NCBI RefSeq assembly: GCF_018069875.1 | Contig: NZ_JAGQDF010000001.1 | Location: forward strand, 434,001 to 498,000 | Direction: 5' to 3' | Source of the DNA: Ideonella alba | GTDB lineage: Bacteria; Pseudomonadota; Gammaproteobacteria; Burkholderiales; Burkholderiaceae_C | Length of the DNA: 64,000 nucleotides | Shown here: positions 1 to 64,000 of the stretch, piece by piece | Layout: each line of letters begins with the position of its first letter | Position numbering within the stretch: position 1 is the stretch's first letter | The notes under the pieces: model-generated | What the model was told of the DNA's origin: nothing | Database searches by the model: none | Seen by the model: the letters and a program-made list of their open reading frames with translations, nothing else | Translations under genes and position numbers: made by a program

Positions 1-553
1 CCGGCATGTCCTTCAGCGCCTCCACGCGGTCCTCGTCGCCGTAGCCGCAGATCGGGGCGATCGCGGCCAGGTCGCGTGGGTACTCGGCCGCCCAGGCCCA
101 GGTGCCGAAGCCGCCCATCGACAGGCCGGTGCAGACCACGCGGTCCGGGTCGGCGGGCAGCGTGGGCAGCAGGTGCTGCAGCAGCGCGTGCAGCAGGTGG
201 GCGTCCCAGGCGGTGCCGGGTTCCAGCTGCGGCCCGACGACGATGAAGGGGAAGTCGTCCTGACGGTCCAGCGTCTTCAGCGGCCCGTGCACGCGCACCG
301 CCTGCAGGTCCTTGCCGCGCTCGCCGGAGCCGTGCAGGAAGAACATCAGCGGCCAGCGGCGCGTGGGCTCGGTGGTCACGGCGCGCGGCAGGTACAGCCA
401 GTAGCGCAGGCGCGCGCGCACCAGCACCTGGACGTCGGCGGCCTGCGCGTGCAGGCCCGGGGTGGGGGGGGTCATGGTGGTGCAGGCCGCCAGCGGCGGC
501 AGGGTGAGGCCGGCCAGGCCCAGTTGAAGCACGTGTCGGCGGGGGAGCGTCAT
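1..553 (-). CDS. lipoprotein alpha/beta-hydrolase (predicted peptidase/esterase), partial
   Basis: The first 184 residues are present and the C-terminus lies beyond the window edge. The N-terminus has a twin-arginine-like start (LPRRH) and a lipobox LAAC with Cys24, so it is probably a lipoprotein. The sequence MFFLHGSGERGKD fits the oxyanion-loop region of the PHB-depolymerase/dienelactone-hydrolase type of alpha/beta hydrolase, and GLSMGGFG is the nucleophile elbow with Ser145. The acid and His of the triad are not in view. The start overlaps the stop of the upstream glycosidase gene by 4 bases, making it the last visible gene of the carbohydrate operon. It may remove ester-linked substituents from the polysaccharide, but that is inferred from position only. 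Confidence 0.8.
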   Translation of the reverse strand, partial: MTLPRRHVLQLGLAGLTLPPLAACTTMTPPTPGLHAQAADVQVLVRARLRYWLYLPRAVTTEPTRRWPLMFFLHGSGERGKDLQAVRVHGPLKTLDRQDDFPFIVVGPQLEPGTAWDAHLLHALLQHLLPTLPADPDRVVCTGLSMGGFGTWAWAAEYPRDLAAIAPICGYGDEDRVEALKDMP

Positions 554-3500
554 CGCGTGGACTCCAGCGTGATCGTCAGCGGCGGCGCGGGCAGCGCCAG
601 TTCGCGGCCCTGCCAGGGCAGCGTCTGGCCCTGGGCATCGCGGGCGGTGGGCAGCGGCGCGCCCTCGGGCCAGCGCAGGCGCAGGCCGCCGGCAGGGGGG
701 GAATCCAGCGCCTGCACGGCCAGCGTCCAGCCACCGGTCATGGGTGTCAGCGACCAGCCCAGCGGACCGTGCGAGGTGCGCAGGCCGCGCACTGCCCAGG
801 GTTCACCCAGCCAGGCGGCGCGCAGGCCCGCACCGATCACCAGGCTGCGGTCGTGCTCGCGCTCGTAGGCCAGTGCATCCAGTGCGCTGCGCAGGTAGTC
901 GGAGCTGACCCAGGCGTGCGGCATGTCGCCCAGGAAGTGCACCTGGCGCGGGCGGCGCATCACCACCTCGGCCCACTGGTTCCAGCCGGCGGGGCGCTGG
1001 TCGGCGAAGAAGAAGTCCAGCATCTGCCAGGCGCGCTCGCCCTGGCCCAGGCGCAGCAGCGCGCCGACGCTGCGCAACTCGTAGGGCGTGTAGTCGGCCC
1101 AGTCGCGCTGACCCAGGCGGCGCGCCTCGGCCTCCTGCCAGTAGCGCTCGAAGGTGGCCTGCAGCCATTCGGCGGGCAGCAGGTCATCGGCCTGCGCGGG
1201 GCTGAGGGCCACGGTGGTGGAGGTGGCATCGAAGTCGCCCAGTTCGGCGGCGCCGGGAATGAAGGTGATGCCCTTGGCCTGCATCGCGCGGGCGATGGAG
1301 GTGCGCAGTTCGGTGGCGAACTCGTCGCGCCAGCCGGCCCAGCGGGTGGCGCTGGCAGGGTCGCCCATCGCCCGGGCCAGCGCCGGTGCGTCGCGGTAGC
1401 CGCGCAGCGCCCAGAAGTTGTCCCAGTACGAGTGCATGGGTTTCTCGGAGTAGCCCTCGTGACTGATCGAGGCGGGCATCAGGCCGAAGAAGGCGTCACG
1501 GCCGGGGGCGCGGTTGGCATCGGTGCGCTCGCTCTGGCGCAGCGATTCCATGTAGGCCACCACGCGCTGCACGCGTGGCCAGTGGCGCTGCAGGAAGGCG
1601 CGGTCGCCGGTGTGCTGCCACACCAGCATCACCGCATGCAGATACTGGCCGTGGCTGTCGTTCTCGGGCACCGGGTCGGCGCCGCGGCGGTCGATGCAGC
1701 AGGGCACCTTGCCGTTGGCGAACAGGCGCTCGCCGAACCAGTCGACGAAGTCGCGCGAGGCCTCCGCTTCGCCCGCGCGCAGCAGACCCTCCACCATCAT
1801 CGCGCCGTCGCGGATCCAGCTGCGCGCGTAGCTGCGGGTGCCCGGCTGCAGCGCCGGGCCATCGCGGCTGATCAGGATCTGCGCCATTGCGCTGCGCAGG
1901 CTGTCGGCCACCCGCTGCGCGGCGGCGGGCAGCTGCAGCGTGACGGCGCCCAGGCGTTGGCGCCAGGCGGTGGCGATGCGCTCGAAGCGGGCGTCCAGAC
2001 CGGCCACGGTCTCGGGCGGCACCGCGGCCTGGCCCAGCGGCACGGCCACCGCGATCGTGCGGGCCTCGCCCGGCGCCAGGTCGAGCGACCAGGCCAGCGC
2101 GCCGGAGGCCAGTGTCTGGGGATCGGTGATCTCGCGCGCGACACCGGGTGCATCGCCCTCGGCCAGGCCAGCGTCGAAGGCGCGCAGTTCCACCGCGTCC
2201 GGCGCCTGCAGTGCGCGCATGCGGGGCTGGCCATCGACCCACCATTGCTGGTCGCGCCAGGCCAGCCGGCGCAGGGGCACCGCACCGCCGGGCGTGTTGA
2301 GGAACTGCTGCGGCGGGTTGACTTGCCAGGGGCGAAGACCGAGCACCAGCGCCCCCTTGAGCGGCGCACCCGGCGGGGCCTGCATGCGGTAGCGCAGCCA
2401 CATCACCGGGGAGGGGGCAGGGCCGTCGGCGGCGGCAGCGATCGACAGCTGCGCCTGGGGATGCTGCCAATGCACCGAGGGCATCGGCAGGAAGCCGTCC
2501 CGCAGCTGGTGCGAGGCCTGCACTGCGGCCCAGTCGATGCGCGTGCCGTCGGCCAGGCGCAGCGCGGGCACCAGGCTGAATCCGGACACGCCGGCCTCGG
2601 CGGCGCCGTCCTCGTCCAGCAGGCCCGAGCGGGCGCCGCCGCCGTCCACGCCCACCACGGTCCAGTAGCTCTGCTCGTTCAGGAAGGCGCGGGGCAGCGT
2701 GCCGCGCGGCAGCGCCAGCGCGCGGGTCTTGAGCATGGCGTTGGTGTCGGGCCAGGCGCCGGGCTCGATGCGCTGCAGCTCGGCCAGCGCGTCACCGCCC
2801 TTCAGCTGCACCAGGCGCAGGTGGCGCGCGCGCTCGTCGGGCAGGTGCAGGGTGTCGATCGGGCCCTGCGCGCCGTCGACCCGGCGCAGCAGTCGCCAGT
2901 GGCGACCGTCATCGGACGCCTCCAGGCGCAGCGTTCTGGCTTGCGTGCCGCCCTTCCACCAGTGCAGGGCCACGCCGTCCAGTTCGCGCACGGTGCCGTG
3001 GTCGATCTGCAGCGTGGCGCGGCCGGGGCCGGGGGACCAGGCGGTGCCGGCATCGCCATCCAGGGTCGCCGCGGCCTCGGCGGCGTCACGGTCGGCCCGC
3101 GCCGTGGGGACGGGCCAGGTGGCGGGCGGCGGGTCCTGCGCGGTCAGCGAGAGCTGCTGCAGGCAGACCTCACCGCGGCCACCGTCCCGGCCGGCGGCCA
3201 CGGCCAGCTCCAGCCCGGCGGTGCGGCGCAGCGTCTTGTCGGCCGTGGGGCCCCAGGCGAATGTCAACGCACGGCCGGGGATGCGCCACTCGCTGGGCTG
3301 CGCCGGCGGCGGCGTGTTGGCGCGACGGTGCCACCAGACGTTCTCGCCGCTGGCATCGACGAACTTCAGCTGGATGTCGTTGGCGCCGCCCGTGCCGTGC
3401 AGGCGCAGCGCCAGCGCCGGATGGGCGGGCCAGTCGATCGCCAGCGCGCGCCGCGCCACCGCATAGCCGGAGACGCCGTTGAAGTCGTAGGCCAGGCACA

Positions 3501-3654
3501 GGCCGCCGCGGGCGTCATGACGCAGCGTGGCGCGTACCTGGTCCGAGGCCTCGGCGCGCCAGGCGCCGGGGTGGCGGAAATCGTCCAGCACGCGGGTGCT
3601 GGCGGCCTGCACGGCGCTGCCGGCCAGCAGCAGGATCAGGGCGGCCCGCTTCAT
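550..3654 (-). CDS. exported multidomain six-hairpin glycoside hydrolase with discoidin-like domain
   Basis: This 1034-residue protein starts with a signal peptide (MKRAALILLLAGSAVQA). Roughly residues 20-165 form a galactose-binding-like beta-sandwich. Roughly 170-290 resemble an F5/8 type C (discoidin) carbohydrate-binding domain, followed by a beta-rich linker domain. From about residue 590 comes an alpha/alpha-toroid glycosidase domain, recognisable by WIRDGAMM (near residue 612), GKVPCCIDRRG and NDSHGQY. I cannot assign a CAZy family with certainty. The ATG at 3654 overlaps the MalG-like permease stop by 4 bases; the open frame continues upstream only as a shadow of the permease. It is probably periplasmic and trims oligosaccharides before ABC import. 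Confidence 0.8.
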   Translation of the reverse strand: MKRAALILLLAGSAVQAASTRVLDDFRHPGAWRAEASDQVRATLRHDARGGLCLAYDFNGVSGYAVARRALAIDWPAHPALALRLHGTGGANDIQLKFVDASGENVWWHRRANTPPPAQPSEWRIPGRALTFAWGPTADKTLRRTAGLELAVAAGRDGGRGEVCLQQLSLTAQDPPPATWPVPTARADRDAAEAAATLDGDAGTAWSPGPGRATLQIDHGTVRELDGVALHWWKGGTQARTLRLEASDDGRHWRLLRRVDGAQGPIDTLHLPDERARHLRLVQLKGGDALAELQRIEPGAWPDTNAMLKTRALALPRGTLPRAFLNEQSYWTVVGVDGGGARSGLLDEDGAAEAGVSGFSLVPALRLADGTRIDWAAVQASHQLRDGFLPMPSVHWQHPQAQLSIAAAADGPAPSPVMWLRYRMQAPPGAPLKGALVLGLRPWQVNPPQQFLNTPGGAVPLRRLAWRDQQWWVDGQPRMRALQAPDAVELRAFDAGLAEGDAPGVAREITDPQTLASGALAWSLDLAPGEARTIAVAVPLGQAAVPPETVAGLDARFERIATAWRQRLGAVTLQLPAAAQRVADSLRSAMAQILISRDGPALQPGTRSYARSWIRDGAMMVEGLLRAGEAEASRDFVDWFGERLFANGKVPCCIDRRGADPVPENDSHGQYLHAVMLVWQHTGDRAFLQRHWPRVQRVVAYMESLRQSERTDANRAPGRDAFFGLMPASISHEGYSEKPMHSYWDNFWALRGYRDAPALARAMGDPASATRWAGWRDEFATELRTSIARAMQAKGITFIPGAAELGDFDATSTTVALSPAQADDLLPAEWLQATFERYWQEAEARRLGQRDWADYTPYELRSVGALLRLGQGERAWQMLDFFFADQRPAGWNQWAEVVMRRPRQVHFLGDMPHAWVSSDYLRSALDALAYEREHDRSLVIGAGLRAAWLGEPWAVRGLRTSHGPLGWSLTPMTGGWTLAVQALDSPPAGGLRLRWPEGAPLPTARDAQGQTLPWQGRELALPAPPLTITLESTR

Positions 3655-4472
3655 TGCTTGACGCTGCCCATCAGCAGCCCCTGCATGTAGAAACGCTGCA
3701 GCGCCAGGAACAGGCCCAGCACCGGCAGCACGGTGAGCACCGCGCCGGCCATCATCAGCTCGGTGTCCTGCACATGCTCGCGCGACAGGCCGGCCAGGGC
3801 CACCGGCAGCGTCTGCAACTCGCGGTCGGTCAGCACGATCAGCGGCCACATGAAGTCGTTCCAGGCGCCCAGAAAGCTCAGCAGCGCCAGCGTCACCACC
3901 ACCGGCGCCAGCAGCGGCAGCACCACCGAGCGGAAGATGCGCCACTCGCTGGCGCCGTCCAGGCGCGCCGCCTCGATCAGCTCGTCCGGGATGCCCAGCG
4001 CGTACTGGCGCACCAGGAAGATGCCGAACACGCTGGCCAGCCAGGGCACCAGTGCACCGGCGAAGGTGTTGACCAGGCCCAGGTTCTTGAGCATCAGAAA
4101 GAGCGGCAGCATGGCCACCTGCGCGGGAATCACCAGCGCGCCCAGCAGCGCGCGAAACAGCGTGTCGCGGCCCTTGAAGCGCAGTTTGGCAAAGGCGTAG
4201 CCGGCGCTCAGGTTGAACAGCAGCGACAGCGCGGTGGCGCCCAGCGCCAGCCCCAGGCTGTTGAGGAACGGTTGGCCCATGCCGTCGCCACTGAACAGCG
4301 CGCGGTAGTGTTGCAGCGTGGGCTGCGCGGGCCACAGCGGCGGCGGGAAGGTGCTGGCCTCGCCGGGCGCCATCAGCGAGGCGGCCACCATCCAGGCCAG
4401 CGGCGCCAGCGTCAGCGCGGCGATCAGCAGCAAGGCGGCATGCAGCAGGATGGACACGGTGCGACGGTTCAT
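3651..4472 (-). CDS. carbohydrate ABC transporter permease, MalG type (CUT1)
   Basis: This 273-residue inner-membrane protein has about six hydrophobic segments. The binding-protein-dependent transport signature is near the C-terminal third (EAARLDGASEWRIF), where the EAA loop docks on the ATPase. The C-terminus has the usual MalG-like ending after FYMQGLLMG. The start MNRRTVSI at 4472 was chosen because it overlaps the preceding permease stop by 4 bases; the frame upstream has no membrane-protein character. It forms the channel with the adjacent MalF-type subunit. No MalK/MsmK-type ATPase is encoded in the cluster, so a shared ATPase elsewhere must drive transport. Confidence 0.92.
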   Translation of the reverse strand: MNRRTVSILLHAALLLIAALTLAPLAWMVAASLMAPGEASTFPPPLWPAQPTLQHYRALFSGDGMGQPFLNSLGLALGATALSLLFNLSAGYAFAKLRFKGRDTLFRALLGALVIPAQVAMLPLFLMLKNLGLVNTFAGALVPWLASVFGIFLVRQYALGIPDELIEAARLDGASEWRIFRSVVLPLLAPVVVTLALLSFLGAWNDFMWPLIVLTDRELQTLPVALAGLSREHVQDTELMMAGAVLTVLPVLGLFLALQRFYMQGLLMGSVKQ

Positions 4473-5359
4473 GCCGCACCTTCCTGGCGCCGCGCCGCCC
4501 ACAGTTGCAGGCGCGTCAGCGCGAACATCACCAGGAACAGCACGAATGCCACGGCCGAGGCCGCGCCCAGGCTCCACCACTTGAAGCCTTCCTCGTACAT
4601 GAAGTAGAGGACGGTGACGGTGCGCTGCGCCGGCCCGCCCTGCGTCATCACATAGGGCTCGGCAAAGAGCTGGAAGTGGCCGGCCATCGTGAGGATGCTG
4701 ACCATCAGCAGCATCGGTGCCAGCTGCGGCAGCGTGATGTGGCGCAGCTGCTGCCAGCGGGTGGCGCCTTCAAGCTGCGCGGCCTCGTACAGCTCCTTCG
4801 GGATGGCCTGCAGCCCGGCCAGCAGGATCACCATGTTGTAGCCGTAGTTCTTCCACACCGACATCAGCACGATGGCCGGCATGGCGGTGGCGGGCTGGCC
4901 CAGCCAGTCGATCGCGTCAATGCCCAGCCACGCCAGGCCGTGGTTGAGCAGGCCGTAGCGCGTGTGCAGCAGGTACTTCCAGACCACCGCCACCGCCACC
5001 AGCGTGGTCACCACCGGGGCGAACAGTGCGGTGCGGAAGAAGGCCCGCGCACGCACCAGCGGCGAGTTCAGCAGCAGCGCCGCGCCCAATGAGGCGCCGA
5101 TCGACAGCGGCACCCCCACCGCCACGAAGAAGGCGGTGTTGCCCAACGCCTGCCAGAACAGCGGCGTGGCCAGCAGTTGGGTGTAGTTGCGCAAGCCGGC
5201 GAAGCGCAGGTTGTCCAGCGAGGCCAGCGCGTAGATGTCGAAATCGGTGAAGCTCAGGGCCAGCGCCGCCAGCACCGGCAGCGCGAAGAACACCGCGATG
5301 GCCATCACCGCCGGGGCCACGAACAGCCAGCCGGCCCAGTCGAGCGGCTTGAACCTCAT
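4469..5359 (-). CDS. carbohydrate ABC transporter permease, MalF type (CUT1)
   Basis: This 296-residue membrane permease has six to seven predicted hydrophobic helices, beginning with WLFVAPAVMAIAVFFALP. The EAA-loop motif EAAQLEGATRWQQLRHITLP is followed by the final helices. Residues FTDFDIYALASLDNLRFAGLRNY are typical of the MalF/UgpA-type N-terminal periplasmic segment. Start and stop each overlap the neighbouring gene by 4 bases, implying translational coupling with the solute-binding protein upstream and the MalG-type partner downstream. The substrate is probably an oligosaccharide released by the neighbouring periplasmic glycosidases. Confidence 0.93.
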   Translation of the reverse strand: MRFKPLDWAGWLFVAPAVMAIAVFFALPVLAALALSFTDFDIYALASLDNLRFAGLRNYTQLLATPLFWQALGNTAFFVAVGVPLSIGASLGAALLLNSPLVRARAFFRTALFAPVVTTLVAVAVVWKYLLHTRYGLLNHGLAWLGIDAIDWLGQPATAMPAIVLMSVWKNYGYNMVILLAGLQAIPKELYEAAQLEGATRWQQLRHITLPQLAPMLLMVSILTMAGHFQLFAEPYVMTQGGPAQRTVTVLYFMYEEGFKWWSLGAASAVAFVLFLVMFALTRLQLWAARRQEGAA

Positions 5360-6630
5360 GCGGCGCCTCCGTGGCGCGCCAGCATCCAGCGGCGCTTCTC
5401 CAGCAGGCGGTCGGTGCGCTCATCCAGCACCGCCAGTGCGGTCTCGGGGGCCATCGTGCCGCGCACCACCTGCTCCAGCACCAGCTTCAGCTCGGTCGCG
5501 ATGCGCTCCCATTCGGGCACCTGCGGCACCGGGCGCACGTGCTCCAGCTGGGTGCGGAAGGCCTGCGTGGGCTCGTCGCTGGCCAAGGTGCCGCCGGTCC
5601 AGGCGCTGCGCCGGGGCGGCAGGTTGCCGGTCATCGCGTGGAAGCGCTGCTGCACCTCGGGCCGCGCCAGGTAGCGCATCACCGCGAAGGCCTCGGGCTT
5701 GTGGGTCGAGCGGCGGAACATCGCCAGGCTGGCGCCGCCGGCGATCGACGCACCGGGGCCGCGCGTGCCCTCGGGGCCGGGCAGCGGCGCCGTGGCCCAG
5801 CTGGCCTGCAGCGCGGGCGGCAGGCGGCGGCGGAACTCACCGATCTGCCAGGGCCCGCTGATGTAGAAGCTGAAGTAGCCGCGGCCGAACTCGTTCCAGA
5901 CGTTGGCGATCTCCTGGTTGCTGGCCGGCGGCGCCAGCTGCTCGCGGTACAGCGACAGGAAGTAGTCCCAGGCGCGGCGAAAGCCCAGGCTGCGGAAGTG
6001 GCCGCGGGTGGCGTTGTCGCGCAGCAGCGGCTCGTCCTGCTGCAGGCCCAGGGCGACGATCGGGTCGTATTCGTTCAGCGGCAGCAGTACCGCGTAGTTC
6101 GCCGGGCCGACGCGCCGGCGGATGGCGCGCAGCATGCGCTGCCATTCGGCCCAGTCGGCAGGGGGGTGATCAAAGCCGGCCTGGGCCAGCAGGTCGCGGC
6201 GGTAGAACAGCAGCCGGGTGTCGACGTACCAGGGCAGACCGACCAGCGTGCCGTCGATCAGGTTGGTGCGCCAGATGCCTTCGAAATGGTCCGCCGGGTC
6301 GATCTCGGGGGCCTTCGCCAGCCACGGCGCCAGCGGCTCCAGCGCGCCCAGCGCGGCGAACTCGGGCAGCCAGGTGTTGCCCAGCTGGGCCAGGTCGGGC
6401 GTGGCGTCGCCGGCGAAGGCGGTCAGCAGCTTCTCGTGGGCGGCGCTCCAGGGCAACTGCTCGATGCGCAGGCGGATCCCGGGGTGCTCGGCGCGGAAGT
6501 CCTGCAGCAGTTCGGCCACCACCTCGCCCTCGCGGCCCATGGCCCAGAAGCGCAGCTCGCCTGCGCCCGGCCGGCTGCAGCCGGCCAGCGGTGCAGCCGC
6601 CAGCAGCAGGTGACGCCGCCGCAGGCTCAT
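5356..6630 (-). CDS. sugar ABC transporter solute-binding lipoprotein
   Basis: This 424-residue extracellular solute-binding protein (SBP family 1, UgpB/MalE-like) starts MSLRRRHLLLAAAPLAGCS. The lipobox LAGC puts the lipidated cysteine at residue 18, so it is membrane-anchored in the periplasm. Family features include PDLAQLGNTWLPEFA in the N-lobe, LVGLPWYVDTRLLFYRRDLL in the hinge region, and a C-terminal lobe with GGASLAMFRRS and MRYLARPEVQQRF. The start at 6630 overlaps the GH144-like gene stop by 4 bases. It captures the oligosaccharide for the two permeases encoded immediately downstream. Confidence 0.92.
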   Translation of the reverse strand: MSLRRRHLLLAAAPLAGCSRPGAGELRFWAMGREGEVVAELLQDFRAEHPGIRLRIEQLPWSAAHEKLLTAFAGDATPDLAQLGNTWLPEFAALGALEPLAPWLAKAPEIDPADHFEGIWRTNLIDGTLVGLPWYVDTRLLFYRRDLLAQAGFDHPPADWAEWQRMLRAIRRRVGPANYAVLLPLNEYDPIVALGLQQDEPLLRDNATRGHFRSLGFRRAWDYFLSLYREQLAPPASNQEIANVWNEFGRGYFSFYISGPWQIGEFRRRLPPALQASWATAPLPGPEGTRGPGASIAGGASLAMFRRSTHKPEAFAVMRYLARPEVQQRFHAMTGNLPPRRSAWTGGTLASDEPTQAFRTQLEHVRPVPQVPEWERIATELKLVLEQVVRGTMAPETALAVLDERTDRLLEKRRWMLARHGGAA

Positions 6631-8075
6631 CCCAGCCAGCCGCCGGTGAAGCCGGCGCGCAGCAGGCCGCGGCGCAGCGTGGGCTCGCCGCGCATCACGC
6701 GCCACAGACCGCCGTGACGGTGGTTGGCGGCGGCCAGCGCAATCGAGCCCTGGTCGATGCCGATGTGGTCGGTCCCGGTCCAGCCGAAGCCGGGCACGGT
6801 GCGGCCGTCGGACAGCGTGGCGCCCTCGACGCGGAAGCTGGTGTTGAAGCTGTCGACGAAGCCGTGGCGGTTGTAGATCACGTGGCCGAAGCGCTGGCGC
6901 AGCGCGCGCAGCAGCGGCAGCACCACCTCGGGGGCGAAGGGCAGGCTGGACAGGCCGGCCGCGGGCGCCAGCGTGCCGTCATCGAAGGTGCCCACCAGGG
7001 CCGCGCCGCGGGCGCGGTAGTCGTGGAACTGCCGCCGGCGGCCGCGGTGGTCGTGGCCCTGGATCATGCCGGGGCCGTCGCAGGCGGTCAGGCCCCAGAT
7101 ATCGGCGCCGTAGTCGCTCCAGTCCTGCGGGTTGGCGATGGCGTAGGCCCGCTGCGCCAGCGTGGCGCGGCGGCTGTTCTCGAAGTAGTCCAGGCCCTTG
7201 TCGCGCATGAAGGCATCCTGGATGCCACGGAAGTCGATGAAGCAGTGGCTGAACTGGTGCCAGAACAGGGGCGCGCCGCCCAGGTGGGTCTGGCCCATGA
7301 AGGTGCCCCAGCCGCGGCTGTAGGTGCGGGTGTAGTCGTCCCAGGACGAGGCCGCGGCCGGGTGGGTGGGCGAGCCCAGGGCCAGCAGATACATCATCGT
7401 GGACTCGTCGTAGCCGAGGTAATCGATGAAGTCGGCGAAGCCGCGCTCGGGGTTCCAGCCCATGCAGATCAGCCCGCCGCGCTGCTGCATCCAGGGCCAG
7501 TCGATGCGCTCATGGATGGCCTGCACGCGCTGTCGCAGTTCGCGCTCGTCGGGGTGGTCGCCGTCAAAGAAGGCCTGCGCCGTCAGCAGGCCCGACAGCA
7601 GCCACGCCGTGTCGATGCTGGAGAGCTCGACACCGGGTGCGAAGCGGGTGCCGCGCTCGATGTCGATGAAGTGGTAGAAGAAGCCGCGGTGGCCGGCCAT
7701 GCCGCTGGCCTGCGGGCCCTGCGGCGCCTGGTCCAGGAAGCGCGCGGCCGCCAGGCAGCGGGCCCGGGCGGCCTCGCGGCTGCGCAGCCCTGACTGCACC
7801 GCGGCCACGAAGGCGGCCAGCGCGAAGCCCGTGGCCGCGGTGCTGGCCATGCGCGGACGACGGGGGGAGCGGTCGGGCGCCAGGCCGCTGACCGGGTGGG
7901 TGGTGTCCCAGAAGTAGTCGATGGTGCGGGCCAGCAGGTCATCGACCAGGGCCTCGTCACTGGTCGGCAGGCCCGGTTCAGCGGCGGGCGCCTTGGCCAG
8001 GGCCGGCAGCGGCAGCAGGCCGGACAGGGCCCAGGCCAGCCAGTGCCGGCGGGAGAGCGGGAGGACGGGGGGCAT
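6627..8075 (-). CDS. exported PF10091 glycoamylase-like enzyme, GH144-like endo-beta-glucanase
   Basis: This 482-residue protein begins with a signal peptide after LSRRHWLAWALSGLLPLPALAKA and is predicted periplasmic. The mature part matches PF10091: STAATGFALAAFVAAV, GFFYHFIDIERG, SSIDTAWLLSGLLTA, FWHQFSHCFIDFRGI, DYFENSRRATLAQRAYAI and GLTACDGPG. Characterised members of this fold include GH144 endo-beta-1,2-glucanases; substrate specificity here is inferred, not shown. ATG 8075 was chosen because it directly precedes the signal peptide; an in-frame ATG at 8147 would give an unusual 24-residue extension. Its stop overlaps the binding-protein start by 4 bases, while a strong hairpin separates it from the receptor gene upstream. 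Confidence 0.85.
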   Translation of the reverse strand: MPPVLPLSRRHWLAWALSGLLPLPALAKAPAAEPGLPTSDEALVDDLLARTIDYFWDTTHPVSGLAPDRSPRRPRMASTAATGFALAAFVAAVQSGLRSREAARARCLAAARFLDQAPQGPQASGMAGHRGFFYHFIDIERGTRFAPGVELSSIDTAWLLSGLLTAQAFFDGDHPDERELRQRVQAIHERIDWPWMQQRGGLICMGWNPERGFADFIDYLGYDESTMMYLLALGSPTHPAAASSWDDYTRTYSRGWGTFMGQTHLGGAPLFWHQFSHCFIDFRGIQDAFMRDKGLDYFENSRRATLAQRAYAIANPQDWSDYGADIWGLTACDGPGMIQGHDHRGRRRQFHDYRARGAALVGTFDDGTLAPAAGLSSLPFAPEVVLPLLRALRQRFGHVIYNRHGFVDSFNTSFRVEGATLSDGRTVPGFGWTGTDHIGIDQGSIALAAANHRHGGLWRVMRGEPTLRRGLLRAGFTGGWLG

Positions 8076-8153
8076 CGTCAACGGGGCGGTCGTCAGGATG
8101 AGCGGGACCACTGCGGTGCTCGGTCCGACCGCCGCAGTGTCTCGCATGGACAG

Positions 8154-8176
8154 GGGGCCGGCACGGCGCCGGCCCC
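8154..8176 (-). terminator. strong GC hairpin between receptor and glucanase genes
   Basis: A perfect 9-base-pair inverted repeat (GGGGCCGGC / GCCGGCCCC) with a 5-base loop lies just after the TonB-dependent receptor stop and before the glucanase start. It is not followed by a T-run, so it is more likely an attenuator or mRNA-stabilising element than a full terminator. Such an element could keep receptor mRNA more abundant than the downstream enzyme and transporter mRNA. That role is inferred. Confidence 0.55.
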
Positions 8177-8184
8177 GCGATCGC

Positions 8185-11109
8185 TCAGAACTTGTAGCCG
8201 ATCGCCAGTCGCACGGTGCGCGGATCGCCACGCACCGAGTTCGGCTTGCCCAGGTTCAGGTTGTCGCCGCCCACCGCGTTCTTCTGACCCCCCGGCGCCA
8301 CGGGGCCACCGCCCCAGTCGTCGAAGCCGCCGTAGTTGACGACGTTGAACAGGTTCAGCACATCCAGCCGCAGCGTGGCCTGGCCCATGCCCAGCGAGAA
8401 GTCCTTGGCCAGTCCCACGTCGATCTGGCGGAAGCTGGGCGATTCGCCCTCGACCGAGACGCAGTTGTTCCAGCCATTGGCGCAACTGGTGATGCGCCGA
8501 GGCTTGCCGCTGCCCCAGGTCATCTTGCCTGACAGGGTGATGCCCCAGGGCAGCAGCGTGTCGGTCAGGCCGGCCACGACCACACGGTGTTTGTCGACCA
8601 GCGTGGACGGGTTCCAGCCGCGCGCGCCGGTGCGGCCATAGGTCCAGTCGAAGATGTCGTTGTTCCACTCGCGGCTGGTGGTCTGGGCATCGCTGTAGGT
8701 GTAGGCCACGTTGACCGCCCAGCCGGAGCTGCGGGTGTAGGGCTTCTCGGCCTTGACCAGCAGCGCGGTGGTGCGGGTCTCGCCGACAAAGTCGCCCAGG
8801 ATCAGCGTGCCAAAGCCGTTCGGGCCGCCCCACAGCGGGTCGATCGGGCTTTGCGTGCCGTAGCCGCCGTTGGGGTCGCGGTTGCCACCGAACCAGATGA
8901 ACTGGTTCTTGGCGTCGATGCGGCTCAGCGCCACCTCGGTGTTCCAGTCGGCCACGGCCTGACGCAGGCCCAGGCTGAACTGGTCGGCATAGGGCATCTT
9001 GAAGTCGTTCTTGATCAGCCAGATCTCGCCGCCGGGCTGCTTGTTCTTCTGCAGCTCGTCCAGCGCGTGGTTGGCCATCGTGCGGTCATAGCTGCGACCC
9101 CAGCCGCCGAAGACCACCGTGGCCTTGTCACCGAAGACATCGTAGGAGGCACCCAGGCGCGGCGCGATCGCGCCCTTGAAGGCCTGGCGCGAGCTGCCGG
9201 TGGAGATGTAGTCGGCGATGTTGATGCCGCCCTTGGCCAGGGATTGCGCATAGGTCTGGCCCGGCGGCGCGGTGATGCCGCCGATGGTGCGGCCATCCAG
9301 CGCGTACAGCGCGGTCACGCGGTCAGCCGGCGTCACGTAGCTGTTGTTGAGCATGTTGCTCTCGTAGTCCCAGCGCACGCCCAGGTTCAGCTCAAGCTGC
9401 CGGGTGACCGTGATGTCGTCCTGCAGGTACAGGCCCAGCTGGCGGTTGCTGAAGGACACATCGGCACCAGGGATGGCGGCGCGGATGTGGCACTGGTCGC
9501 TGTCGAGGCCGCCGTTGGTGATGTTGGTGCCGGTGCACAGGCCGCCGCTGTAGAAGGGCAGGCCGGTGGTCGTGTCGACCACCGTCTCGACCGTGTCGAC
9601 ACTGAAGGCGGTGCCCGCCAGGTCGTACTTCATGTTCTTGAGCTTGACACCGCCCTTGATGACATGGCCGGTGAGACCTGTCCAGGTGAGGTCCTCGCTG
9701 ACGAACATGCCCTTCTGGCCCCGGTCCTGCGCATCCGGTGAGCCGCCGACGAAGGCGATGTCGCTGGTGTTGTTAATCAGGTTGGTCGGCGAGTACTTGT
9801 ACTTGACGAAGGGCGCCGTGGCGTTGGAATGCGGGTTCCAGTTGTAGTCCTCGTAGCCGACCCGCGCCTCGCTCAGCCAGTCACCGCGGGCCCACTCGTG
9901 CTTGAGGTCGACCGTGCTGGAGTCGTTGCTGCGGTTCTTGACGTTGTCGGGCGCGCTCAGGCGCTTGTCCTCGGCCAGCAGGTCGGATTCGCGGCGCAGC
10001 TTGGCGCTGAAGGTGAGCTTGTTCTCGTCATCGAGCTGGGCGTCGATCTTTCCGAACAGCAGGTGTTCGCGGAAGCGGTTGACCTGGTTGCCTTCGGCGG
10101 CCTTGAGCTGCGCGATCACGCCCTTGGTCGGGTCGTATTTGTCCAGGTTCTGCGGCACGAACTGGCGCGAGTCATCGATCGTCTTGCCGTCGTAGGCCAC
10201 GAAGAAGTGCACCTGGTCGCGCTTGATCGGTCCGCCCAGGCTGAAGCCATACTCGGACTTGGAGGAACTGGGCAGGGGCACGCCGGCGGCCTCGTTGGCC
10301 TTTTCGAACGGGGTCATCGCCCGCATCGAGGTGCCGGTGCGGTCGATGTAGACCTCGCCGTGCAAGTCGTTCGTGCCGGACTTGGTGATGGCCGTGACTG
10401 CCGCGCTGCTGACCTGGTCGAACTCGGCCTTGTAGTTCTGCGTCAGCACCTTGTATTCGGCGATCGCCGACTGCGGGAAGGGGTTGCCGCGCGAGCTGTC
10501 CTGGCCGGTCAGGCCGCCGCGCAGGATGTTGTTCTTCATGCCCACGCCATCAATGAAGACGTTGACGTGGTCGAAGTTCTGCGAACCCGCCTGGATGCTG
10601 GAGTTGCCGTTGCCGTCCGCGTTGAAGGCCACGCCCGGGGCCAGGTCGGCCGAGCTGAGGAAGTTGCGGCTGGTCTGCGGCATCGCCTCGATCATGCGGC
10701 GTGACACCAGCGTGCCGACCTGCGAGTCCTTCACCGCCTGGCGGTTGGCGCTGCCGATGATGGTGACCTGCTGGCCCGCTCCGGGTGCGCTCAGGTCCAG
10801 CGAGGCGGTCTCGCCGACCTGCAGCGTGACCTCGTTGCCGCCCTGGCCACCCACCTGGATCTCGTAGCGACCTGGTGCCAGGCCACTGAGCACATAGCTG
10901 CCGTCGGCGCGGGTGGTGGTGCGGTAGGTGTTGCCGTTGTCCTTGCTCACGGCCACCACGGTGACGCCCGCCTGCGCAAGGGCCGCGCCAGCATTGACCT
11001 GGCCCTTGAGGGTCGAGGTGCTCAGCTGTGCCTGGGCGGCGCCAGCCAGTGCCAGCACGACCGCAGCAGCCAGCGCGTGTCTGTGGAAACCTTTTCTCGG
11101 TTGCTTCAT
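8185..11109 (-). CDS. TonB-dependent receptor, Oar-like with CarboxypepD_reg-like domain
   Basis: This 974-residue outer-membrane protein has a signal peptide (AAAVVLALAGAAQA). Roughly residues 30-110 form an N-terminal carboxypeptidase-regulatory-like beta-sandwich (TTRADGSYVLSGLAPGRYEIQV). A plug domain follows (SSADLAPGVAFNADGNG, VFIDGVGMKNN), then a beta-barrel ending in an aromatic strand, IGYKF. The start is supported by GGAG eight bases upstream. No SusD-like partner is adjacent, as usual in Proteobacteria. Its place between the LacI gene and the periplasmic glycosidases argues that it imports polysaccharide fragments across the outer membrane, driven by TonB encoded elsewhere. Confidence 0.92.
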   Translation of the reverse strand: MKQPRKGFHRHALAAAVVLALAGAAQAQLSTSTLKGQVNAGAALAQAGVTVVAVSKDNGNTYRTTTRADGSYVLSGLAPGRYEIQVGGQGGNEVTLQVGETASLDLSAPGAGQQVTIIGSANRQAVKDSQVGTLVSRRMIEAMPQTSRNFLSSADLAPGVAFNADGNGNSSIQAGSQNFDHVNVFIDGVGMKNNILRGGLTGQDSSRGNPFPQSAIAEYKVLTQNYKAEFDQVSSAAVTAITKSGTNDLHGEVYIDRTGTSMRAMTPFEKANEAAGVPLPSSSKSEYGFSLGGPIKRDQVHFFVAYDGKTIDDSRQFVPQNLDKYDPTKGVIAQLKAAEGNQVNRFREHLLFGKIDAQLDDENKLTFSAKLRRESDLLAEDKRLSAPDNVKNRSNDSSTVDLKHEWARGDWLSEARVGYEDYNWNPHSNATAPFVKYKYSPTNLINNTSDIAFVGGSPDAQDRGQKGMFVSEDLTWTGLTGHVIKGGVKLKNMKYDLAGTAFSVDTVETVVDTTTGLPFYSGGLCTGTNITNGGLDSDQCHIRAAIPGADVSFSNRQLGLYLQDDITVTRQLELNLGVRWDYESNMLNNSYVTPADRVTALYALDGRTIGGITAPPGQTYAQSLAKGGINIADYISTGSSRQAFKGAIAPRLGASYDVFGDKATVVFGGWGRSYDRTMANHALDELQKNKQPGGEIWLIKNDFKMPYADQFSLGLRQAVADWNTEVALSRIDAKNQFIWFGGNRDPNGGYGTQSPIDPLWGGPNGFGTLILGDFVGETRTTALLVKAEKPYTRSSGWAVNVAYTYSDAQTTSREWNNDIFDWTYGRTGARGWNPSTLVDKHRVVVAGLTDTLLPWGITLSGKMTWGSGKPRRITSCANGWNNCVSVEGESPSFRQIDVGLAKDFSLGMGQATLRLDVLNLFNVVNYGGFDDWGGGPVAPGGQKNAVGGDNLNLGKPNSVRGDPRTVRLAIGYKF

Positions 11110-11159
11110 CGGGATGTCTCCGGGGTGTTGTGGTGGTGGGAGGGACGAGAGGGAAGGCG

Positions 11160-12215
11160 TCAGTGCGGCCCGGACGGGCCGACCGACGGGGCGCCCGCAT
11201 GGCGCCCGGCGACGGGAGAGGGGGCGTGGCAGCTCTGGCGAACCACCAGCTCGGCGCGCAGCGTCTGGCGCGGCGGCACCGGCTTGTCGGGCGACTCGAT
11301 GGCCGCCGCCAGGGCCTCCAGCGCCAGCGTGCCCAGCTCGACGATGGGCACGCGCACGGTGGTCAGCGCGGGTTGCACATAGCGCACGATGGGCACGTCG
11401 TCGAAGCCGGCCAGCGCGATGTCCTGCGGCACCTTCAGTCCGGCGTCGCGCAGCGCGCCCAGGCAGCCCAGGGCCATCATGTCGTTGGCGGCGAACACCG
11501 CAGAGGGGCGCGCCGACAGCGCGGCCAGCAACTGGCCGGCGCGGCGACCGGCCTCTTCGGTGAAGTCGCCGGGCAGCACCTGCTCGGCCGCGCCGGGCAG
11601 TTCCTTGGCCAGGGCCTCGCGGTAGCCGGCCAGGCGCTCGGCGGCCTCGTGGTTGTGCTCGGGGCCGGCGATGAAGGCGATGTGGCGGTGGCCGGCCGCG
11701 GCCAGGTGGCGCACCATCGCGCGGGCGCCGCCGCGGTTGTCCACCTCGTAGGCGGCCAGCTTCTGCTCGCCGGGGCGGGTGTTGATCAGCACCGCGGGCA
11801 GGCCCGGCGCCAGGCTGGCCTCCAGCAACCGGCCGTCGCCCTGCGGCGACATCAGCAGCAGGCCGTCCACCCGGCCGTGCATGGCCCGCAGGGCGGCAGC
11901 GGCCTCCTGCATGTCGCCGTGCGAGCTGGACAGCAGCAGGTGCAGGCCGCGCGCACGGGCCGCCAGGTCGATGCCGCGGATCAGCTCCGAGAAGTACTCG
12001 CCGTGCAGGTCGGGCAGCAGCGCGCCGACGGTGTGGGTGCGGCGGGTGATCAGGCTGCGTGCGGCGCTGGAAGGCGTGAAGCGCAACTCGGCGGCCACCT
12101 TGTGGATGCGTGCCCGCGTTTCGGGCGTGACGCTGGGGTGGCCGTTGAGCGCGCGCGAGACCGTGGCCACCGAGACCTGCGCTTCACGGGCGACATCCTT
12201 GATGGTCACAGCCAT
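11160..12215 (-). CDS. LacI-family transcriptional regulator of the glucan cluster
   Basis: This 351-residue protein has a classic LacI helix-turn-helix at the N-terminus (TIKDVAREAQVSVATVSRALNG), including the hinge-helix region SAARSLITRRT. A periplasmic-binding-protein-like effector domain follows (VGALLPDLHGEYFSELIRGI, NDMMALGCLGAL, IALAGFDDVPIVRYVQPALTTV). The gene lies 13 bases after the GH1 stop and 50 bases before the receptor start, so it is probably co-transcribed with the genes it controls. The likely target is the operator at 13612-13625. The inducer is probably a product of the pathway; this is inference. Confidence 0.94.
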   Translation of the reverse strand: MAVTIKDVAREAQVSVATVSRALNGHPSVTPETRARIHKVAAELRFTPSSAARSLITRRTHTVGALLPDLHGEYFSELIRGIDLAARARGLHLLLSSSHGDMQEAAAALRAMHGRVDGLLLMSPQGDGRLLEASLAPGLPAVLINTRPGEQKLAAYEVDNRGGARAMVRHLAAAGHRHIAFIAGPEHNHEAAERLAGYREALAKELPGAAEQVLPGDFTEEAGRRAGQLLAALSARPSAVFAANDMMALGCLGALRDAGLKVPQDIALAGFDDVPIVRYVQPALTTVRVPIVELGTLALEALAAAIESPDKPVPPRQTLRAELVVRQSCHAPSPVAGRHAGAPSVGPSGPH

Positions 12216-12228
12216 GGCCTTGCCCCTG

Positions 12229-13584
12229 TCAGAGTGCGTTGGCCGCGATCACCGCGGCATAGGCCAGCGCACTGGCCTTTCGGGTGCGGCGCTGGGTGGC
12301 GTAGTCCACGTGCAGCAGGCCGAAGCGTTTGCTGTAGCCGTGCGCCCACTCCAGGTTGTCGAGCAGCGACCAGGCGTAGTAGCCGCGCACGTCGACGCCG
12401 GCACCGATCGCGGCGTGCACCGCGGCCAGGTGCTTGTGCAGCGTCTGGGTGCGCAGCGGGTCGGGCAGCGGATCGACTTCAGCGCTGGGCGGATCGAAGA
12501 AGGCCGAGCCGTTCTCGGTGATGTAGATCGGCAGGTTGCCGTAGCGGTTCTTCACCCAGGTCAGGGTGTCGGTCAGGCCACGCGGGTAGACCTCCCAGGC
12601 GGTCTCGGTGTGCAGCGCGCCGCGCTGCGGCACCGCGCTGGCGCGCTGCGGCCAGGCCGACTCGTCGGCGCGCACCACGCTGCGGGTGTAGTAGTTGACG
12701 CCCAGCCAGTCGATCGGCTCGCGGATCACCGCCATCTGCTCGGCGGGTCGCGGCGCGGGCCAGGCCTCGCCGAAGACCTCGGCCAGTTCCTCGGCATGGG
12801 TGCCGCGCAGCACCGGGTCCAGGTACTGGCGGTTCATGTAGGCCTCGGCGCGCAGCGTGGCGGCCAGGTCGGCCGGGCTGTGGCTGGCCGGGTACTTGGG
12901 CTCCAGGTTGACCACCAGGCCGATCTGGCCGCGCGCGCCGCTGGCGCGGAAGGCCTGCACGCCGCGGCCATGGGCCAGCAGCAGGTGGTGGGCGGCGATC
13001 GCGGCCTCGAAGGCGCTGCGGTGGCCCGGCGCCAGCACGCCGTGCATATAGCCGCCATCGGCCACCACCCAGGGCTCGTTCAGGGTGCTCCACAGCGGCA
13101 CCCGGTCGCCCAGGGTGCGGAACATCAGGGTCGCGTAGTCGGCAAACCAATCGGCGATGTCGGGGTTGAGCCAGCCGCCACGGTCGTCCAGCGCGGCGGG
13201 CAGATCCCAGTGGTAGAGCGTGATGTTGGGCGCGATGCCGGCTTCCAGCAGCGCGTCCACCACCCGCGCGTAGTGGTCCAGACCCGCCTGGTTGATGCGC
13301 CCGCGTCCCTCGGGCAGCACGCGCGACCAGGCGATGCTGAAGCGGTAGGACTGCAGGCCCAGCGAGCGCATCAGCGCGATGTCCTCGGGGTAGCGGCGGT
13401 AGTGGTCGCAGGCCACATCACCGGTGTCGCCATCGCGCACGCGGCCGGGCGTGTGGCTGAAGCGGTGCCAGATGCTGGGGCCGGCGCCATCGGCCAGCGG
13501 CGAGCCTTCGACCTGGTAGGCGGCCGTGGCGGCGCCCCAGACGAATCCAGGCGGGAAGCGAAGTGGATCAGCGTGCGCGTTCAC
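12229..13584 (-). CDS. cytoplasmic GH1 beta-glucosidase
   Basis: This 451-residue GH1 enzyme has no signal peptide, so it should act on imported oligosaccharides in the cytoplasm. The acid/base glutamate is E170 in STLNEPW and the nucleophile is E357 in YITENGSAF. Other GH1 marks are FVWGAATAAYQVEG, SIWHRF, RFSIAWSRVLPEG, NITLYHWDLP and GYYAWSLLDNLEWAHGY. The GTG at 13584 is the chosen start because it gives the normal GH1 N-terminus and leaves the LacI operator outside the gene. The next in-frame start, at 13794, would place the operator inside the coding region. It heads the operon. Confidence 0.93.
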   Translation of the reverse strand: MNAHADPLRFPPGFVWGAATAAYQVEGSPLADGAGPSIWHRFSHTPGRVRDGDTGDVACDHYRRYPEDIALMRSLGLQSYRFSIAWSRVLPEGRGRINQAGLDHYARVVDALLEAGIAPNITLYHWDLPAALDDRGGWLNPDIADWFADYATLMFRTLGDRVPLWSTLNEPWVVADGGYMHGVLAPGHRSAFEAAIAAHHLLLAHGRGVQAFRASGARGQIGLVVNLEPKYPASHSPADLAATLRAEAYMNRQYLDPVLRGTHAEELAEVFGEAWPAPRPAEQMAVIREPIDWLGVNYYTRSVVRADESAWPQRASAVPQRGALHTETAWEVYPRGLTDTLTWVKNRYGNLPIYITENGSAFFDPPSAEVDPLPDPLRTQTLHKHLAAVHAAIGAGVDVRGYYAWSLLDNLEWAHGYSKRFGLLHVDYATQRRTRKASALAYAAVIAANAL

Positions 13585-13611
13585 GGTGCACAAACAGCGA
13601 TGGCGTGTTGG

Positions 13612-13625
13612 TGTAAACGTTTCCA
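13612..13625 (-). promoter_or_regulatory. LacI-family operator (TGGAAACGTTTACA)
   Basis: The minus strand reads TGGAAACGTTTACA, a near-symmetric site centred on AACGTT that matches the LacI/GalR-family consensus (TGWAANCGNTNWCA). It ends 28 bases before the GH1 start codon, where bound repressor would block initiation or early transcription. The linked LacI gene is the obvious ligand. No second copy of this site was seen in the cluster, so one promoter may drive the whole set. Confidence 0.8.
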
Positions 13626-13769
13626 CGCGATGGTAGCGACCGGGCTTGGTGCGTCTGCCGGGGTTTTCCCGGGCTGTGGCGCTCAGGCAGCGCGCCGGGG
13701 CTGCGATGCGCACCGCGACGGGGCGAAAGGCCGGTGCGCGGCTGGCGCAGTTCTTGATAACTCCAGCGC

Positions 13770-14345
13770 ATGTCCGACCCGATGCGCCACCCAACGCCCC
13801 GTGCCATGGACGCCTTCGGCCACGCGCTGATGGTGTTGCAGGCGCGCACGGGGCGGCGCCTGTGGCAGAGCCCCCTGGCGCGTCGGCTGATGAGCGACTA
13901 CTTCGCTGGTCTGCCCGAGATCGCGGTGCCGGCTGAAGTGGCCGCCTGGGCCACGCGCGAGGCGCTGCGCCAGTCGATCGGCGCCGAGCCGCATCCGCTG
14001 ACGGTGCTGCGCGGCACGCGCCGGCTGCACTTCATGCTGCACCTGGAGTCCGACACGCCGGACCAGTGGCTGCTGGTGCTGCGCGACGAGGCCGACGATG
14101 CGCGGCTGTCCTCCCTGCTGGTGGCCTTCGCCCCGATCGACGTGCGCTCGGCCGAACTGCTGCTGTGGCTGGCCGACGGCGAGCCGGCGCCGGCGATCGC
14201 CGAGCGCCTGGGCCTGGACAGCGCGGAGTGGACGCAGGCGCTGCTGCGCCTGTGCGCCTACCTGGGGGTGGACCAGCCGGGCGAGGCCGCGCGCCTGGCG
14301 CGCGAGGCCATCGCCGGCAACGCGGTCACTGTCGCTGACCGCTGA
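13770..14345 (+). CDS. stand-alone degenerate paralogue of response-regulator output half
   Basis: This 191-residue protein has no known enzymatic motif. It aligns along its length with the post-receiver half of the LuxR-type response regulator at 24000-24971: DAFGHA, GRRLWQ, the following LAR, and QWLLVLRDE against EWLLVLREA occur in the same order. It lacks a receiver domain. The region aligned with the partner's LuxR HTH (LTAREREVLYWVVQGKTN) has become IDVRSAELLLWLADGEPA, losing the conserved EREV and TVxxHLxxxxxKL features. It is divergent from the GH1 operon, and its 3' end overlaps the convergent CsgG-like gene by 20 bases. DNA binding is doubtful; a protein-protein or ligand role is possible. 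Function unknown. Confidence 0.75.
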   Translation: MSDPMRHPTPRAMDAFGHALMVLQARTGRRLWQSPLARRLMSDYFAGLPEIAVPAEVAAWATREALRQSIGAEPHPLTVLRGTRRLHFMLHLESDTPDQWLLVLRDEADDARLSSLLVAFAPIDVRSAELLLWLADGEPAPAIAERLGLDSAEWTQALLRLCAYLGVDQPGEAARLAREAIAGNAVTVADR

Positions 14346-15633
14346 ACTGGCCGCCCTGCGGCCGACCCGCGTAGTTCCACTGTCCGGTGACCGTGCCGCG
14401 GCCCGGGCTGAACACGCCGGTGAACACCGCCGAGCCGGCCTGGCCGCTGGTGCTCATCGTGGCGCGGCCGCTGCCATCGACGCGGCCGCTGACGCTGAAC
14501 GCGCCGGTGGTGCTGGACTGGCCGCTGCCGCTGATCTGGCCACCCGGTGCCACCTGGACCAGGAAGGTGCCGTTTTCGGCACCGCCGAAGACGCCGCTGT
14601 AGGTGCCGGCGAACGCCGCCGTGCCGGCATTGCCGCCACCCGGCGTCAGCGGCAGTGGCGCCGGGGCGGGCGCCGGGACGGCCGCCGCGCCGCTGCCCGG
14701 GCCCACCAGCGTGCGCTGCACCCAGCCGCTGAAGTTGGCCGAGTCGACATAGATGAAGCCGTTCTTCACCTCGCCGCTGGCGATCAGCTCGTCGGCCTTG
14801 GTCAGCGTGGCCACCACCTTGGCCTCGCGCGAGGGTTGGTCGAAGACCTTGACGTTGGCGATCTTGGCCACCAGCAACTGGCCGGCCGCCTGCGGGCCTT
14901 CGGCGCGGGTGCTGGCGGCGGCGTTGGCGTCGCCCGCTGCGCTGGAGGTGCGGATCAGCTGCGGGTTGTCGCGGATCTGGCGCACGATGCGGTTGTAGTT
15001 GTCCAGGAAGCCTGCGGCCACCATCTTGCCTTCGGGCGTGCTGGTGTAGCCCCCACCGGCCACCGCGCCGGCCCAGCCGCCCAGGCCGAAATCGGTGCGC
15101 GTGGCCTTGCCCTCGGCCGAGGCCACCTGGATGCTGGAGCGCACATCGGCGATCAGCAGGCTGGTCATGGCCTCCTTGAACTTCAGGCCGCCGGCAATGG
15201 CGCCCACGGTGCCGCCCAGGCGGCCGAGCAGCGCACCGCCGATGCCGCCGGTGGTGGAGGAGCCGATCTGCACCGCCGGCGTCATGACGAAATCGGCGGC
15301 CTGCATCTGGCCCTTGCCGACGTTGGACTCGGCGCGCAGGTCGCCGCCGGCAGCCAGCGCGCGTTCCTGCTGCATGTTCTGCATCGCGATGCCGCGCTCG
15401 ACCACGTCGAAGCAGCCCGACTGCTGCACCATGCCGCGCAGCAGCGCCGCCGGCGAGCCCAGGCCGTAGGGGCTGAGGTAGCCCCATCCCTGCTGCGGTT
15501 CGGCCACGGCCAGCACGCCCAGCTTGCGCGAGCACTGTTCGACCTGCGGTGTGTCCTGCGCCTGGCTCAGGCCGGCCAGCAGCAGCGTGCCCAGGGCCAG
15601 CAAGCGGGGCAGGGCGGGTATCGACGGGATCAT
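14326..15633 (-). CDS. exported CsgG-like / SH3-domain protein
   Basis: This 435-residue protein starts MIPSIPALPRLLALGTLLLAGLSQAQ, a clear signal peptide, with AGGAGA seven bases upstream of ATG 15633. Roughly residues 30-215 resemble CsgG (LRGMVQQSGCFDVVERG, then MQNMQQERALAAGG and AADFVMTPAVQIG). This is the curli-secretion/lipoprotein family, but no lipobox is visible, so it may be periplasmic. An SH3-like domain follows (VKVFDQPSREAKVVATL to SGWVQRTLV), then a Pro/Ala linker and a Gly/Ser/Thr-rich beta domain of about 95 residues rich in short G-x-F/V repeats. It sits 112 bases beyond ureG on the same strand but has no evident urease role. It may be an envelope assembly or anchoring protein. 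Confidence 0.78.
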   Translation of the reverse strand: MIPSIPALPRLLALGTLLLAGLSQAQDTPQVEQCSRKLGVLAVAEPQQGWGYLSPYGLGSPAALLRGMVQQSGCFDVVERGIAMQNMQQERALAAGGDLRAESNVGKGQMQAADFVMTPAVQIGSSTTGGIGGALLGRLGGTVGAIAGGLKFKEAMTSLLIADVRSSIQVASAEGKATRTDFGLGGWAGAVAGGGYTSTPEGKMVAAGFLDNYNRIVRQIRDNPQLIRTSSAAGDANAAASTRAEGPQAAGQLLVAKIANVKVFDQPSREAKVVATLTKADELIASGEVKNGFIYVDSANFSGWVQRTLVGPGSGAAAVPAPAPAPLPLTPGGGNAGTAAFAGTYSGVFGGAENGTFLVQVAPGGQISGSGQSSTTGAFSVSGRVDGSGRATMSTSGQAGSAVFTGVFSPGRGTVTGQWNYAGRPQGGQFSGQRQ

Positions 15634-15745
15634 GCGGGTTCTCCTGGCGGCCCGTGGCATGGGCCTGATCCCGGCATTCTGCCGCCGGGCGGGCCCCTGA
15701 CCGGGGCCGCGCGGTCCCCCAAGAGAGGGGCTTGCCCTCCGCCGT

Positions 15746-16393
<648 letters not shown>

Positions 16394-16406
16394 CGGCAAG
16401 GGTCCT

Positions 16407-17117
16407 TCAGGAACGGAACAGCCGCGAGTACTGCGACTCGTGCTGCGCGGAAAGAATCGCCAGCATCGGCGACATGGCCTGGCGGGCGCTGTCGGGCAGC
16501 GCCAGCGCCTGGTCCACGGCGGCCGGCAAGGCCTCGGCCAGCGCGCCCAGCAGGCGCTGGCCGGCGCTCTGGCCCAGCGGCACCGCCTTCAGCGCGGCCT
16601 GCACCAGGTTTTCGGTCCAGCCGAAGCCGAAGGCCAGCAGCGCCTCGCGCTCGGGCGCGGCGGCGTGGTGGGCGGCCAGCGCGAAGGCGATCGGCCAACT
16701 CGGCGAGGGCTTCAGCGCGGCCAGCAGCGCCACCTGCGCGTCGCCCGGGTACTGCGCCTTGAGCCATTCGGTCAGCGAGTAGCCCATCTGCTCGCCCATG
16801 CGGCGGAACTCGTGCGATTCGCGCGTCAGGCGCACCCAGTCGGCCAGTTCGTGAAGGCGCGCTGGGTCGTCGCGGCGCCAGGCGCGCAGGGCCTGCGCCA
16901 GCACCGGCAGCTCGCTGCGCGCCATCACCAACTGCAACTGGTCCAGCAGCCAGGCGCGGGCGCTGGCTTCGTCGCGCACCCAGCCCGCATCGACCGCCGC
17001 CTCCAGGCCCTCGCTGTAGCTGAAGCCGCCGACCGGCAGTGCCGGCGAGGCCAGCCACATCAGGCGCAGCAGCGTGGGGGCCGGCAGCGGCGCGGCAGGG
17101 CGGCGGACGCGCGGCAT
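16407..17117 (-). CDS. ureF: urease accessory protein UreF
   Basis: This 236-residue, mostly helical protein is the UreF component of the UreDFG nickel-insertion complex. Family marks are [20 protein letters not shown] near the N-terminus, [18 protein letters not shown], and a C-terminal [12 protein letters not shown]. The ATG at 17117 shares one base with the ureE stop codon (TGATG), indicating coupled translation. The open frame extends much further upstream only as a shadow of ureE. Its partner UreD is encoded far away at 62050-62880. Confidence 0.97.
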
Positions 17118-17668
17118 CAGTGGCTGTGCGGGTGGCCGTCGTGGTGGTGCTCGCCGTGGGCGTGGCCACCATGGCTGTGGCTGTGGCCCTCGTGGCCGTG
17201 ACCATGCTCGCCATAGGCGCCGCCCTCGGGCTCGAAGGGCGCGTCGCAGCGTTCCACCGACAGGCCCAGACCGCCCAGCATCTCGGCCAGCACGCTGTCG
17301 GGCTCGAACAGCAGCGCATCGGGCGCCAGCGCCAGCGGCACATGCCGGTTGCCCAGGTGGTAGGCGGCGCGCAGCAGGTCGAAGGGCTGGCCGCCTGCGC
17401 GCAGGCGCACCCGCATCACCGGCTGCGGCGCGGCCTCGATGCGCAGCAGCGTGCCGTCCTCGGCCACCAGCACATCGCCACCGCGCAGCACCTGGCCGCG
17501 CGGCAGCACCACCAGCACGCGCTCGCCCTGCGCGGTCAGCGCATCGAAACGGCTCTTCTGGCGCATGTCCCAGTCCAGGCTCACCAGGCCGGCGCGCGCC
17601 AGCAGGGGCGCCGCCAGGCGCGTTCCATGCGGCAGGCGGCGGCTGTAGATCCGGGGCGCGTCGCTCAC
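17117..17668 (-). CDS. ureE: urease accessory nickel chaperone UreE
   Basis: This 183-residue metallochaperone has an N-terminal UreE domain ([28 protein letters not shown]) and a C-terminal domain containing [11 protein letters not shown], with the conserved nickel-binding histidine region. The last 30 or so residues form a long His-rich tail rich in HGH, HSH and HHH clusters, a nickel-storage feature seen in UreE of Klebsiella and many Burkholderiales. The GTG start at 17668 overlaps the GNAT gene stop by 4 bases (GTGA). It lies between the GNAT gene and ureF in the operon. Confidence 0.96.
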
Positions 17669-18141
17669 AGCAGTCGGTGCATGTAGCGGCTGAACGGGTC
17701 CAGCGTGTAGTCGTCGAAGGGGCCGCACTCGACGAAACCCTGGGACAGGTACAGCCCATGCGCGGGTTCGAAGAACGGGCCGGTGCCGGTCTCCAGCAGC
17801 AGCTGCTGCAGGCCGATGCCGCGCGCGTAAGCCATCAGGTGCATCAGCATCTGGCGGCCCAGGCCGTGGCCACGCAGGTCGGCGCGCGAGCGCATCGACT
17901 TGAGCTCGCCACGCGTCATGTCCAGGCGCCTGAGCGCACCGGTGACCACCAGCTCGTCGCCGCCGGGGGTGTCGTACCAGCCGGTGAAGAAGCTGATCTC
18001 GGGGCGGCGCAGCTTGGCCATGTCCAGCGCGTGCACGCTCTCGGGCGGCGAGGTGGCGTGCATGTCGGCCAGGTGCTCGTTCATGAACGCCTCGATGCGC
18101 GGATCGCTGAGGTCGTCCTGGCGGATGCGGAGCAGGGGCAT
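17665..18141 (-). CDS. GNAT-family N-acetyltransferase within the urease operon
   Basis: This 158-residue single-domain GNAT protein shows the acetyl-CoA-binding motif A as [19 protein letters not shown], and motif B around [16 protein letters not shown] near the C-terminus. It lies 7 bases after the ureC stop and overlaps the ureE start by 4 bases, so it is certainly co-transcribed with the urease genes. Its acyl acceptor is unknown. The sequence resembles small acetyltransferases annotated YafP/ElaA-like. A role in urease maturation or in metabolising ammonia-derived compounds is conceivable but unsupported. Confidence 0.9.
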
Positions 18142-18148
18142 GGGCGGA

Positions 18149-19887
<1,739 letters not shown>

Positions 19888-19888
<1 letters not shown>

Positions 19889-20193
19889 CACAGCGCTCCC
19901 TGCACCAGGCCGCGAAAGCCCCAGACCGCGCGGTCGCCCGCGTAGTCCACCAGTTCCACCGTGCGCTGCTGGCCCGGCTCGAAGCGCACCGCGGTGCCGC
20001 TGGCGATGTTCAGCCGCATGCCGTGGGCCGCCGCGCGGTCGAAACGCAGGGCGCCGTTGGTCTCGGCGAAGTGGTAGTGCGAGCCCACCTGGATCGGGCG
20101 GTCGCCGGCGTTCTCGACCACCAGCGTCAGCGTGCGGCGGCCGGGGTTGAGGTCGATCTCGCCGGGATCGGTCAGCAGTTCACCTGGAATCAT
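19888..20193 (-). CDS. ureB: urease subunit beta UreB
   Basis: This 101-residue subunit is of normal length for the separate UreB of proteobacterial ureases. It begins [19 protein letters not shown] and contains the hallmark [13 protein letters not shown], followed by [14 protein letters not shown]. It packs with UreA and UreC in the (ABC)3 trimer. The ATG at 20193 leaves 31 bases after ureA; the frame continues upstream without family similarity. Confidence 0.98.
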
Positions 20194-20224
20194 TCGGGGG
20201 CTCCGTGGCACCTTTGTGGTGCGT

Positions 20225-20527
20225 TCAGGCAATGGGTTGGTGCACCGTCACCAGCTTGGTGCCATCGGGGAAGGTGGCCTCGACCTGGATCTCGGGGATC
20301 ATCTCGGGCACGCCGTCCATCACCTGGCTGCGGCCGAGCACGGTCTTGCCGGCGCTCATCAGCTCGGCCACGGTACGGCCGTCGCGCGCGCCTTCCAGGA
20401 TGGCGGCGGTGATCAGCGCCACGGCCTCGGGGTAGTTGAGCTTCAGCCCGCGGGCCAGCCGGCGCTCGGCCAGCAGCGCGGCGGTGAAGATCAGCAGCTT
20501 GTCCTTCTCGCGGGGGGTGAGGTCCAT
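20225..20527 (-). CDS. ureA: urease subunit gamma UreA
   Basis: This 100-residue gamma subunit starts [20 protein letters not shown] and contains [21 protein letters not shown] and the conserved [23 protein letters not shown]. It is the first gene of the leftward urease operon, preceded by a sigma-54-type promoter about 35 bases upstream of the start codon. The longer upstream frame is spurious, because it would run through that promoter and into the divergent kinase gene. Confidence 0.98.
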
Positions 20528-20560
20528 GGTGTGAGGCAGCAGGGCAACAGGGCCGATTCC

Positions 20561-20576
20561 AGCAAGGCCGATGCCA
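20561..20576 (-). promoter_or_regulatory. sigma-54 promoter of the urease operon
   Basis: The minus strand reads TGGCATCGGCCTTGCT. This matches the RpoN consensus TGGCACG-N4-TTGCW closely, with exactly 10 bases between the -24 GG and the -12 GC. Transcription should start near 20550, about 23 bases before the ureA ATG. RpoN promoters need an enhancer-binding activator such as NtrC, so the urease would be induced under nitrogen limitation. The activator site was not identified in the short divergent spacer. Confidence 0.7.
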
Positions 20577-20632
20577 TCTGTCCAGCACCTGGGCCAGGCT
20601 GGTGCGTTTCTTGATGGCATTCGGGGCTTGCC

Positions 20633-23600
20633 ATGGATGCCGCCTCCCCACCCATCACCCCCCGTCCGCAGCAGGTCATCCCGATCCGCCGCGACTACAA
20701 CGCCTGGGTGGCCAGCGAGACGCTGGAGGACTACGCGCTGCGCTTCACGCCGCGCTCGTTCCGCAAATGGAGCACCTGGCGGGTGGCCAACACCGCCTTC
20801 GGTGCCGCCTCCTTCCTGGTGCTCGAAGCGGTGGGCGCCACGCTGCTGGTGCAGCACGGCTTCGTCAACGCCTTCTGGGCCATCCTGGCCACCGGCCTGG
20901 CGATCTTCCTGGCCGGCTGGCCGATCAGCGTCTATGCCGCGCGCCATGGCGTGGACATGGACCTGCTGACGCGCGGCGCCGGCTTCGGCTACCTGGGCTC
21001 GACGATCACCTCGCTGATCTACGCCAGCTTCACCTTCATTTTTTTCGCCCTCGAGGCGGCGATCATGGCCTACGCGCTGGAGCTGGTGGCCGACATCCCG
21101 CCGGCCTGGGGCTATCTGCTCTGCGCACTGGTGGTGATCCCGCTGGTGGCCTATGGCGTGACGGCGCTGTCACGCCTGCAGGTGTGGACGCAGCCGCTGT
21201 GGCTGGCGATGCTGGTGCTGCCCTATGTGGCGGTGTTCCAGGCGCATCCCGACTGGTGGCAGGGCCTGCAGGGCTTCGCCGGCCAGTCCGGCAGCGCGGG
21301 CTTCGACCTGCTGGCCTTTGGCGCTGCCACCACGGTGGGCATGGCCCTGATCACGCAGATGGGCGAGCAGGTCGACTACCTGCGCTTCATGCCCGAGCCC
21401 CGGCCGGGCCAGCGCGTGCGCTGGTGGCTGGCGGTGGCGGCCGGCGGGCCGGGCTGGGTGATCCCGGGCGTGCTGAAGATGCTGGGCGGCGCGCTGCTGG
21501 CCTGGCTGGCGCTGCAGCAGATGGTGCCGCCCGACCGCGCGGTCGATCCCAACCAGATGTACCTGCTGGCCTGGGAGCAGGTGCTGGGTCATTACCACTG
21601 GGCGGTGGCGGCCACCGCGGTGTTCGTGGTGGTGTCGCAGCTGAAGATCAATGTGACCAACGCCTATGCCGGCTCGCTGGCCTGGTCCAACTTCTTCTCG
21701 CGCGCCACCCACAGCCACCCGGGGCGGGTGGTGTGGATGGTGTTCAACCTGCTGATCGCACTGATGCTGATGGAGCTCAGCGTGTTCCAGGCGCTGGAGC
21801 GCGTGCTGGGCCTGTTCGCCAACCTGGCGATCAGCTGGCTGATGGCGGTGGTGGCCGACCTGGTCATCAACAAGCCGCTGGGCTGGAGCCCCAAGGGCAT
21901 CGAGTTCCGCCGCGCGTACCTGCACGACATCAACCCGGTGGGCGTGGGCGCGATGGGCCTGGCCTCGGTGCTGTCGATGGCGGCGCACCTGGGCGCCTTC
22001 GGGCCGATGGCGCAGGCCTTCTCGGCGCTGGTGGCGGCGGTCACCGCCTTCTGCGCGGCACCGGTCATCGCCTGGGCGACGCGCGGGCGCTACTACCTGG
22101 CGCGCGACCCGGCCGCCGATGGCGGGCGCTACCTGGGCGCCGCGCTGCACCGCTGCCTGGTCTGCGAGCGCGAGTACGAGGCCGACGACATGGCCGGCTG
22201 CCCCGCCTACGGTGGATCGATCTGCTCGCTGTGCTGCACGCTCGATGCACGCTGCCAGGACCGCTGCAAGCCCACGCCGCGCATCAGCGACGCGGTCTGG
22301 GGCCGCTGGCGCGGTGCCCTGCGCCGCCTGCTGCCGCGCACCTGGGCCGGCCAGGTCGACACCGGGCTGGGCCAGTACCTGCTGATGATGGCCGTGCTGG
22401 TGCCGCTGCTGGGCGGCCTGGCGGCGCTGCTGGTGCGCCTGGCGCGCTCCGGGCAGGACGGCTATTGGCAGGTCTTCGCGACCATGCTGCTGCTGGCCGC
22501 GGTGGTGGCCTGGTGGCTGGTGCTGGCGCAGCGCAGCCGCGCCGTGGCCCAGGAGGAGACCGAACGCCAGACCGAGGCCCTGGTGCGCGAGATCGACTCG
22601 CACCACCAGACCGACCTGGCCCTGCAGGCCGCCAAGCGCCAGGCCGAGGCCGCCAACCAGGCCAAGACGCGCTACATCACCGCGGTGAGCCATGAACTGC
22701 GCACGCCGCTCAACAGCATCCTCGGCTACGCCCAGCTGCTGGGCGACGACCCGACCATCCCGGCGCAGCGCCGCCCCGCGGTGGAGGTGATCCGCCGCGG
22801 CGGCGAGCACCTGCTGGGCCTGATCGAGGGCACGCTGGACATTGCCCGCATCGAGAGCGGCAAGCTGGCGCTGGACGTGCGCCCGATGCGCCTGCGCGAG
22901 GCCATCCGCGAGCTGGCCACGCTGTTCGAGCAGCAGGCGCAGGCCAAGGGCATCGGCTTTGCCGTCATCGGCGTCGATGCCCTGCCGGAGGCCGTGCGCG
23001 CCGACGAGCGCCGGCTGCGCCAGATCCTGATCAACCTGCTGGGCAACGCGGTGAAGTTCACCCGCCGCGGACAGGTCACGCTGCGCGCCGCCTACAGCGG
23101 CCAGATGGCCCGCTTCGAAGTGGTGGACACCGGCCCCGGCATGGACAGTGCCGAGGTGGCCCGCGTCTTCGAGCCCTTCGAGCGCGGCAGCGCCGCGGGT
23201 GGCAGCGCGGCCGGCGGCACCGGCCTGGGCTTGACGATCAGCCGCATGCTGACCGGCCTGATGGGCGGCGAGCTGACCCTGGACAGCACGCCCGGCCAGG
23301 GCAGCACCTTCCGCCTGAAGCTCTTCCTGCCCGAGGTGGCCGGCGCCCACAGCGCACCGGCGGGCCGCATCCGCCATGCCGGCTATGCCGGGCCGCGCCG
23401 CACGCTGCTGGTGGTCGACAACGAGGAGGCGGACCGCCAGCTGCTGGCCGACCTGCTGCAGCCGCTGGGCTTCACGATCGAGGCGGCCGGCAGCGGCGAA
23501 GAAGCGCTCGCCCGCCTGGCCACGCTGAAGCCCGACGCCATCTTCATGGACCTGGCGATGCCCGGCATCGACGGCTGGGAGACCATCCGCCGCCTGCGCG

Positions 23601-24016
23601 CCCAGGGCCTGAGCCGGGCGCCGCTGGCGGTGGTGTCGGCCAACGCCTTCGACCGGGCGCTGGACCACGACGTGGACCTGCCGCCCGAGGACTTCCTGGT
23701 CAAGCCGGTGCGCCTGGACGACCTGCTGGCCTGGCTGGAGCGGCGCCTGCAGCTGCAATGGATCGATGCGCCGCCGCCGGCCGCCGCACCGGCACCCTTG
23801 CCCGAGACACCGCCGCCCGCCGCCGCCCTGCAGCGCCTGAACGAACTGGTCGGCCTGGGCTACCTGCGCGGCATCATGCAGGAGCTTGACCGCCTGGAGG
23901 CGGCCCATGCCGACAGTGCCGCATTCATCGCCCGGCTGCGCGCGATGGCGCGTGGCTTCCAGCTCGATGCGCTGGCCGACACCCTGAGGAAAGCCCTGGA
24001 TGAGCCCGCCGCCTGA
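20633..24016 (+). CDS. NCS1-type transporter fused to hybrid sensor histidine kinase
   Basis: This 1127-residue membrane protein joins a transporter to a full phosphorelay kinase. About residues 1-490 resemble a nucleobase:cation symporter-1 (purine/cytosine/allantoin family), with some 12 hydrophobic helices and [15 protein letters not shown] and [17 protein letters not shown] Cys-rich segment follows at about 507-545, with eight cysteines including CLVC and CSLCC, likely metal-binding. Then come two more hydrophobic helices, a HisKA domain with H687 in [10 protein letters not shown], an HATPase domain ([26 protein letters not shown]), a receiver with D973 in FMDLAMPG, and a Pro/Ala-linked helical tail. 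It is divergent from ureA and overlaps its response regulator by 17 bases. It may sense urea, purines or allantoin; the ligand is unknown. Confidence 0.9.
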
Positions 24017-24971
24017 GTCGCCCCCCGGGTTCCTGCTCGACGCCGGTGATGCCGACGTCGTGCTGGTGGTCGACGACGTGCCCGACAACCTGGCCGTGTT
24101 GCATGACGCGCTGGACGAATCCGGCTACACCGTGCTGGTCGCCACCCATGGCGAGGCGGCGCTGGAGCGGGCGCGCCAGGCCCGGCCGCACCTGGTGCTG
24201 CTGGACGCGGTGATGCCCGGCATGGACGGCTTCGAGGTGGCCCGCCGCCTGAAGGCCGACCCCGCCACCGCCGCCATCCCGATCGTCTTCATGACCGGCC
24301 TGACCGATGCCGAGCATGTGGTGCAGGCCTTCGCGGCCGGCGGCATCGACTACGTGACCAAGCCGCTGCGCCCGCGCGAGGTGCTGGCGCGCATCGCCGC
24401 CCATCTGCGCGCTGCCCGCGCCCAGGCCCAGGCGCGCAACGCGCTGGACGCCTTCGGCCATGCCACCCTGGTGCTGCGCCAGCGCGATGGCCGCCGCCTG
24501 TGGCAGACCGCGCTGGCGCGGCAGCTGCTGCGCGAGCATTTCCCCGAGGTGCCTGACGAGCAGTTGCCCGCGCCGCTGCTGGCCTGGGTGCAGGAGGTGG
24601 CGCCCGAGGCCGCCAGCGCGGCCCCCACCCGCCAGTTGCAGACGCCGCGCGGCCGCCTGACGCTGGCCCTGCACCCGATGGGCGAGGACGACGGTGCGCC
24701 CAGCGCCGATGGCGAGTGGCTGCTGGTGCTGCGCGAGGCCAGCGAGGCGGCGCTGATGCTGGCACTGGCCCAGGCCTTTCCGCAACTCACCGCGCGCGAG
24801 CGCGAAGTGCTGTACTGGGTGGTGCAGGGCAAGACCAACCGCGACATCGGCGACATCCTCGGCACCAGCCCGCGCACCGTGCACAAGCACCTGGAGCATG
24901 TGTTCGAGAAGCTGGGCGTGGAAACACGCACGGCGGCGGCCGGCGTGGTCATGGCCCGGATGGGGCGCTGA
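24000..24971 (+). CDS. LuxR-type response regulator paired with NCS1-kinase
   Basis: This 323-residue protein has a receiver domain at residues 20-135 (VLVVDDVPDNLAVLHDAL; phosphoacceptor D69 in LLDAVMPGMDG; Lys in YVTKPLRP). A middle domain of about 120 residues (DAFGHATLVLRQRDGRRLWQ to EWLLVLREA) is also seen in the orphan protein at 13770-14345. A LuxR-type HTH follows at about 263-310 (LTAREREVLYWVVQGKTN, SPRTVHKHLEHVFEKLGV). Its start lies inside the last codons of the kinase, so the two are translationally coupled. Probable targets are the urease or purine/urea uptake genes, by position only. Confidence 0.93.
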   Translation: MSPPPESPPGFLLDAGDADVVLVVDDVPDNLAVLHDALDESGYTVLVATHGEAALERARQARPHLVLLDAVMPGMDGFEVARRLKADPATAAIPIVFMTGLTDAEHVVQAFAAGGIDYVTKPLRPREVLARIAAHLRAARAQAQARNALDAFGHATLVLRQRDGRRLWQTALARQLLREHFPEVPDEQLPAPLLAWVQEVAPEAASAAPTRQLQTPRGRLTLALHPMGEDDGAPSADGEWLLVLREASEAALMLALAQAFPQLTAREREVLYWVVQGKTNRDIGDILGTSPRTVHKHLEHVFEKLGVETRTAAAGVVMARMGR

Positions 24972-24979
24972 GTCACCGT

Positions 24980-25002
24980 TGCGGCGGACAGGGCCCGCCG
25001 CA
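24980..25002. terminator. bidirectional hairpin between convergent genes
   Basis: A perfect 8-base-pair inverted repeat (TGCGGCGG / CCGCCGCA) with a 7-base loop lies between the response regulator and the convergent exported protein gene. The plus-strand side is followed by GCGGTTTCTC, a weak T-rich tail. It probably ends transcription from one or both sides. Confidence 0.55.
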
Positions 25003-25034
25003 GCGGTTTCTCAAGGCCCCTGCGGCAGGTCTGT

Positions 25035-25604
25035 TCAGGTGCCGGCGTATTCCAGCGACGAGTGATGCACCACGATGCGCAGCCGGCCGGTGTCGTCCTT
25101 GACGAACTTCCAGGTCTTGTCGACGGTGGTGACCTGGCCCTTCTTGTTGGTGAGGTGCACCTTGCCCATCGTGGTGGCACTGTCGCCGGCGATGAAGATG
25201 CCGGCGTTGGCCACCTCGCAGCGGGTCCAGCCCTTCAGCGCAAAACCGCTGTCCTTGGGGAAGGCGGGGTCGCCGCCGACGAAGTAGGCCAGCGCGCCGG
25301 CGCGCGTGGTGCGGAAGGTCTGTGGTGCGGTCGTCAGTGTCGGCTTGAACAGCACCGCGCCCATCTGGTAGCCGTAGGCCGAGTCGATGACCTTTTCGGC
25401 CAGGGCTTTGGCCGCGGGCTGACCGCCGCTGTCGTTGGCGGCACTGATGCCGGTCAGCGCCTGGCACCAGGCCTGCTGAGCCGCGATGACCTCCGATTCG
25501 GCGATCGCCTGGTTGACGACGCTGACGTTGGCGTGTGCCGCGCCGGACAGGGCCAGGGTGGCGATCAGGGCGGTGGGACGGCAGCGGTGAAAGGAAGTGT
25601 GCAT
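25035..25604 (-). CDS. exported SnoaL-like protein of unknown function
   Basis: This 189-residue protein has a signal peptide (ALIATLALSGAAHA) and a good ribosome site (GAGGAA) before ATG 25604. The mature part looks like a conserved periplasmic SnoaL/NTF2-like family. It features AWCQALTGIS, the family-typical ALAEKVIDSAYGYQMGAVLF, FRTTRAGALAYFVGGD, TTMGKVHLTNKKGQVTTVDK and a C-terminal LRIVVHHSSLEYA. Relatives in databases are sometimes labelled phosphoribosyl-AMP cyclohydrolase, which the sequence does not support. It is divergent from the two-component system and could be its target. Confidence 0.72.
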   Translation of the reverse strand: MHTSFHRCRPTALIATLALSGAAHANVSVVNQAIAESEVIAAQQAWCQALTGISAANDSGGQPAAKALAEKVIDSAYGYQMGAVLFKPTLTTAPQTFRTTRAGALAYFVGGDPAFPKDSGFALKGWTRCEVANAGIFIAGDSATTMGKVHLTNKKGQVTTVDKTWKFVKDDTGRLRIVVHHSSLEYAGT

Positions 25605-25700
25605 GCTTGTTTCCTCGATGTGGTGTGCCGCCACAGCGATGGCTGAACTAGGTGGCGACCCCATGGATTGCAGCAAGCCGACTTGAACCCGTCCTGAAGT

Positions 25701-25735
25701 GCGCATGAGCAGCGTCTGTCTGGCGCATGAACAGC
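25701..25735 (+). repeat. two 13-base direct repeats with 22-base period upstream of kinase gene
   Basis: GCGCATGARCAGC occurs at 25701-25713 and 25723-25735, start-to-start 22 bases, differing only at one purine. A spacing of two helical turns puts both on one face of the DNA. This fits a dimeric winged-helix response regulator binding upstream of its own operon, or in the divergent promoter shared with the exported protein. It also argues for the kinase start at 25783 rather than at an in-frame ATG at 25699 or 25738. Confidence 0.5.
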
Positions 25736-25782
25736 AGATGAACAAGCCGACGCCGGGCCGTGGCGCGGCCACAATCGGCGCC

Positions 25783-27408
25783 ATGTTTCGTCGACGACTC
25801 ACGCTGGTCCTGGTGCTGTTCGCCTCGGTAGTGGCCCTGGCGGCGGTTCTGGCCGCCGCATCGCTGGTGGTGACCGAGCGGCAGGTGCTGCGGGGGCGGG
25901 TGGCCAGCGACATCGCCACGGGCTTCATCCAGCTCTCGGCACAGAAGCAGCGGCTGAGGACCTGGGTGGCCCAGGTGCAGCAGGGCGCCAACGCCGACCT
26001 GGGCATGCGCAGCGAACTGCTGGCCGCCATGCAGGGCACCTTGCAGCGCTTGAAGGTGCTGGCCGCCCAGGCCGCCGATCTGGATGCCGGCCAGGACGCC
26101 CCTGCCGAGCACCGGCAGCGCCAGGACACGCTGGCGCTGCTGGACCAGAGCGTGGCCGCGCTCGACCGTGCCGTGCGCGATGTCCAGCCGCTGGCCAAAG
26201 GCGTCGACGCCGACCAGGCCTGGCGCGAGCTCTCGCGGGTGTTCGACCTGGTGGAGGGCCATGACATCCGGCGGCTGATCGCCGAGAGCATCGTGCGCGA
26301 AGCGGCCGCGGTGCAGCGCGAGCGGGTGGCCGCCGACAGCACGCTGGCCTGGGTTCGCTGGCTCTGGCTGGCCTCGGCCGCCATGCTGGCAGCCGGCGCG
26401 GTGAGCGCCGCCATCCACTTCGGCCGGGCCTTGCGCCGGCCCCTGGAGCAGCTCAGCGACGGTGCCCGTGCGCTGCAGCAAGGCCAGCTCAGCCACCGCA
26501 TTCCCGAGTCGGGCGATGACGAGTTCTCCGAGGTGGCACGCAGCGTGAACGCCCTGGCAGCCGAGCTGGAACAGCACCGCGCACGCGAGTCGGCGGACCG
26601 CCAGCGCCTGGAGGAGCTGGTGGCCGCGCGCACGCGCGAGCTGGCCGAGGCGCTGGGCTCCCTGCGCCAGGCCGACAGCCAGCGCCGACGGCTCTTCGCC
26701 GACATCAGCCATGAGTTGCGCACACCCACCACGGCCATTCGTGGCGAGGCCGAGATCACGCTGCGGGGCGTGGACAAGCCCCCAGCCGAGTACAAGGATG
26801 CGCTGGCGCGGATCGTCGTCACGGCCCGCCAGCTGGGCCATGTGATCGACGATCTGCTGGCCATGGCGCGCAGCGACATCGACTCGCTGTCGCTGGTGCG
26901 CGAGCCGGTGGACATGGATGAGCTCGCCCATGAGGCGCTGGCGCAGGCGACGGCCCTGGCCCATGTGCATGACGTGGTCTTGGCCGCACCGCCAGCGCGC
27001 ACGGGCCGGCACCTCGTCTCTGGTGATCCGATGCGGCTGCGCCAGCTGGTGATGGTGCTGCTGGACAACGCGCTGCGGTATGCGCGTCCCGGAGGGGAGG
27101 TCTCGCTGGACCTGCGTCATGCTGCTGGTGGCAAGGATGGGTCGGACAGTCTGGTGCTCACCGTGGCGGACCAGGGCATCGGCATTCCCGCGGACGAGCT
27201 GCCGCGGGTCTTCGACCGGCACTTTCGCGGCGCCGAGGCGCGGCGTCGCAGTCCGGACGGCAGCGGGCTCGGTCTGAACATCGCGCGGCAGCTGGCGCAG
27301 GCCCATGGCGGCCGGCTCGAGTTGCGAAGCACAGAAGGCGTGGGCACGCGCGCGATCGTGACGCTGCCCCTGCTGGACGCCGCCGATCTGGGGGCGGCCG
27401 TGGCATGA
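25783..27408 (+). CDS. membrane sensor histidine kinase
   Basis: This 541-residue kinase has a first transmembrane helix in MFRRRLTLVLVLFASVVALA. A periplasmic helical domain of about 150 residues follows, with long amphipathic stretches, then a second helix (LWLASAAMLAAGAVSAAI) and a HAMP linker. The HisKA domain has H310 in FADISHELRTPTTA and the HATPase has N, G1 and G2 boxes (LDNALRYARPGG, DQGIGIPADE, GSGLGLNIARQLA). The ATG at 25783 gives a normal membrane-anchored N-terminus; earlier in-frame starts lack ribosome sites and overlap the repeats at 25701-25735. It overlaps the response regulator gene by 4 bases. Confidence 0.92.
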   Translation: MFRRRLTLVLVLFASVVALAAVLAAASLVVTERQVLRGRVASDIATGFIQLSAQKQRLRTWVAQVQQGANADLGMRSELLAAMQGTLQRLKVLAAQAADLDAGQDAPAEHRQRQDTLALLDQSVAALDRAVRDVQPLAKGVDADQAWRELSRVFDLVEGHDIRRLIAESIVREAAAVQRERVAADSTLAWVRWLWLASAAMLAAGAVSAAIHFGRALRRPLEQLSDGARALQQGQLSHRIPESGDDEFSEVARSVNALAAELEQHRARESADRQRLEELVAARTRELAEALGSLRQADSQRRRLFADISHELRTPTTAIRGEAEITLRGVDKPPAEYKDALARIVVTARQLGHVIDDLLAMARSDIDSLSLVREPVDMDELAHEALAQATALAHVHDVVLAAPPARTGRHLVSGDPMRLRQLVMVLLDNALRYARPGGEVSLDLRHAAGGKDGSDSLVLTVADQGIGIPADELPRVFDRHFRGAEARRRSPDGSGLGLNIARQLAQAHGGRLELRSTEGVGTRAIVTLPLLDAADLGAAVA

Positions 27409-28121
27409 ACATCCTGGTGATCGAGGACGATCCGCGCATCGCCGATTTCCTCTGCCGCGGCTTGCGCGCCGAAGGTCACCGGGTCAGCGCGTTCAACCAG
27501 GGCCCGCAGGGCCTGGAGGCGGCCCGGCAGGCGGGCCGGGACACGCAGGCGCCCGACGGCGCACCGACCCTGTTGGTGCTGGACCTGATGCTGCCAGGCA
27601 TGAGCGGACTGGAGATCTGCCAGACCCTGCGCGCCGAGGGCATCCGGCTGCCCATCTTGATGCTGTCGGCGCTGGGCTCGGTGGAGGACCGGGTGGCCGG
27701 CCTGCGACTCGGTGCCGACGACTACCTGCCCAAACCCTTCGATTTCGAGGAGCTGCTGGCGCGACTGGAATCGCTGGCCCGTCGGAGTCGGGATGTGCAG
27801 CGTGCGACGGCGAACCAACTGGTCGTCGATGACCTGGTCTTCGACCGCGAGCGGATGCAGGCCAGCCGCGCCGGCCGCCCGCTGGCGCTGACCGCCAAGG
27901 AGCTCGCGCTGCTGGAGCTGATGATGAGCGCGCCGGGCCGGCTCCTCAGCCGTGAACGCATCCTGGCCAATGTGTGGGGCAACAGTGAGGACCCGTTGAC
28001 CAACATCGTCGATGTCTACATCCGCCGGCTGCGCGCCAAGATCGACGCGGGCGCTGCGCGACCGCTGATCCACACCGTCCGTGGACTCGGTTACCGGATG
28101 GAGGTGCCCTCGGAGGGTTGA
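27405..28121 (+). CDS. OmpR-family response regulator
   Basis: This 238-residue regulator has a receiver domain (ILVIEDDPRIADFLCRGL; phosphoacceptor D60 in LLVLDLMLPGMSGLE; Lys in DYLPKPFDFEELLARL). Its C-terminal winged helix-turn-helix has LTAKELALLELMMSAPGRLLS and VDVYIRRLRAKID, ending HTVRGLGYRM. It is encoded with its kinase by 4-base overlap. A stretch of extra residues (RDTQAPDGAP) lies between alpha2 and beta3 of the receiver. Candidate binding sites are the repeats at 25701-25735. Confidence 0.95.
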   Translation: MNILVIEDDPRIADFLCRGLRAEGHRVSAFNQGPQGLEAARQAGRDTQAPDGAPTLLVLDLMLPGMSGLEICQTLRAEGIRLPILMLSALGSVEDRVAGLRLGADDYLPKPFDFEELLARLESLARRSRDVQRATANQLVVDDLVFDRERMQASRAGRPLALTAKELALLELMMSAPGRLLSRERILANVWGNSEDPLTNIVDVYIRRLRAKIDAGAARPLIHTVRGLGYRMEVPSEG

Positions 28122-28265
28122 GGCGGGGTCGCTGGGCGCGCTGCGTCGCGGCGCCACGTCCCACTGCGCAGCACGGGCCTCTTCGGAAAGTCCGATCGGT
28201 GTGCAAAGGCGCACGGTCGCAGGCGCCGCGTGCGGTGCGGCCTGGGCGCCGGCCGCGCGTCGATC

Positions 28266-28305
28266 GGTAACATTTCGGTAACAGGTCGCCGGACAATTGG
28301 TAACA
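28266..28305 (+). repeat. three GGTAACA direct repeats, phased at 11 and 22 bases
   Basis: GGTAACA occurs at 28266-28272, 28277-28283 and 28299-28305, start-to-start 11 and 22 bases. An inverted copy (GTTACC) lies at 28333-28338. The set sits just upstream of the SARP/BTAD gene start at 28351. Heptamer direct repeats with an 11-base period are the known binding pattern of SARP-type winged-helix activators, so this is probably an autoregulatory site. This stretch of 28122-28350 has no gene. Confidence 0.65.
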
Positions 28306-28350
28306 CTCCGAGCGCGGACAGGGTGTGATGTCGTTACCGCGCGTGTGCCC

Positions 28351-31300
28351 ATGACCGCTCCCGCTGACCCTTCTCCGATCCGACTGCGCCTTGGCGTGCA
28401 ACCCTCGCTGGTGACCGTCGATGGTCAGGAGCTGGCGCTCTCGCGCAAGGATGCCGCCTTGCTGGCGCTGCTGGCGGTGGAAGGCGCCTGTGCCAAGGAC
28501 CACGTGGCCGCGATGCTGTGGCCCGACGCCGACAGCCGCCGCTCACGCCTGAGCCTGCGCCAGCGGCGCTTTCGCCTCGCCCGTGCGGCCGGCGTGCCGG
28601 TGGTGGTGGGCGAGGACACGCTGCGGCTCAACAGCGCGGTGATCTCGCCGCTGCAGGTCGGGGGTGAACCCGGCGACGAGCCACCCGAGACCGAGCTGCT
28701 GGGCAGCCAGCCCTTCGACGACTGCCCTGACTTCCTGCGCTGGCTGCAGGGCGCGCGACCCGCCTGGCGCCGCCGCATCACCGCCCGGCTCGAGCAGCAC
28801 GCCGACCAGCTCGAGGCCGAGGGCCGCCTGGTCGAGGCGCTGGCCCTGGCGCGCCGCCTGGCCGAAGACGAGCCGCTGTCCGACCGCGCGCACCGCCGCC
28901 TGATCTGGCTGCTCTACCTGCAGGGCGACCTGGGCCGCGCACTGGGCGAGTACAAGGCCTTCTGCGACCGCCTGGCCGAAGAACTGGGCGAGTTGCCCGA
29001 CGACGCCACGGGTGAGCTGGTGGCCCGCATCCGCCTGGGCGAGTTCAGCGACGCGGCAGCCCGCACCACGCCCGGCGATCAGCCCTGGCGACCGCCCTTC
29101 GTGGGCCGCGACGCCGAGATGGCCGCGCTGCAGCAGGCCTGGGTCGAGCGCCGGCCGATGCTGGTCGAGGGGATGCCGGGCATTGGCAAGACGCGGCTGA
29201 TCGGCGAGGCGCTGCGCGCCCAGCCAGCGCTGTGCTGCCTGCATGTGCCGGTGTTCGCCGGCGAGCGCCACCGGCCCCACGCGGTGCTGGCCCGGCTGCT
29301 GACCAACCTGTGGCTCGGGCCGCAGGCCCTGCGGCCCGACGGGCACCGCGCGCTGCCCGACTGGGCCCGCCGCGAACTGGCCGCGCTGCTGCCCGAGCTG
29401 CATGCGCAGGCGCCCGCCGAGGTCCGCCCGCTGGGCCTGCAGCGCGCGCTGGAATGTGCGCTGGCCCAGGCCGGCCCCGACCTGGTGGTGATCGATGACC
29501 TGCAGGAGGCGGATCAGGCCACGCTGGATCTGCTGCCGGCGCTGAGCCGTCCCGGCCTGCCGCCGTGGTGGCTGGTCTGCCGCCAGGGGGAGCGACCGGC
29601 CGAGATCGAGACCTGGCTGCAGTCATCGCCGGCGCCGCAGGTGATCGAACTGCTGCCGCTGGACCAGGCTGCCGTGGGCCAGCTGCTCGCGCATGCTTCG
29701 CCCGGGACGACCCGCGCAAGCTCGGCCGAGTCCATCCTGCGCTCCTCCGGGGGCGTGACCTTCCTGGTGGTGGAACTGATCAAGGCGATGTCCGAGGGCC
29801 GCGCGCCCGAGGACGACGGCACCCCGCAGGGCGCCGCCCACTTCATCCGCTCGCGCGAGGCCTCGCTGGAACCCACCGCGCGGCAGATGGCGCACACAGC
29901 CGCCGTGCTGCGCGCGCCCCTCACGGCCGCCGCGGCCGCCGCCATCTGGGACACGGACGTCGCGCCCTGGCAGAGCGCGCTGCGGCAGCTGGAGGCCGTC
30001 CACTGGGTGGATGCCCAGGCCCGCATGCACGATCTGGTGGCCAGCGCCCTGTACGACGCCCTGCCACTGGCCGAGCGGCGGGCGCTGCATGCGCGCCTGG
30101 CGGCCTGGATGGAGCGCGAGGGCCGACCGCCCGCCGATGCCGCGCAGCACCACGAGGCCGCCGGTCAGAACGCGCAGGCGGCGCCGCTGTTCGAACGCGC
30201 CGCCGCCGAGGCTGCGCGCGCCTGCCGCGTGGCCGAGCAGGCCCGCTTCCAGCGCAGCGCGGCCGAGGCCTGGCTGGCCTGCGGCCGCCACGACGAGTCC
30301 TTCCGGGCCTTGCGGGCCAGCGTGGATCCGCTGCTGATGGGGCTGGGCGCCGAGGTGGCCCAGCCTGTCGCTGACTTGATGCTGGCCCAGGCCCGTGGCC
30401 CGCTGCAGCATGTGCAGGCCCACATCGCGCTGGCCGAACTGGACAACCACCGCGGCCGCTATCTGGAGGCCGAGGCGCGGGTCGTCCAGGTCATGCCGAT
30501 CGCGCAGTCGCTGCAGGACGCCAACGCCTGCATCCAGCTCGGGGCCCACCGCGCCTATGCGCTGGTGTCGCTGTCGCGGCTGAGCGAGGCCACCGAGATC
30601 CTGGCCCAGCTCGAACCTCTGCTGGACCAGGCCACCGCGCTGACCCGCAAGGAGTATGTGGAAGCGCAGGCCGTGGTGTGCTGGCGCTCGGGCCAACTGA
30701 GCCGCTGCGCCGACTACACCCAGACCGCGCTCGACCTGCTGCTGGCCGGCGGCCACTGGGGCAGCGCGCTGGTGCAGGCCAGCAACCTGGCCGGCATCCA
30801 GGCCCAGCGCGGCCGCTTCCGCCAGGCCGATGAGATGCTCCAAGGCAGCCTGGCCTGGCGCGAGATGCTCGGGCCGCTGGAGGGCCACACCGTGGCCGGC
30901 CTGGACACCGTCCGTGCCTGGGTCGACATCGGTCTGGGTCGGGGTGTCGAGGCCTTGGCCGTCATGCGCCGGGCGCTGGGCTTCTACGCCCGTGCCACCG
31001 AGCTGGACCGCATCGCTGCGCACGCCACCGAGACGCTGGCGCGCATCCACCTGAGCCTGGGGCAGGTGCTGGAGGCGCGCGCCGTCCATGCCCCGCTGGC
31101 CGCCGTGCAGCAGCCGGTGCAGGGCACGCGCAGCTGGCTGGTGGCGGCGGCCATCGCGTCGGCGTCCGGGGGCGATCCGCAGCCCGCGCTGGACCGGGCC
31201 GCATCGTGGGCGGCGCAGGCCAGCGACAACCGGCTGCTGTTGTTGCGCGTGGCGGCCGAGCGCCTGTGCTGTGGCGGCACGCACGCCTCGCCGGCCGATC

Positions 31301-31647
31301 TGGCGCAGGTCGAGCAGCAGGCCCGCGACTGCGAGCAGGACGCCCTGGCCGCCCGCGTGGCCTGGCACCACGTGGGTGTGCTGCTGACGCGGGGCGAGGC
31401 CGCGCCCGCCGCCGAGCTGGCGCTCCGGCTGCTGGATGACCCAGGCTGGGCCGAGGACATCCTGCCCTGCCACTGGCAATGGCTGGGGGCACTGGCGCTG
31501 CAGGCTGTGGCTGACCCGCAGGCGGCGGTCTGGCAGCAACAGGCGCAGACGGCGCTGGCGCGCAGCCGCGAAGGCCTGCCGCCGGCGCAGCAGCCCGCCC
31601 AGGCCTGGCCGCGCTTCGCGCACCTGGCAGGCACGCCACGGGCGTGA
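28351..31647 (+). CDS. large SARP/BTAD-AAA-TPR transcriptional regulator
   Basis: This 1098-residue protein has four parts. An N-terminal SARP-like winged helix (about 10-105, with LSRKDAALLALLAVEGACAKD and SRRSRLSLRQRRFRL) is followed by a BTAD helical-repeat domain (about 135-230, with DRAHRRLIWLLYLQGDLGRAL). An AAA/STAND-type NTPase follows, with Walker A GMPGIGKT at 274-281 and Walker B LVVIDDLQEAD. Then comes a long run of TPR-like repeats to the C-terminus. ATG 28351 was chosen over an unsupported TTG at 28297. It is a signal-integrating activator of the MalT/AfsR kind; targets are unknown apart from the phased repeats in its own promoter. Confidence 0.88.
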   Translation: MTAPADPSPIRLRLGVQPSLVTVDGQELALSRKDAALLALLAVEGACAKDHVAAMLWPDADSRRSRLSLRQRRFRLARAAGVPVVVGEDTLRLNSAVISPLQVGGEPGDEPPETELLGSQPFDDCPDFLRWLQGARPAWRRRITARLEQHADQLEAEGRLVEALALARRLAEDEPLSDRAHRRLIWLLYLQGDLGRALGEYKAFCDRLAEELGELPDDATGELVARIRLGEFSDAAARTTPGDQPWRPPFVGRDAEMAALQQAWVERRPMLVEGMPGIGKTRLIGEALRAQPALCCLHVPVFAGERHRPHAVLARLLTNLWLGPQALRPDGHRALPDWARRELAALLPELHAQAPAEVRPLGLQRALECALAQAGPDLVVIDDLQEADQATLDLLPALSRPGLPPWWLVCRQGERPAEIETWLQSSPAPQVIELLPLDQAAVGQLLAHASPGTTRASSAESILRSSGGVTFLVVELIKAMSEGRAPEDDGTPQGAAHFIRSREASLEPTARQMAHTAAVLRAPLTAAAAAAIWDTDVAPWQSALRQLEAVHWVDAQARMHDLVASALYDALPLAERRALHARLAAWMEREGRPPADAAQHHEAAGQNAQAAPLFERAAAEAARACRVAEQARFQRSAAEAWLACGRHDESFRALRASVDPLLMGLGAEVAQPVADLMLAQARGPLQHVQAHIALAELDNHRGRYLEAEARVVQVMPIAQSLQDANACIQLGAHRAYALVSLSRLSEATEILAQLEPLLDQATALTRKEYVEAQAVVCWRSGQLSRCADYTQTALDLLLAGGHWGSALVQASNLAGIQAQRGRFRQADEMLQGSLAWREMLGPLEGHTVAGLDTVRAWVDIGLGRGVEALAVMRRALGFYARATELDRIAAHATETLARIHLSLGQVLEARAVHAPLAAVQQPVQGTRSWLVAAAIASASGGDPQPALDRAASWAAQASDNRLLLLRVAAERLCCGGTHASPADLAQVEQQARDCEQDALAARVAWHHVGVLLTRGEAAPAAELALRLLDDPGWAEDILPCHWQWLGALALQAVADPQAAVWQQQAQTALARSREGLPPAQQPAQAWPRFAHLAGTPRA

Positions 31648-31666
31648 GCGGCGCGGGTGGGGCGTC

Positions 31667-33856
31667 TCAGCGCGGGTCCAGCACCAGCCCGCGCCGCTCC
31701 AGCAGCGGCTCGATGTGCGGCTCGTGGCCCACGAGCTGGCGGAACAGGTCCATCGCGTCCTCGCTGCCGCCGCGCGAGAGCAGCCTGGCGCGCAGTGCGT
31801 CGCCGTTCTCGCGCGTCAGGCCGCCACGCGCCATCAGCCAGGCCACGGTGTCGGCGTCGAGCACCTCGCTCCAGACATAGGCGTAGTAGCCGGCCGCATA
31901 GCCACCCATGATGTGGCTGAAGTACGGCGTGCGGTAGCGCGGCGGCACCACCGGCACATCCAGTCCTTCCTCCTTCAGCACGCGCGCCTCGAAGGCCATC
32001 ACGTCGGCGGCCGCGGGCACCTCGCCCGCGCGCAACCGGTGCCAGCGCTGGTCCAGCACTGCCGAAGCCAGGTAGGACGTGGTCATGTAGCCCTGGTTGA
32101 AGCGCTTGGCGCGCGACACCTTCGCCAGCAACTCGGCCGGCATCGGCTCGCCGCTCTGGTGGTGCCGGGCGTAGTGGGCCAGCACGCTGGGCCAGTAGGC
32201 CCAGACCTCGTTGACCTGCGATGGGTACTCGACGAAGTCACGCGGCACGCGGTCCAGGCCGGGGTAGCGGCTGGTGTTGAACATGCCGTGCAGCGCGTGG
32301 CCGAACTCATGGAACAGCGTGTTGACCTCGTCCCAGGTCAGCAAGGTGGGTTCGCCCGCAGGCGGCTTGGGCACGTTGAGGTGGTTGGCCACCACCGGCG
32401 AGGTGCCTTCCAGTGCGTTGTACCGCACGTAGGCGTTCATCCAGGCGCCGCCGCGCTTGGTGGGCCGGGCGTAGAGGTCGGCGATGAACAACGCCAGCAG
32501 CCGGCCATCGTGGTCGAAGACGTCGTAGACCCACACATCCTCGTGGTAGACCGGCAGGTCGGTGCGGCGCCTGAAACGCAGGCCATAGAGCTGCTCGGCG
32601 GCGAAGAACACGCCGCGCTCCAGCACCTGGCGGATCTCGAGGTAGGGCCGCAGCTGGTTCTCGTCAAAGCCATAGCGGGCGGCGCGCAGCTTCTCGGCGT
32701 AGTAGGACCAGTCCCAGGCCTGCAGCGCGAAGCCCGGCCGCTGCCGCGCGGCCTGCTCCTGGTCGATCAAGGCCTGCAGCGCGGCGGCCTCCTGGCGCGC
32801 AGCGGCCACGGCGGCCGGGGTCAGCCGGCGCAGCAGCGCCTGCACGGCCTGCGGGGTGCGGGCGGTCTCGTCCTCCAGCACCTGCGAGGCGTGGTCGGGG
32901 TGTCCCAGCAGTGCCGCGCGCTCCTGGCGCAGGCTCATCACACGGGCCAGCAGCGCGGTGGTGTCGTGGGCATTGCCGCGGCTGCCGCGCGCCACCGAGG
33001 CGCGGTGCAGCCGCTCGCGCAGCGCGCGGTCATGCAAGGCCGCTTCGGCAGGCTGGATCGTGGTGTTCAACAGCGTGATCAGGTACCGGCCCGGCAGGCC
33101 GCGTTGCCGGGCGGCCTCGGCGGCAGCGGCGATCTCGCCAGGGCTCAGCCCCGCCAGCTCCTCGGCGGTGGCGACGACCAGCGCCGAGTCATTCACCTCG
33201 GCCAGCACCGCCTGGTTGAAGCGAGCGCTCAGCGTCGCCAGCTCGGCGTTGAGGGCCCGCATCCGGGCTTTCTGGGTGTCGTCCAGCAGCGCGCCGGCCC
33301 GCACCATGTCCAGGCGGACACGTTCGACCAGGCGCCGTGCCTCGGCGTTGGGCGCGGCCTCGTCGCGCCGGGCGTAGACAGCGTCGACGCGGGCAAACAG
33401 CCGCGGGTTGAGCTGGACGGCGTCACGGTGCGCCGCCAGGCGCGCGGCGTAGTCGCGTTGCAGCTGCTGGCGCGCCGGGTTGGCATCGACCCCCAGCAGG
33501 CTGAACAGCAGCGTGGTGGTGCGCGACAGCAGCCGCCCCGACCGCTCCAGCGCCACCAGCGTGTTGTCGAAGCTCGGCGCCGCGGGGTTGTCGACGATCG
33601 CCTGGATCTCGGCCAGTTGCTCGGCCATGCCGCGCTCCAGGGCTGGCGCAAAGTGCTCGTCGCGGATGCGGTCGAAGGGCGGGTACTGAAGCGGCAGCGG
33701 GCTGATGCTGAACAGCGGGTTGTCCTGCGCGGCCGCGGCGGTCGGCTGCGCCACGGTGTGTCCTGTCAGGCCCATCAGCGCCGCGGCCAGCAGCGGGCCG
33801 AGCAGGGCGCCGGCACGGCCGCGGCGGGGGCTCCCGCCGCTCACCGCGTCACCCAT
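31667..33856 (-). CDS. dcp: exported M3-family peptidyl-dipeptidase (Dcp-like)
   Basis: This 729-residue zinc metallopeptidase has the HEFGH motif at about residues 516-520 and the downstream third-ligand region (FVEYPSQVNEVWAYWP). Family sequences include PLPLQYPPFDRIRDEHFAPAL, AWDWSYYAEKLR, PVVANHLNVPKPP and YFSHIMGGYAAGYYAYVWSEVL. Residues 10-37 carry a signal-type hydrophobic stretch (LLGPLLAAALMGLTG...VAQ), implying a periplasmic enzyme, unlike cytoplasmic E. coli Dcp. The start may be ATG 33856 (16-base overlap) or GTG 33844 (4-base GTGA overlap with the gene upstream). It closes the operon beginning with the MerR gene. Confidence 0.9.
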   Translation of the reverse strand: MGDAVSGGSPRRGRAGALLGPLLAAALMGLTGHTVAQPTAAAAQDNPLFSISPLPLQYPPFDRIRDEHFAPALERGMAEQLAEIQAIVDNPAAPSFDNTLVALERSGRLLSRTTTLLFSLLGVDANPARQQLQRDYAARLAAHRDAVQLNPRLFARVDAVYARRDEAAPNAEARRLVERVRLDMVRAGALLDDTQKARMRALNAELATLSARFNQAVLAEVNDSALVVATAEELAGLSPGEIAAAAEAARQRGLPGRYLITLLNTTIQPAEAALHDRALRERLHRASVARGSRGNAHDTTALLARVMSLRQERAALLGHPDHASQVLEDETARTPQAVQALLRRLTPAAVAAARQEAAALQALIDQEQAARQRPGFALQAWDWSYYAEKLRAARYGFDENQLRPYLEIRQVLERGVFFAAEQLYGLRFRRRTDLPVYHEDVWVYDVFDHDGRLLALFIADLYARPTKRGGAWMNAYVRYNALEGTSPVVANHLNVPKPPAGEPTLLTWDEVNTLFHEFGHALHGMFNTSRYPGLDRVPRDFVEYPSQVNEVWAYWPSVLAHYARHHQSGEPMPAELLAKVSRAKRFNQGYMTTSYLASAVLDQRWHRLRAGEVPAAADVMAFEARVLKEEGLDVPVVPPRYRTPYFSHIMGGYAAGYYAYVWSEVLDADTVAWLMARGGLTRENGDALRARLLSRGGSEDAMDLFRQLVGHEPHIEPLLERRGLVLDPR

Positions 33857-34527
33857 CCGCCGCTGACCGGGAACACCTGGCCCACGAAGCAGGCCGCGGC
33901 CTCGCTGCACAGGTAGGCGGCGAAGCGCGCGTCCTCCTCGGCGCTGACCAGGCGGCCCAGGGGCACCTCGCGCCGCAGGCGGTCCTGGAAGCGCGGGTTG
34001 GCCTGCACCTCGGGGCCGTAGTAGGTCGGGTTGGCGACGAAGTTCTGGGCGATCGCGTTCATCTGGATGCCCAGCGGGGCCAGCTCCAGCGCCACCGACT
34101 GCACGTAGGCCAGCTGGGCGCCGCGCGCGGCGCTGTAGCTGCCGGTGCGCTTCTGGCCGCGCAGCGCGGCGGCGCTGCCCATCAGCAGGATGCGTCCGCG
34201 TCCGCGCTGCACCATCTGCGGCAGCACCGCGGCCACCAGCCGGGGCATCGGGTCCACCAGGTGGGCAAAGACGTGGCGCCATTCGGCGTCGTCGATCTCG
34301 CCGGCCGGCGTGCTGGGCGCGGGCAGCGACAGGTGCAGCAGCAGCACATCGACCTGCCCGGCCTCGCGCACCAGCGCGGCCGGCAGGGCCGGGTCGTCGG
34401 CGAGCGGGCGGGGGTCGGCGATCAGCGTGGCGCCGGCGTCGCGGAAGACCTGGCTCAGCGCCGGGCCCATGAAGTCATCGGACTGCGTCAGCAGCACGCG
34501 CAGGCCGTCAAGGCGGGTGGACAGCAT
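33841..34527 (-). CDS. SDR-fold protein with halohydrin dehalogenase signature
   Basis: This 228-residue protein has the SDR fold but not a dehydrogenase active site. The usual TGxxxGxG nucleotide loop is replaced by T14-x4-F19-x-G21 (TQSDDFMG), and the catalytic Lys of YxxxK is Arg: S118-x12-Y131-x3-R135. These two patterns together are the published signature of halohydrin dehalogenases (HheA-HheG), which close beta-halo alcohols to epoxides without NAD. The region after the active site (IAQNFVANPTYYGPE) and the ending GQVFPVSGGWV also resemble HheC. Length fits the family. It lies 7 bases after the small membrane gene and overlaps the peptidase gene. Activity is not proved; a redundant SDR remains possible. 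Confidence 0.78.
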   Translation of the reverse strand: MLSTRLDGLRVLLTQSDDFMGPALSQVFRDAGATLIADPRPLADDPALPAALVREAGQVDVLLLHLSLPAPSTPAGEIDDAEWRHVFAHLVDPMPRLVAAVLPQMVQRGRGRILLMGSAAALRGQKRTGSYSAARGAQLAYVQSVALELAPLGIQMNAIAQNFVANPTYYGPEVQANPRFQDRLRREVPLGRLVSAEEDARFAAYLCSEAAACFVGQVFPVSGGWVTR

Positions 34528-34534
34528 GGCGGCG

Positions 34535-34879
34535 TCAGTGCGGCGGGTGATCGGGCCCGTCGGCCGCGCGGCGGTCCATCGGGTAGGGGTCGGCCACGTA
34601 GGCCGGCCCCTTCATCACCATCACGATGAATGCGCCGATGGCCACCGTGAGCACGGCGTTCCAGTGCAGGAACAGCAGCGCCAGCACCCAGAAATCCACC
34701 TGGTCGGTGAGGTGGCTGGCTGCGCTGGCGTCCTCACCGACCAGACGCACCAGCAGCGACGGCACCAGCAGCAGCAGCGAGCCGTGGAACAGCACCTTGG
34801 GCAGCAGGCGCAGGATGCGGCGCTCCAGACCGGGCGGCGTGCGTCGGCCGCCGGGCAGGCGCTGGAAGGCATCGACCAT
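34535..34879 (-). CDS. small membrane protein, hypothetical
   Basis: This 114-residue protein has two hydrophobic helices (VLFHGSLLLLVPSLLVRLVG and FWVLALLFLHWNAVLTVAIGAFIVMVM) flanked by charged termini, so it is an inner-membrane protein. No family was recognised. The start MVDAFQRLPGG at 34879 has GAGG nine bases upstream and leaves a 16-base gap after the MerR gene. It is co-transcribed with the MerR gene and the SDR-like gene. Confidence 0.75.
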   Translation of the reverse strand: MVDAFQRLPGGRRTPPGLERRILRLLPKVLFHGSLLLLVPSLLVRLVGEDASAASHLTDQVDFWVLALLFLHWNAVLTVAIGAFIVMVMKGPAYVADPYPMDRRAADGPDHPPH

Positions 34880-34895
34880 GGGTGTCACCTCGGGG

Positions 34896-35876
34896 TCAGG
34901 GCAGGGGCAGACCCTCGTGGCGCGCCAGGCGCTCCAGGGCTGATTCGAACAGCGCCCGCGACGCGCCGGCCACCTGCTGCAGGTAGGCATGCAGCCGGGC
35001 GTCGGCGGTGTCGCGGTGCGCACAGGACGCACTGTAGGCCTCGAAGCTGGAGAGCTGCATCAGCAGTTCCGCCACGTGGCGGGGGCATTCGCAGGCCAGC
35101 GTCGGCGACAGGCCGGCGATGCGGGTCAGGGTGGCGTCGTCGTAGCGCCGCGCGGCCGGCGCGCTGGCGGCGGCGTCGGGCGTGGGCCCGGCGGGTTCGG
35201 TGTCATTTGCCGGCAGGCTGGCCAGCAGCGCCGCCAGCCAGCGGCCCAGGGCCGGGTCGTCCGCCGGCTCGCGCAGCGTGGCCACGCCGGCGTCGCTCAG
35301 GGCCTGCGTGGCGGCCGCGCTGGCGTAGCGGTAGACCACCGCCAGCCGCCGCGCACCGCGGGCCTGACCCAGGGCCGCCACCTCGGGCGGCAGCGTTAGC
35401 GGCAACGTGGGGGCGTGCCACAGCAGCAGGGTGGCATCCTGGCTGGCCTGCAGGGCCTGCTGCAGTGACGGGTAAACGGCCAGCGGCGGCACGCTGGGCA
35501 TCAGTTGCCGGGCCACTGCCGGGCGCTGCAGGCGCGCGGCCAGCGCCGCACCCACCACCGCCAGGTGTGGCGCCGCGGCGCGGCGGCTGCCACCCGGCGC
35601 CGGCTGGGCCAGGCGCTGCAGTTCCGGCGACGGCATCGCCGCGATCGCGCTGATCGCATGGCCCTGGCTGGTCAGCTGGCGCAGCAGCAGCACACGCTGC
35701 ACATCGGCCGGCGAGTACCGCCGGTGCCCCGACGGCGCCGTGGCGGGCTTCACCGCCTGGTGGCGTTGCTCCCAGATGCGCAGCGTGGCCACCGGCATGC
35801 CCGCCAGCCGGGCCACGGCGCCACTGCGCAGGCCGGCAGCGGTGTCGTCAGGGGGCGGGGGACGGCGTGGCGCCAT
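34896..35876 (-). CDS. MerR-family regulator of the photolyase/SDR cluster
   Basis: This 326-residue protein has a MerR helix-turn-helix (SGAVARLAGMPVATLRIWEQR, HRRYSPADVQRVLLLRQLT), then a domain of about 130 residues of CarH/LitR-like arrangement. I cannot find a cobalamin-binding DxHxxG motif, so if related to light-sensing LitR/CarH it may not use B12. Near the C-terminus it has a Cys-rich conserved segment (LACECPRHVAELLMQLSSFEAYSASC). ATG 35876 lies just downstream of the inverted repeat at 35895-35917. It is divergent from the photolyase genes and heads the leftward operon. Confidence 0.85.
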   Translation of the reverse strand: MAPRRPPPPDDTAAGLRSGAVARLAGMPVATLRIWEQRHQAVKPATAPSGHRRYSPADVQRVLLLRQLTSQGHAISAIAAMPSPELQRLAQPAPGGSRRAAAPHLAVVGAALAARLQRPAVARQLMPSVPPLAVYPSLQQALQASQDATLLLWHAPTLPLTLPPEVAALGQARGARRLAVVYRYASAAATQALSDAGVATLREPADDPALGRWLAALLASLPANDTEPAGPTPDAAASAPAARRYDDATLTRIAGLSPTLACECPRHVAELLMQLSSFEAYSASCAHRDTADARLHAYLQQVAGASRALFESALERLARHEGLPLP

Positions 35877-35894
35877 GGGCTGGATGAGATGCGA

Positions 35895-35917
35895 ATGAGT
35901 TGGAAAAAGCAACTCAT
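35895..35917. promoter_or_regulatory. inverted-repeat operator between MerR gene and photolyase genes
   Basis: ATGAGTTG (35895-35902) and CAACTCAT (35910-35917) form a perfect 8-base inverted repeat with a 7-base spacer. A third GAGTTG half-site occurs at 35950-35955, and TGAGAT/GATGAG variants flank it. A -10-like TATATT on the minus strand lies at 35926-35931. The site sits between the MerR start and that -10 box, as expected for autorepression by the MerR protein while controlling the divergent photolyase promoter. Confidence 0.65.
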
Positions 35918-35973
35918 CTGCCGCAAATATACCCTCCCATGCGTCATCTGAGTTGGTTCTGTACCATTTCGAC

Positions 35974-36147
35974 ATGCCGTCACCCCGGGCCGCCAGATCG
36001 CCATCGTTCAAGGGCAACAAGCAGGCCCTGCCCAGCAAGCCCTGCGCGGCCTGCGGCCGCCCGATGAGCTGGCGCAAGCGCTGGGCGGCCTGCTGGGACG
36101 AGGTGCGCTACTGCTCCGAGGCCTGCCGCCGGGCGCGCCGACCATGA
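35974..36147 (+). CDS. DUF2256 small zinc-ribbon-like protein
   Basis: This 57-residue protein matches the DUF2256 pattern: KGNKQALPSKPCAACGRPM, then WRKRWAACWDEVRYCSEACRR, with two CxxC-type cysteine pairs likely to bind zinc. This family commonly occurs beside photolyase/cryptochrome genes. ATG 35974 is the first in-frame start with family similarity; an earlier one at 35953 would overlap the operator half-site. Its stop overlaps the next gene by 4 bases. Function unknown. Confidence 0.88.
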   Translation: MPSPRAARSPSFKGNKQALPSKPCAACGRPMSWRKRWAACWDEVRYCSEACRRARRP

Positions 36148-37706
36148 CCCGTCTGCGCCACCTGGTGCTGGTGCTGGGCGATCAGCTGGATCTGGACGCC
36201 GCGGCCTTCGATGGTTTCGACCCAGCCCAGGACGCGGTGTGGATGGCCGAGGTGGCCGAGGAGTCCACCCACGTCTGGTCCAGCCAGCCCCGCATCGCGC
36301 TGTTCCTGGCGGCGATGCGCCACTTCGCCCAGGCCGTGCGGTCCGCGGGCCGGCCGCTGCACTACCGGCGGCTGGACGATCCGGACAACCGCGGCACGCT
36401 GGCGGCCGAACTGGCGGCCGCCTTGCAGACCCTGTCGCCGGCGCGCGTGCTGATGACCGCGCCGGGCGACTGGCGCGTGTGGCAGGCGCTGAAGGAGGTG
36501 GTGGCCGAGGCGGGGCTGGAGTTGGAGCTGCGCGAAGACCGGCACTTCTTCTGCACGGTGCGCGAGTTCGCCGCGCATGCCCGCGGGCGCCGCACGCTGC
36601 GCCTGGAGTTCTTCTACCGCGAACTGCGCCGGCGCCACGGCGTGCTGATGCAGGGCCCCGGCGCGGACGCACAGCCGATCGGCGGCCAGTGGAACTTCGA
36701 CGCCGACAACCGCGCGCCGTTCGGGCCCGCAGGGCCCGGCGCGGTGCCGCCGCGCAGCCGCTTCGAGCCCGACGACATCACCCGCGAGGTGCTGGCCCTG
36801 GTGGCCCGCCGCTTTGCCGACCATCCGGGTGCGCTGAACCACTTCGCCTGGCCGGTCACGCGCGCCCAGGCCCTGCAGGCGCTGCAGCAGTTCATCGACC
36901 AGCGCCTGCCGCATTTCGGCCGCACGCAGGACGCGATGTGGCCTGGCGAGCCCTGGCTGTACCACTCGCACCTGTCGGCGGCGCTGAACCTGAAGCTGCT
37001 GTCGGCGCGCGAGGTGGTGCAGGCCGCCGAAGCGGCCTTCCACGCCGGCCACGTGGGCATTGAGAGCGCCGAGGGCTTCATCCGCCAGATCCTGGGCTGG
37101 CGCGAGTACGTGCGCGGCATCTACTGGACGCAGATGCCCGGCTATCTGCAGCGCAACGCGCTGCAGGCCGACCAGGACCTGCCGGCCTGGTACTGGAGCG
37201 GCCGCACCGACATGGCCTGCCTGCGCGAGGCGATCACGCAGACCCTGGCGCTCGGCTACGCCCACCACATCCAGCGCCTGATGGTCACCGGCCTGTTCGC
37301 GCTGCTGCTGGGCGTGCGGCCGCAGCAGGTGCATGCCTGGTACCTGTCGGTCTACGTGGACGCGGTGGAATGGGTCGAGCTGCCCAACACCCTGGGCATG
37401 AGCCAGTACGCCGACGGCGGCCTGATGGCCAGCAAACCCTATGTGGCCACCGGGCGCTACATCGAGCGCATGGGCGGCGGCTGCGCCGGTTGCCGCTACG
37501 ATCCGGCGCAGCGGGTGGGCGAGCGCGCCTGCCCCTTCACCACGCTGTACTGGGACTTCCTGGAGCGCCACCAGGCGCTGCTGGCGCGCAACCCGCGGAT
37601 GTCCCTGCAGGTGAAGAACCTGGCGCGGCTGACCGCGGCCGAGCGCGACGCCGTGCGCCAGCGCGCCGACGCGATCCGCGCGGGCCAGGTGGGGGTGCCG
37701 GCATGA
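36144..37706 (+). CDS. FeS-type bacterial cryptochrome/(6-4) photolyase
   Basis: This 520-residue protein matches the iron-sulfur bacterial cryptochrome/photolyase family (PhrB/CryB type), which repairs (6-4) photoproducts. The N-terminal domain (LVLVLGDQLDLDAAAF) binds an antenna chromophore. In the C-terminal FAD domain, four cysteines at 359 (DMACLRE), 447 and 450 (GGCAGCRYD) and 463 (ERACPF) have exactly the spacing of the 4Fe-4S ligands of Agrobacterium PhrB (350, 438, 441, 454). It lacks the usual class I photolyase active-site sequences. It is translated in overlap with the DUF2256 gene. Confidence 0.93.
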   Translation: MTRLRHLVLVLGDQLDLDAAAFDGFDPAQDAVWMAEVAEESTHVWSSQPRIALFLAAMRHFAQAVRSAGRPLHYRRLDDPDNRGTLAAELAAALQTLSPARVLMTAPGDWRVWQALKEVVAEAGLELELREDRHFFCTVREFAAHARGRRTLRLEFFYRELRRRHGVLMQGPGADAQPIGGQWNFDADNRAPFGPAGPGAVPPRSRFEPDDITREVLALVARRFADHPGALNHFAWPVTRAQALQALQQFIDQRLPHFGRTQDAMWPGEPWLYHSHLSAALNLKLLSAREVVQAAEAAFHAGHVGIESAEGFIRQILGWREYVRGIYWTQMPGYLQRNALQADQDLPAWYWSGRTDMACLREAITQTLALGYAHHIQRLMVTGLFALLLGVRPQQVHAWYLSVYVDAVEWVELPNTLGMSQYADGGLMASKPYVATGRYIERMGGGCAGCRYDPAQRVGERACPFTTLYWDFLERHQALLARNPRMSLQVKNLARLTAAERDAVRQRADAIRAGQVGVPA

Positions 37707-38893
37707 GCCTGGCCGAGTTCCTACCCACACCCGAAGCCGCCCGCGCCCGGCTGGCCGCGGTCCGCCCCGCCGACTACGCGCGCACGCGCAACGCGCTGGA
37801 TGGCGCCGTGACCCGGCTGTCGCCCTACATCACCCACGGCCTGCTGAGCCCGCCCGAGGTGCTGGCCGCGCTGGCCGCGCGCCACCGTCTGCACCTGGGA
37901 CACCGCTTCGTGATGGAGCTGGGCTGGCGCGCCTGGTTCCGGCACCTGTGGCAGACCCGCGGTGATGCGATCCTGCGCTCGCTGCATCCCGGGCCGCTGC
38001 CCGACAGCGCCTACAGCGACGTGCTGCCCGCCGACATCCGCCAGGCCCGCAGCGGCGTGCCGGTGATTGACCAGGCGGTGCGCACGCTCTACGCCAGCGG
38101 CTACCTGCACAACCATGCCCGGATGTGGCTGGCCAGCTACGTGGTCCACCTGCGCAAGGTGCACTGGCGCGCCGGGGCCGACTGGATGCTGGGCCACCTG
38201 CTGGACGGCGACCTGGCCAGCAACCACCTCAGCTGGCAGTGGGTGGCCGGCACCGGCAGCCACAAGCCCTACCTGTTCAACGCCGACAACGTGGCCCGCT
38301 ACGCACCCGCGACCTGGCACAGCGCCGACAGCGTGCTGGACACCAGCTACGAGGCGCTGGACGCCCTGGCGCGTCGCCCGCATGCGGTGCCGATGCGGCC
38401 CTCGCTCGAGGGTCTCGACGAGCCCGCCCTGACCGGCCTGCCGCCCGGCGCCACGCCAGCGCGGGCGCAGGACGTGGCCGGGCGTGATGTCTGGCTGGTG
38501 CATCCCTGGGCGCTGGGCGACCCGCCGGCCGATCTGCCGCCGGGCCACCTGTGCCTGGGCTGGTGGCCCGCCGATCACCATGCCGCCTGGCCGTGGAGCG
38601 CGGCGCGCTGGGCCTTCGTGGGCACCCGGCTGTCGGCGCTGACCTGCCGGCAGTGGCACGCCAGCACCGGGCAGTTGGCCGCCGCGCTGGCCGGCGCGCG
38701 CTCGGTGCAGACGCTGGCCGACCCGCATGCCGACCCCTGGCTGCCGCCGCTGGTGCGGCGCCGCGCCGCGCCGGCGCTGTTCCCCGAGCCCGACCGCCCC
38801 TGCGCCTCGTTCTCGGCCTGGTGGTCGCGCAGCACCCGCGGCCTGCGGGACCTGTCCGAGTTGCCCGCGCTGCGCGGCGAGCTCATCGCATGA
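37703..38893 (+). CDS. antenna-less photolyase-like FAD-binding protein
   Basis: This 396-residue protein lacks the N-terminal Rossmann (antenna) domain of photolyases. Residues about 118-195 show a near-canonical photolyase FAD-binding core: GVPVIDQAVRTLYASGYLHN, MWLASYVVHL, GHLLDGDLASNHLSWQWVAG, then SHKPYLFNADN. A C-terminal domain of about 140 residues (DVWLVHPWALGD onwards) has no family I recognise. The 4-base overlaps with both neighbours show coordinated translation. It could be a partner or light sensor rather than a repair enzyme; that is speculative. Confidence 0.82.
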   Translation: MSLAEFLPTPEAARARLAAVRPADYARTRNALDGAVTRLSPYITHGLLSPPEVLAALAARHRLHLGHRFVMELGWRAWFRHLWQTRGDAILRSLHPGPLPDSAYSDVLPADIRQARSGVPVIDQAVRTLYASGYLHNHARMWLASYVVHLRKVHWRAGADWMLGHLLDGDLASNHLSWQWVAGTGSHKPYLFNADNVARYAPATWHSADSVLDTSYEALDALARRPHAVPMRPSLEGLDEPALTGLPPGATPARAQDVAGRDVWLVHPWALGDPPADLPPGHLCLGWWPADHHAAWPWSAARWAFVGTRLSALTCRQWHASTGQLAAALAGARSVQTLADPHADPWLPPLVRRRAAPALFPEPDRPCASFSAWWSRSTRGLRDLSELPALRGELIA

Positions 38894-40497
38894 GCGACGC
38901 CGCGCCGCAACTCGTGTGGTTCAAGCGCGATCTGCGCGTCGCCGACCACGCCCCCTTGGCGCAGGCCGCGCAGCACGGCCCGGTGGTGGCGCTGTTCGTC
39001 TACGAACCCAGCCTGCTGCATTCCGCCGAGTTCGACGCCTGCCACCTGGACTTCATCAACGACGCCCTGGCGGCATTGCGCGAGGCGCTGGCCCGGCGCG
39101 GCTGCCCGCTGCTGATCCGGGTGGGCGAGTGCCCGCAGGTGCTGCAGGACCTGCAGGCGTCACTGGGCTTTCGGGCCCTGTGGAGCCACGAGGAAACCGG
39201 GCTGGAGGTGACCTACGCACGCGACCGTCGGGTGGCAGCCTGGTGCCGCGCCCAGGGCATCGCCTGGCACGAGATCCCGCAGTGCGGCGTGGTCCGCCGC
39301 CTGCGCAACCGCGACGGCTGGGCCGAGCGCTGGGCACAGCGCATGTCGGCGCCGCTGGTGGCCCCGCCGGTGGCGCTGCGCACCGTGGCGGCGCTGCACA
39401 ACCTGGGCGAGGTCGCGGCGCAGCACCCGATCCGCAGCGCCGCCGAACTGGGCGTGGCGGGCGCATCCCGCCCCGAGGCCCAGCGCGGCGGCGAGCGGCG
39501 CGGGCAGGCGGTGCTGCAGTCCTTCCTGCGTGAGCGCGGTGTCGACTACCGGCGTGGCATGTCCTCGCCCACCACCGGCTTTCAGGCCTGCTCGCGCCTG
39601 AGTGCGCACCTGGCCTGGGGGTCGCTGTCGCTGCGCCAGGTGCACCAGGCCTGCGAGCAGCGCCGCGCGGCAATCGATGAGGCGCGCGCCGTGGGCGCGG
39701 CGGTGGATCCGCGCTGGCCCGCGTCGCTGCAGTCCTTCAGCAGCCGGCTGCGCTGGCACTGCCACTTCATGCAGAAGCTGGAGGACGAGCCGCGCATCGA
39801 GTTCGAGAATTTCTCGCACGCCTTTGACGGCCTGCGCGAACCAGGCGCCCACCCCGAGCGCCTGGCCGCCTGGTGCGCCGGCCGCACCGGCTACCCCTTG
39901 ATCGACGCCTGCATGCGCGCGCTGCACAGCGGCGGCTGGATCAACTTCCGCATGCGGGCGATGCTGGTGTCCTTCGCGGCGCAGCACCTGTGGCTGCACT
40001 GGCGCGATTTCGCACCCTTCCTGGCGCGCCAGTTCATCGACTTCGAGCCGGGCATCCACTACAGCCAGGTGCAGATGCAAAGCGGCACCACCGGCATCAA
40101 TGCGATCCGCATCTACTCGCCCATCAAGCAGGCGCTGGACCAGGACCCCGAGGGCGTGTTCATCCGCCGCCACGTGCCGGAGCTGGCCGCGGTGCCCACC
40201 GGCTTCCTGGCCCAGCCCGAGCGCATGCCGACGGCCTTGCAGCAGCGCCTGGGCGTGCGCATCGGCCACGACTACCCGGCGCCGATCGTCGATCACGCCA
40301 GCGCCTACCGCGCCGCGCGCGAGCGCATCGGCGCCTTGCGCAAGACCCCGGCTGCGCGCACCGAGGCCGAGCGCGTGCTGGCGCGGCATGGCAGCCGCCG
40401 CAGCGGCCTGCCGGCCACCGAGCGGCGCCCGCCCCGGCGCCCCCGCGACAGCGGCGGGCGGGCGCAGCTGTCCCTGTGGGGGGACGAGCCGACCTAA
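38890..40497 (+). CDS. deoxyribodipyrimidine photolyase/cryptochrome-family protein
   Basis: This 535-residue protein has the complete N-terminal Rossmann domain (QLVWFKRDLRVADHAPL) and a C-terminal FAD domain (SRLSAHLAWGSLSLRQVHQ, TGYPLIDACMRALHSGGWIN, RMRAMLVSFAAQHLWLHW). The canonical terminal FNP motif is replaced by an unusual GINAIRIYSPIKQ. It is the third flavin-type photolyase-family protein in one operon. It probably repairs CPD lesions or serves as a cryptochrome. The basic C-terminal tail (about 40 residues rich in Arg and Pro) may bind DNA. Confidence 0.9.
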   Translation: MSDAAPQLVWFKRDLRVADHAPLAQAAQHGPVVALFVYEPSLLHSAEFDACHLDFINDALAALREALARRGCPLLIRVGECPQVLQDLQASLGFRALWSHEETGLEVTYARDRRVAAWCRAQGIAWHEIPQCGVVRRLRNRDGWAERWAQRMSAPLVAPPVALRTVAALHNLGEVAAQHPIRSAAELGVAGASRPEAQRGGERRGQAVLQSFLRERGVDYRRGMSSPTTGFQACSRLSAHLAWGSLSLRQVHQACEQRRAAIDEARAVGAAVDPRWPASLQSFSSRLRWHCHFMQKLEDEPRIEFENFSHAFDGLREPGAHPERLAAWCAGRTGYPLIDACMRALHSGGWINFRMRAMLVSFAAQHLWLHWRDFAPFLARQFIDFEPGIHYSQVQMQSGTTGINAIRIYSPIKQALDQDPEGVFIRRHVPELAAVPTGFLAQPERMPTALQQRLGVRIGHDYPAPIVDHASAYRAARERIGALRKTPAARTEAERVLARHGSRRSGLPATERRPPRRPRDSGGRAQLSLWGDEPT

Positions 40498-40530
40498 GAT
40501 CGCGCCCATCACAGCAGGTGGCGAGGCGCG

Positions 40531-41184
40531 ATGGCAGGCAGTGCTCCGTGGGTCTTGAGTCAGGTCCAGGTGGTGGCCGAGGCGGTGGCCACCGTGGCCT
40601 TTGCCTTGTCCGGCGTCATCGAGGGCGCGCGCAAGCGGCTCGATGCGGTGGGCATCTGCGTGGTCGCGGGCCTGGCGGCGTTCGGCGGCGGCACGGTGCG
40701 CGACGTGGTGCTCGACCGGCGGCCGCTGTTCTGGGTCGAGCACGCCGGCTGGCTGTGGGCGCTGCTGGCGCTGTGCATCGGCGCGATGGCCTTCATGCGG
40801 GCGCGCCACCTGGAACCCACCGAGCGGGCCATGCAGTGGCCCGACGCGCTGGGCCTGGGCCTGTTCACGGCCAGCGGCACGCAGATCGCGCTGGACAGCG
40901 GCATGCCCGCGATCGTGGCGGTGCTGCTGGGCATGGTGACGGCGGTGTTCGGCGGCGTGCTGCGCGACGTGGTCTGCAACGAGATCCCGCGCGCCTTCCA
41001 CGACCACCGGCCATACGCCATCTGCGCGTTCACCGGCGGCTGGGTGCTGGTGGCCACGCAGGCCGCCGGCCTGGACGGCGGCCTGGCGCTGACGCTGACG
41101 GCCCTGCTCACCACCGGGCTGCGTGCCGCCGCGCTGGTGCGCGACTGGCGGCTGCCGGCCTGGCAGGCGGGACGGCCCGACTGA
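40531..41184 (+). CDS. TRIC/UPF0126-family membrane protein
   Basis: This 217-residue inner-membrane protein has about seven hydrophobic segments. Two internal repeats carry the family signatures GGGTVRDVV and FGGVLRDVVCNEIP. Members are described as trimeric intracellular-cation-channel-type or glycine-related transporters (YadS-like); the substrate is not settled. It follows the photolyase gene by 33 bases and may be read from the same promoter, though its function is unrelated. Confidence 0.9.
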   Translation: MAGSAPWVLSQVQVVAEAVATVAFALSGVIEGARKRLDAVGICVVAGLAAFGGGTVRDVVLDRRPLFWVEHAGWLWALLALCIGAMAFMRARHLEPTERAMQWPDALGLGLFTASGTQIALDSGMPAIVAVLLGMVTAVFGGVLRDVVCNEIPRAFHDHRPYAICAFTGGWVLVATQAAGLDGGLALTLTALLTTGLRAAALVRDWRLPAWQAGRPD

Positions 41185-41221
41185 ACGGCTCTCAGCCTCT
41201 GGGTCTGACGGCGCCGGCGGC

Positions 41222-41953
41222 TCAGTCGCGCCCGGCCTGCTCGATCGCCGCGGCGATGGCCGCCGGGTCGGTGAACCACACCTCGTGGCTGCCGCTGCAT
41301 TCGATGTAGCGGAACAGCCCCAGCCGCTCGGACAGACGCGGGTGCCAGCCCAGGCTCTGCGGCAGCGCGCTGTCCATGCGGCAGTTCACATAGCTCTTGG
41401 GCAGCGGGCAGGCGGCCATCGGCTGGCTCAGCGTGATCGGGTCCTGGAAGGTCTTGTACGGGTGCGGATTCAGCCGATCGAAGGCCTGCTGCGCCAGCGC
41501 CAGGTCGGCGTCGTTGATGAAGGCCTCGCGCCAGACCGGGAAGGGCAGCATCACCGCGCCGCCGTGGGCCGCGGCCAGGCTGTCGAACAGTGCGGTGTAG
41601 TGCGGCGGCACCAGGTCGTTCAGGCACTCGCCCGGCTGCGGCACGAAGGCGTTGACGTAGACCAGACGGGCGATGCGCTGCGGGCACAGGTCGGCGGTGC
41701 GCGAGATCACCATGCCGCCATAGCTGTGGCCGACCAGGCGCACCTGCTGCAGCGCATGCTGCTCCAGAAAGTCCACCAGCGAGCGCGCGGCGTCCTCCAG
41801 GCCGGTGCCGCCGCGGTCGTCGCCAGGCCGGTTGCCGGCCAGCGTGGGGCAATGCACGGTGTGGCCGCGGGCGCGCAACTGCTGGGCGGTGGCTTCCAGC
41901 TCGGCGCCGGTGTGCCAGGCGCCATGCACGAGGACGTAGGTGTCGGTGCTCAT
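41222..41953 (-). CDS. alpha/beta hydrolase (MES/HNL-like)
   Basis: This 243-residue, cytoplasmic-looking alpha/beta hydrolase begins TYVLVHGAWHTGAELEA, the HGAW/HGxW oxyanion region of the methylesterase/hydroxynitrile-lyase-like group. It has the nucleophile Ser77 in GHSYGG and a catalytic His in SGSHEVWFTDP near the C-terminus. It is the gene immediately downstream of the AraC-family regulator and lies 102 bases beyond it, with the tandem repeat at 42014-42052 in between. The natural ester is unknown. Confidence 0.88.
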   Translation of the reverse strand: MSTDTYVLVHGAWHTGAELEATAQQLRARGHTVHCPTLAGNRPGDDRGGTGLEDAARSLVDFLEQHALQQVRLVGHSYGGMVISRTADLCPQRIARLVYVNAFVPQPGECLNDLVPPHYTALFDSLAAAHGGAVMLPFPVWREAFINDADLALAQQAFDRLNPHPYKTFQDPITLSQPMAACPLPKSYVNCRMDSALPQSLGWHPRLSERLGLFRYIECSGSHEVWFTDPAAIAAAIEQAGRD

Positions 41954-42013
41954 CGGGGTCTCCTGTCGGGGTGATCAGGACCCGCAGTGTGGGCGCCAGT
42001 GGCATGGGCCACC

Positions 42014-42052
42014 GGCCGCTGTGTGCCAGGCCGCTGGCCGCTGCGTGCCAGG
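42014..42052 (-). repeat. two 17-base direct repeats with 22-base period, AraC-type operator candidate
   Basis: GGCCGCTGYGTGCCAGG occurs at 42014-42030 and 42036-42052, differing at one pyrimidine, with a start-to-start distance of 22 bases. AraC-family proteins typically bind two 17-base half-sites at about 21-base period. The repeats lie between the AraC stop and the hydrolase start, 61 bases upstream of it, a normal place for an activator. They probably mark a separate promoter for the hydrolase. Confidence 0.6.
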
Positions 42053-42054
42053 TG

Positions 42055-43011
42055 TCAGCGTGGGCGCAGGGCCGACGGCGTCTGGCCCAGGTGGCGCCGG
42101 CACAGCCGCGCGAAGTGCGACGGATCGAGCAGTCCGACGCGGCGCCCGATCTCGGCCACCGCCACCTGCCGCAGCGCCCGGCTGCGCAGCATCTGCTCGG
42201 CCTGCGCCATGCGCTCGGCCATCAGCAGCGTGGCGAAGGTCTGGCCGCGCGCCGCCAGCGCGCGGTGCAGGCTGCGCACCGAGCGGCCCAGGTCGGTGGC
42301 GATCGTGCTGGCGCTGAGGCCCGGCTCGGCCAGACGCTGGCGCAGTGCCGCCCGCACCTGTTCCAGCGTGTCGTCGGGTGGCGGTGCCGCGCGCGCGCCA
42401 CCGCAGGCCAGCGCCAGCAGGGCGCCGAGCTGATCGGTCAGCAGTTCCGCCGGCAGTGGCGGCGCGCTGGCCAGGTCCGGCCGCCACGGGCGGGCAAAGG
42501 CCGACAGCGCCGCCCCCCAGTCGGCGAGGTCGTCATGGCGGAACGGCCGCGCGGTGTGCGCCTGGGGCTCGTCCACCCAGCGCAGCAGCCAGTCCAGCGG
42601 CAGGGCCAGCGACACGGTGCTGGGGCCGTCGGCGAAATCGAAGGCATAGGGCCGGCGGGCATCGACCAGCACGAAGTCACCCGGCCGCATCAGGGCCTCG
42701 CGGCCGTCCTGGCGCACGCGCCAGGGCGTCTCCTGGTTGCCCAGCAGGTAGGCCCAGCGGCCGTCGCCACGGGCGATGCCGCGCGGCGTGCGCCAGACCT
42801 GCTGTGCCGAAGCGCGCACCCAGTTCACCCCCAACGGGCCCAGCGGCGCGGACAGCAGTTCACCCTGGAAGCCCTGCGGGTTGCCGCTGGCGTCCATCGC
42901 CAGAAAGCCTTCGGAGATGGCACCCACCCAGTAGTCCAGGCGCTGCGCGGCGGGCACGGCATCGGTGCTCCAGCGGCGCGGCGCGGGGGCGGGCTCGGGG
43001 CGGGTGCTCAT
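42055..43011 (-). CDS. AraC-family transcriptional regulator
   Basis: This 318-residue regulator has an AraC-binding-like domain at residues 15-200 (APLGPLGVNWVRASAQQVWRTP, MRPGDFVLVDARRPYAFDFA, TVSLALPLDWLLRWVDEPQ). The C-terminal double helix-turn-helix (SASTIATDLGRSVRSLHRALAARGQTF, then ALRQVAVAEIGRRVGLLDPSHFARLCRRHLGQTP) is intact. It transcribes leftward toward the alpha/beta hydrolase, its likely target, and 61 bases upstream on its other side lies the end of the GH92 gene. The inducer is unknown. Confidence 0.92.
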   Translation of the reverse strand: MSTRPEPAPAPRRWSTDAVPAAQRLDYWVGAISEGFLAMDASGNPQGFQGELLSAPLGPLGVNWVRASAQQVWRTPRGIARGDGRWAYLLGNQETPWRVRQDGREALMRPGDFVLVDARRPYAFDFADGPSTVSLALPLDWLLRWVDEPQAHTARPFRHDDLADWGAALSAFARPWRPDLASAPPLPAELLTDQLGALLALACGGARAAPPPDDTLEQVRAALRQRLAEPGLSASTIATDLGRSVRSLHRALAARGQTFATLLMAERMAQAEQMLRSRALRQVAVAEIGRRVGLLDPSHFARLCRRHLGQTPSALRPR

Positions 43012-43072
43012 GGCCGCAGTGTGCGGCGGCGCCGGCCTGTCCGGGGCTGGGGCTTGCCCGGTGCCGGTCCGC

Positions 43073-45256
43073 TCAGCGCCGGGGTGAAGCTGCCCTGAAG
43101 CTCAGGTTTGACGCGCGCTGCAGCGCCTGGTGCGACACCTGCCGCGCGGGCAAGGCCTGCGCGTCCAGCCAGGGCAGCGGCCCCTGGCCACGGAGGCGCA
43201 GCCAGGGGCCAACCGGCCGCCACAGCGCTGCGCCGCGCACCATTGGCTGGCCCAGCACATAGCGGCCGCTGAAGGGCTCGGCGGGGTAGAAGCCCAGCAC
43301 CGCGAAGACCAGCCAGGCGCTCATCTGGCCGACGTCGTCATTGCCGACCAGGCCCGCCGGGCCGGTGCCGTAGAAGCGCCGCACGATCTGCTCGCGCAGG
43401 CGCTGGCCCTTCTCGGGCGCATCGGTCCAGGCATACAGCCAGGTGATGTGGTGGCTGGGTTCGTTGCCGTGCGCGTACTGGCCGATCAGCGCCTCCTGGC
43501 CCAGGTGCGGGTCGGGCGCCGGCACCGGCAGGCTGAAGAAGCGGTCCAGCCAGGCTTCGAGGCCGGCGGCGCCGCCCAGGCGGGCGCGAAAGCCCTCGGC
43601 GTCGTGCAGTGCCGGCGTGGCGGTGTACTGCCAGGCATTGGCCTCGGTGTAGTCGCCCGGGTTCTTCAGCGGCGAGGTGGCCATCACCGGATCGAAGGGC
43701 GTGCGCCAGCGGCCGGCGCTGTCCTTGCCGCGCAGCGTGTGCGTCTGATCGTCGAACAACCGCAGCCAACTGCGTGAGCGGGCGCGGAAACGCTCCGCCA
43801 GCGCCGGCTGGCCCAGCCGCTCGGCCACCGCGGCCACGGCGGCATCGCCATAGCCCAGCTCGGCGGTCAGGCTGACCGATTCACCGGTCTGCACATCCAG
43901 CGGCAGGTAGCCGAAGCGCTCCAGCGTGGCCCAGCTGCGCTGCGCCCAGGCCGGCGCATCCGGGCGCTCACGGGTGCTGGTCTCGACCATGGCCTGCAGC
44001 GCAGCGGCCTCGTCGATCGCGCCCCCCGCCCCGAAGCCCTTGAGCAGCGCGTCGGCGATCACCGGCAGCGCCGGGTTGCCGATCATGCAGTAGGTCTCGC
44101 GGCCCCAGCTGGTCCACAGCGGCAGCCAGCCCATCTGCCGATGGTGCGCCAGCAGGGTGTTGACCATGCCCGGCACGCGTTCGGGCACCAGCAGCGTGAA
44201 CAGCGGGTGGGAGGCGCGGAAGGTGTCCCACAGGCTCAGTGTCGAGTAGTAGACGCCGCCCGGGGCGTCGATCACCTCGCCACGCGGGCCGCGCACCCGG
44301 CCGTCGGCATCGGCGATGTCGCTGGGGTGCTGCAGCGCGCGGTAGAGCGCCGAGTAGACCAGGCGCCGGGTGCGTGCATCGGCATCGATGCGCAGGCGGC
44401 CCAGCAGCGCATTCCAGGCGCGATCAGCGCTGGCGCGCACGCTGTCGAAGTCCTGGCCGTCGGCCGTGGCCAGGTTGCGCTGCGCGCCGTCCTCGTCCAC
44501 GGTCGACAGGCCGATGCGCGCCTCCAGCGTGCGGCTCTGGCCCAGGTCGAAGCTCAGCAGCCAGCGTGATGCGTGCTCGCCCGGCCGTGGCGGCAGCTGC
44601 TGGCGGTGCTGCACCGGGTGGCTGAAGCGCAGCGCGAACGAGACCTGCCGCTCCACCCAGTTGCGGCGCTGCAGCGTGCCCTGCAGGCCATCGACGCGTG
44701 GCGTGACCTGGGCTGAGAGCACCGTGGGACCGTCCACGTAGTGCAGGCCGTGCTGCAGGTCCACCAGCACCTGCACGCGGCCCGGGCGGTCGAAGCGGTA
44801 GCGCTGCAGCGCCACCTTGGGCGCGGCGCTCAGCTCCACCGAGACGCCATGGCCCGGCAGCCGCACGCGGTACAGGCCCGGGTGCGCCTGCTCGTTACCT
44901 TTGACAGCGCTGAAGTCGGTGGTCTGTTCGGTCCAGGCCTGGCCGGCACGCGGCTGCAGCAGCACGTCCCCCAGTTCGGGAATGCCGGCGCCGCTGTGGT
45001 GGGTGTTCGAGAAGCCCAGGATGCGCCGGTCCTGGAACTGGTAGCCGGCGCTGTGGCTCCAGCCGCGGTCGGCGGTGTCGGGCGCCGGGAAGACCATGCC
45101 GAAGGGCACGGTGGCGCCGGGGGTCACATGGCCGGTGCCCTGGGTGCCGATGAAGGGGTCGACCCAGCGGGTGAAGGACGGCGCCGCGGCGGCGGGCAGG
45201 CCGACCGCACCCAGCAGGCCCAGCATCAGGACCCCACGGCGCAACGCTGCGCTCAT
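43073..45256 (-). CDS. exported GH92 alpha-mannosidase-like glycosidase
   Basis: This 727-residue protein has a signal peptide (MLGLLGAVGLPAAAA) and GH92 hallmarks: WVDPFIGTQGTGHVTPGATVP, FGMVFPAPDTADRGWSHSAGY, NTHHSGAGIPELGD, SLWDTFRASHPLF and GNDDVGQMSAWLVFAVLGFYP. GH92 enzymes are calcium-dependent exo-alpha-mannosidases. ATG 45256 overlaps the dioxygenase gene stop by 4 bases. Near the C-terminus the usual segment after FYP is altered (AEPFSGRYVLGQPMV), and I cannot say whether the catalytic centre is affected. It acts in the periplasm or outside. Confidence 0.9.
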   Translation of the reverse strand: MSAALRRGVLMLGLLGAVGLPAAAAPSFTRWVDPFIGTQGTGHVTPGATVPFGMVFPAPDTADRGWSHSAGYQFQDRRILGFSNTHHSGAGIPELGDVLLQPRAGQAWTEQTTDFSAVKGNEQAHPGLYRVRLPGHGVSVELSAAPKVALQRYRFDRPGRVQVLVDLQHGLHYVDGPTVLSAQVTPRVDGLQGTLQRRNWVERQVSFALRFSHPVQHRQQLPPRPGEHASRWLLSFDLGQSRTLEARIGLSTVDEDGAQRNLATADGQDFDSVRASADRAWNALLGRLRIDADARTRRLVYSALYRALQHPSDIADADGRVRGPRGEVIDAPGGVYYSTLSLWDTFRASHPLFTLLVPERVPGMVNTLLAHHRQMGWLPLWTSWGRETYCMIGNPALPVIADALLKGFGAGGAIDEAAALQAMVETSTRERPDAPAWAQRSWATLERFGYLPLDVQTGESVSLTAELGYGDAAVAAVAERLGQPALAERFRARSRSWLRLFDDQTHTLRGKDSAGRWRTPFDPVMATSPLKNPGDYTEANAWQYTATPALHDAEGFRARLGGAAGLEAWLDRFFSLPVPAPDPHLGQEALIGQYAHGNEPSHHITWLYAWTDAPEKGQRLREQIVRRFYGTGPAGLVGNDDVGQMSAWLVFAVLGFYPAEPFSGRYVLGQPMVRGAALWRPVGPWLRLRGQGPLPWLDAQALPARQVSHQALQRASNLSFRAASPRR

Positions 45257-46059
45257 GCGCGCTGCCAGACCACCGGGTTCTTGCGCGTGGCGATCGGCTC
45301 GCCTTCGCGCGCACCGGGACACCACTGGTCGCGGTCATTGGCCTGGATCGCGTTGAGCGCCGGCACCAGGCGCATGCCGGCGTCCATGTAGATGATGGTC
45401 ATCACCGAGCGCGGCTGCGCGCTGTGGTTGGGACCGGCCTTGTGGAAGGTCCAGCCCAGGTGGAAGCTCACCTCGCCCAGGTCGAAGCCGCCCGAGACGA
45501 AGGCGAAGCCGTGGCGCGCCATGTTGGCGCTGATCCGCGCCTCGCTCTCGTCCGAGATGCCCAGGTCGCGGCCGAAGGCCACCGACTGGCTGCCGGCGTA
45601 AAAGCCCAGCGGCCCCATCTCGGGCGGCACCGGCTGCAGCGGGATCCAGGCGGTGATCGTGCGGTCGGAGTCCAGCGGCCAGTAGTACTGGTCGGCATGG
45701 GCCGGCGTGAGGCCGCCGCCCGGCTCCTTGTAGAGCGACTGGTCGTGGTACAGACGTACGCCGTCCACCTCCAGCAGCTCGGCGGCCAGGCGGCCCAGGC
45801 GCCGACCCATCACGAAGCGGCCGACCAGCGGGCTGCGCTCCCACAGGTTCATCACCTGCAGGAAGGCGCGGTCGTAGGTGCTGCGCTCGGCCAGCGGCCG
45901 CTGCTCGGTGTTCAGCGCGATCGTCAGCCGCGTGATCTCGCCGCCATAGGCCTCGAGCGTGTCGGCGCTGAGCACCTGCTTGAGCTTGATGAAGCCGTCG
46001 CGGCGGAACTGCGCGACCTGCTCGGCGCCGAGGGCGTAGGGAGTGTCGAGGTCGGTCAT
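45253..46059 (-). CDS. phytanoyl-CoA dioxygenase-family Fe(II)/2-oxoglutarate enzyme
   Basis: This 268-residue PhyH-like oxygenase shows the metal-binding HxD in TPAHADQYYW (H121, D123), with a distal His at WTFHKAGPNH (H206 or H212) and Arg217 in QPRSV for 2-oxoglutarate. It lacks a signal peptide. It sits between the GH13 and GH92 genes in one tightly packed operon (12 bases from the former, 4-base overlap with the latter). This suggests a small-molecule or sugar-derived substrate related to those enzymes. The true substrate is unknown. Confidence 0.85.
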   Translation of the reverse strand: MTDLDTPYALGAEQVAQFRRDGFIKLKQVLSADTLEAYGGEITRLTIALNTEQRPLAERSTYDRAFLQVMNLWERSPLVGRFVMGRRLGRLAAELLEVDGVRLYHDQSLYKEPGGGLTPAHADQYYWPLDSDRTITAWIPLQPVPPEMGPLGFYAGSQSVAFGRDLGISDESEARISANMARHGFAFVSGGFDLGEVSFHLGWTFHKAGPNHSAQPRSVMTIIYMDAGMRLVPALNAIQANDRDQWCPGAREGEPIATRKNPVVWQRA

Positions 46060-46071
46060 GGCAGGGCGGGG

Positions 46072-47760
46072 TCAGGGGGCAGGGAAGAAGGCCGCCGCGC
46101 CGGCGGGCAGGGGACGGGCAGGGTCCAGGGGCAGGGCGCTGCACCACAGTGGCGGCTCGCCCGCGCAGGCGAGCGCCGCAGCCGGCCAGGCGGCGGGCTG
46201 GCCGCCCAGGTTGAACAGCGCCAGCACCGCGCCCGGGCCGTCGCCGCGGCGCAGCAGCAGCACCTCCCCCTGGGCCCACAGCACGGTGCAGCGCCCCTGG
46301 CGCAGCGCTGGATGGGCGCGGCGCAGGGCGATCAGCGCGCGGGTCTGGTTCAGCATCGAGCGGGGATCGGCCTGCTGGCGGTCCACGGCCAGCGCCGCAT
46401 GCGCCGGGTCGGCCGGCAGCCAGGGCGCTGCGCTGCTGAAGCCGGCCGCGGGCGCTTCGGCCGACCAGGGCATGGGCGTGCGGCAGCCGTCGCGGCCCGG
46501 GATCAGCGGCCAGTTCGCCAGGCCGTAGGGGTCCTGCATCTGCTCGGGGGGCACCTCGCTCTGCGGCAGGCCCAGCTCCTCGCCCTGGTAGACGAAGACC
46601 GTGCCACGCAGCGCCATCAGCAGCGCCATCCAGGTCAGCGGACCCGCAGCAGCGGCCGCGATGGTGCCCCGGCCGGCGGTGCCTGCACCGAGACTAAAGC
46701 CCGTGGCGCCGTCAGCGCCCCAGCGCGAGGCCACGCGTGGCGCGTCGTGGTTGGAGAAGGCCCAGGACGGCCAGCCGGCGTCCTCGGTCCAGGGCTCGAG
46801 TTGGCGCGCCACCCCCGCGGCGTCCGGCCGCGCGCCCAGGAAGGCGAACGAGTAGGCCGTGTGCAGCGCATCGCCGCCGCGGGTGTAGGCCCGCATCGTG
46901 GCCAGCGCCGCCGGGCCACCGATCTCGCCCACGGTCATGCGGCCGGGGTAGCGGTCCATCAGCGCGCGCAGCCGGCGCAGGAAGTCCAGCGACTGCGGCT
47001 GGTCCATCGTGTAGCGGTGCTGCTGCATCAGCACCGGGCTGTCGCCGCGCTGCCCGGGCGGGGCGGGCGGGTTGTCGCGCAGCAGCGGGTCATGGGCGTA
47101 GAGGTTGGCGGTGTCCAGACGGAAGCCGTCCACACCGCGGTCCAGCCAGAAGCGGGCCACGTCCAGCACCGCCTGCTGCACCGCCTCGCAGTGGAAGTTC
47201 AGGTCGGGCATCTGCGGCAGGAACTGGTGCAGGTGGTACTGCCGCCGGCGCGGCTCCCAGCGCCAGGCCGGACCGCCCATCCAGCTGAGCCAGTTGTTGG
47301 GCGGGCTGCCGTCGGGCCGCGGATCGGCCCAGACGTACCAGTCGGCCTTCGGGTTGTCGCGGCTGGCGCGGCTCTCGATGAACCAGGGGTGCTCGGCCGC
47401 GGTGTGGCTCCAGACCTGGTCGATCAGCAGCTTCAGGCCCAGCGCATGGGCCTCGCGGACCAGGGTGTCGACATCCGCCAGCGTGCCGAAGCGCGGGTCG
47501 ATGTCGCAGTGGTCGGCGACGTCGTATCCGAAGTCGCGCATCGGGCTGGGGAAGACCGGGCAGACCCACAGCCCGTCCACGCCCAGCGAGGCGATGTAGG
47601 GCAGGCGTGCGGTCAGGCCCGCCAGATCACCCAGGCCGTCGCAGTTGCTGTCCTGGAAGGAGCGCGGGTAGACCTGGTAGAGCACGGCGCCACGCCACCA
47701 CGGCGCGGTGGGGGCCGGTGCGGGGGCTGTTTCACCCGTGTCGGGTGTCTGCGTGGACAT
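46072..47760 (-). CDS. GH13 alpha-glucosidase (XgtA-like)
   Basis: This 562-residue GH13 enzyme carries VLYQVYPRSFQDSNCDGLGDL. The nucleophile is D216 (GVDGFRLDTANLY), the acid/base E279 (MTVGEIGG) and the transition-state stabiliser D339 (FSNHDAPR). The usual N in conserved region I (DxVxNH) is S here (DQVWSHT). The surrounding sequence (HLHQFLPQMPDLNFH) is of the alpha-glucosidase/XgtA kind. It has no signal peptide and an Ala/Pro-rich N-terminus, so it is cytoplasmic. It heads the operon and is divergent from an AraC-family gene. Confidence 0.93.
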   Translation of the reverse strand: MSTQTPDTGETAPAPAPTAPWWRGAVLYQVYPRSFQDSNCDGLGDLAGLTARLPYIASLGVDGLWVCPVFPSPMRDFGYDVADHCDIDPRFGTLADVDTLVREAHALGLKLLIDQVWSHTAAEHPWFIESRASRDNPKADWYVWADPRPDGSPPNNWLSWMGGPAWRWEPRRRQYHLHQFLPQMPDLNFHCEAVQQAVLDVARFWLDRGVDGFRLDTANLYAHDPLLRDNPPAPPGQRGDSPVLMQQHRYTMDQPQSLDFLRRLRALMDRYPGRMTVGEIGGPAALATMRAYTRGGDALHTAYSFAFLGARPDAAGVARQLEPWTEDAGWPSWAFSNHDAPRVASRWGADGATGFSLGAGTAGRGTIAAAAAGPLTWMALLMALRGTVFVYQGEELGLPQSEVPPEQMQDPYGLANWPLIPGRDGCRTPMPWSAEAPAAGFSSAAPWLPADPAHAALAVDRQQADPRSMLNQTRALIALRRAHPALRQGRCTVLWAQGEVLLLRRGDGPGAVLALFNLGGQPAAWPAAALACAGEPPLWCSALPLDPARPLPAGAAAFFPAP

Positions 47761-47829
47761 GGCGCCGCAGTATGGGCGCTGACCCCGATGGGCGCCACGC
47801 GCGGATCAACCGACAATGACTGTTTTGTT

Positions 47830-47849
47830 ACCTCCATGACCATAGAGGT
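47830..47849 (+). promoter_or_regulatory. imperfect inverted repeat covering ribosome site of AraC gene
   Basis: ACCTCCATG (47830-47838) and CATAGAGGT (47841-47849) form a 9-base inverted repeat with one mismatch and a 2-base spacer. The right arm holds the GAGG ribosome site of the AraC-family gene. It may be an operator in this divergent promoter or a hairpin limiting translation. Nothing else was recognised in 47761-47854. Confidence 0.4.
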
Positions 47850-47854
47850 GTGTC

Positions 47855-48709
47855 TTGAGAGTCGTTCAGGAGTCAGTTCCGCAGGCCCAGGCGCTGACCA
47901 TGCGCGTGCTCGACCTGTCGCTGGCGGCCTTCGATGGCCCGGTCCACATGCACCCGATGCTGGAGCTGACCTGCATCGCGCGTGGCAGCGGCCTGCGCTT
48001 CGTTGGTGACACGGTGGAGCCCTTCGCCCCGGGCGATGTGGTGCTGGTCGCGCCGCAGGTGGCGCATGCCTGGTGGTCAAGCGCATCGCGGCGGGTGGCC
48101 GGCGCGGCGCAGGCCACGGTGATGCAGTTGCATGACACGCCGGCCTTGCAGGGGCTGCCCGAGTGGGCGGCAGGCCCGGGCGTGCTGCTCAGCGAAGCGG
48201 CGGCGGGCTGGGCGCTGCAGGGGCCGCTGGCGGCCGAGGTGGCGGCGGCGCTGCCGGCGCTGTCGAGCACCCAGGGCCTGGCTCAGCTGGGTCAGGCGCT
48301 GGCGCTGCTGGCGCGCATCGCCGCCCCCGAGGCCCGGCGCTGGCGCCGCCCGCTGGGGCTGCGCCAGCGCCGGCCCGAGGCGACAGCCGCCGCCGGGGCG
48401 CGGCGGGTGGACGCCTTGCTGACCTGGGTGCGCGACCACCTGCAGGAGGACCTCAGCGCCGCGGCGGCTGCGCGCCAGCTGCATGTCACGCCGGCCGCCT
48501 TCAGCCGCAGCTTCAAGCGCCTGGTCGGGCGCTCCTTCACCGACTATGTCAACGACCTGCGCATCGCCGAGGCCCGGCTGCTGCTGCGCCGCACGGACCG
48601 CCCGATCAGCGAGGTGGCGGCCGCCTGCGGCTTTGCGACGCTGTCGAACTTCAACGCCCAGTTCCGGCGGCGGGTGGGGGTGTCACCGCGCGAGGATCGG
48701 CGCGGCTGA
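47855..48709 (+). CDS. AraC-family regulator of the GH13/GH92 operon
   Basis: This 284-residue regulator has an N-terminal cupin-like sensing domain (FDGPVHMHPMLELTCIARG, RFVGDTVEPFAPGDVVLVAP) and a C-terminal double HTH (SAAAAARQLHVTPAAFSRSFKRLVG, ISEVAAACGFATLSNFNAQFRRRVG). The start is a TTG at 47855: it has GAGGTG seven bases upstream, an in-frame stop at 47843-47845, and it includes the conserved VVQESVP N-terminus of this group. The first ATG (47900) would lose that. It is divergent from the GH13 gene, which it probably controls. Confidence 0.85.
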   Translation: MRVVQESVPQAQALTMRVLDLSLAAFDGPVHMHPMLELTCIARGSGLRFVGDTVEPFAPGDVVLVAPQVAHAWWSSASRRVAGAAQATVMQLHDTPALQGLPEWAAGPGVLLSEAAAGWALQGPLAAEVAAALPALSSTQGLAQLGQALALLARIAAPEARRWRRPLGLRQRRPEATAAAGARRVDALLTWVRDHLQEDLSAAAAARQLHVTPAAFSRSFKRLVGRSFTDYVNDLRIAEARLLLRRTDRPISEVAAACGFATLSNFNAQFRRRVGVSPREDRRG

Positions 48710-48740
48710 GGGCCGGTGCGCGTCGCGCGGCCACGGCGCG

Positions 48741-49307
48741 TCAGCGCGTGCTGCGGACCAGGCGCACGGCCAGCCGCGAGCCCCTGGGCACGTCATCGCG
48801 CGCCTGACCGTCGCCCAGGTGCACCGCCCAGCCGTTGACGAAGCTGCTCTCAGGCGGCGCACTGGCGGTCTGGCCGCGCATCACGCTGCCGTAGTTGTAG
48901 GGGTTCACCGCCTCGTGCGACAGGCTGGGCGTGCCACTCCAGTGCCAGTCGGCCGGGGCGTCGGGGAAGAGCTGCGGGTCCAGCCCCTGGCCGTTGCGGC
49001 GCACCAGGCGCTGCAGTTCGGGCACCCGCGGCAGGCGCCAGGCACGGCCGCTCTGCTGCGCCAGCGCGCGGGCACGGGCCAGGGCTTCGGTGTGGCGCAG
49101 CAGCTCAGGCGTTCCGCCGCAGGCCCGGCCAGTCCAGCGCTGGCCCAGCAGACAGCGCGACCAGGCCAGGTGGGTGGCCGGGTCCAGGATCTCCTGGCCA
49201 TCCTGGGAGGGCGCCAGCGCCGCGGCCGCGGCCGAGGCGGCCAGCAGCAGGGCGGCCGCCAGCGTGGCTGGCAGACCCAGGCCGGCGAGTGCAGGGGGAC
49301 AGTGCAT
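48741..49307 (-). CDS. exported DUF1566 (Lcl-type) protein
   Basis: This 188-residue protein has a signal peptide (TLAAALLLAASAAAAALA). DUF1566/Lcl-C features follow: ILDPATHLAWSRCLLGQRW, ALARARALAQQSGRAWRLPRVPELQRLV, and HWSGTPSLSHEA. Two cysteines (CLLGQRWTGRAC) could form a disulfide. ATG 49307 was chosen because it precedes the signal peptide directly; the longer frame overlaps the urtA leader. Function is unknown; it is convergent with the AraC-family gene. Confidence 0.78.
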   Translation of the reverse strand: MHCPPALAGLGLPATLAAALLLAASAAAAALAPSQDGQEILDPATHLAWSRCLLGQRWTGRACGGTPELLRHTEALARARALAQQSGRAWRLPRVPELQRLVRRNGQGLDPQLFPDAPADWHWSGTPSLSHEAVNPYNYGSVMRGQTASAPPESSFVNGWAVHLGDGQARDDVPRGSRLAVRLVRSTR

Positions 49308-49405
49308 GCGCCTCACTCTACGCCAGTGTGCGTATGGTCGGTCCGGGCGGCGGCTTCTAACCTGCGGGCACTGATTCACCCCCAACCCCTCCCAGGAGCA
49401 CCCGC

Positions 49406-50671
49406 ATGCAATTCACCCGCCGTTCCATCACCGCGCTGGCCGCCGCCGCCTGCGCGCTCGGCTTCACCACGCTGGCCCAGGCGGCCGACACCATCAAGGT
49501 GGGCGTGCTGCACTCGCTGTCGGGCACGATGGCGATCTCGGAAACCGTGCTGAAGGACACCGTCCTGATGGCCATCGACGAGATCAACGCCAAGGGCGGC
49601 CTGCTGGGCAAGAAGCTCGAGCCGGTGGTGGTGGACCCGGCCTCGAACTGGCCGCTGTTCGCCGAGAAGGCCAAGCAACTGATCGACCAGGACAAGGTGG
49701 CCGTGGTCTTCGGCTGCTGGACCTCGGTGTCGCGCAAGTCGGTGCTGCCGGTCTTCGAAGAGAAGAACTCGCTGCTGTTCTACCCCGTGCAGTACGAAGG
49801 CGAAGAGCTCAGCAAGAACGTCTTCTACACCGGCGCCGCGCCCAACCAGCAGGCGATTCCCGCGGTGGAATACCTGATGAGCAAGGACGGCGGCTCGGCC
49901 AAGCGCTTCGTGCTGCTGGGCACCGACTACGTCTACCCGCGCACCACCAACAAGATCCTGCGCGCCTTCCTGAAGAGCAAGGGCGTCGCCGAGGCCGACA
50001 TCATGGAGGAGTACACCCCCTTCGGCCACTCCGACTACCAGAGCATCATCGCCAAGATCAAGAAGTTCGCCTCTGAAGGCAAGAAGACGGCGGTGGTCTC
50101 GACCATCAACGGCGACTCCAACGTGCCCTTCTACAAGGAACTGGGCAACCAGGGCCTGAAGGCGACCGACGTGCCGGTGGTGGCCTTCTCGGTGGGTGAA
50201 GAGGAACTGCGTGGCGTCGACACCAAGCCGCTGGTCGGCCACCTGGCCGCCTGGAACTACTTCATGAGCATCAAGAACCCGACCAACGCCGAGTTCGTCA
50301 AGAAGTGGAGCGACTACGCCAAGGCCAAGGGCATCGCCGGCCACAAGGACAAGCCGCTGACCAATGACCCGATGGAAGCCACCTACATCGGCATCAACAT
50401 GTGGGCCCAGGCCGTGACCAAGGCCAAGTCCACCGACACCGACAAGGTGATCGCGGCGATGGCCGGCCAGACCTTCAAGGCCCCGGGCGGCTTCACCAGC
50501 ACGATGGACAAGGAAAACCACCACCTGCACAAGCCGGTGTTCATCGGTGAGGTCAAGGCCGACGGCCAGTTCAACGTGGTGTGGAAGACCCCGGGTCCGG
50601 TCGTGGCCGATCCGTGGAGCGACTACATCGCCGAGAACAAGGGCAAGAAGAACGTCCCCGAGAAGAAATAA
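49406..50671 (+). CDS. urtA: urea ABC transporter substrate-binding protein UrtA
   Basis: This 421-residue periplasmic binding protein has a signal peptide (ALAAAACALGFTTLAQA). Typical UrtA sequences include TIKVGVLHSLSGTMAISET, AVVFGCWTSVSRKSVLPVFE, LLFYPVQYEGEE, FVLLGTDYVYPRTTN and NDPMEATYIGINMWAQAV. The start has AGGAG seven bases upstream. It captures urea for the four genes that follow. It is followed by several hairpins, which probably keep its level above that of the membrane subunits. Confidence 0.98.
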   Translation: MQFTRRSITALAAAACALGFTTLAQAADTIKVGVLHSLSGTMAISETVLKDTVLMAIDEINAKGGLLGKKLEPVVVDPASNWPLFAEKAKQLIDQDKVAVVFGCWTSVSRKSVLPVFEEKNSLLFYPVQYEGEELSKNVFYTGAAPNQQAIPAVEYLMSKDGGSAKRFVLLGTDYVYPRTTNKILRAFLKSKGVAEADIMEEYTPFGHSDYQSIIAKIKKFASEGKKTAVVSTINGDSNVPFYKELGNQGLKATDVPVVAFSVGEEELRGVDTKPLVGHLAAWNYFMSIKNPTNAEFVKKWSDYAKAKGIAGHKDKPLTNDPMEATYIGINMWAQAVTKAKSTDTDKVIAAMAGQTFKAPGGFTSTMDKENHHLHKPVFIGEVKADGQFNVVWKTPGPVVADPWSDYIAENKGKKNVPEKK

Positions 50672-50769
50672 CCCCCCCTACCGCAGCACAGCTGCGGCCC
50701 CCAGGGCGCGAGTTCTGGGGGCGACGCGAGTGGACCGGCGAAGCCGGATCCACCGCGTCTGCCGGAAGG

Positions 50770-50794
50770 CGCGGGCGGCTGGCGCCGGCCCGCG
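50770..50794 (+). terminator. attenuator hairpin in the urtA-urtB spacer
   Basis: CGCGGGC (50770-50776) pairs with GCCCGCG (50788-50794), and TTTTCGTTT follows, giving a rho-independent-like shape. Two smaller hairpins occur earlier in the same 146-base spacer: CCGCAGC/GCTGCGG from 50680, and CCCCCAG/CTGGGGG nearby. Partial termination would make binding protein in excess over permease and ATPase subunits. This is inferred from shape only. Confidence 0.5.
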
Positions 50795-50817
50795 TTTTCG
50801 TTTGTCGAGGGATGGTG

Positions 50818-52392
50818 ATGATTCGTTGGATTCTTGGCCTTGGGCTGTCGTTGGTGGCGATGTGTGCTTCGGCGCTGACGGCGGAGCAGGCGCGGGCGAT
50901 CGCGGCGGGCGAGACCGATGCGCGGATCGCGGCGCTGGGCGAGGCGGCCAAGGTGCCGGATGCGGCGCTGGCGGGCTTCGTGCAGGCGCTGCTGGATGAC
51001 GCGGTCAAGCTGACGCCCAAGGCGGTGCTGGTGATCGATGGCACGGCCGTCAAGGATGCGGTCACCGGTGCGGCGGCCACGTTGCCGGACGACGCCGAGG
51101 ACGTGGTCAACAACAACCGCATGCGCGGTGCGCTGCAGGCGGTGCAAGCGTCGATGAAGCTGCTGTCGCCCGAGCTGGCGGTGCGCCAGGCGGCGGTGGC
51201 CGAGCTGGCCAAGGGCGGCGTGGATGAGTCGCAGCTGCCGCTGCTGGACAAGGCGGTCGACGCCGAACCCGATGCGGCGCTGAAGGCCACGCTGGGCCGC
51301 CTGCGCGCCAATGTGCTGGTGTCGTCGGCCGACAAGGACAAGCGACTGGCGGCGGTGAAAGAACTGGCCGCCAGTGCGGAGCCCCAGGTCAAGGCGCTGC
51401 TGCAGGAGCGCCTGGGCAGCGAAGCCGACGCCGAGGTCAAGGGCGCGCTGATGAGCGCGATCGGCCAGGTCGAGTCGCGCCTGGTCTGGGGCGAGCGCCT
51501 GGGCGTGGTCTTCACCGGCGTCAGCCTGGGCAGCATCCTGCTGCTGGTGGCGCTGGGCCTGGCGATCACCTACGGCCTGATGGGCGTGATCAACATGGCG
51601 CACGGCGAGCTGATGATGATCGGCGCCTACGCCACCTACGTGGTGCAGAACCTGTTCCGGGCCTATGCGCCCGGCGCGTTCGATTTCTACCTGTGGCTGG
51701 CGGTGCCGGCCTCGTTCCTGGCGGCGGCGCTGGTGGGCGCGGTGCTGGAGCGCACGGTGCTGCGCTGGCTCTACGGTCGGCCGCTGGAGACCCTGCTGGC
51801 CACCTGGGGCATCTCGCTGGTGCTGATGCAGGGCGTGCGCTCGCTGTTTGGCGCGCAGAACGTGCCGGTGGAGAACCCGGCCTGGCTGTCGGGCGGCATC
51901 GCGGTGCTGCCCAATCTGACGCTGCCCTACAACCGCATCGCCATCATCGGTTTCGCCTTCGCGGTGCTGGCCGGCGTGGCGCTGCTGATCGCCCGCACCC
52001 GGCTGGGTCTGTTCGTGCGCGGCGTCACGCAGAACCGCCGCATGGCCGCCTGCGTGGGCATCCACACCGCGCGCATCGACACCTATGCGTTCTCGCTGGG
52101 CGCCGGCATCGCCGGGCTGGCGGGCTGCGCGCTCAGCCAGGTGGGCAACGTCGGTCCGGACCTGGGCCAGAGCTATATCGTCGACAGCTTCATGGTGGTG
52201 GTGCTGGGCGGCGTGGGCCAGCTGGCCGGCACGGTCTACGCCGCGCTGGGTCTGGGTGTGCTGAACAAGTTCCTGGAAGGCTGGGCCGGTGCGGTGCTGG
52301 CCAAGATCATGGTGCTGGTGTTCATCGTGGTGTTCATCCAGAAGCGTCCGCAAGGGCTGTTCGCGATGAAGGGCCGAAGCGCCGAGGCATGA
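50818..52392 (+). CDS. urtB: urea ABC transporter permease UrtB
   Basis: This 524-residue protein has a signal-like start (LGLGLSLVAMCASALTAEQ) and an N-terminal extension of about 220 residues rich in Ala and Lys helical repeats, as usual in proteobacterial UrtB. A branched-chain amino acid-type permease domain follows from about residue 228 (GVSLGSILLLVALGLAITYGL, VINMAHGELMMIGAYATYVV) with about eight membrane helices. The ATG at 50818 has GAGG at correct spacing; ATG 50812 would place that ribosome site too close. The gene ends one base before urtC. Confidence 0.96.
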   Translation: MIRWILGLGLSLVAMCASALTAEQARAIAAGETDARIAALGEAAKVPDAALAGFVQALLDDAVKLTPKAVLVIDGTAVKDAVTGAAATLPDDAEDVVNNNRMRGALQAVQASMKLLSPELAVRQAAVAELAKGGVDESQLPLLDKAVDAEPDAALKATLGRLRANVLVSSADKDKRLAAVKELAASAEPQVKALLQERLGSEADAEVKGALMSAIGQVESRLVWGERLGVVFTGVSLGSILLLVALGLAITYGLMGVINMAHGELMMIGAYATYVVQNLFRAYAPGAFDFYLWLAVPASFLAAALVGAVLERTVLRWLYGRPLETLLATWGISLVLMQGVRSLFGAQNVPVENPAWLSGGIAVLPNLTLPYNRIAIIGFAFAVLAGVALLIARTRLGLFVRGVTQNRRMAACVGIHTARIDTYAFSLGAGIAGLAGCALSQVGNVGPDLGQSYIVDSFMVVVLGGVGQLAGTVYAALGLGVLNKFLEGWAGAVLAKIMVLVFIVVFIQKRPQGLFAMKGRSAEA

Positions 52393-52393
52393 G

Positions 52394-53517
52394 ATGACAA
52401 CGACGACCCTGACCCTTCCCGCGCCGCGCCGCGGCCTGCTGCTCACCCCCGCCGGCTGGTCCGGCGTGCTGCTGGCCACCCTGGTGGTGACCGCGCTGGT
52501 GCCGGTGCTGAACCTGCTGGTGCCGGCGGGCAGCGCGTTCCACCTCAGCGACTTCTATGTGCAGCTGGCCGGCAAGATCATGTGCTATGCGATCTGCGCG
52601 CTGGCGATGGACCTGATCTGGGGCTACACCGGCATCCTCAGCCTGGGCCATGGCCTCTTCTTCGCGCTGGGCGGCTACGCGATGGGCATGTACCTGATGC
52701 GCCAGATCGGCCGCGACGGCAACTACCAGACCGAACTGCCCGACTTCATGGTCTTCCTGGACTGGAAGGCACTGCCCTGGCACTGGGCCTGGAGCGACAG
52801 CTTTGTGCTGCAGATGGGGCTGGTGCTGGTGGTGCCGGGCCTGCTGGCCTTCGTGTTCGGTTTCTTCGCCTTCCGCAGCCGCATCAAGGGCGTGTACTTC
52901 AGCATCATCACGCAGGCCATGACCTTCGCGGCGATGCTGCTGTTCTTCCGCAACGAGACCGGCTTCGGCGGCAACAACGGCTTCACTGACTTCAAGCGCA
53001 TCCTGGACATCCCGATCGCCCAGCCGTCCACCCGCATGGTGCTGTTCGTCATCACCGGCCTGACGCTGATCGGCTTCTACCTGATGGCCCGCGCCATCGT
53101 GAACAGCAAGTTCGGCCGGGTGCTGCAGGCGATCCGCGATGCCGAGAGCCGCGTGATGTTCACCGGCTACAACCCGCTGGCCTACAAGCTGGCGATCTGG
53201 ACCTTGAGTGCCGTGATGTGCGGCGTGGCGGGTGCGCTGTATGTGCCGCAGGTGGGCATCATCAACCCGGGCGAGATGAGCGCGGCGGCCTCGATCGAGA
53301 TCGCCATCTGGGCCGCGGTGGGCGGTCGCGCCACGCTGATCGGGCCGATCGTCGGCGCCTTCTTCGTCAATGGCGCGAAGAGCTGGTTCACGCAGGTGTT
53401 CCCCGAGTTCTGGCTGTATTTCCTGGGCGCGCTGTTCATTGCGGTGACGCTGTTCCTGCCGCAGGGATTGGTCGGCCTGGTGGATCGCCTGAAGGGCGCG
53501 AAGAAGGAGGAGCGCGC

Positions 53518-53521
<4 letters not shown>
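52394..53521 (+). CDS. urtC: urea ABC transporter permease UrtC
   Basis: This 375-residue LivM-type permease has about ten hydrophobic segments. Characteristic sequences are CYAICALAMDLIWGYTGILS, GHGLFFALGGYAMGMYLM, YFSIITQAMTFAAMLLFFRNE and the cytoplasmic docking motif ending PIVGAFFVNGAKSWF. It pairs with UrtB. It starts one base after the urtB stop, and its stop overlaps urtD by 4 bases. Confidence 0.97.
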
Positions 53522-54399
<878 letters not shown>

Positions 54400-54400
54400 G

Positions 54401-55093
54401 ATGCTGAAGGTCGACGGCCTGAACCAGTACTACGGCGGCAGCCACATCCTGCGCGGTGTCTCGTTCGAGGCGCGGCTGGGCGAGGTGACGGTGGTGCTGG
54501 GCCGCAACGGCGTGGGCAAGACCACGCTGCTCAAGAGCCTGATGGGCGTGGTGCCGGTGAAGACCGGCACGGTGCAGCTGGGCGGACGCGACCTGACCCG
54601 CGCCACGCCCTATGAGCGCGTGCGCGCCGGCATGGGCTATGTGCCGCAGGGCCGTGAGATCTTCGGTCGCCTGACGGTGGAGGACAACCTGCGCATGGGC
54701 CTGGCCAGCCGGCCGGCGGGCACCAAGATCCCGGATGAGCTGTTCACGCTGTTCCCGGTGCTCAAGCAGATGATTGCGCGTCGCGGCGGTGACCTGTCGG
54801 GCGGCCAGCAGCAGCAGCTGGCGATCGCCCGCGCGCTGGCGCCAGGCCCGAAGCTGCTGATCCTGGACGAGCCCACCGAGGGCATCCAGCCCAGCATCAT
54901 CAAGGACATCGGCCGCGTGATCCGCATGCTGGCCGACCGCGGCGACATGGCCATCGTGCTGGTCGAGCAGTACTACGACTTCGCCGCCGAGCTGGCCGAT
55001 CAGTACCTGGTGATGGAGCGCGGCGAGATCATCGCCCGCGGCCGCGGCGAGGACATGGCGGCCAATGGCGTGCGCGAGCTGATGTCGATCTGA
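54401..55093 (+). CDS. urtE: urea ABC transporter ATP-binding protein UrtE
   Basis: This 230-residue ATPase has Walker A GRNGVGKTTLLKS, signature LSGGQQQQLAIARALA, Walker B LLILDEPTEGIQPS and the H-loop VLVEQYYDFA. The start ATG 54401 gives the family's usual MLKVDGLNQYYGG and lies one base after the urtD stop. A TTG at 54389 has GGAGGT five bases upstream and would add four residues, so it is a real alternative. It is the last gene of the urt operon. Confidence 0.96.
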   Translation: MLKVDGLNQYYGGSHILRGVSFEARLGEVTVVLGRNGVGKTTLLKSLMGVVPVKTGTVQLGGRDLTRATPYERVRAGMGYVPQGREIFGRLTVEDNLRMGLASRPAGTKIPDELFTLFPVLKQMIARRGGDLSGGQQQQLAIARALAPGPKLLILDEPTEGIQPSIIKDIGRVIRMLADRGDMAIVLVEQYYDFAAELADQYLVMERGEIIARGRGEDMAANGVRELMSI

Positions 55094-55111
55094 GGACCCT
55101 GCCGGCCCGCC

Positions 55112-55348
55112 TCACCAGGGCAGGCCGCTGTCCTTGATGATTTTCTCGGTCTCCTGCTGGTCCAGCTTCAGGGCCAGGTCGCGGCGTTTCTCCAGGGCCT
55201 GCCTGGTCAGGAACGGCGCCAGCTTGGCCTTGGCTGCCTTGGCCTTGGCGTCCTCGGGGTTCTTCGACAGGATCTTGTTCAGGCCCTCGAGCTCCTTCAA
55301 CAGGCGGTCGAGGTCCTTGTTGAAGGCGTCGATGTACTTGTGACCCAT
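55112..55348 (-). CDS. small highly charged helical protein, hypothetical
   Basis: This 78-residue protein is mostly helix-forming, rich in Lys, Glu, Leu and Ala (LDRLLKELEGLNKILSKNPED, ALEKRRDLALKLDQQETEK), and ends with SGLPW. No signal, membrane helix or known family was recognised. ATG 55348 is the only good start. It is convergent with urtE, 18 bases away, and 83 bases downstream of the regulator gene. A coiled-coil or nucleic-acid-binding role is possible but unproved. Confidence 0.65.
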   Translation of the reverse strand: MGHKYIDAFNKDLDRLLKELEGLNKILSKNPEDAKAKAAKAKLAPFLTRQALEKRRDLALKLDQQETEKIIKDSGLPW

Positions 55349-55431
55349 GGCTGACTCCGGTGGCTGACGGTCGGGCAGATTCTGGGCGGGCGCTTGGCCG
55401 AGGGCATCGGGACGACTCCGCATTGGGCGGC

Positions 55432-56802
55432 TCAGCGTCCCGGCGCGTCCTGCGGCGCGTCCCCCGGCACGGGCAGTCCCGGCGCGGCGTCGCGCCAGGC
55501 CCGGGTCAGCGCGGCCCAGGCCGCCTGGTGGTGCAGGGGACGCCAGAACGGGTCGGTGTCGAGCATCAGCAGGTTGGGGTCGCGCTGGCTGATCGCCCGC
55601 TGCAGCGCCTGCAGGGCCAGGCCGGACTCGCCCAGACGGGCGTGGGCCAGCGCCAGCACATAGGGCGACAGATGGGTGCTGTGCAGGGCCTGCAGCGCGG
55701 CACTGGCGGCGGCACGTTCGGCCGGCACGCCGATCTGGCCGCAGACCGACCAGCGCAGCGCCTGGTAGCCCGGCTCCTGCGGCGCCGCCGCCAGCGCTTC
55801 CTCGGCCCAGGGCCGCGCCGCCTCGGGGTCGCCGTCGCTCAGGGCGATCAGGGCGGCCAGCGCCAGTGCCGGCGCGCTGCGTGGCGCGATGTCCAGCACG
55901 GCGGCCAGCTCGGCCCGGGCCTGGTCCGGCCGGCCCTGGGCCAGGCGCAGGTTGACCAGGTGCATGCGGCTGGCCAGGTAGTGCGGATCGAGACGGCGAG
56001 CCTCGTGCAGTGCGGCCTCGGCGTCGTCCCACAGGCCGCGGTAGGTCAGGTGACAGCCGAAGGCGCTGTGCACGAAGGCCTGCTGCGGCGCCAGCGCCCG
56101 GGCGCGTTCGAAGCCGGCGCGCGCCGGCGCCCAGGCCCAGCCGAACTGGTGGTGCGCGGCGGCACGCAGCGTCTGTGCCAGCGCGTCGGTGGGGTCCAGC
56201 AGCAGCGCCTGGTCCAGCGCGCGCTGGCATTCGGCGGCGGCCTCGGTGGGGGGCACCGACCAGCTGGTGGCACTGTTGTACCAGGCCCGCCCCAGGCCGG
56301 TCCAGGCGGGCGCCCAGGCGGGTGCGGCCCGCACCGCGGCAGCGAAGCGATCGCGCGCCTGGGCCAGCAGGGGCGCGCTGACCGGCCCGCGCAGGAAGTG
56401 CTCGCCGCGCTCGACGAGGTCGCGCGCGGCGCGGCTGACCGTGGGCGGGTGCAGCGGCGCCAGCCAGTGCACCTGGTAGCTGCCAGGCCGCAGCGCCAGC
56501 CGCCAGGGGTCGGCCATGCCTTCCTCGGCGTAGTAGCGGGCCAGCCGCGCCCGCAGCCGGCGCATCTCGACGCGCACGATGCTGTCCTCGGCCGGATCGA
56601 AGCGGTCGGCTGGCCGGCCCAGCACCTGCACCGCGATCAGGGATTCCTTCAGCGAGGCGGTGTCGCCCGCCGCGCAGCGCTCCACCAGGTGGCGCAGCAA
56701 GCGACGGTGCCGCAGTGCCCGGGCGAAGGCGCCGCTGGCCTCGATCCGTGCCAGGGCAGCGGCCTGCTCGGGCGGCACGGCGGGAGAAGAAACGGCGCTC
56801 AT
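55432..56802 (-). CDS. winged-helix/TPR regulator (adenylate-cyclase-like N-terminal domain)
   Basis: This 456-residue protein has an N-terminal domain of about 105 residues found at the start of many TPR regulators (LRHLVERCAAGDTASLKESLI, DPAEDSIVRVEMRRLRARLARYY, LRPGSYQVHW), with a winged-helix-like DNA-binding pattern. Residues 115 to the C-terminus form about eight to nine TPR repeats (AWAPAWTGLGRAWYN, FGCHLTYRGLWDDAEAALHEA). No membrane helix is visible. It is divergent from the exported propeller gene, with a long inverted repeat between them, and so probably regulates that gene. Confidence 0.78.
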   Translation of the reverse strand: MSAVSSPAVPPEQAAALARIEASGAFARALRHRRLLRHLVERCAAGDTASLKESLIAVQVLGRPADRFDPAEDSIVRVEMRRLRARLARYYAEEGMADPWRLALRPGSYQVHWLAPLHPPTVSRAARDLVERGEHFLRGPVSAPLLAQARDRFAAAVRAAPAWAPAWTGLGRAWYNSATSWSVPPTEAAAECQRALDQALLLDPTDALAQTLRAAAHHQFGWAWAPARAGFERARALAPQQAFVHSAFGCHLTYRGLWDDAEAALHEARRLDPHYLASRMHLVNLRLAQGRPDQARAELAAVLDIAPRSAPALALAALIALSDGDPEAARPWAEEALAAAPQEPGYQALRWSVCGQIGVPAERAAASAALQALHSTHLSPYVLALAHARLGESGLALQALQRAISQRDPNLLMLDTDPFWRPLHHQAAWAALTRAWRDAAPGLPVPGDAPQDAPGR

Positions 56803-56823
56803 CGCCGTGGCAGTTTAGGGTCT

Positions 56824-56858
56824 GTTCACACGACCGCAACCCTTCCGGTCGTGCGAAC
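56824..56858. promoter_or_regulatory. long inverted repeat in the regulator-propeller spacer
   Basis: GTTCACACGACCG (56824-56836) pairs with CGGTCGTGCGAAC (56846-56858): 13 bases with one mismatch around a 9-base loop. It lies in the divergent promoter region between the TPR regulator and the beta-propeller gene. It may be an operator for the regulator or a transcription hairpin. Confidence 0.55.
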
Positions 56859-56959
56859 GGGCCCCAGCCAAGGTGTCACCGCCCTGTCACCCCCGCGGAC
56901 TCGACCCGCGGTGCCGCGCGGCCGCAGACTGGCCGCACCACCACCTCCAAGGAGCTCGC

Positions 56960-57949
56960 ATGCACCTGCATCGCACGACCATGCTGACGGGCCTGCTGGC
57001 GGCCACGCTGGCCAGCCCCGCGGCCCGGGCCCAGTACACGCTGTATGTCGGCAACGACCAGTGCCCCACCAACAACTCGGTGACCCAGTTCACCGGCAAG
57101 CCCTGGGCCAGCGGCGCCACAGTGCCCGTGGGCCACTGCCCGGCCGGCATCGCCTTCAGCCCGGATGGCGCCACCGCCTGGGTGATGAACGCCGGCGCCA
57201 ACACCATCACGCCGATCAACACCGCCACCTTCACCCCCGGCCCGGCCTTCAACGCCGGCGTCACCGCGCCGCTGTTTGCCGCGGCCACGCCCGACGGCCA
57301 GTGGCTGGCCACCACCGGCGCGGGCTCCAACCAGCTGGCGCTGATCGCCACCGGCAACACCGCGGTGGTGAAGACCGTGGCGGTGGGGGCCTCGCCCACC
57401 GGTCTGGCGGTGTTGCCCGACGGCAGCAAGGCCTACACCGCCAACGCCGGAGACAGCACCGTGTCGGTGGTGTCGCTGGGCGCCACGCCCAAGCTGAAGA
57501 AGACGCTGTCGCTGCCCGGCTGCAGCCCGTACGGCATGGCGGCCACGCCGGACGGCAGCGCGGTCTATGTGGCCTGCATCACCGGCCCGCTGTGGCGCAT
57601 CCGCACCGCCAAGGACAAGGCCGATGCCGCGCCGATCACCCTGCCGCAGAGCAGCGGCGGCGCGCAGGTCGTGATCACCCTGGACGGCAAGACCGCCTTT
57701 GTGTCCAACACCAACGGCGCGGTCTACCCGGTGACGCTGAAAACCGGTGCGGTCGGCACGCCGATCGCCATCCCAGGCGCCTATGGCCTGGCGCTGAGCC
57801 CCGACGGCAAGGTGCTGGCGGTGGGCAATGGTGACTGCTGCTGGCTGGACACGCCGGTGCACTTCGTCAAGGTCAGCACGCAGACGGTGGAGACCACGCT
57901 GGGCACCGGCACGAACTACACCCACCGCTGGATCGCCTTCCGGCCCTGA
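56960..57949 (+). CDS. exported YVTN/beta-propeller protein
   Basis: This 329-residue protein has a signal peptide (TMLTGLLAATLASPAARAQ) and AAGGAG just upstream of ATG 56960. The mature part is built of about seven propeller blades with repeated SPDGATAWVMNAG, TPDGQWLATTGAG, LPDGSKAYTANAGDSTVSVV and TPDGSAVYVAC. This is the YVTN/lactonase-like arrangement. Cysteines pair near the ends (C22-type DQC, GDCCW). A binding or scaffold role in the periplasm is likely; enzymatic activity is not evident. Confidence 0.85.
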   Translation: MHLHRTTMLTGLLAATLASPAARAQYTLYVGNDQCPTNNSVTQFTGKPWASGATVPVGHCPAGIAFSPDGATAWVMNAGANTITPINTATFTPGPAFNAGVTAPLFAAATPDGQWLATTGAGSNQLALIATGNTAVVKTVAVGASPTGLAVLPDGSKAYTANAGDSTVSVVSLGATPKLKKTLSLPGCSPYGMAATPDGSAVYVACITGPLWRIRTAKDKADAAPITLPQSSGGAQVVITLDGKTAFVSNTNGAVYPVTLKTGAVGTPIAIPGAYGLALSPDGKVLAVGNGDCCWLDTPVHFVKVSTQTVETTLGTGTNYTHRWIAFRP

Positions 57950-57987
57950 TGACCTGGGGGGCCGCAGGCCCTACACTGCGACCCCCC

Positions 57988-59259
57988 ATGAGCTTCACCA
58001 CCCCCACTGCCGGTCCCCGCGTGGCCGTTGTCGGCGCCGGCCCCGCCGGCCTGATGGCTGCCGAGGTGCTGGCCGCGGCCGGCGCCCAGGTTGACGTCTA
58101 TGACGCCAGCGCGGTGCCGGCCCGCAAGTTCCTGCTGGCCGGCAAGGGCGGCCTGAACCTGACCCATTCCGAGGAGCTGCCCGCCTTCACCGGCCGCTAC
58201 GGCGAACGCGCGCCCGAGGTGGCGCGCTGGCTGGAAGCCTTCGGGCCGCAGGCCCTGCGCGACTGGGCCCAGGGCCTGGGCGTGTCCACCTTCGTGGGCA
58301 GCTCGGGCCGGGTGTTCCCCGAGTCGATGAAGGCCGCACCGCTGCTGCGCGCCTGGCTGGCGCGGCTGCGGGCGGCCGGCGTGCGCCTGCACCTGCGCCA
58401 CCGCTGGCAGGCCGGCGTGCTGCAGCACGGCTCCGAGTTGCGCTTCGAGACCCCCGACGGCCCGCGCCAGGTGCATGCCGACGCCGTGGTGCTGGCGCTG
58501 GGCGGCGCCAGCTGGGCCCGCCTGGGCTCGGACGGCGCCTGGGTGCAGCCCCTGGGCGATGCCGGGCTGGCGCTGTCGCCGCTGCAGCCCGCCAACTGCG
58601 GCTTCGACGTGGGCTGGAGCGAGCACTTCGCCAGCCGCCACGCCGGCGCACCGCTGAAGTCGGTGCTGCTGGACACGCGCGACAGCCGCGGCCGACAGTT
58701 CCGCCGCAAGGGCGAGTGCGTGGTCACGTCCACCGGGCTGGAGGGCAGCCTGGTCTACGCCGCCTCGGCGCTGCTGCGTGACGAGATCGCAGCCCACGGG
58801 CGGGCGCTGGTGCTGCTGGACCTGCTGCCGGACCGCCCGGTCGAGGCCTTGCAGGCCGCGCTGGCCCGCGGCCGGGGCGCGCGCAGCCTGGCCAATCACC
58901 TGAAGGAACAGGCCGGGCTGTCCGGCGCCAAGGCCGGCCTGTTGCGCGAGGGCCTGAGCGCCGAGGAATGGCAGCTGCAGAGCCGCGACGCCGCCTGGCT
59001 GGCGCGCCGCATCAAGGCGCTGCCGCTGCAACTGCACGCGGCCCGGCCGATCGACGAGGCGATCAGCACCGCCGGCGGCGTGCGCCTGGAGGCGCTGGAC
59101 GAGCACCTGATGTGGCCCGAGCGCCCCGGCGTGTTTTTCGCCGGCGAGATGCTGGACTGGGAGGCGCCGACCGGCGGCTACCTGCTCACCGCCTGCTTCG
59201 CCAGCGGCGTGGTGGCGGCCCGCGGCCTGCTGGACTGGTGGGCGGCCAAGACCCCGTGA
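57988..59259 (+). CDS. BaiN/HI0933-like flavoprotein (TIGR03862 type)
   Basis: This 423-residue FAD-dependent oxidoreductase has the dinucleotide loop GAGPAGLMAAEVLAAAGAQVDVYD. Other marks are FLLAGKGGLNLTHSE, VGSSGRVFPESMKAAPLLRAW, ALGGASWARLGSDGAW and, near the end, TAGGV...FFAGEMLDWEAPTGGYLL. These fit the HI0933/BaiN family, in which members reduce steroid or aromatic substrates. It has no signal peptide. ATG 57988 begins MSFTTPTAGP; the earlier in-frame ATG at 57949 would overlap the propeller stop. The true substrate is unknown. Confidence 0.9.
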   Translation: MSFTTPTAGPRVAVVGAGPAGLMAAEVLAAAGAQVDVYDASAVPARKFLLAGKGGLNLTHSEELPAFTGRYGERAPEVARWLEAFGPQALRDWAQGLGVSTFVGSSGRVFPESMKAAPLLRAWLARLRAAGVRLHLRHRWQAGVLQHGSELRFETPDGPRQVHADAVVLALGGASWARLGSDGAWVQPLGDAGLALSPLQPANCGFDVGWSEHFASRHAGAPLKSVLLDTRDSRGRQFRRKGECVVTSTGLEGSLVYAASALLRDEIAAHGRALVLLDLLPDRPVEALQAALARGRGARSLANHLKEQAGLSGAKAGLLREGLSAEEWQLQSRDAAWLARRIKALPLQLHAARPIDEAISTAGGVRLEALDEHLMWPERPGVFFAGEMLDWEAPTGGYLLTACFASGVVAARGLLDWWAAKTP

Positions 59260-59296
59260 CGCCGCGGGTGCCGGCCGCCCCGTAGCATGCCGGCCC

Positions 59297-59971
59297 ATGA
59301 TCACCGTCCACCACCTGAACAATTCGCGCTCGCAGCGTGTGCTGTGGCTGCTCGAGGAACTGGCGCTGCCCTACGAGATCCGCCACTACCAGCGCGACCC
59401 GCAGACCATGCTGGCGCCACCCTCGCTGAAGGCGGTGCATCCGCTGGGCAAATCGCCGGTGCTCAGCGACGGCGACATCACCGTGGCCGAGAGCGGGGCC
59501 ATCATCGAGTACCTGCTCGACACCCATGGCCAGGGCCGGCTGCGGCCGGCGCCGGGCACGCCCGAGCAGCGGCGCTTCAGCTACTGGCTGCATTTCGCCG
59601 AGGGTTCGGCGATGCCGCCGCTGCTGATGAAGCTGGTGTTCGCCCGGGTGCGCTCGGCGCCGATGCCCTTCTTCGTCAAGCCGGTGGCGCGGGCGATCGC
59701 CGACAAGGTGCTGACCAGCTTCGTCGAACCCAATCTGCGCGCCCAGCTCGATTTCATGGAAACCGAGCTGTCGGGACGCGACTGGTTCGCGGGCGACACC
59801 TTCAGCGCCGCCGACATCCAGATGAGCTTTCCCGTCGAGGCCGCGGCGCAGCGCGCCGGGCTGGATGCCTCGCGGCCGCGGCTGATGGACTGGCTGCGCC
59901 GCATCCATGCGCGGCCGGCCTACCGGCGTGCGCTGGAGCGCGGCGGCCCCTACGACTTCGCGCGCGATTGA
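59297..59971 (+). CDS. glutathione S-transferase
   Basis: This 224-residue protein has an N-terminal thioredoxin-like domain (VHHLNNSRSQRVLWLLEELALPYEI, NP-replaced KAVHPLGKSPVLSDGD, VAESGAIIEYLLDTHG) and a C-terminal helical domain with FAGDTFSAADIQMSFPVEAA. Ser9-Arg-Ser in the active-site position is typical of the bacterial Ser-type. It detoxifies electrophiles by glutathione addition or reduction. It follows the flavoprotein by 37 bases. Confidence 0.92.
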   Translation: MITVHHLNNSRSQRVLWLLEELALPYEIRHYQRDPQTMLAPPSLKAVHPLGKSPVLSDGDITVAESGAIIEYLLDTHGQGRLRPAPGTPEQRRFSYWLHFAEGSAMPPLLMKLVFARVRSAPMPFFVKPVARAIADKVLTSFVEPNLRAQLDFMETELSGRDWFAGDTFSAADIQMSFPVEAAAQRAGLDASRPRLMDWLRRIHARPAYRRALERGGPYDFARD

Positions 59972-59986
59972 GGCTCGCCCAGCGAC

Positions 59987-61924
59987 TCAGGTCCTGAGCT
60001 GATCGACCAGGCGGTGCAGCTCGTCTGCGCCGTGACGCAGGGTGTTGGCGGCGCTGCTGGTGGCCTCGGCGCTGTGGGCGTTGTGCGCGGTGGTGTCGCC
60101 GATCTGGCGCACCGCCTCGGCCACCTGGCCCACGGCCATCGTCTGCTCGCGGGTTGCGGTGGCCAGCTGGCCCATGGCCTCGCCGACGCCACCCACCTGG
60201 TCCAGGATGCGGTCGACGCTGTCGCGCGCCTTGTGGATCTCGGCCACGCCGGCCTCCACCTGTTCGGCGGACCCGGTGATCAGCGAGCGGATCTCGCCCG
60301 CGGCACTGGCGCTGCGCTGGGCCAGGGCCCGCACCTCACCCGCCACCACCGCGAAGCCGCGACCGGACTCGCCGGCCCGCGCCGCTTCCACCGCGGCATT
60401 CAGGGCCAGGATGTTGGTCTGGAAGGCGATGCCGTCGATCACCTGCACGATCTCGCCGACGCGCCGGCTGGTGGCGGCGATGCCCTCGACCGTCTGCACC
60501 GCGCCCTGCATGCGCTGGCGGCCATCGGCGCCGGTGTTGCGGATCTGGTGGAACAGCTGATCGACCTGCTCGACATGGCTGGCATTGCTGCGCGCGGTTT
60601 GCGAGACCTGCTCGAGCGTGGCGGCCGACTCCTCGACCGTGGCGGCCTGCTGGCTCGCACGGCTGGCCAGGTCGTGGCTTTGCTGCTCCATCTGCTGGCC
60701 GGTCTGCGCCACCTGCTGGGCATGGCTGCGGATGCTGCCCACCACGCCTGCCAATCGGCTGCACATCGCATCGAGCTCCTGGGCCATCATGGCGAACTCG
60801 TCACGGCCCGGCACGCCCGCACGCACCGACAGGTCGCCCGCGGCGCCGGCATGCGCCACCCGGCTGACCCGCTGCAGCGCATCCATCACGCTGGCATAGA
60901 AGCCGGTCATGGCATAGGCCAGGACCAGCACGCCCAGCAGCGAGCCGCCCAGGGCCAGCCACTGGCGCCGCTGCAGGACGTGCTCACGCTCGCTCAGGAT
61001 CACGGAGAGCCGGCCGGTGATCTGGCGCGAGAACGCGGTGGTCGCCTCGATCGCCGCCGTTCCGGCCTTGAAGAAGGCTTGCGGGTCGCCCTGCGGCTTG
61101 CCGTCGGCGAAGCTGCGGGCAGCGAGATCGGCAAAGGCCAGGTTGGCGGCCATCATCGGGGCGAAGCTGGTCGGCTCGGGATCGCCGGCCCGCAGCAGCG
61201 CCGCGACCCGCGTCTTCATGCCCTCCACCTGCTCCTGCAGCATCGCCACGCGACCGCTGACCTGGGCCAGCGCGGTGGTGCTGGCTTCGCCGCTGCTGAT
61301 CAGGCCGGCGCCCTGCCCGCGCAGCAGCCCGGCTGTTTCGGTCAAGGGCAGCGAGCGTTCGACCACCATGTCCATCAGGAAGAAGCTGGCGGCCTCGGGG
61401 TCGAAGAGCAGTTCGGAGGTCTCGCCGATGCGCGATGCCAGCGCACGCATGGCCTTGACCTGGGCGGTGTGGGCCGCAAACACCTGGGCGCGGTCACCGT
61501 CGCGCCGCCCTTCACCCAGTGTCGCGACGGCTGTGGCGATCGGACTCCAGGCGTCGGTCAGGCCCCAGGCCTGCAGCGCCGCCTGTTCTTCCTTCATCGC
61601 CGCGAGGCCCTTGGCCAGCTCGGCCCGTGTGGCCTGCAGCGCCTGCTCGGCCTGGGCATTGCCGCCCATCGCCAGATTGGTCTGGCCGCGGTGCTTCTGC
61701 GTGGCCACGGCCACATCCAGCAGCGCGGCCACGACGCGGGCGCCCTGCGCCTCGTTGCGGGCCACCGCCAGCGCGCGGCCGGTGTCCAGCAGCGTGCGGC
61801 CGATCAGGATCATCAGCGGCACGGCGATCAGGGCGACGATCAGCGCCATCTTGGCGGGCAGCCGCAGCTGGCGCATCACGGACACGGCCGGACGCAGCAA
61901 GGATCCATCGGCGGCAAGGGACAT
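59987..61924 (-). CDS. methyl-accepting chemotaxis protein
   Basis: This 645-residue receptor has a first membrane helix (LIVALIAVPLMILIGRTLL) and a large helical periplasmic sensor domain. A second helix follows (ALGGSLLGVLVLAYAMTGF), then a HAMP and the signalling domain. The hairpin tip reads GIAFQTNILALNAAVEAARAG, followed by GRGFAVVAGEVRALAQRSA. No CheR-binding pentapeptide is present at the C-terminus. The ATG at 61924 has a GAGGTG about 9 bases upstream. The ligand is unknown. Confidence 0.93.
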   Translation of the reverse strand: MSLAADGSLLRPAVSVMRQLRLPAKMALIVALIAVPLMILIGRTLLDTGRALAVARNEAQGARVVAALLDVAVATQKHRGQTNLAMGGNAQAEQALQATRAELAKGLAAMKEEQAALQAWGLTDAWSPIATAVATLGEGRRDGDRAQVFAAHTAQVKAMRALASRIGETSELLFDPEAASFFLMDMVVERSLPLTETAGLLRGQGAGLISSGEASTTALAQVSGRVAMLQEQVEGMKTRVAALLRAGDPEPTSFAPMMAANLAFADLAARSFADGKPQGDPQAFFKAGTAAIEATTAFSRQITGRLSVILSEREHVLQRRQWLALGGSLLGVLVLAYAMTGFYASVMDALQRVSRVAHAGAAGDLSVRAGVPGRDEFAMMAQELDAMCSRLAGVVGSIRSHAQQVAQTGQQMEQQSHDLASRASQQAATVEESAATLEQVSQTARSNASHVEQVDQLFHQIRNTGADGRQRMQGAVQTVEGIAATSRRVGEIVQVIDGIAFQTNILALNAAVEAARAGESGRGFAVVAGEVRALAQRSASAAGEIRSLITGSAEQVEAGVAEIHKARDSVDRILDQVGGVGEAMGQLATATREQTMAVGQVAEAVRQIGDTTAHNAHSAEATSSAANTLRHGADELHRLVDQLRT

Positions 61925-61964
61925 GGCAGAGCACCTCGGGTGACAGGACACGGCGAATGCGTGT

Positions 61965-61972
61965 TTATCGCC
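61965..61972 (-). promoter_or_regulatory. sigma-28-like -10 element of the chemotaxis receptor
   Basis: The minus strand reads GGCGATAA, one base from the FliA -10 consensus GCCGATAA, 41 bases upstream of the receptor start. A matching -35 TAAA at the expected spacing was not found, so this is a weak call. Confidence 0.3.
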
Positions 61973-62049
61973 CGACCCTCCCGGACCCGAAGGGCTGAAA
62001 AGCCGCGTCTGGGCCCGCTATTGCGGGTTTTCCCGCGGGTGGGCCGGCG

Positions 62050-62880
62050 TCACATCGCCCACAGCCGTGGCGGGCATTCGGCCAGCGACCACAGGCGGCG
62101 GCGCCAGCCGGCGCGCACGGCGCGCGCCAGCGTGAACAGCGCTTCGGTGCGTGGCGCCAGCGCCCGCAGCACCACCACGCCGTCGTCGGCGGCGCTGACC
62201 CCGGCCCGGGCGGCCAGCGGCGAGGCCGCGATGCAGGCGCGCGCGTCCTCGAGCAGCTGTTCGCGCAGCCCATCGCTGAAGCCGTCGCCGGCGGCGCACC
62301 AGAGCGTGGCCAGGGCCCGCTGGCCGGCCCAGCCCAGCGGCGAGTCCAGCAGCACCCGGTCGTCGGCACGGATGCGTCCCTGCTCCAGCCAGCGGCCGGC
62401 GATCGAGACTGTCTGGTGCAGCTCGCCCCGCTCGAAGCCCAGCTCGGCGGCCGGCAGGCCCAGGGCCAGCAGGTCCCAGCCGATCATCTGCGCCCCGGGC
62501 GCCAGCTCGAAATGCAGCGCATTGGCGGCGCGGCAGCCGCTGTAGGCAATCGTCTCCAGCGGCAGCCACTCCAGCCGCGCCCCCGCGGCCAGCCGGGCCT
62601 GCAGCGTCTGCGTGGCCTGGGCACCGGCACTGCGGTAGAAGCGGGTGGCGCCGGGCGTGGTGATCAGCGCGTGGGTGCCGGGGCCCAGCGTGGCCTCGAT
62701 CGCCAGCTGGTCACCGCCGACGATGCCGCCGGGCGGATGCACCAGCACGTGGTGGCAGATGGCGTCGCCCTCGGGGTAGAGGCGCTGCAGCACGCGCAGC
62801 GGACCCTCGTGGCGATCCAGGGCGGTGGTGCGCTGGTCCTCGAGCCGGTAGTCGAGCCGCAGGTGGCCGCGCCAGCTCAA
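62050..62880 (-). CDS. ureD: urease accessory protein UreD
   Basis: This 276-residue protein matches UreD/UreH: HEGPLRVLQRLYPEGDAICHHV, HPPGGIVGGDQLAIEATLGPG, ITTPGATRFYRSAG, ALFTLARAVRAGWRRRLW, and the ending of the family. It is a required partner of UreF and UreG in nickel insertion. The start is the TTG at 62880; no better in-frame start precedes it. It lies 41 kb from ureC and 28 bases after a DUF1631 gene, which is unusual since ureD is normally first in the urease operon. Confidence 0.94.
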   Translation of the reverse strand: MSWRGHLRLDYRLEDQRTTALDRHEGPLRVLQRLYPEGDAICHHVLVHPPGGIVGGDQLAIEATLGPGTHALITTPGATRFYRSAGAQATQTLQARLAAGARLEWLPLETIAYSGCRAANALHFELAPGAQMIGWDLLALGLPAAELGFERGELHQTVSIAGRWLEQGRIRADDRVLLDSPLGWAGQRALATLWCAAGDGFSDGLREQLLEDARACIAASPLAARAGVSAADDGVVVLRALAPRTEALFTLARAVRAGWRRRLWSLAECPPRLWAM

Positions 62881-62908
62881 CGCCCACCCCAGCCAGCGGC
62901 CATCAGCC

Positions 62909-64000
62909 TCATGCCGGCTCCTGCGGCAGGCTCTCGACCGCGTCGCGCAGCCACTCGCCGGCCGGGATGGTGGTGATCAGGCCCTCGCCGCGCATGCGCT
63001 CGAGCACCCGGCGGCTGGTGCAGAAGGGCGTGCCCTGGCGGCGGCTGAAGGCGAAGAACTGGCCGTTGTCACTGATCCAGTCCAGCCGCACCGCGGTCCA
63101 GCGGCCCTGCAGGCAGGCGCGGCACAGGTCGTCCACCGCCAGCCCGGCCAGCCATTGCTGGGCGTCGCGCCAGGCGGGCGAGTCCGGGCTTTCGTCCATC
63201 GCCACCGGCACGGTGGCCAGGTCGGCATGGTGGATCCAGGCCGAGGATTGGATGTCGGGCGAGCCGGCCACCTCCGGCGGCGACTCCGGCCCCGGCGCGC
63301 TGGCCGCCGCGCGGCGCGGCCAGGCCTTCAGCGCCACGCGCAGCTCATCGACCTGGCGCTGGATGCGGGCCGGGGCCTCGTCGATCGCGCGCAGGCCGTC
63401 GTGGACTTCCAGCAGCAGGCAGTCCAGCTCGGCCGGCGTGGGTGGGCGCGGGCGCTCCAGCGCGGCGGCGTCGACCAGGGTGTCGATCACGGCGGTCCAG
63501 CGGCGCGGGCCCGGGCCGTCGACGCCGTCGCGGGCGCTGGTGCGGGTGATCACCCGCACCCAGTCGCCCAGCAGGAACTGGCTGGCCTGCGGCAGCAGCT
63601 TGGTGCGCTGCAACTGCTCGACCACCTGGGCCTGGACCAGCGGCAGCAGCTCGGCGTGGCGTTCGGCCTGTTGCAGGTGGGCCACCGGACCCGGGTGGAC
63701 CGGGTCGGGCAGCGAGGCATTGGCCAGGCGCTCCAGGTGCACGCGTGCCTGTTCGTAGTGGCGCGTCAGCAGCGGCTGCGGAGCGCGCTGCAGCGCGTCC
63801 ATCAGCGGCTGCAGGCGCTGGTGCAGCGCGATCTTGCCGGGGGCCTGGCCGTCCAGGTCCAGCTGCGACAGCGCCACCAGGCGGTCGGTCAGCAGCCACA
63901 GCGGGTGCTGGGGGTCCTGCAGCAGCGCCGGCTCGGCGGCGGCGCTGGCCTGGGCCAGCCGAGACAGCCCCTGCAGCAGCTCGCGCATGCCCGGGCCCAG
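62909..64000 (-). CDS. DUF1631-family protein, partial
   Basis: At least 363 C-terminal residues are seen; the open frame continues to the window edge, so the N-terminus is missing. The sequence matches the DUF1631 family, large cytoplasmic proteins of unknown function: LQRTKLLPQASQFLLGDWVRVIT, LRWTAVRLDWISDNGQFFAFSR-like ending, and GTPFCTSRRVLERMRGEGLITT. An internal ATG at 63988 (MRELLQG) exists but is probably not the start. It is read into ureD. Confidence 0.78.
   Translation of the reverse strand: MGPGMRELLQGLSRLAQASAAAEPALLQDPQHPLWLLTDRLVALSQLDLDGQAPGKIALHQRLQPLMDALQRAPQPLLTRHYEQARVHLERLANASLPDPVHPGPVAHLQQAERHAELLPLVQAQVVEQLQRTKLLPQASQFLLGDWVRVITRTSARDGVDGPGPRRWTAVIDTLVDAAALERPRPPTPAELDCLLLEVHDGLRAIDEAPARIQRQVDELRVALKAWPRRAAASAPGPESPPEVAGSPDIQSSAWIHHADLATVPVAMDESPDSPAWRDAQQWLAGLAVDDLCRACLQGRWTAVRLDWISDNGQFFAFSRRQGTPFCTSRRVLERMRGEGLITTIPAGEWLRDAVESLPQEPA

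Follow-up and report, generated by a model that had tools for sequence, protein, structure and literature searches.

Halohydrin dehalogenases (HHDHs) convert halo-alcohols to epoxides. Members of the family are homotetramers that do not bind NAD(P); they release halide from vicinal haloalcohols and open epoxides with azide or cyanide. The window analyzed here, a single stretch of 64,000 nucleotides of Ideonella alba DNA, contains a gene with HHDH-like motifs, hheD, whose placement in a light-repair gene neighborhood is unusual. The locus raises the questions of what the gene encodes, how it came to lie there, and whether the association with photolyase genes extends to its relatives. With high confidence, the observations as a whole are best explained by a D-type HHDH gene that likely arrived by single-gene horizontal transfer in a photolyase-linked operon, under the promoter of a MerR-type regulator.

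Assignment of hheD to the D-type halohydrin dehalogenases

The hheD gene (33841..34527, minus strand) encodes 228 amino acids from an ATG start, and its assignment draws on motifs, PDB matches, a structural model, and a tree. Both HHDH motifs are given in PMC4989007, which also reports that a selection of 19 enzymes identified through them was active. In the hheD product, the N-terminal motif (T-x4-F/Y-x-G) takes the form T14-QSDD-F19-M-G21, an exact T-x4-F-x-G at the end of the first β strand (E10-14 in the AlphaFold2 model), and the catalytic motif (S-x12-Y-x3-R) is exact as S118-x12-Y131-x3-R135. The hallmarks of a classical SDR are missing: the TGxxx[AG]xG glycine motif is absent, and Arg occupies the position of the catalytic Lys of YxxxK. 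A sequence-only reading of this DNA had described both HHDH motifs as exact and both the cofactor loop TGxxxGxG and the catalytic Lys as lost, and each of these points was recovered here.

A phmmer search of the PDB with hheD returns 7b73 (E 8.7e-93) and 8xxb (4.8e-85), followed by HheB (4zd6, 4.4e-44), with reductases beginning only near 1e-19; a profile built from 44 sequences ranks the leading matches identically. The single-chain AlphaFold2 model (pLDDT 92.3, pTM 0.90) has 7b73 as its best Foldseek match (TM 0.94–0.95, rmsd 1.0–1.2 Å, 62–63% identity). This structure is titled HheD2, shares both motifs with hheD, and is identical over its 224 residues to the translation of a locus from the marine gammaproteobacterium HTCC2207 (L082). 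The second-best fold match is HheD8 (8xxb, 61% identity), titled as a triple mutant and crystallized as the mutant protein, with chloride. HheB (4zd6, 5b12), a solved HHDH of a different subtype, is 38–39% identical to hheD, at TM 0.92–0.93. Passages of PMC4989007 place HheD19–HheD38 at 57–95% identity to verified D-type enzymes, a range that includes the values for HheD2 and HheD8 obtained from our fold alignments.

In a quick tree of 106 rows, with 42 of 103 inner branches open, the HHDH rows stand apart from the five host SDRs included of the nine (SH-aLRT 99). The eight-row group that contains hheD (SH-aLRT 99) also includes Ideonella sp. A 288 and further records from Burkholderiales or betaproteobacteria, and it nests in a larger group containing HheD2. 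The long HheB branch falls inside the D group with uncertain placement, and the subtype boundary is therefore unsure there. The phylogenetic check proposed in the earlier reading thus finds hheD among D-type relatives, and the HHDH family call made there is borne out by PDB search, tree, and Foldseek alike, all of which group the protein with solved D-type HHDHs and not with NAD-binding SDRs, to which it is less close in both sequence and predicted fold.

Judged by sequence and predicted fold, with its motifs intact, the hheD product belongs to the D-type HHDHs; it is a further, ordinary member of a known subtype, and the kind of enzyme is not itself new. Its catalytic activity as an HHDH is probable. 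The dN/dS ratio (NG86) of approximately 0.25 relative to the L048 and L049 genes (0.12/0.49 and 0.13/0.52) shows purifying selection. By the established HHDH mechanism, S118 would hold the substrate hydroxyl, and Y131 would serve as base, its pKa lowered by R135. A halide or nucleophile pocket lined by the T-x4-F-x-G loop would lie where SDRs bind NAD(P). Because this pocket would replace the NAD(P) site, a vicinal haloalcohol would be closed to epoxide and halide, in a reversible reaction that would also use other small anions.

Organization of the probable operon

Gene identities in this region were assigned from matches in tblastn, Pfam, NCBIfam, or the PDB, and assignments made by eye are marked as such. 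The hheD gene is part of a co-oriented unit on the minus strand, merR-mem116-hheD-M3 peptidase. The MerR-type regulator (34896..35876, minus strand) has 326 residues and an N-terminal HTH in Pfam. The 116-residue protein mem116 (34535..34885, minus strand) is hydrophobic by eye, has no match in Pfam or NCBIfam, and has homologues in 40 of 250 genomes of the family, the window's own included. The Dcp-like M3-family peptidase (31667..33844, minus strand) matches Pfam Peptidase_M3 at 1.2e-117 and NCBIfam Dcp at 793 bits, under the cut-off of 944, and carries a signal peptide by eye. The starts of these three genes were chosen by hand (GTG for the peptidase); with the chosen starts, the gaps are 10 nt between merR and mem116 and 7 nt between mem116 and hheD, and hheD overlaps the peptidase gene by 4 nt. 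Co-transcription of the four genes is probable.

Opposite this unit, on the plus strand, lies a divergent photolyase operon. It opens with a gene for a small DUF2256 protein (35974..36147, Pfam PF10013 at 7e-21) and continues with DPRP, a deoxyribodipyrimidine photolyase-related protein (36144..37706, PF04244 at 8.4e-75), the photolyase-like PhlA (37700..38893, approximate start), and CryB, of the cryptochrome/photolyase family (38890..40497, PF03441 at 4.1e-65 and PF00875 at 3.8e-22). The FAD_binding_7 match of PhlA is partial (PF03441 at 1.6e-23, profile positions 2–131 of 203). The divergent promoter region contains an inverted repeat, TGAGTTGGAAAAAGCAACTCA (35896..35916, unstranded), a candidate operator that recurs in the congener G313 with one difference in an arm and one in the spacer. 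The earlier picture of hheD transcribed with a MerR gene opposite a photolyase operon stands in outline and needs to be extended, in that the unit also holds mem116 and the M3 peptidase. Both hheD and the peptidase begin M-x-x-T-R-L, and a borrowing of the hheD N-terminus from the peptidase start region was considered; it was rejected because the L048, L049, and L050 proteins also begin MTSTRLDG.

A MerR-type regulator with a weak fold resemblance to CarH

The model of the MerR protein (pTM 0.44) shows an HTH, a Rossmann-like middle, and a helical C-terminus in which C262, C264, H267, and C285 are invariant in 18 sequences. CarH chains take the first eight places among its Foldseek matches, at weak scores (E 1.3e-4 to 1.0e-3, whole-chain TM 0.21–0.24). 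CarH is light-sensing. The window protein scores 25.6 bits against the CarH model, whose cut-off is 400, and its Pfam matches comprise the HTH only, with no match to a B12-binding domain, as distinct from the class I LitR/CarH architecture (HTH plus B12-binding). Judging from the modeled fold, the hheD operon may be under light control.

Passages of PMC9758184 describe light-regulated photolyase clusters in Pseudomonas, with a LitR-type MerR regulator and an SDR gene (pmlR1 region), TGTACA-type operators for the Pseudomonas class II LitR, and a class III LitR, mainly of Burkholderia, that changes its spectrum with light. The Pseudomonas clusters, as presented there, resemble the window locus in that a MerR-type regulator, a photolyase, and an SDR-family gene adjoin. 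They differ in that the SDR gene of the pmlR1 region is annotated as a short-chain dehydrogenase, whereas its window counterpart is an HHDH, and in the regulator, which in the window is modeled as HTH/Rossmann-like/helical, with no B12-binding Pfam match. The MerR gene is not found with hheD in the other loci searched: in the loci of the best 80 of at least 278 relatives, tblastn finds no match to the whole protein at 1e-6 or to its HTH part at 1e-4, and the idea of a conserved MerR partner of hheD was accordingly rejected.

Probable arrival of hheD at the locus by gain

The nearest congener that shares the locus, G313, carries the order M3 peptidase-mem116-MerR-DPRP-PhlA-CryB at 79–89% protein identity to the window; its mem116 and peptidase genes adjoin directly, without an intervening hheD, and its genome contains none at E 1e-40. 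In a second congener, G301 (80% complete), the MerR-mem116 pair precedes a SOUL-domain gene, and a search of this incomplete genome at 1e-40 found no hheD. Across the genus, hheD occurs in 3 of 16 genomes sampled, the window's own included; the genes of the two genus mates are 62–63% identical to it and fall elsewhere in the quick tree, and the nearest hheD among the matches listed is that of Ideonella sp. A 288, at 82%. Because the G313 locus is without hheD and the genes of the genus mates are not its nearest kin, a single-gene horizontal gain, apparently recent, is the likeliest reading of these sequence comparisons. The gene would have inserted between mem116 and the M3 peptidase gene of an existing photolyase-linked operon, and from this position it would fall under the promoter of the MerR regulator. 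Composition was also considered as a sign of transfer and is uninformative: the GC3 of hheD (0.96) is close to that of its neighbors (0.90–0.94) and therefore does not mark the gene as foreign. A plasmid-borne element was rejected, as the plasmid collection holds no hheD match at 1e-40.

Alternative explanations

It is unlikely that the locus instead had hheD ancestrally, with G313 and G301 having lost it. Single-gene loss is easy, and the MerR-mem116 pair is found in only three congeners in all, the window's own included. Against this, hheD is missing in two of these three, the other MerR-photolyase loci examined in the family are also without it, and hheD kinship does not track the genus in the quick tree. 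The direction of change, argued from the two congeners with MerR-mem116, is thus probably one of gain. At the level of the protein, it is extremely improbable that hheD encodes an ordinary NAD(P)-dependent SDR in which the catalytic Lys and the glycine loop have simply drifted. Pfam and NCBIfam name generic SDR families only, with none above the NCBIfam cut-off among the 25 matches listed, and SDR-type genes with an ordinary glycine loop adjoin photolyase genes in two other genomes (G425, G366) and a MerR gene in a third (G333). These genes, however, are only 29–33% alike and keep TGxxGGIG, and in both the PDB and Foldseek searches solved HHDHs lead the matches of hheD, with every reductase far behind. 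The HHDH hallmarks have, moreover, changed jointly. When F, Y, or W is allowed in motif 1 (T-x4-[FYW]-x-G) and motif 2 is taken as S-x12-Y-x3-R, the two are kept in 80/80 and the glycine motif is found in 0/80 of the best 80 of at least 278 contig relatives. Both are likewise present in 56 of 57 loci from genome searches, which overlap the best 80 in part (e.g. L005 and L062); the exception, L015, has T-x4-F-x-A. Among the nine other SDR-type matches in the window genome (E ≤ 1e-8), which form the host comparison set, S-x12-Y-x3-R occurs in none and S-x12-Y-x3-K in seven, the glycine motif in seven, and a motif-1-like string in one; the HHDH combination is therefore no chance product of the SDR fold. 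This contrast, with the lead of solved HHDHs over reductases, agrees with the earlier claim that a normal SDR reductase is excluded.

The D-type assignment also accommodates a different native role, in which the enzyme opens or scavenges epoxides, or catalyzes some other anion-coupled reaction, and dehalogenation would be the reverse reaction, accessible to assay. This is a serious possibility, if a tentative one. Known HHDHs open epoxides with several anions, according to passages of PMC4989007. An epoxide hydrolase gene immediately precedes hheD in three loci (L074 of Pseudomonas neustonica, L103 of Halopseudomonas oceani, and L107 of H. sabulinigri), the gene order that a route from haloalcohol via epoxide to diol would predict; the best PDB match of the L074 hydrolase is EphA (2.7e-80), and those of L103 and L107 are 82–90% identical to it. 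PMC6922532 documents HheD12-type enzymes in the Pseudomonas/Halopseudomonas lineage. In four further loci, three labeled Comamonadaceae or Limnohabitans and one Akkermansia, hheD follows a glyoxalase I gene, and these upstream partners therefore suggest electrophile detoxification. The window genome itself, however, gave no match to the L074-type epoxide hydrolase at E 1e-15, where the search had no positive control, or to PF06441, for which the control was positive in 1 of 14 genomes. Nor does any neighbor family occur in more than 10 of the best 80 of at least 278 loci.

Distribution and genomic context of hheD relatives

The earlier reading had called HHDHs rare, a description that does not hold for this type. 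Relatives at E 1e-30 or better occur in 26 of 300 genomes of the order, the window's own included; of the other matches, 21 are at 57–71% identity and four at 39–42%. One other family has relatives in 22 of 36 genomes (40–70% identity). They are found in 12 of 120 nearest-relative genomes at 1e-40 and in 5 of 369 genomes of a class-wide draw, the window's own included in both counts. A genome contig collection yields at least 278 confirmed hheD relatives, of which the best 80 are 61–82% identical to hheD. Within the loci of these best 80, the largest neighbor-family sets are those of SAR92/Porticoccaceae-type loci, and some smaller neighbor clusters cross clades, for example an SDR-type cluster in nine loci. 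The neighborhood of HheD2 differs from that of hheD, its upstream gene, GNAT-like by eye, being common to 10 SAR92/Porticoccaceae-type loci.

A photolyase match is present in 3 of the best 80 of at least 278 loci, 51 of which have flanks of 3 kb or more in both directions. In Thauera sp. 2A1 (L121) and a related MAG (L118), the photolyase gene lies directly downstream of hheD and is co-directional, and in L049 it is several kilobases away on the other strand. The closest relative among the matches listed, L048, has no photolyase match in its 20 kb. In the 57 genome-search loci, with flanks of at most ~1.5 kb, photolyase appears in three, all from g26, a genus of the same order with 1.2–2.1-Mb genomes. 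A divergent HHDH-like gene is found in 8 of 9 g26 genomes and faces a CryB-type photolyase in six of the eight loci, with no facing photolyase shown for L249 and L250.

By a post hoc count, with rounded genome sizes and contig ends taken as they stand, a photolyase-domain gene lies within ~12 kb of an HHDH in 8 of 62 HHDH-bearing genomes versus 0.71 expected, and, by genus, in 3 of 28 versus 0.35 expected (2 of 27 without the window's own genus). Six of these eight genomes belong to g26, and the other two are G325 and the window's own. The G325 gene (L128) and that of L049 cluster with the window gene in one small hheD group of the quick tree. HHDH-photolyase linkage is uncommon, and these gene orders are suggestive, a weak sign that it recurs. 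The full arrangement of hheD with this MerR gene and photolyase operon is seen in the window genome alone, in line with the unfamiliarity noted in the sequence-only reading. "Halohydrin dehalogenase" and "photolyase" together retrieve no paper in the open-license PMC literature; among the matches listed there for the native role or gene context of HHDHs, titles and abstract openings showed no recognizable treatment of either.

Implications

The hheD gene adds one more member to the D subtype of an enzyme family used in biocatalysis, and the locus offers a pair of congeneric genomes, one carrying the gene at this operon position and the other lacking it there. It is unlikely that HHDHs have been drawn repeatedly and independently into photolyase, or light-response, loci in the window, in Thauera and the related MAG, and in g26. 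Were this so, part of the family would be light-induced and serve in photo-oxidative stress, for example by clearing epoxides or halohydrins that light exposure generates. A genuine recurrence of the photolyase linkage would provide a testable lead on the cellular role of D-type HHDHs, one that points to light-stress chemistry.

Proteins encoded beside hheD

The regulator and the small protein encoded with the D-type halohydrin dehalogenase (HHDH) gene hheD have relatives elsewhere. A C-terminal C-x-C-x2-H...C pattern (C262, C264, H267 and C285) in the MerR regulator (window 34899-35876) is invariant across 18 aligned relatives and is possibly a cofactor or metal site. The 116-residue mem116 (window 34535-34885), hydrophobic by eye, is without a Pfam or NCBIfam match; homologues are encoded by 40 of 250 same-family genomes, the window's own counted, and photolyase genes adjoin some of them.

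Photolyase genes and other neighbors of HHDH relatives

In a MAG (L118:10001-14000) and Thauera sp. 2A1 (L121), a photolyase gene lies ~110-120 bp downstream of a D-type hheD, and a gene for a deoxyribodipyrimidine photolyase-related protein comes next; all three are co-directional. In Pseudomonas neustonica (L074:9000-10672) and two Halopseudomonas (L103 and L107), a D-type hheD lies directly downstream of an epoxide hydrolase gene. SDR-family proteins are also encoded at two photolyase loci (L190 in G425, L167 in G366) and a MerR locus (L143 in G333); their TGxxGGIG loop is intact, S-x12-Y-x3-K/R finds no match in them, and the usual catalytic Tyr is missing, as judged by eye (NHEAIAAAK).

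In g26, another genus of the same order, a photolyase gene faces a divergent HHDH-like gene in six of eight loci (L245-L248, L251 and L252), exemplified by L245:7032-8534 (photolyase) and L245:8739-9404 (HHDH-like). The g26 HHDH-like proteins are 38-43% identical to the window's HHDH, all four checked (L024-L027) contain both HHDH motifs, and the top PDB match of that from L024 is the D-type HheD8 (8e-57). These proteins may represent a subtype of their own.
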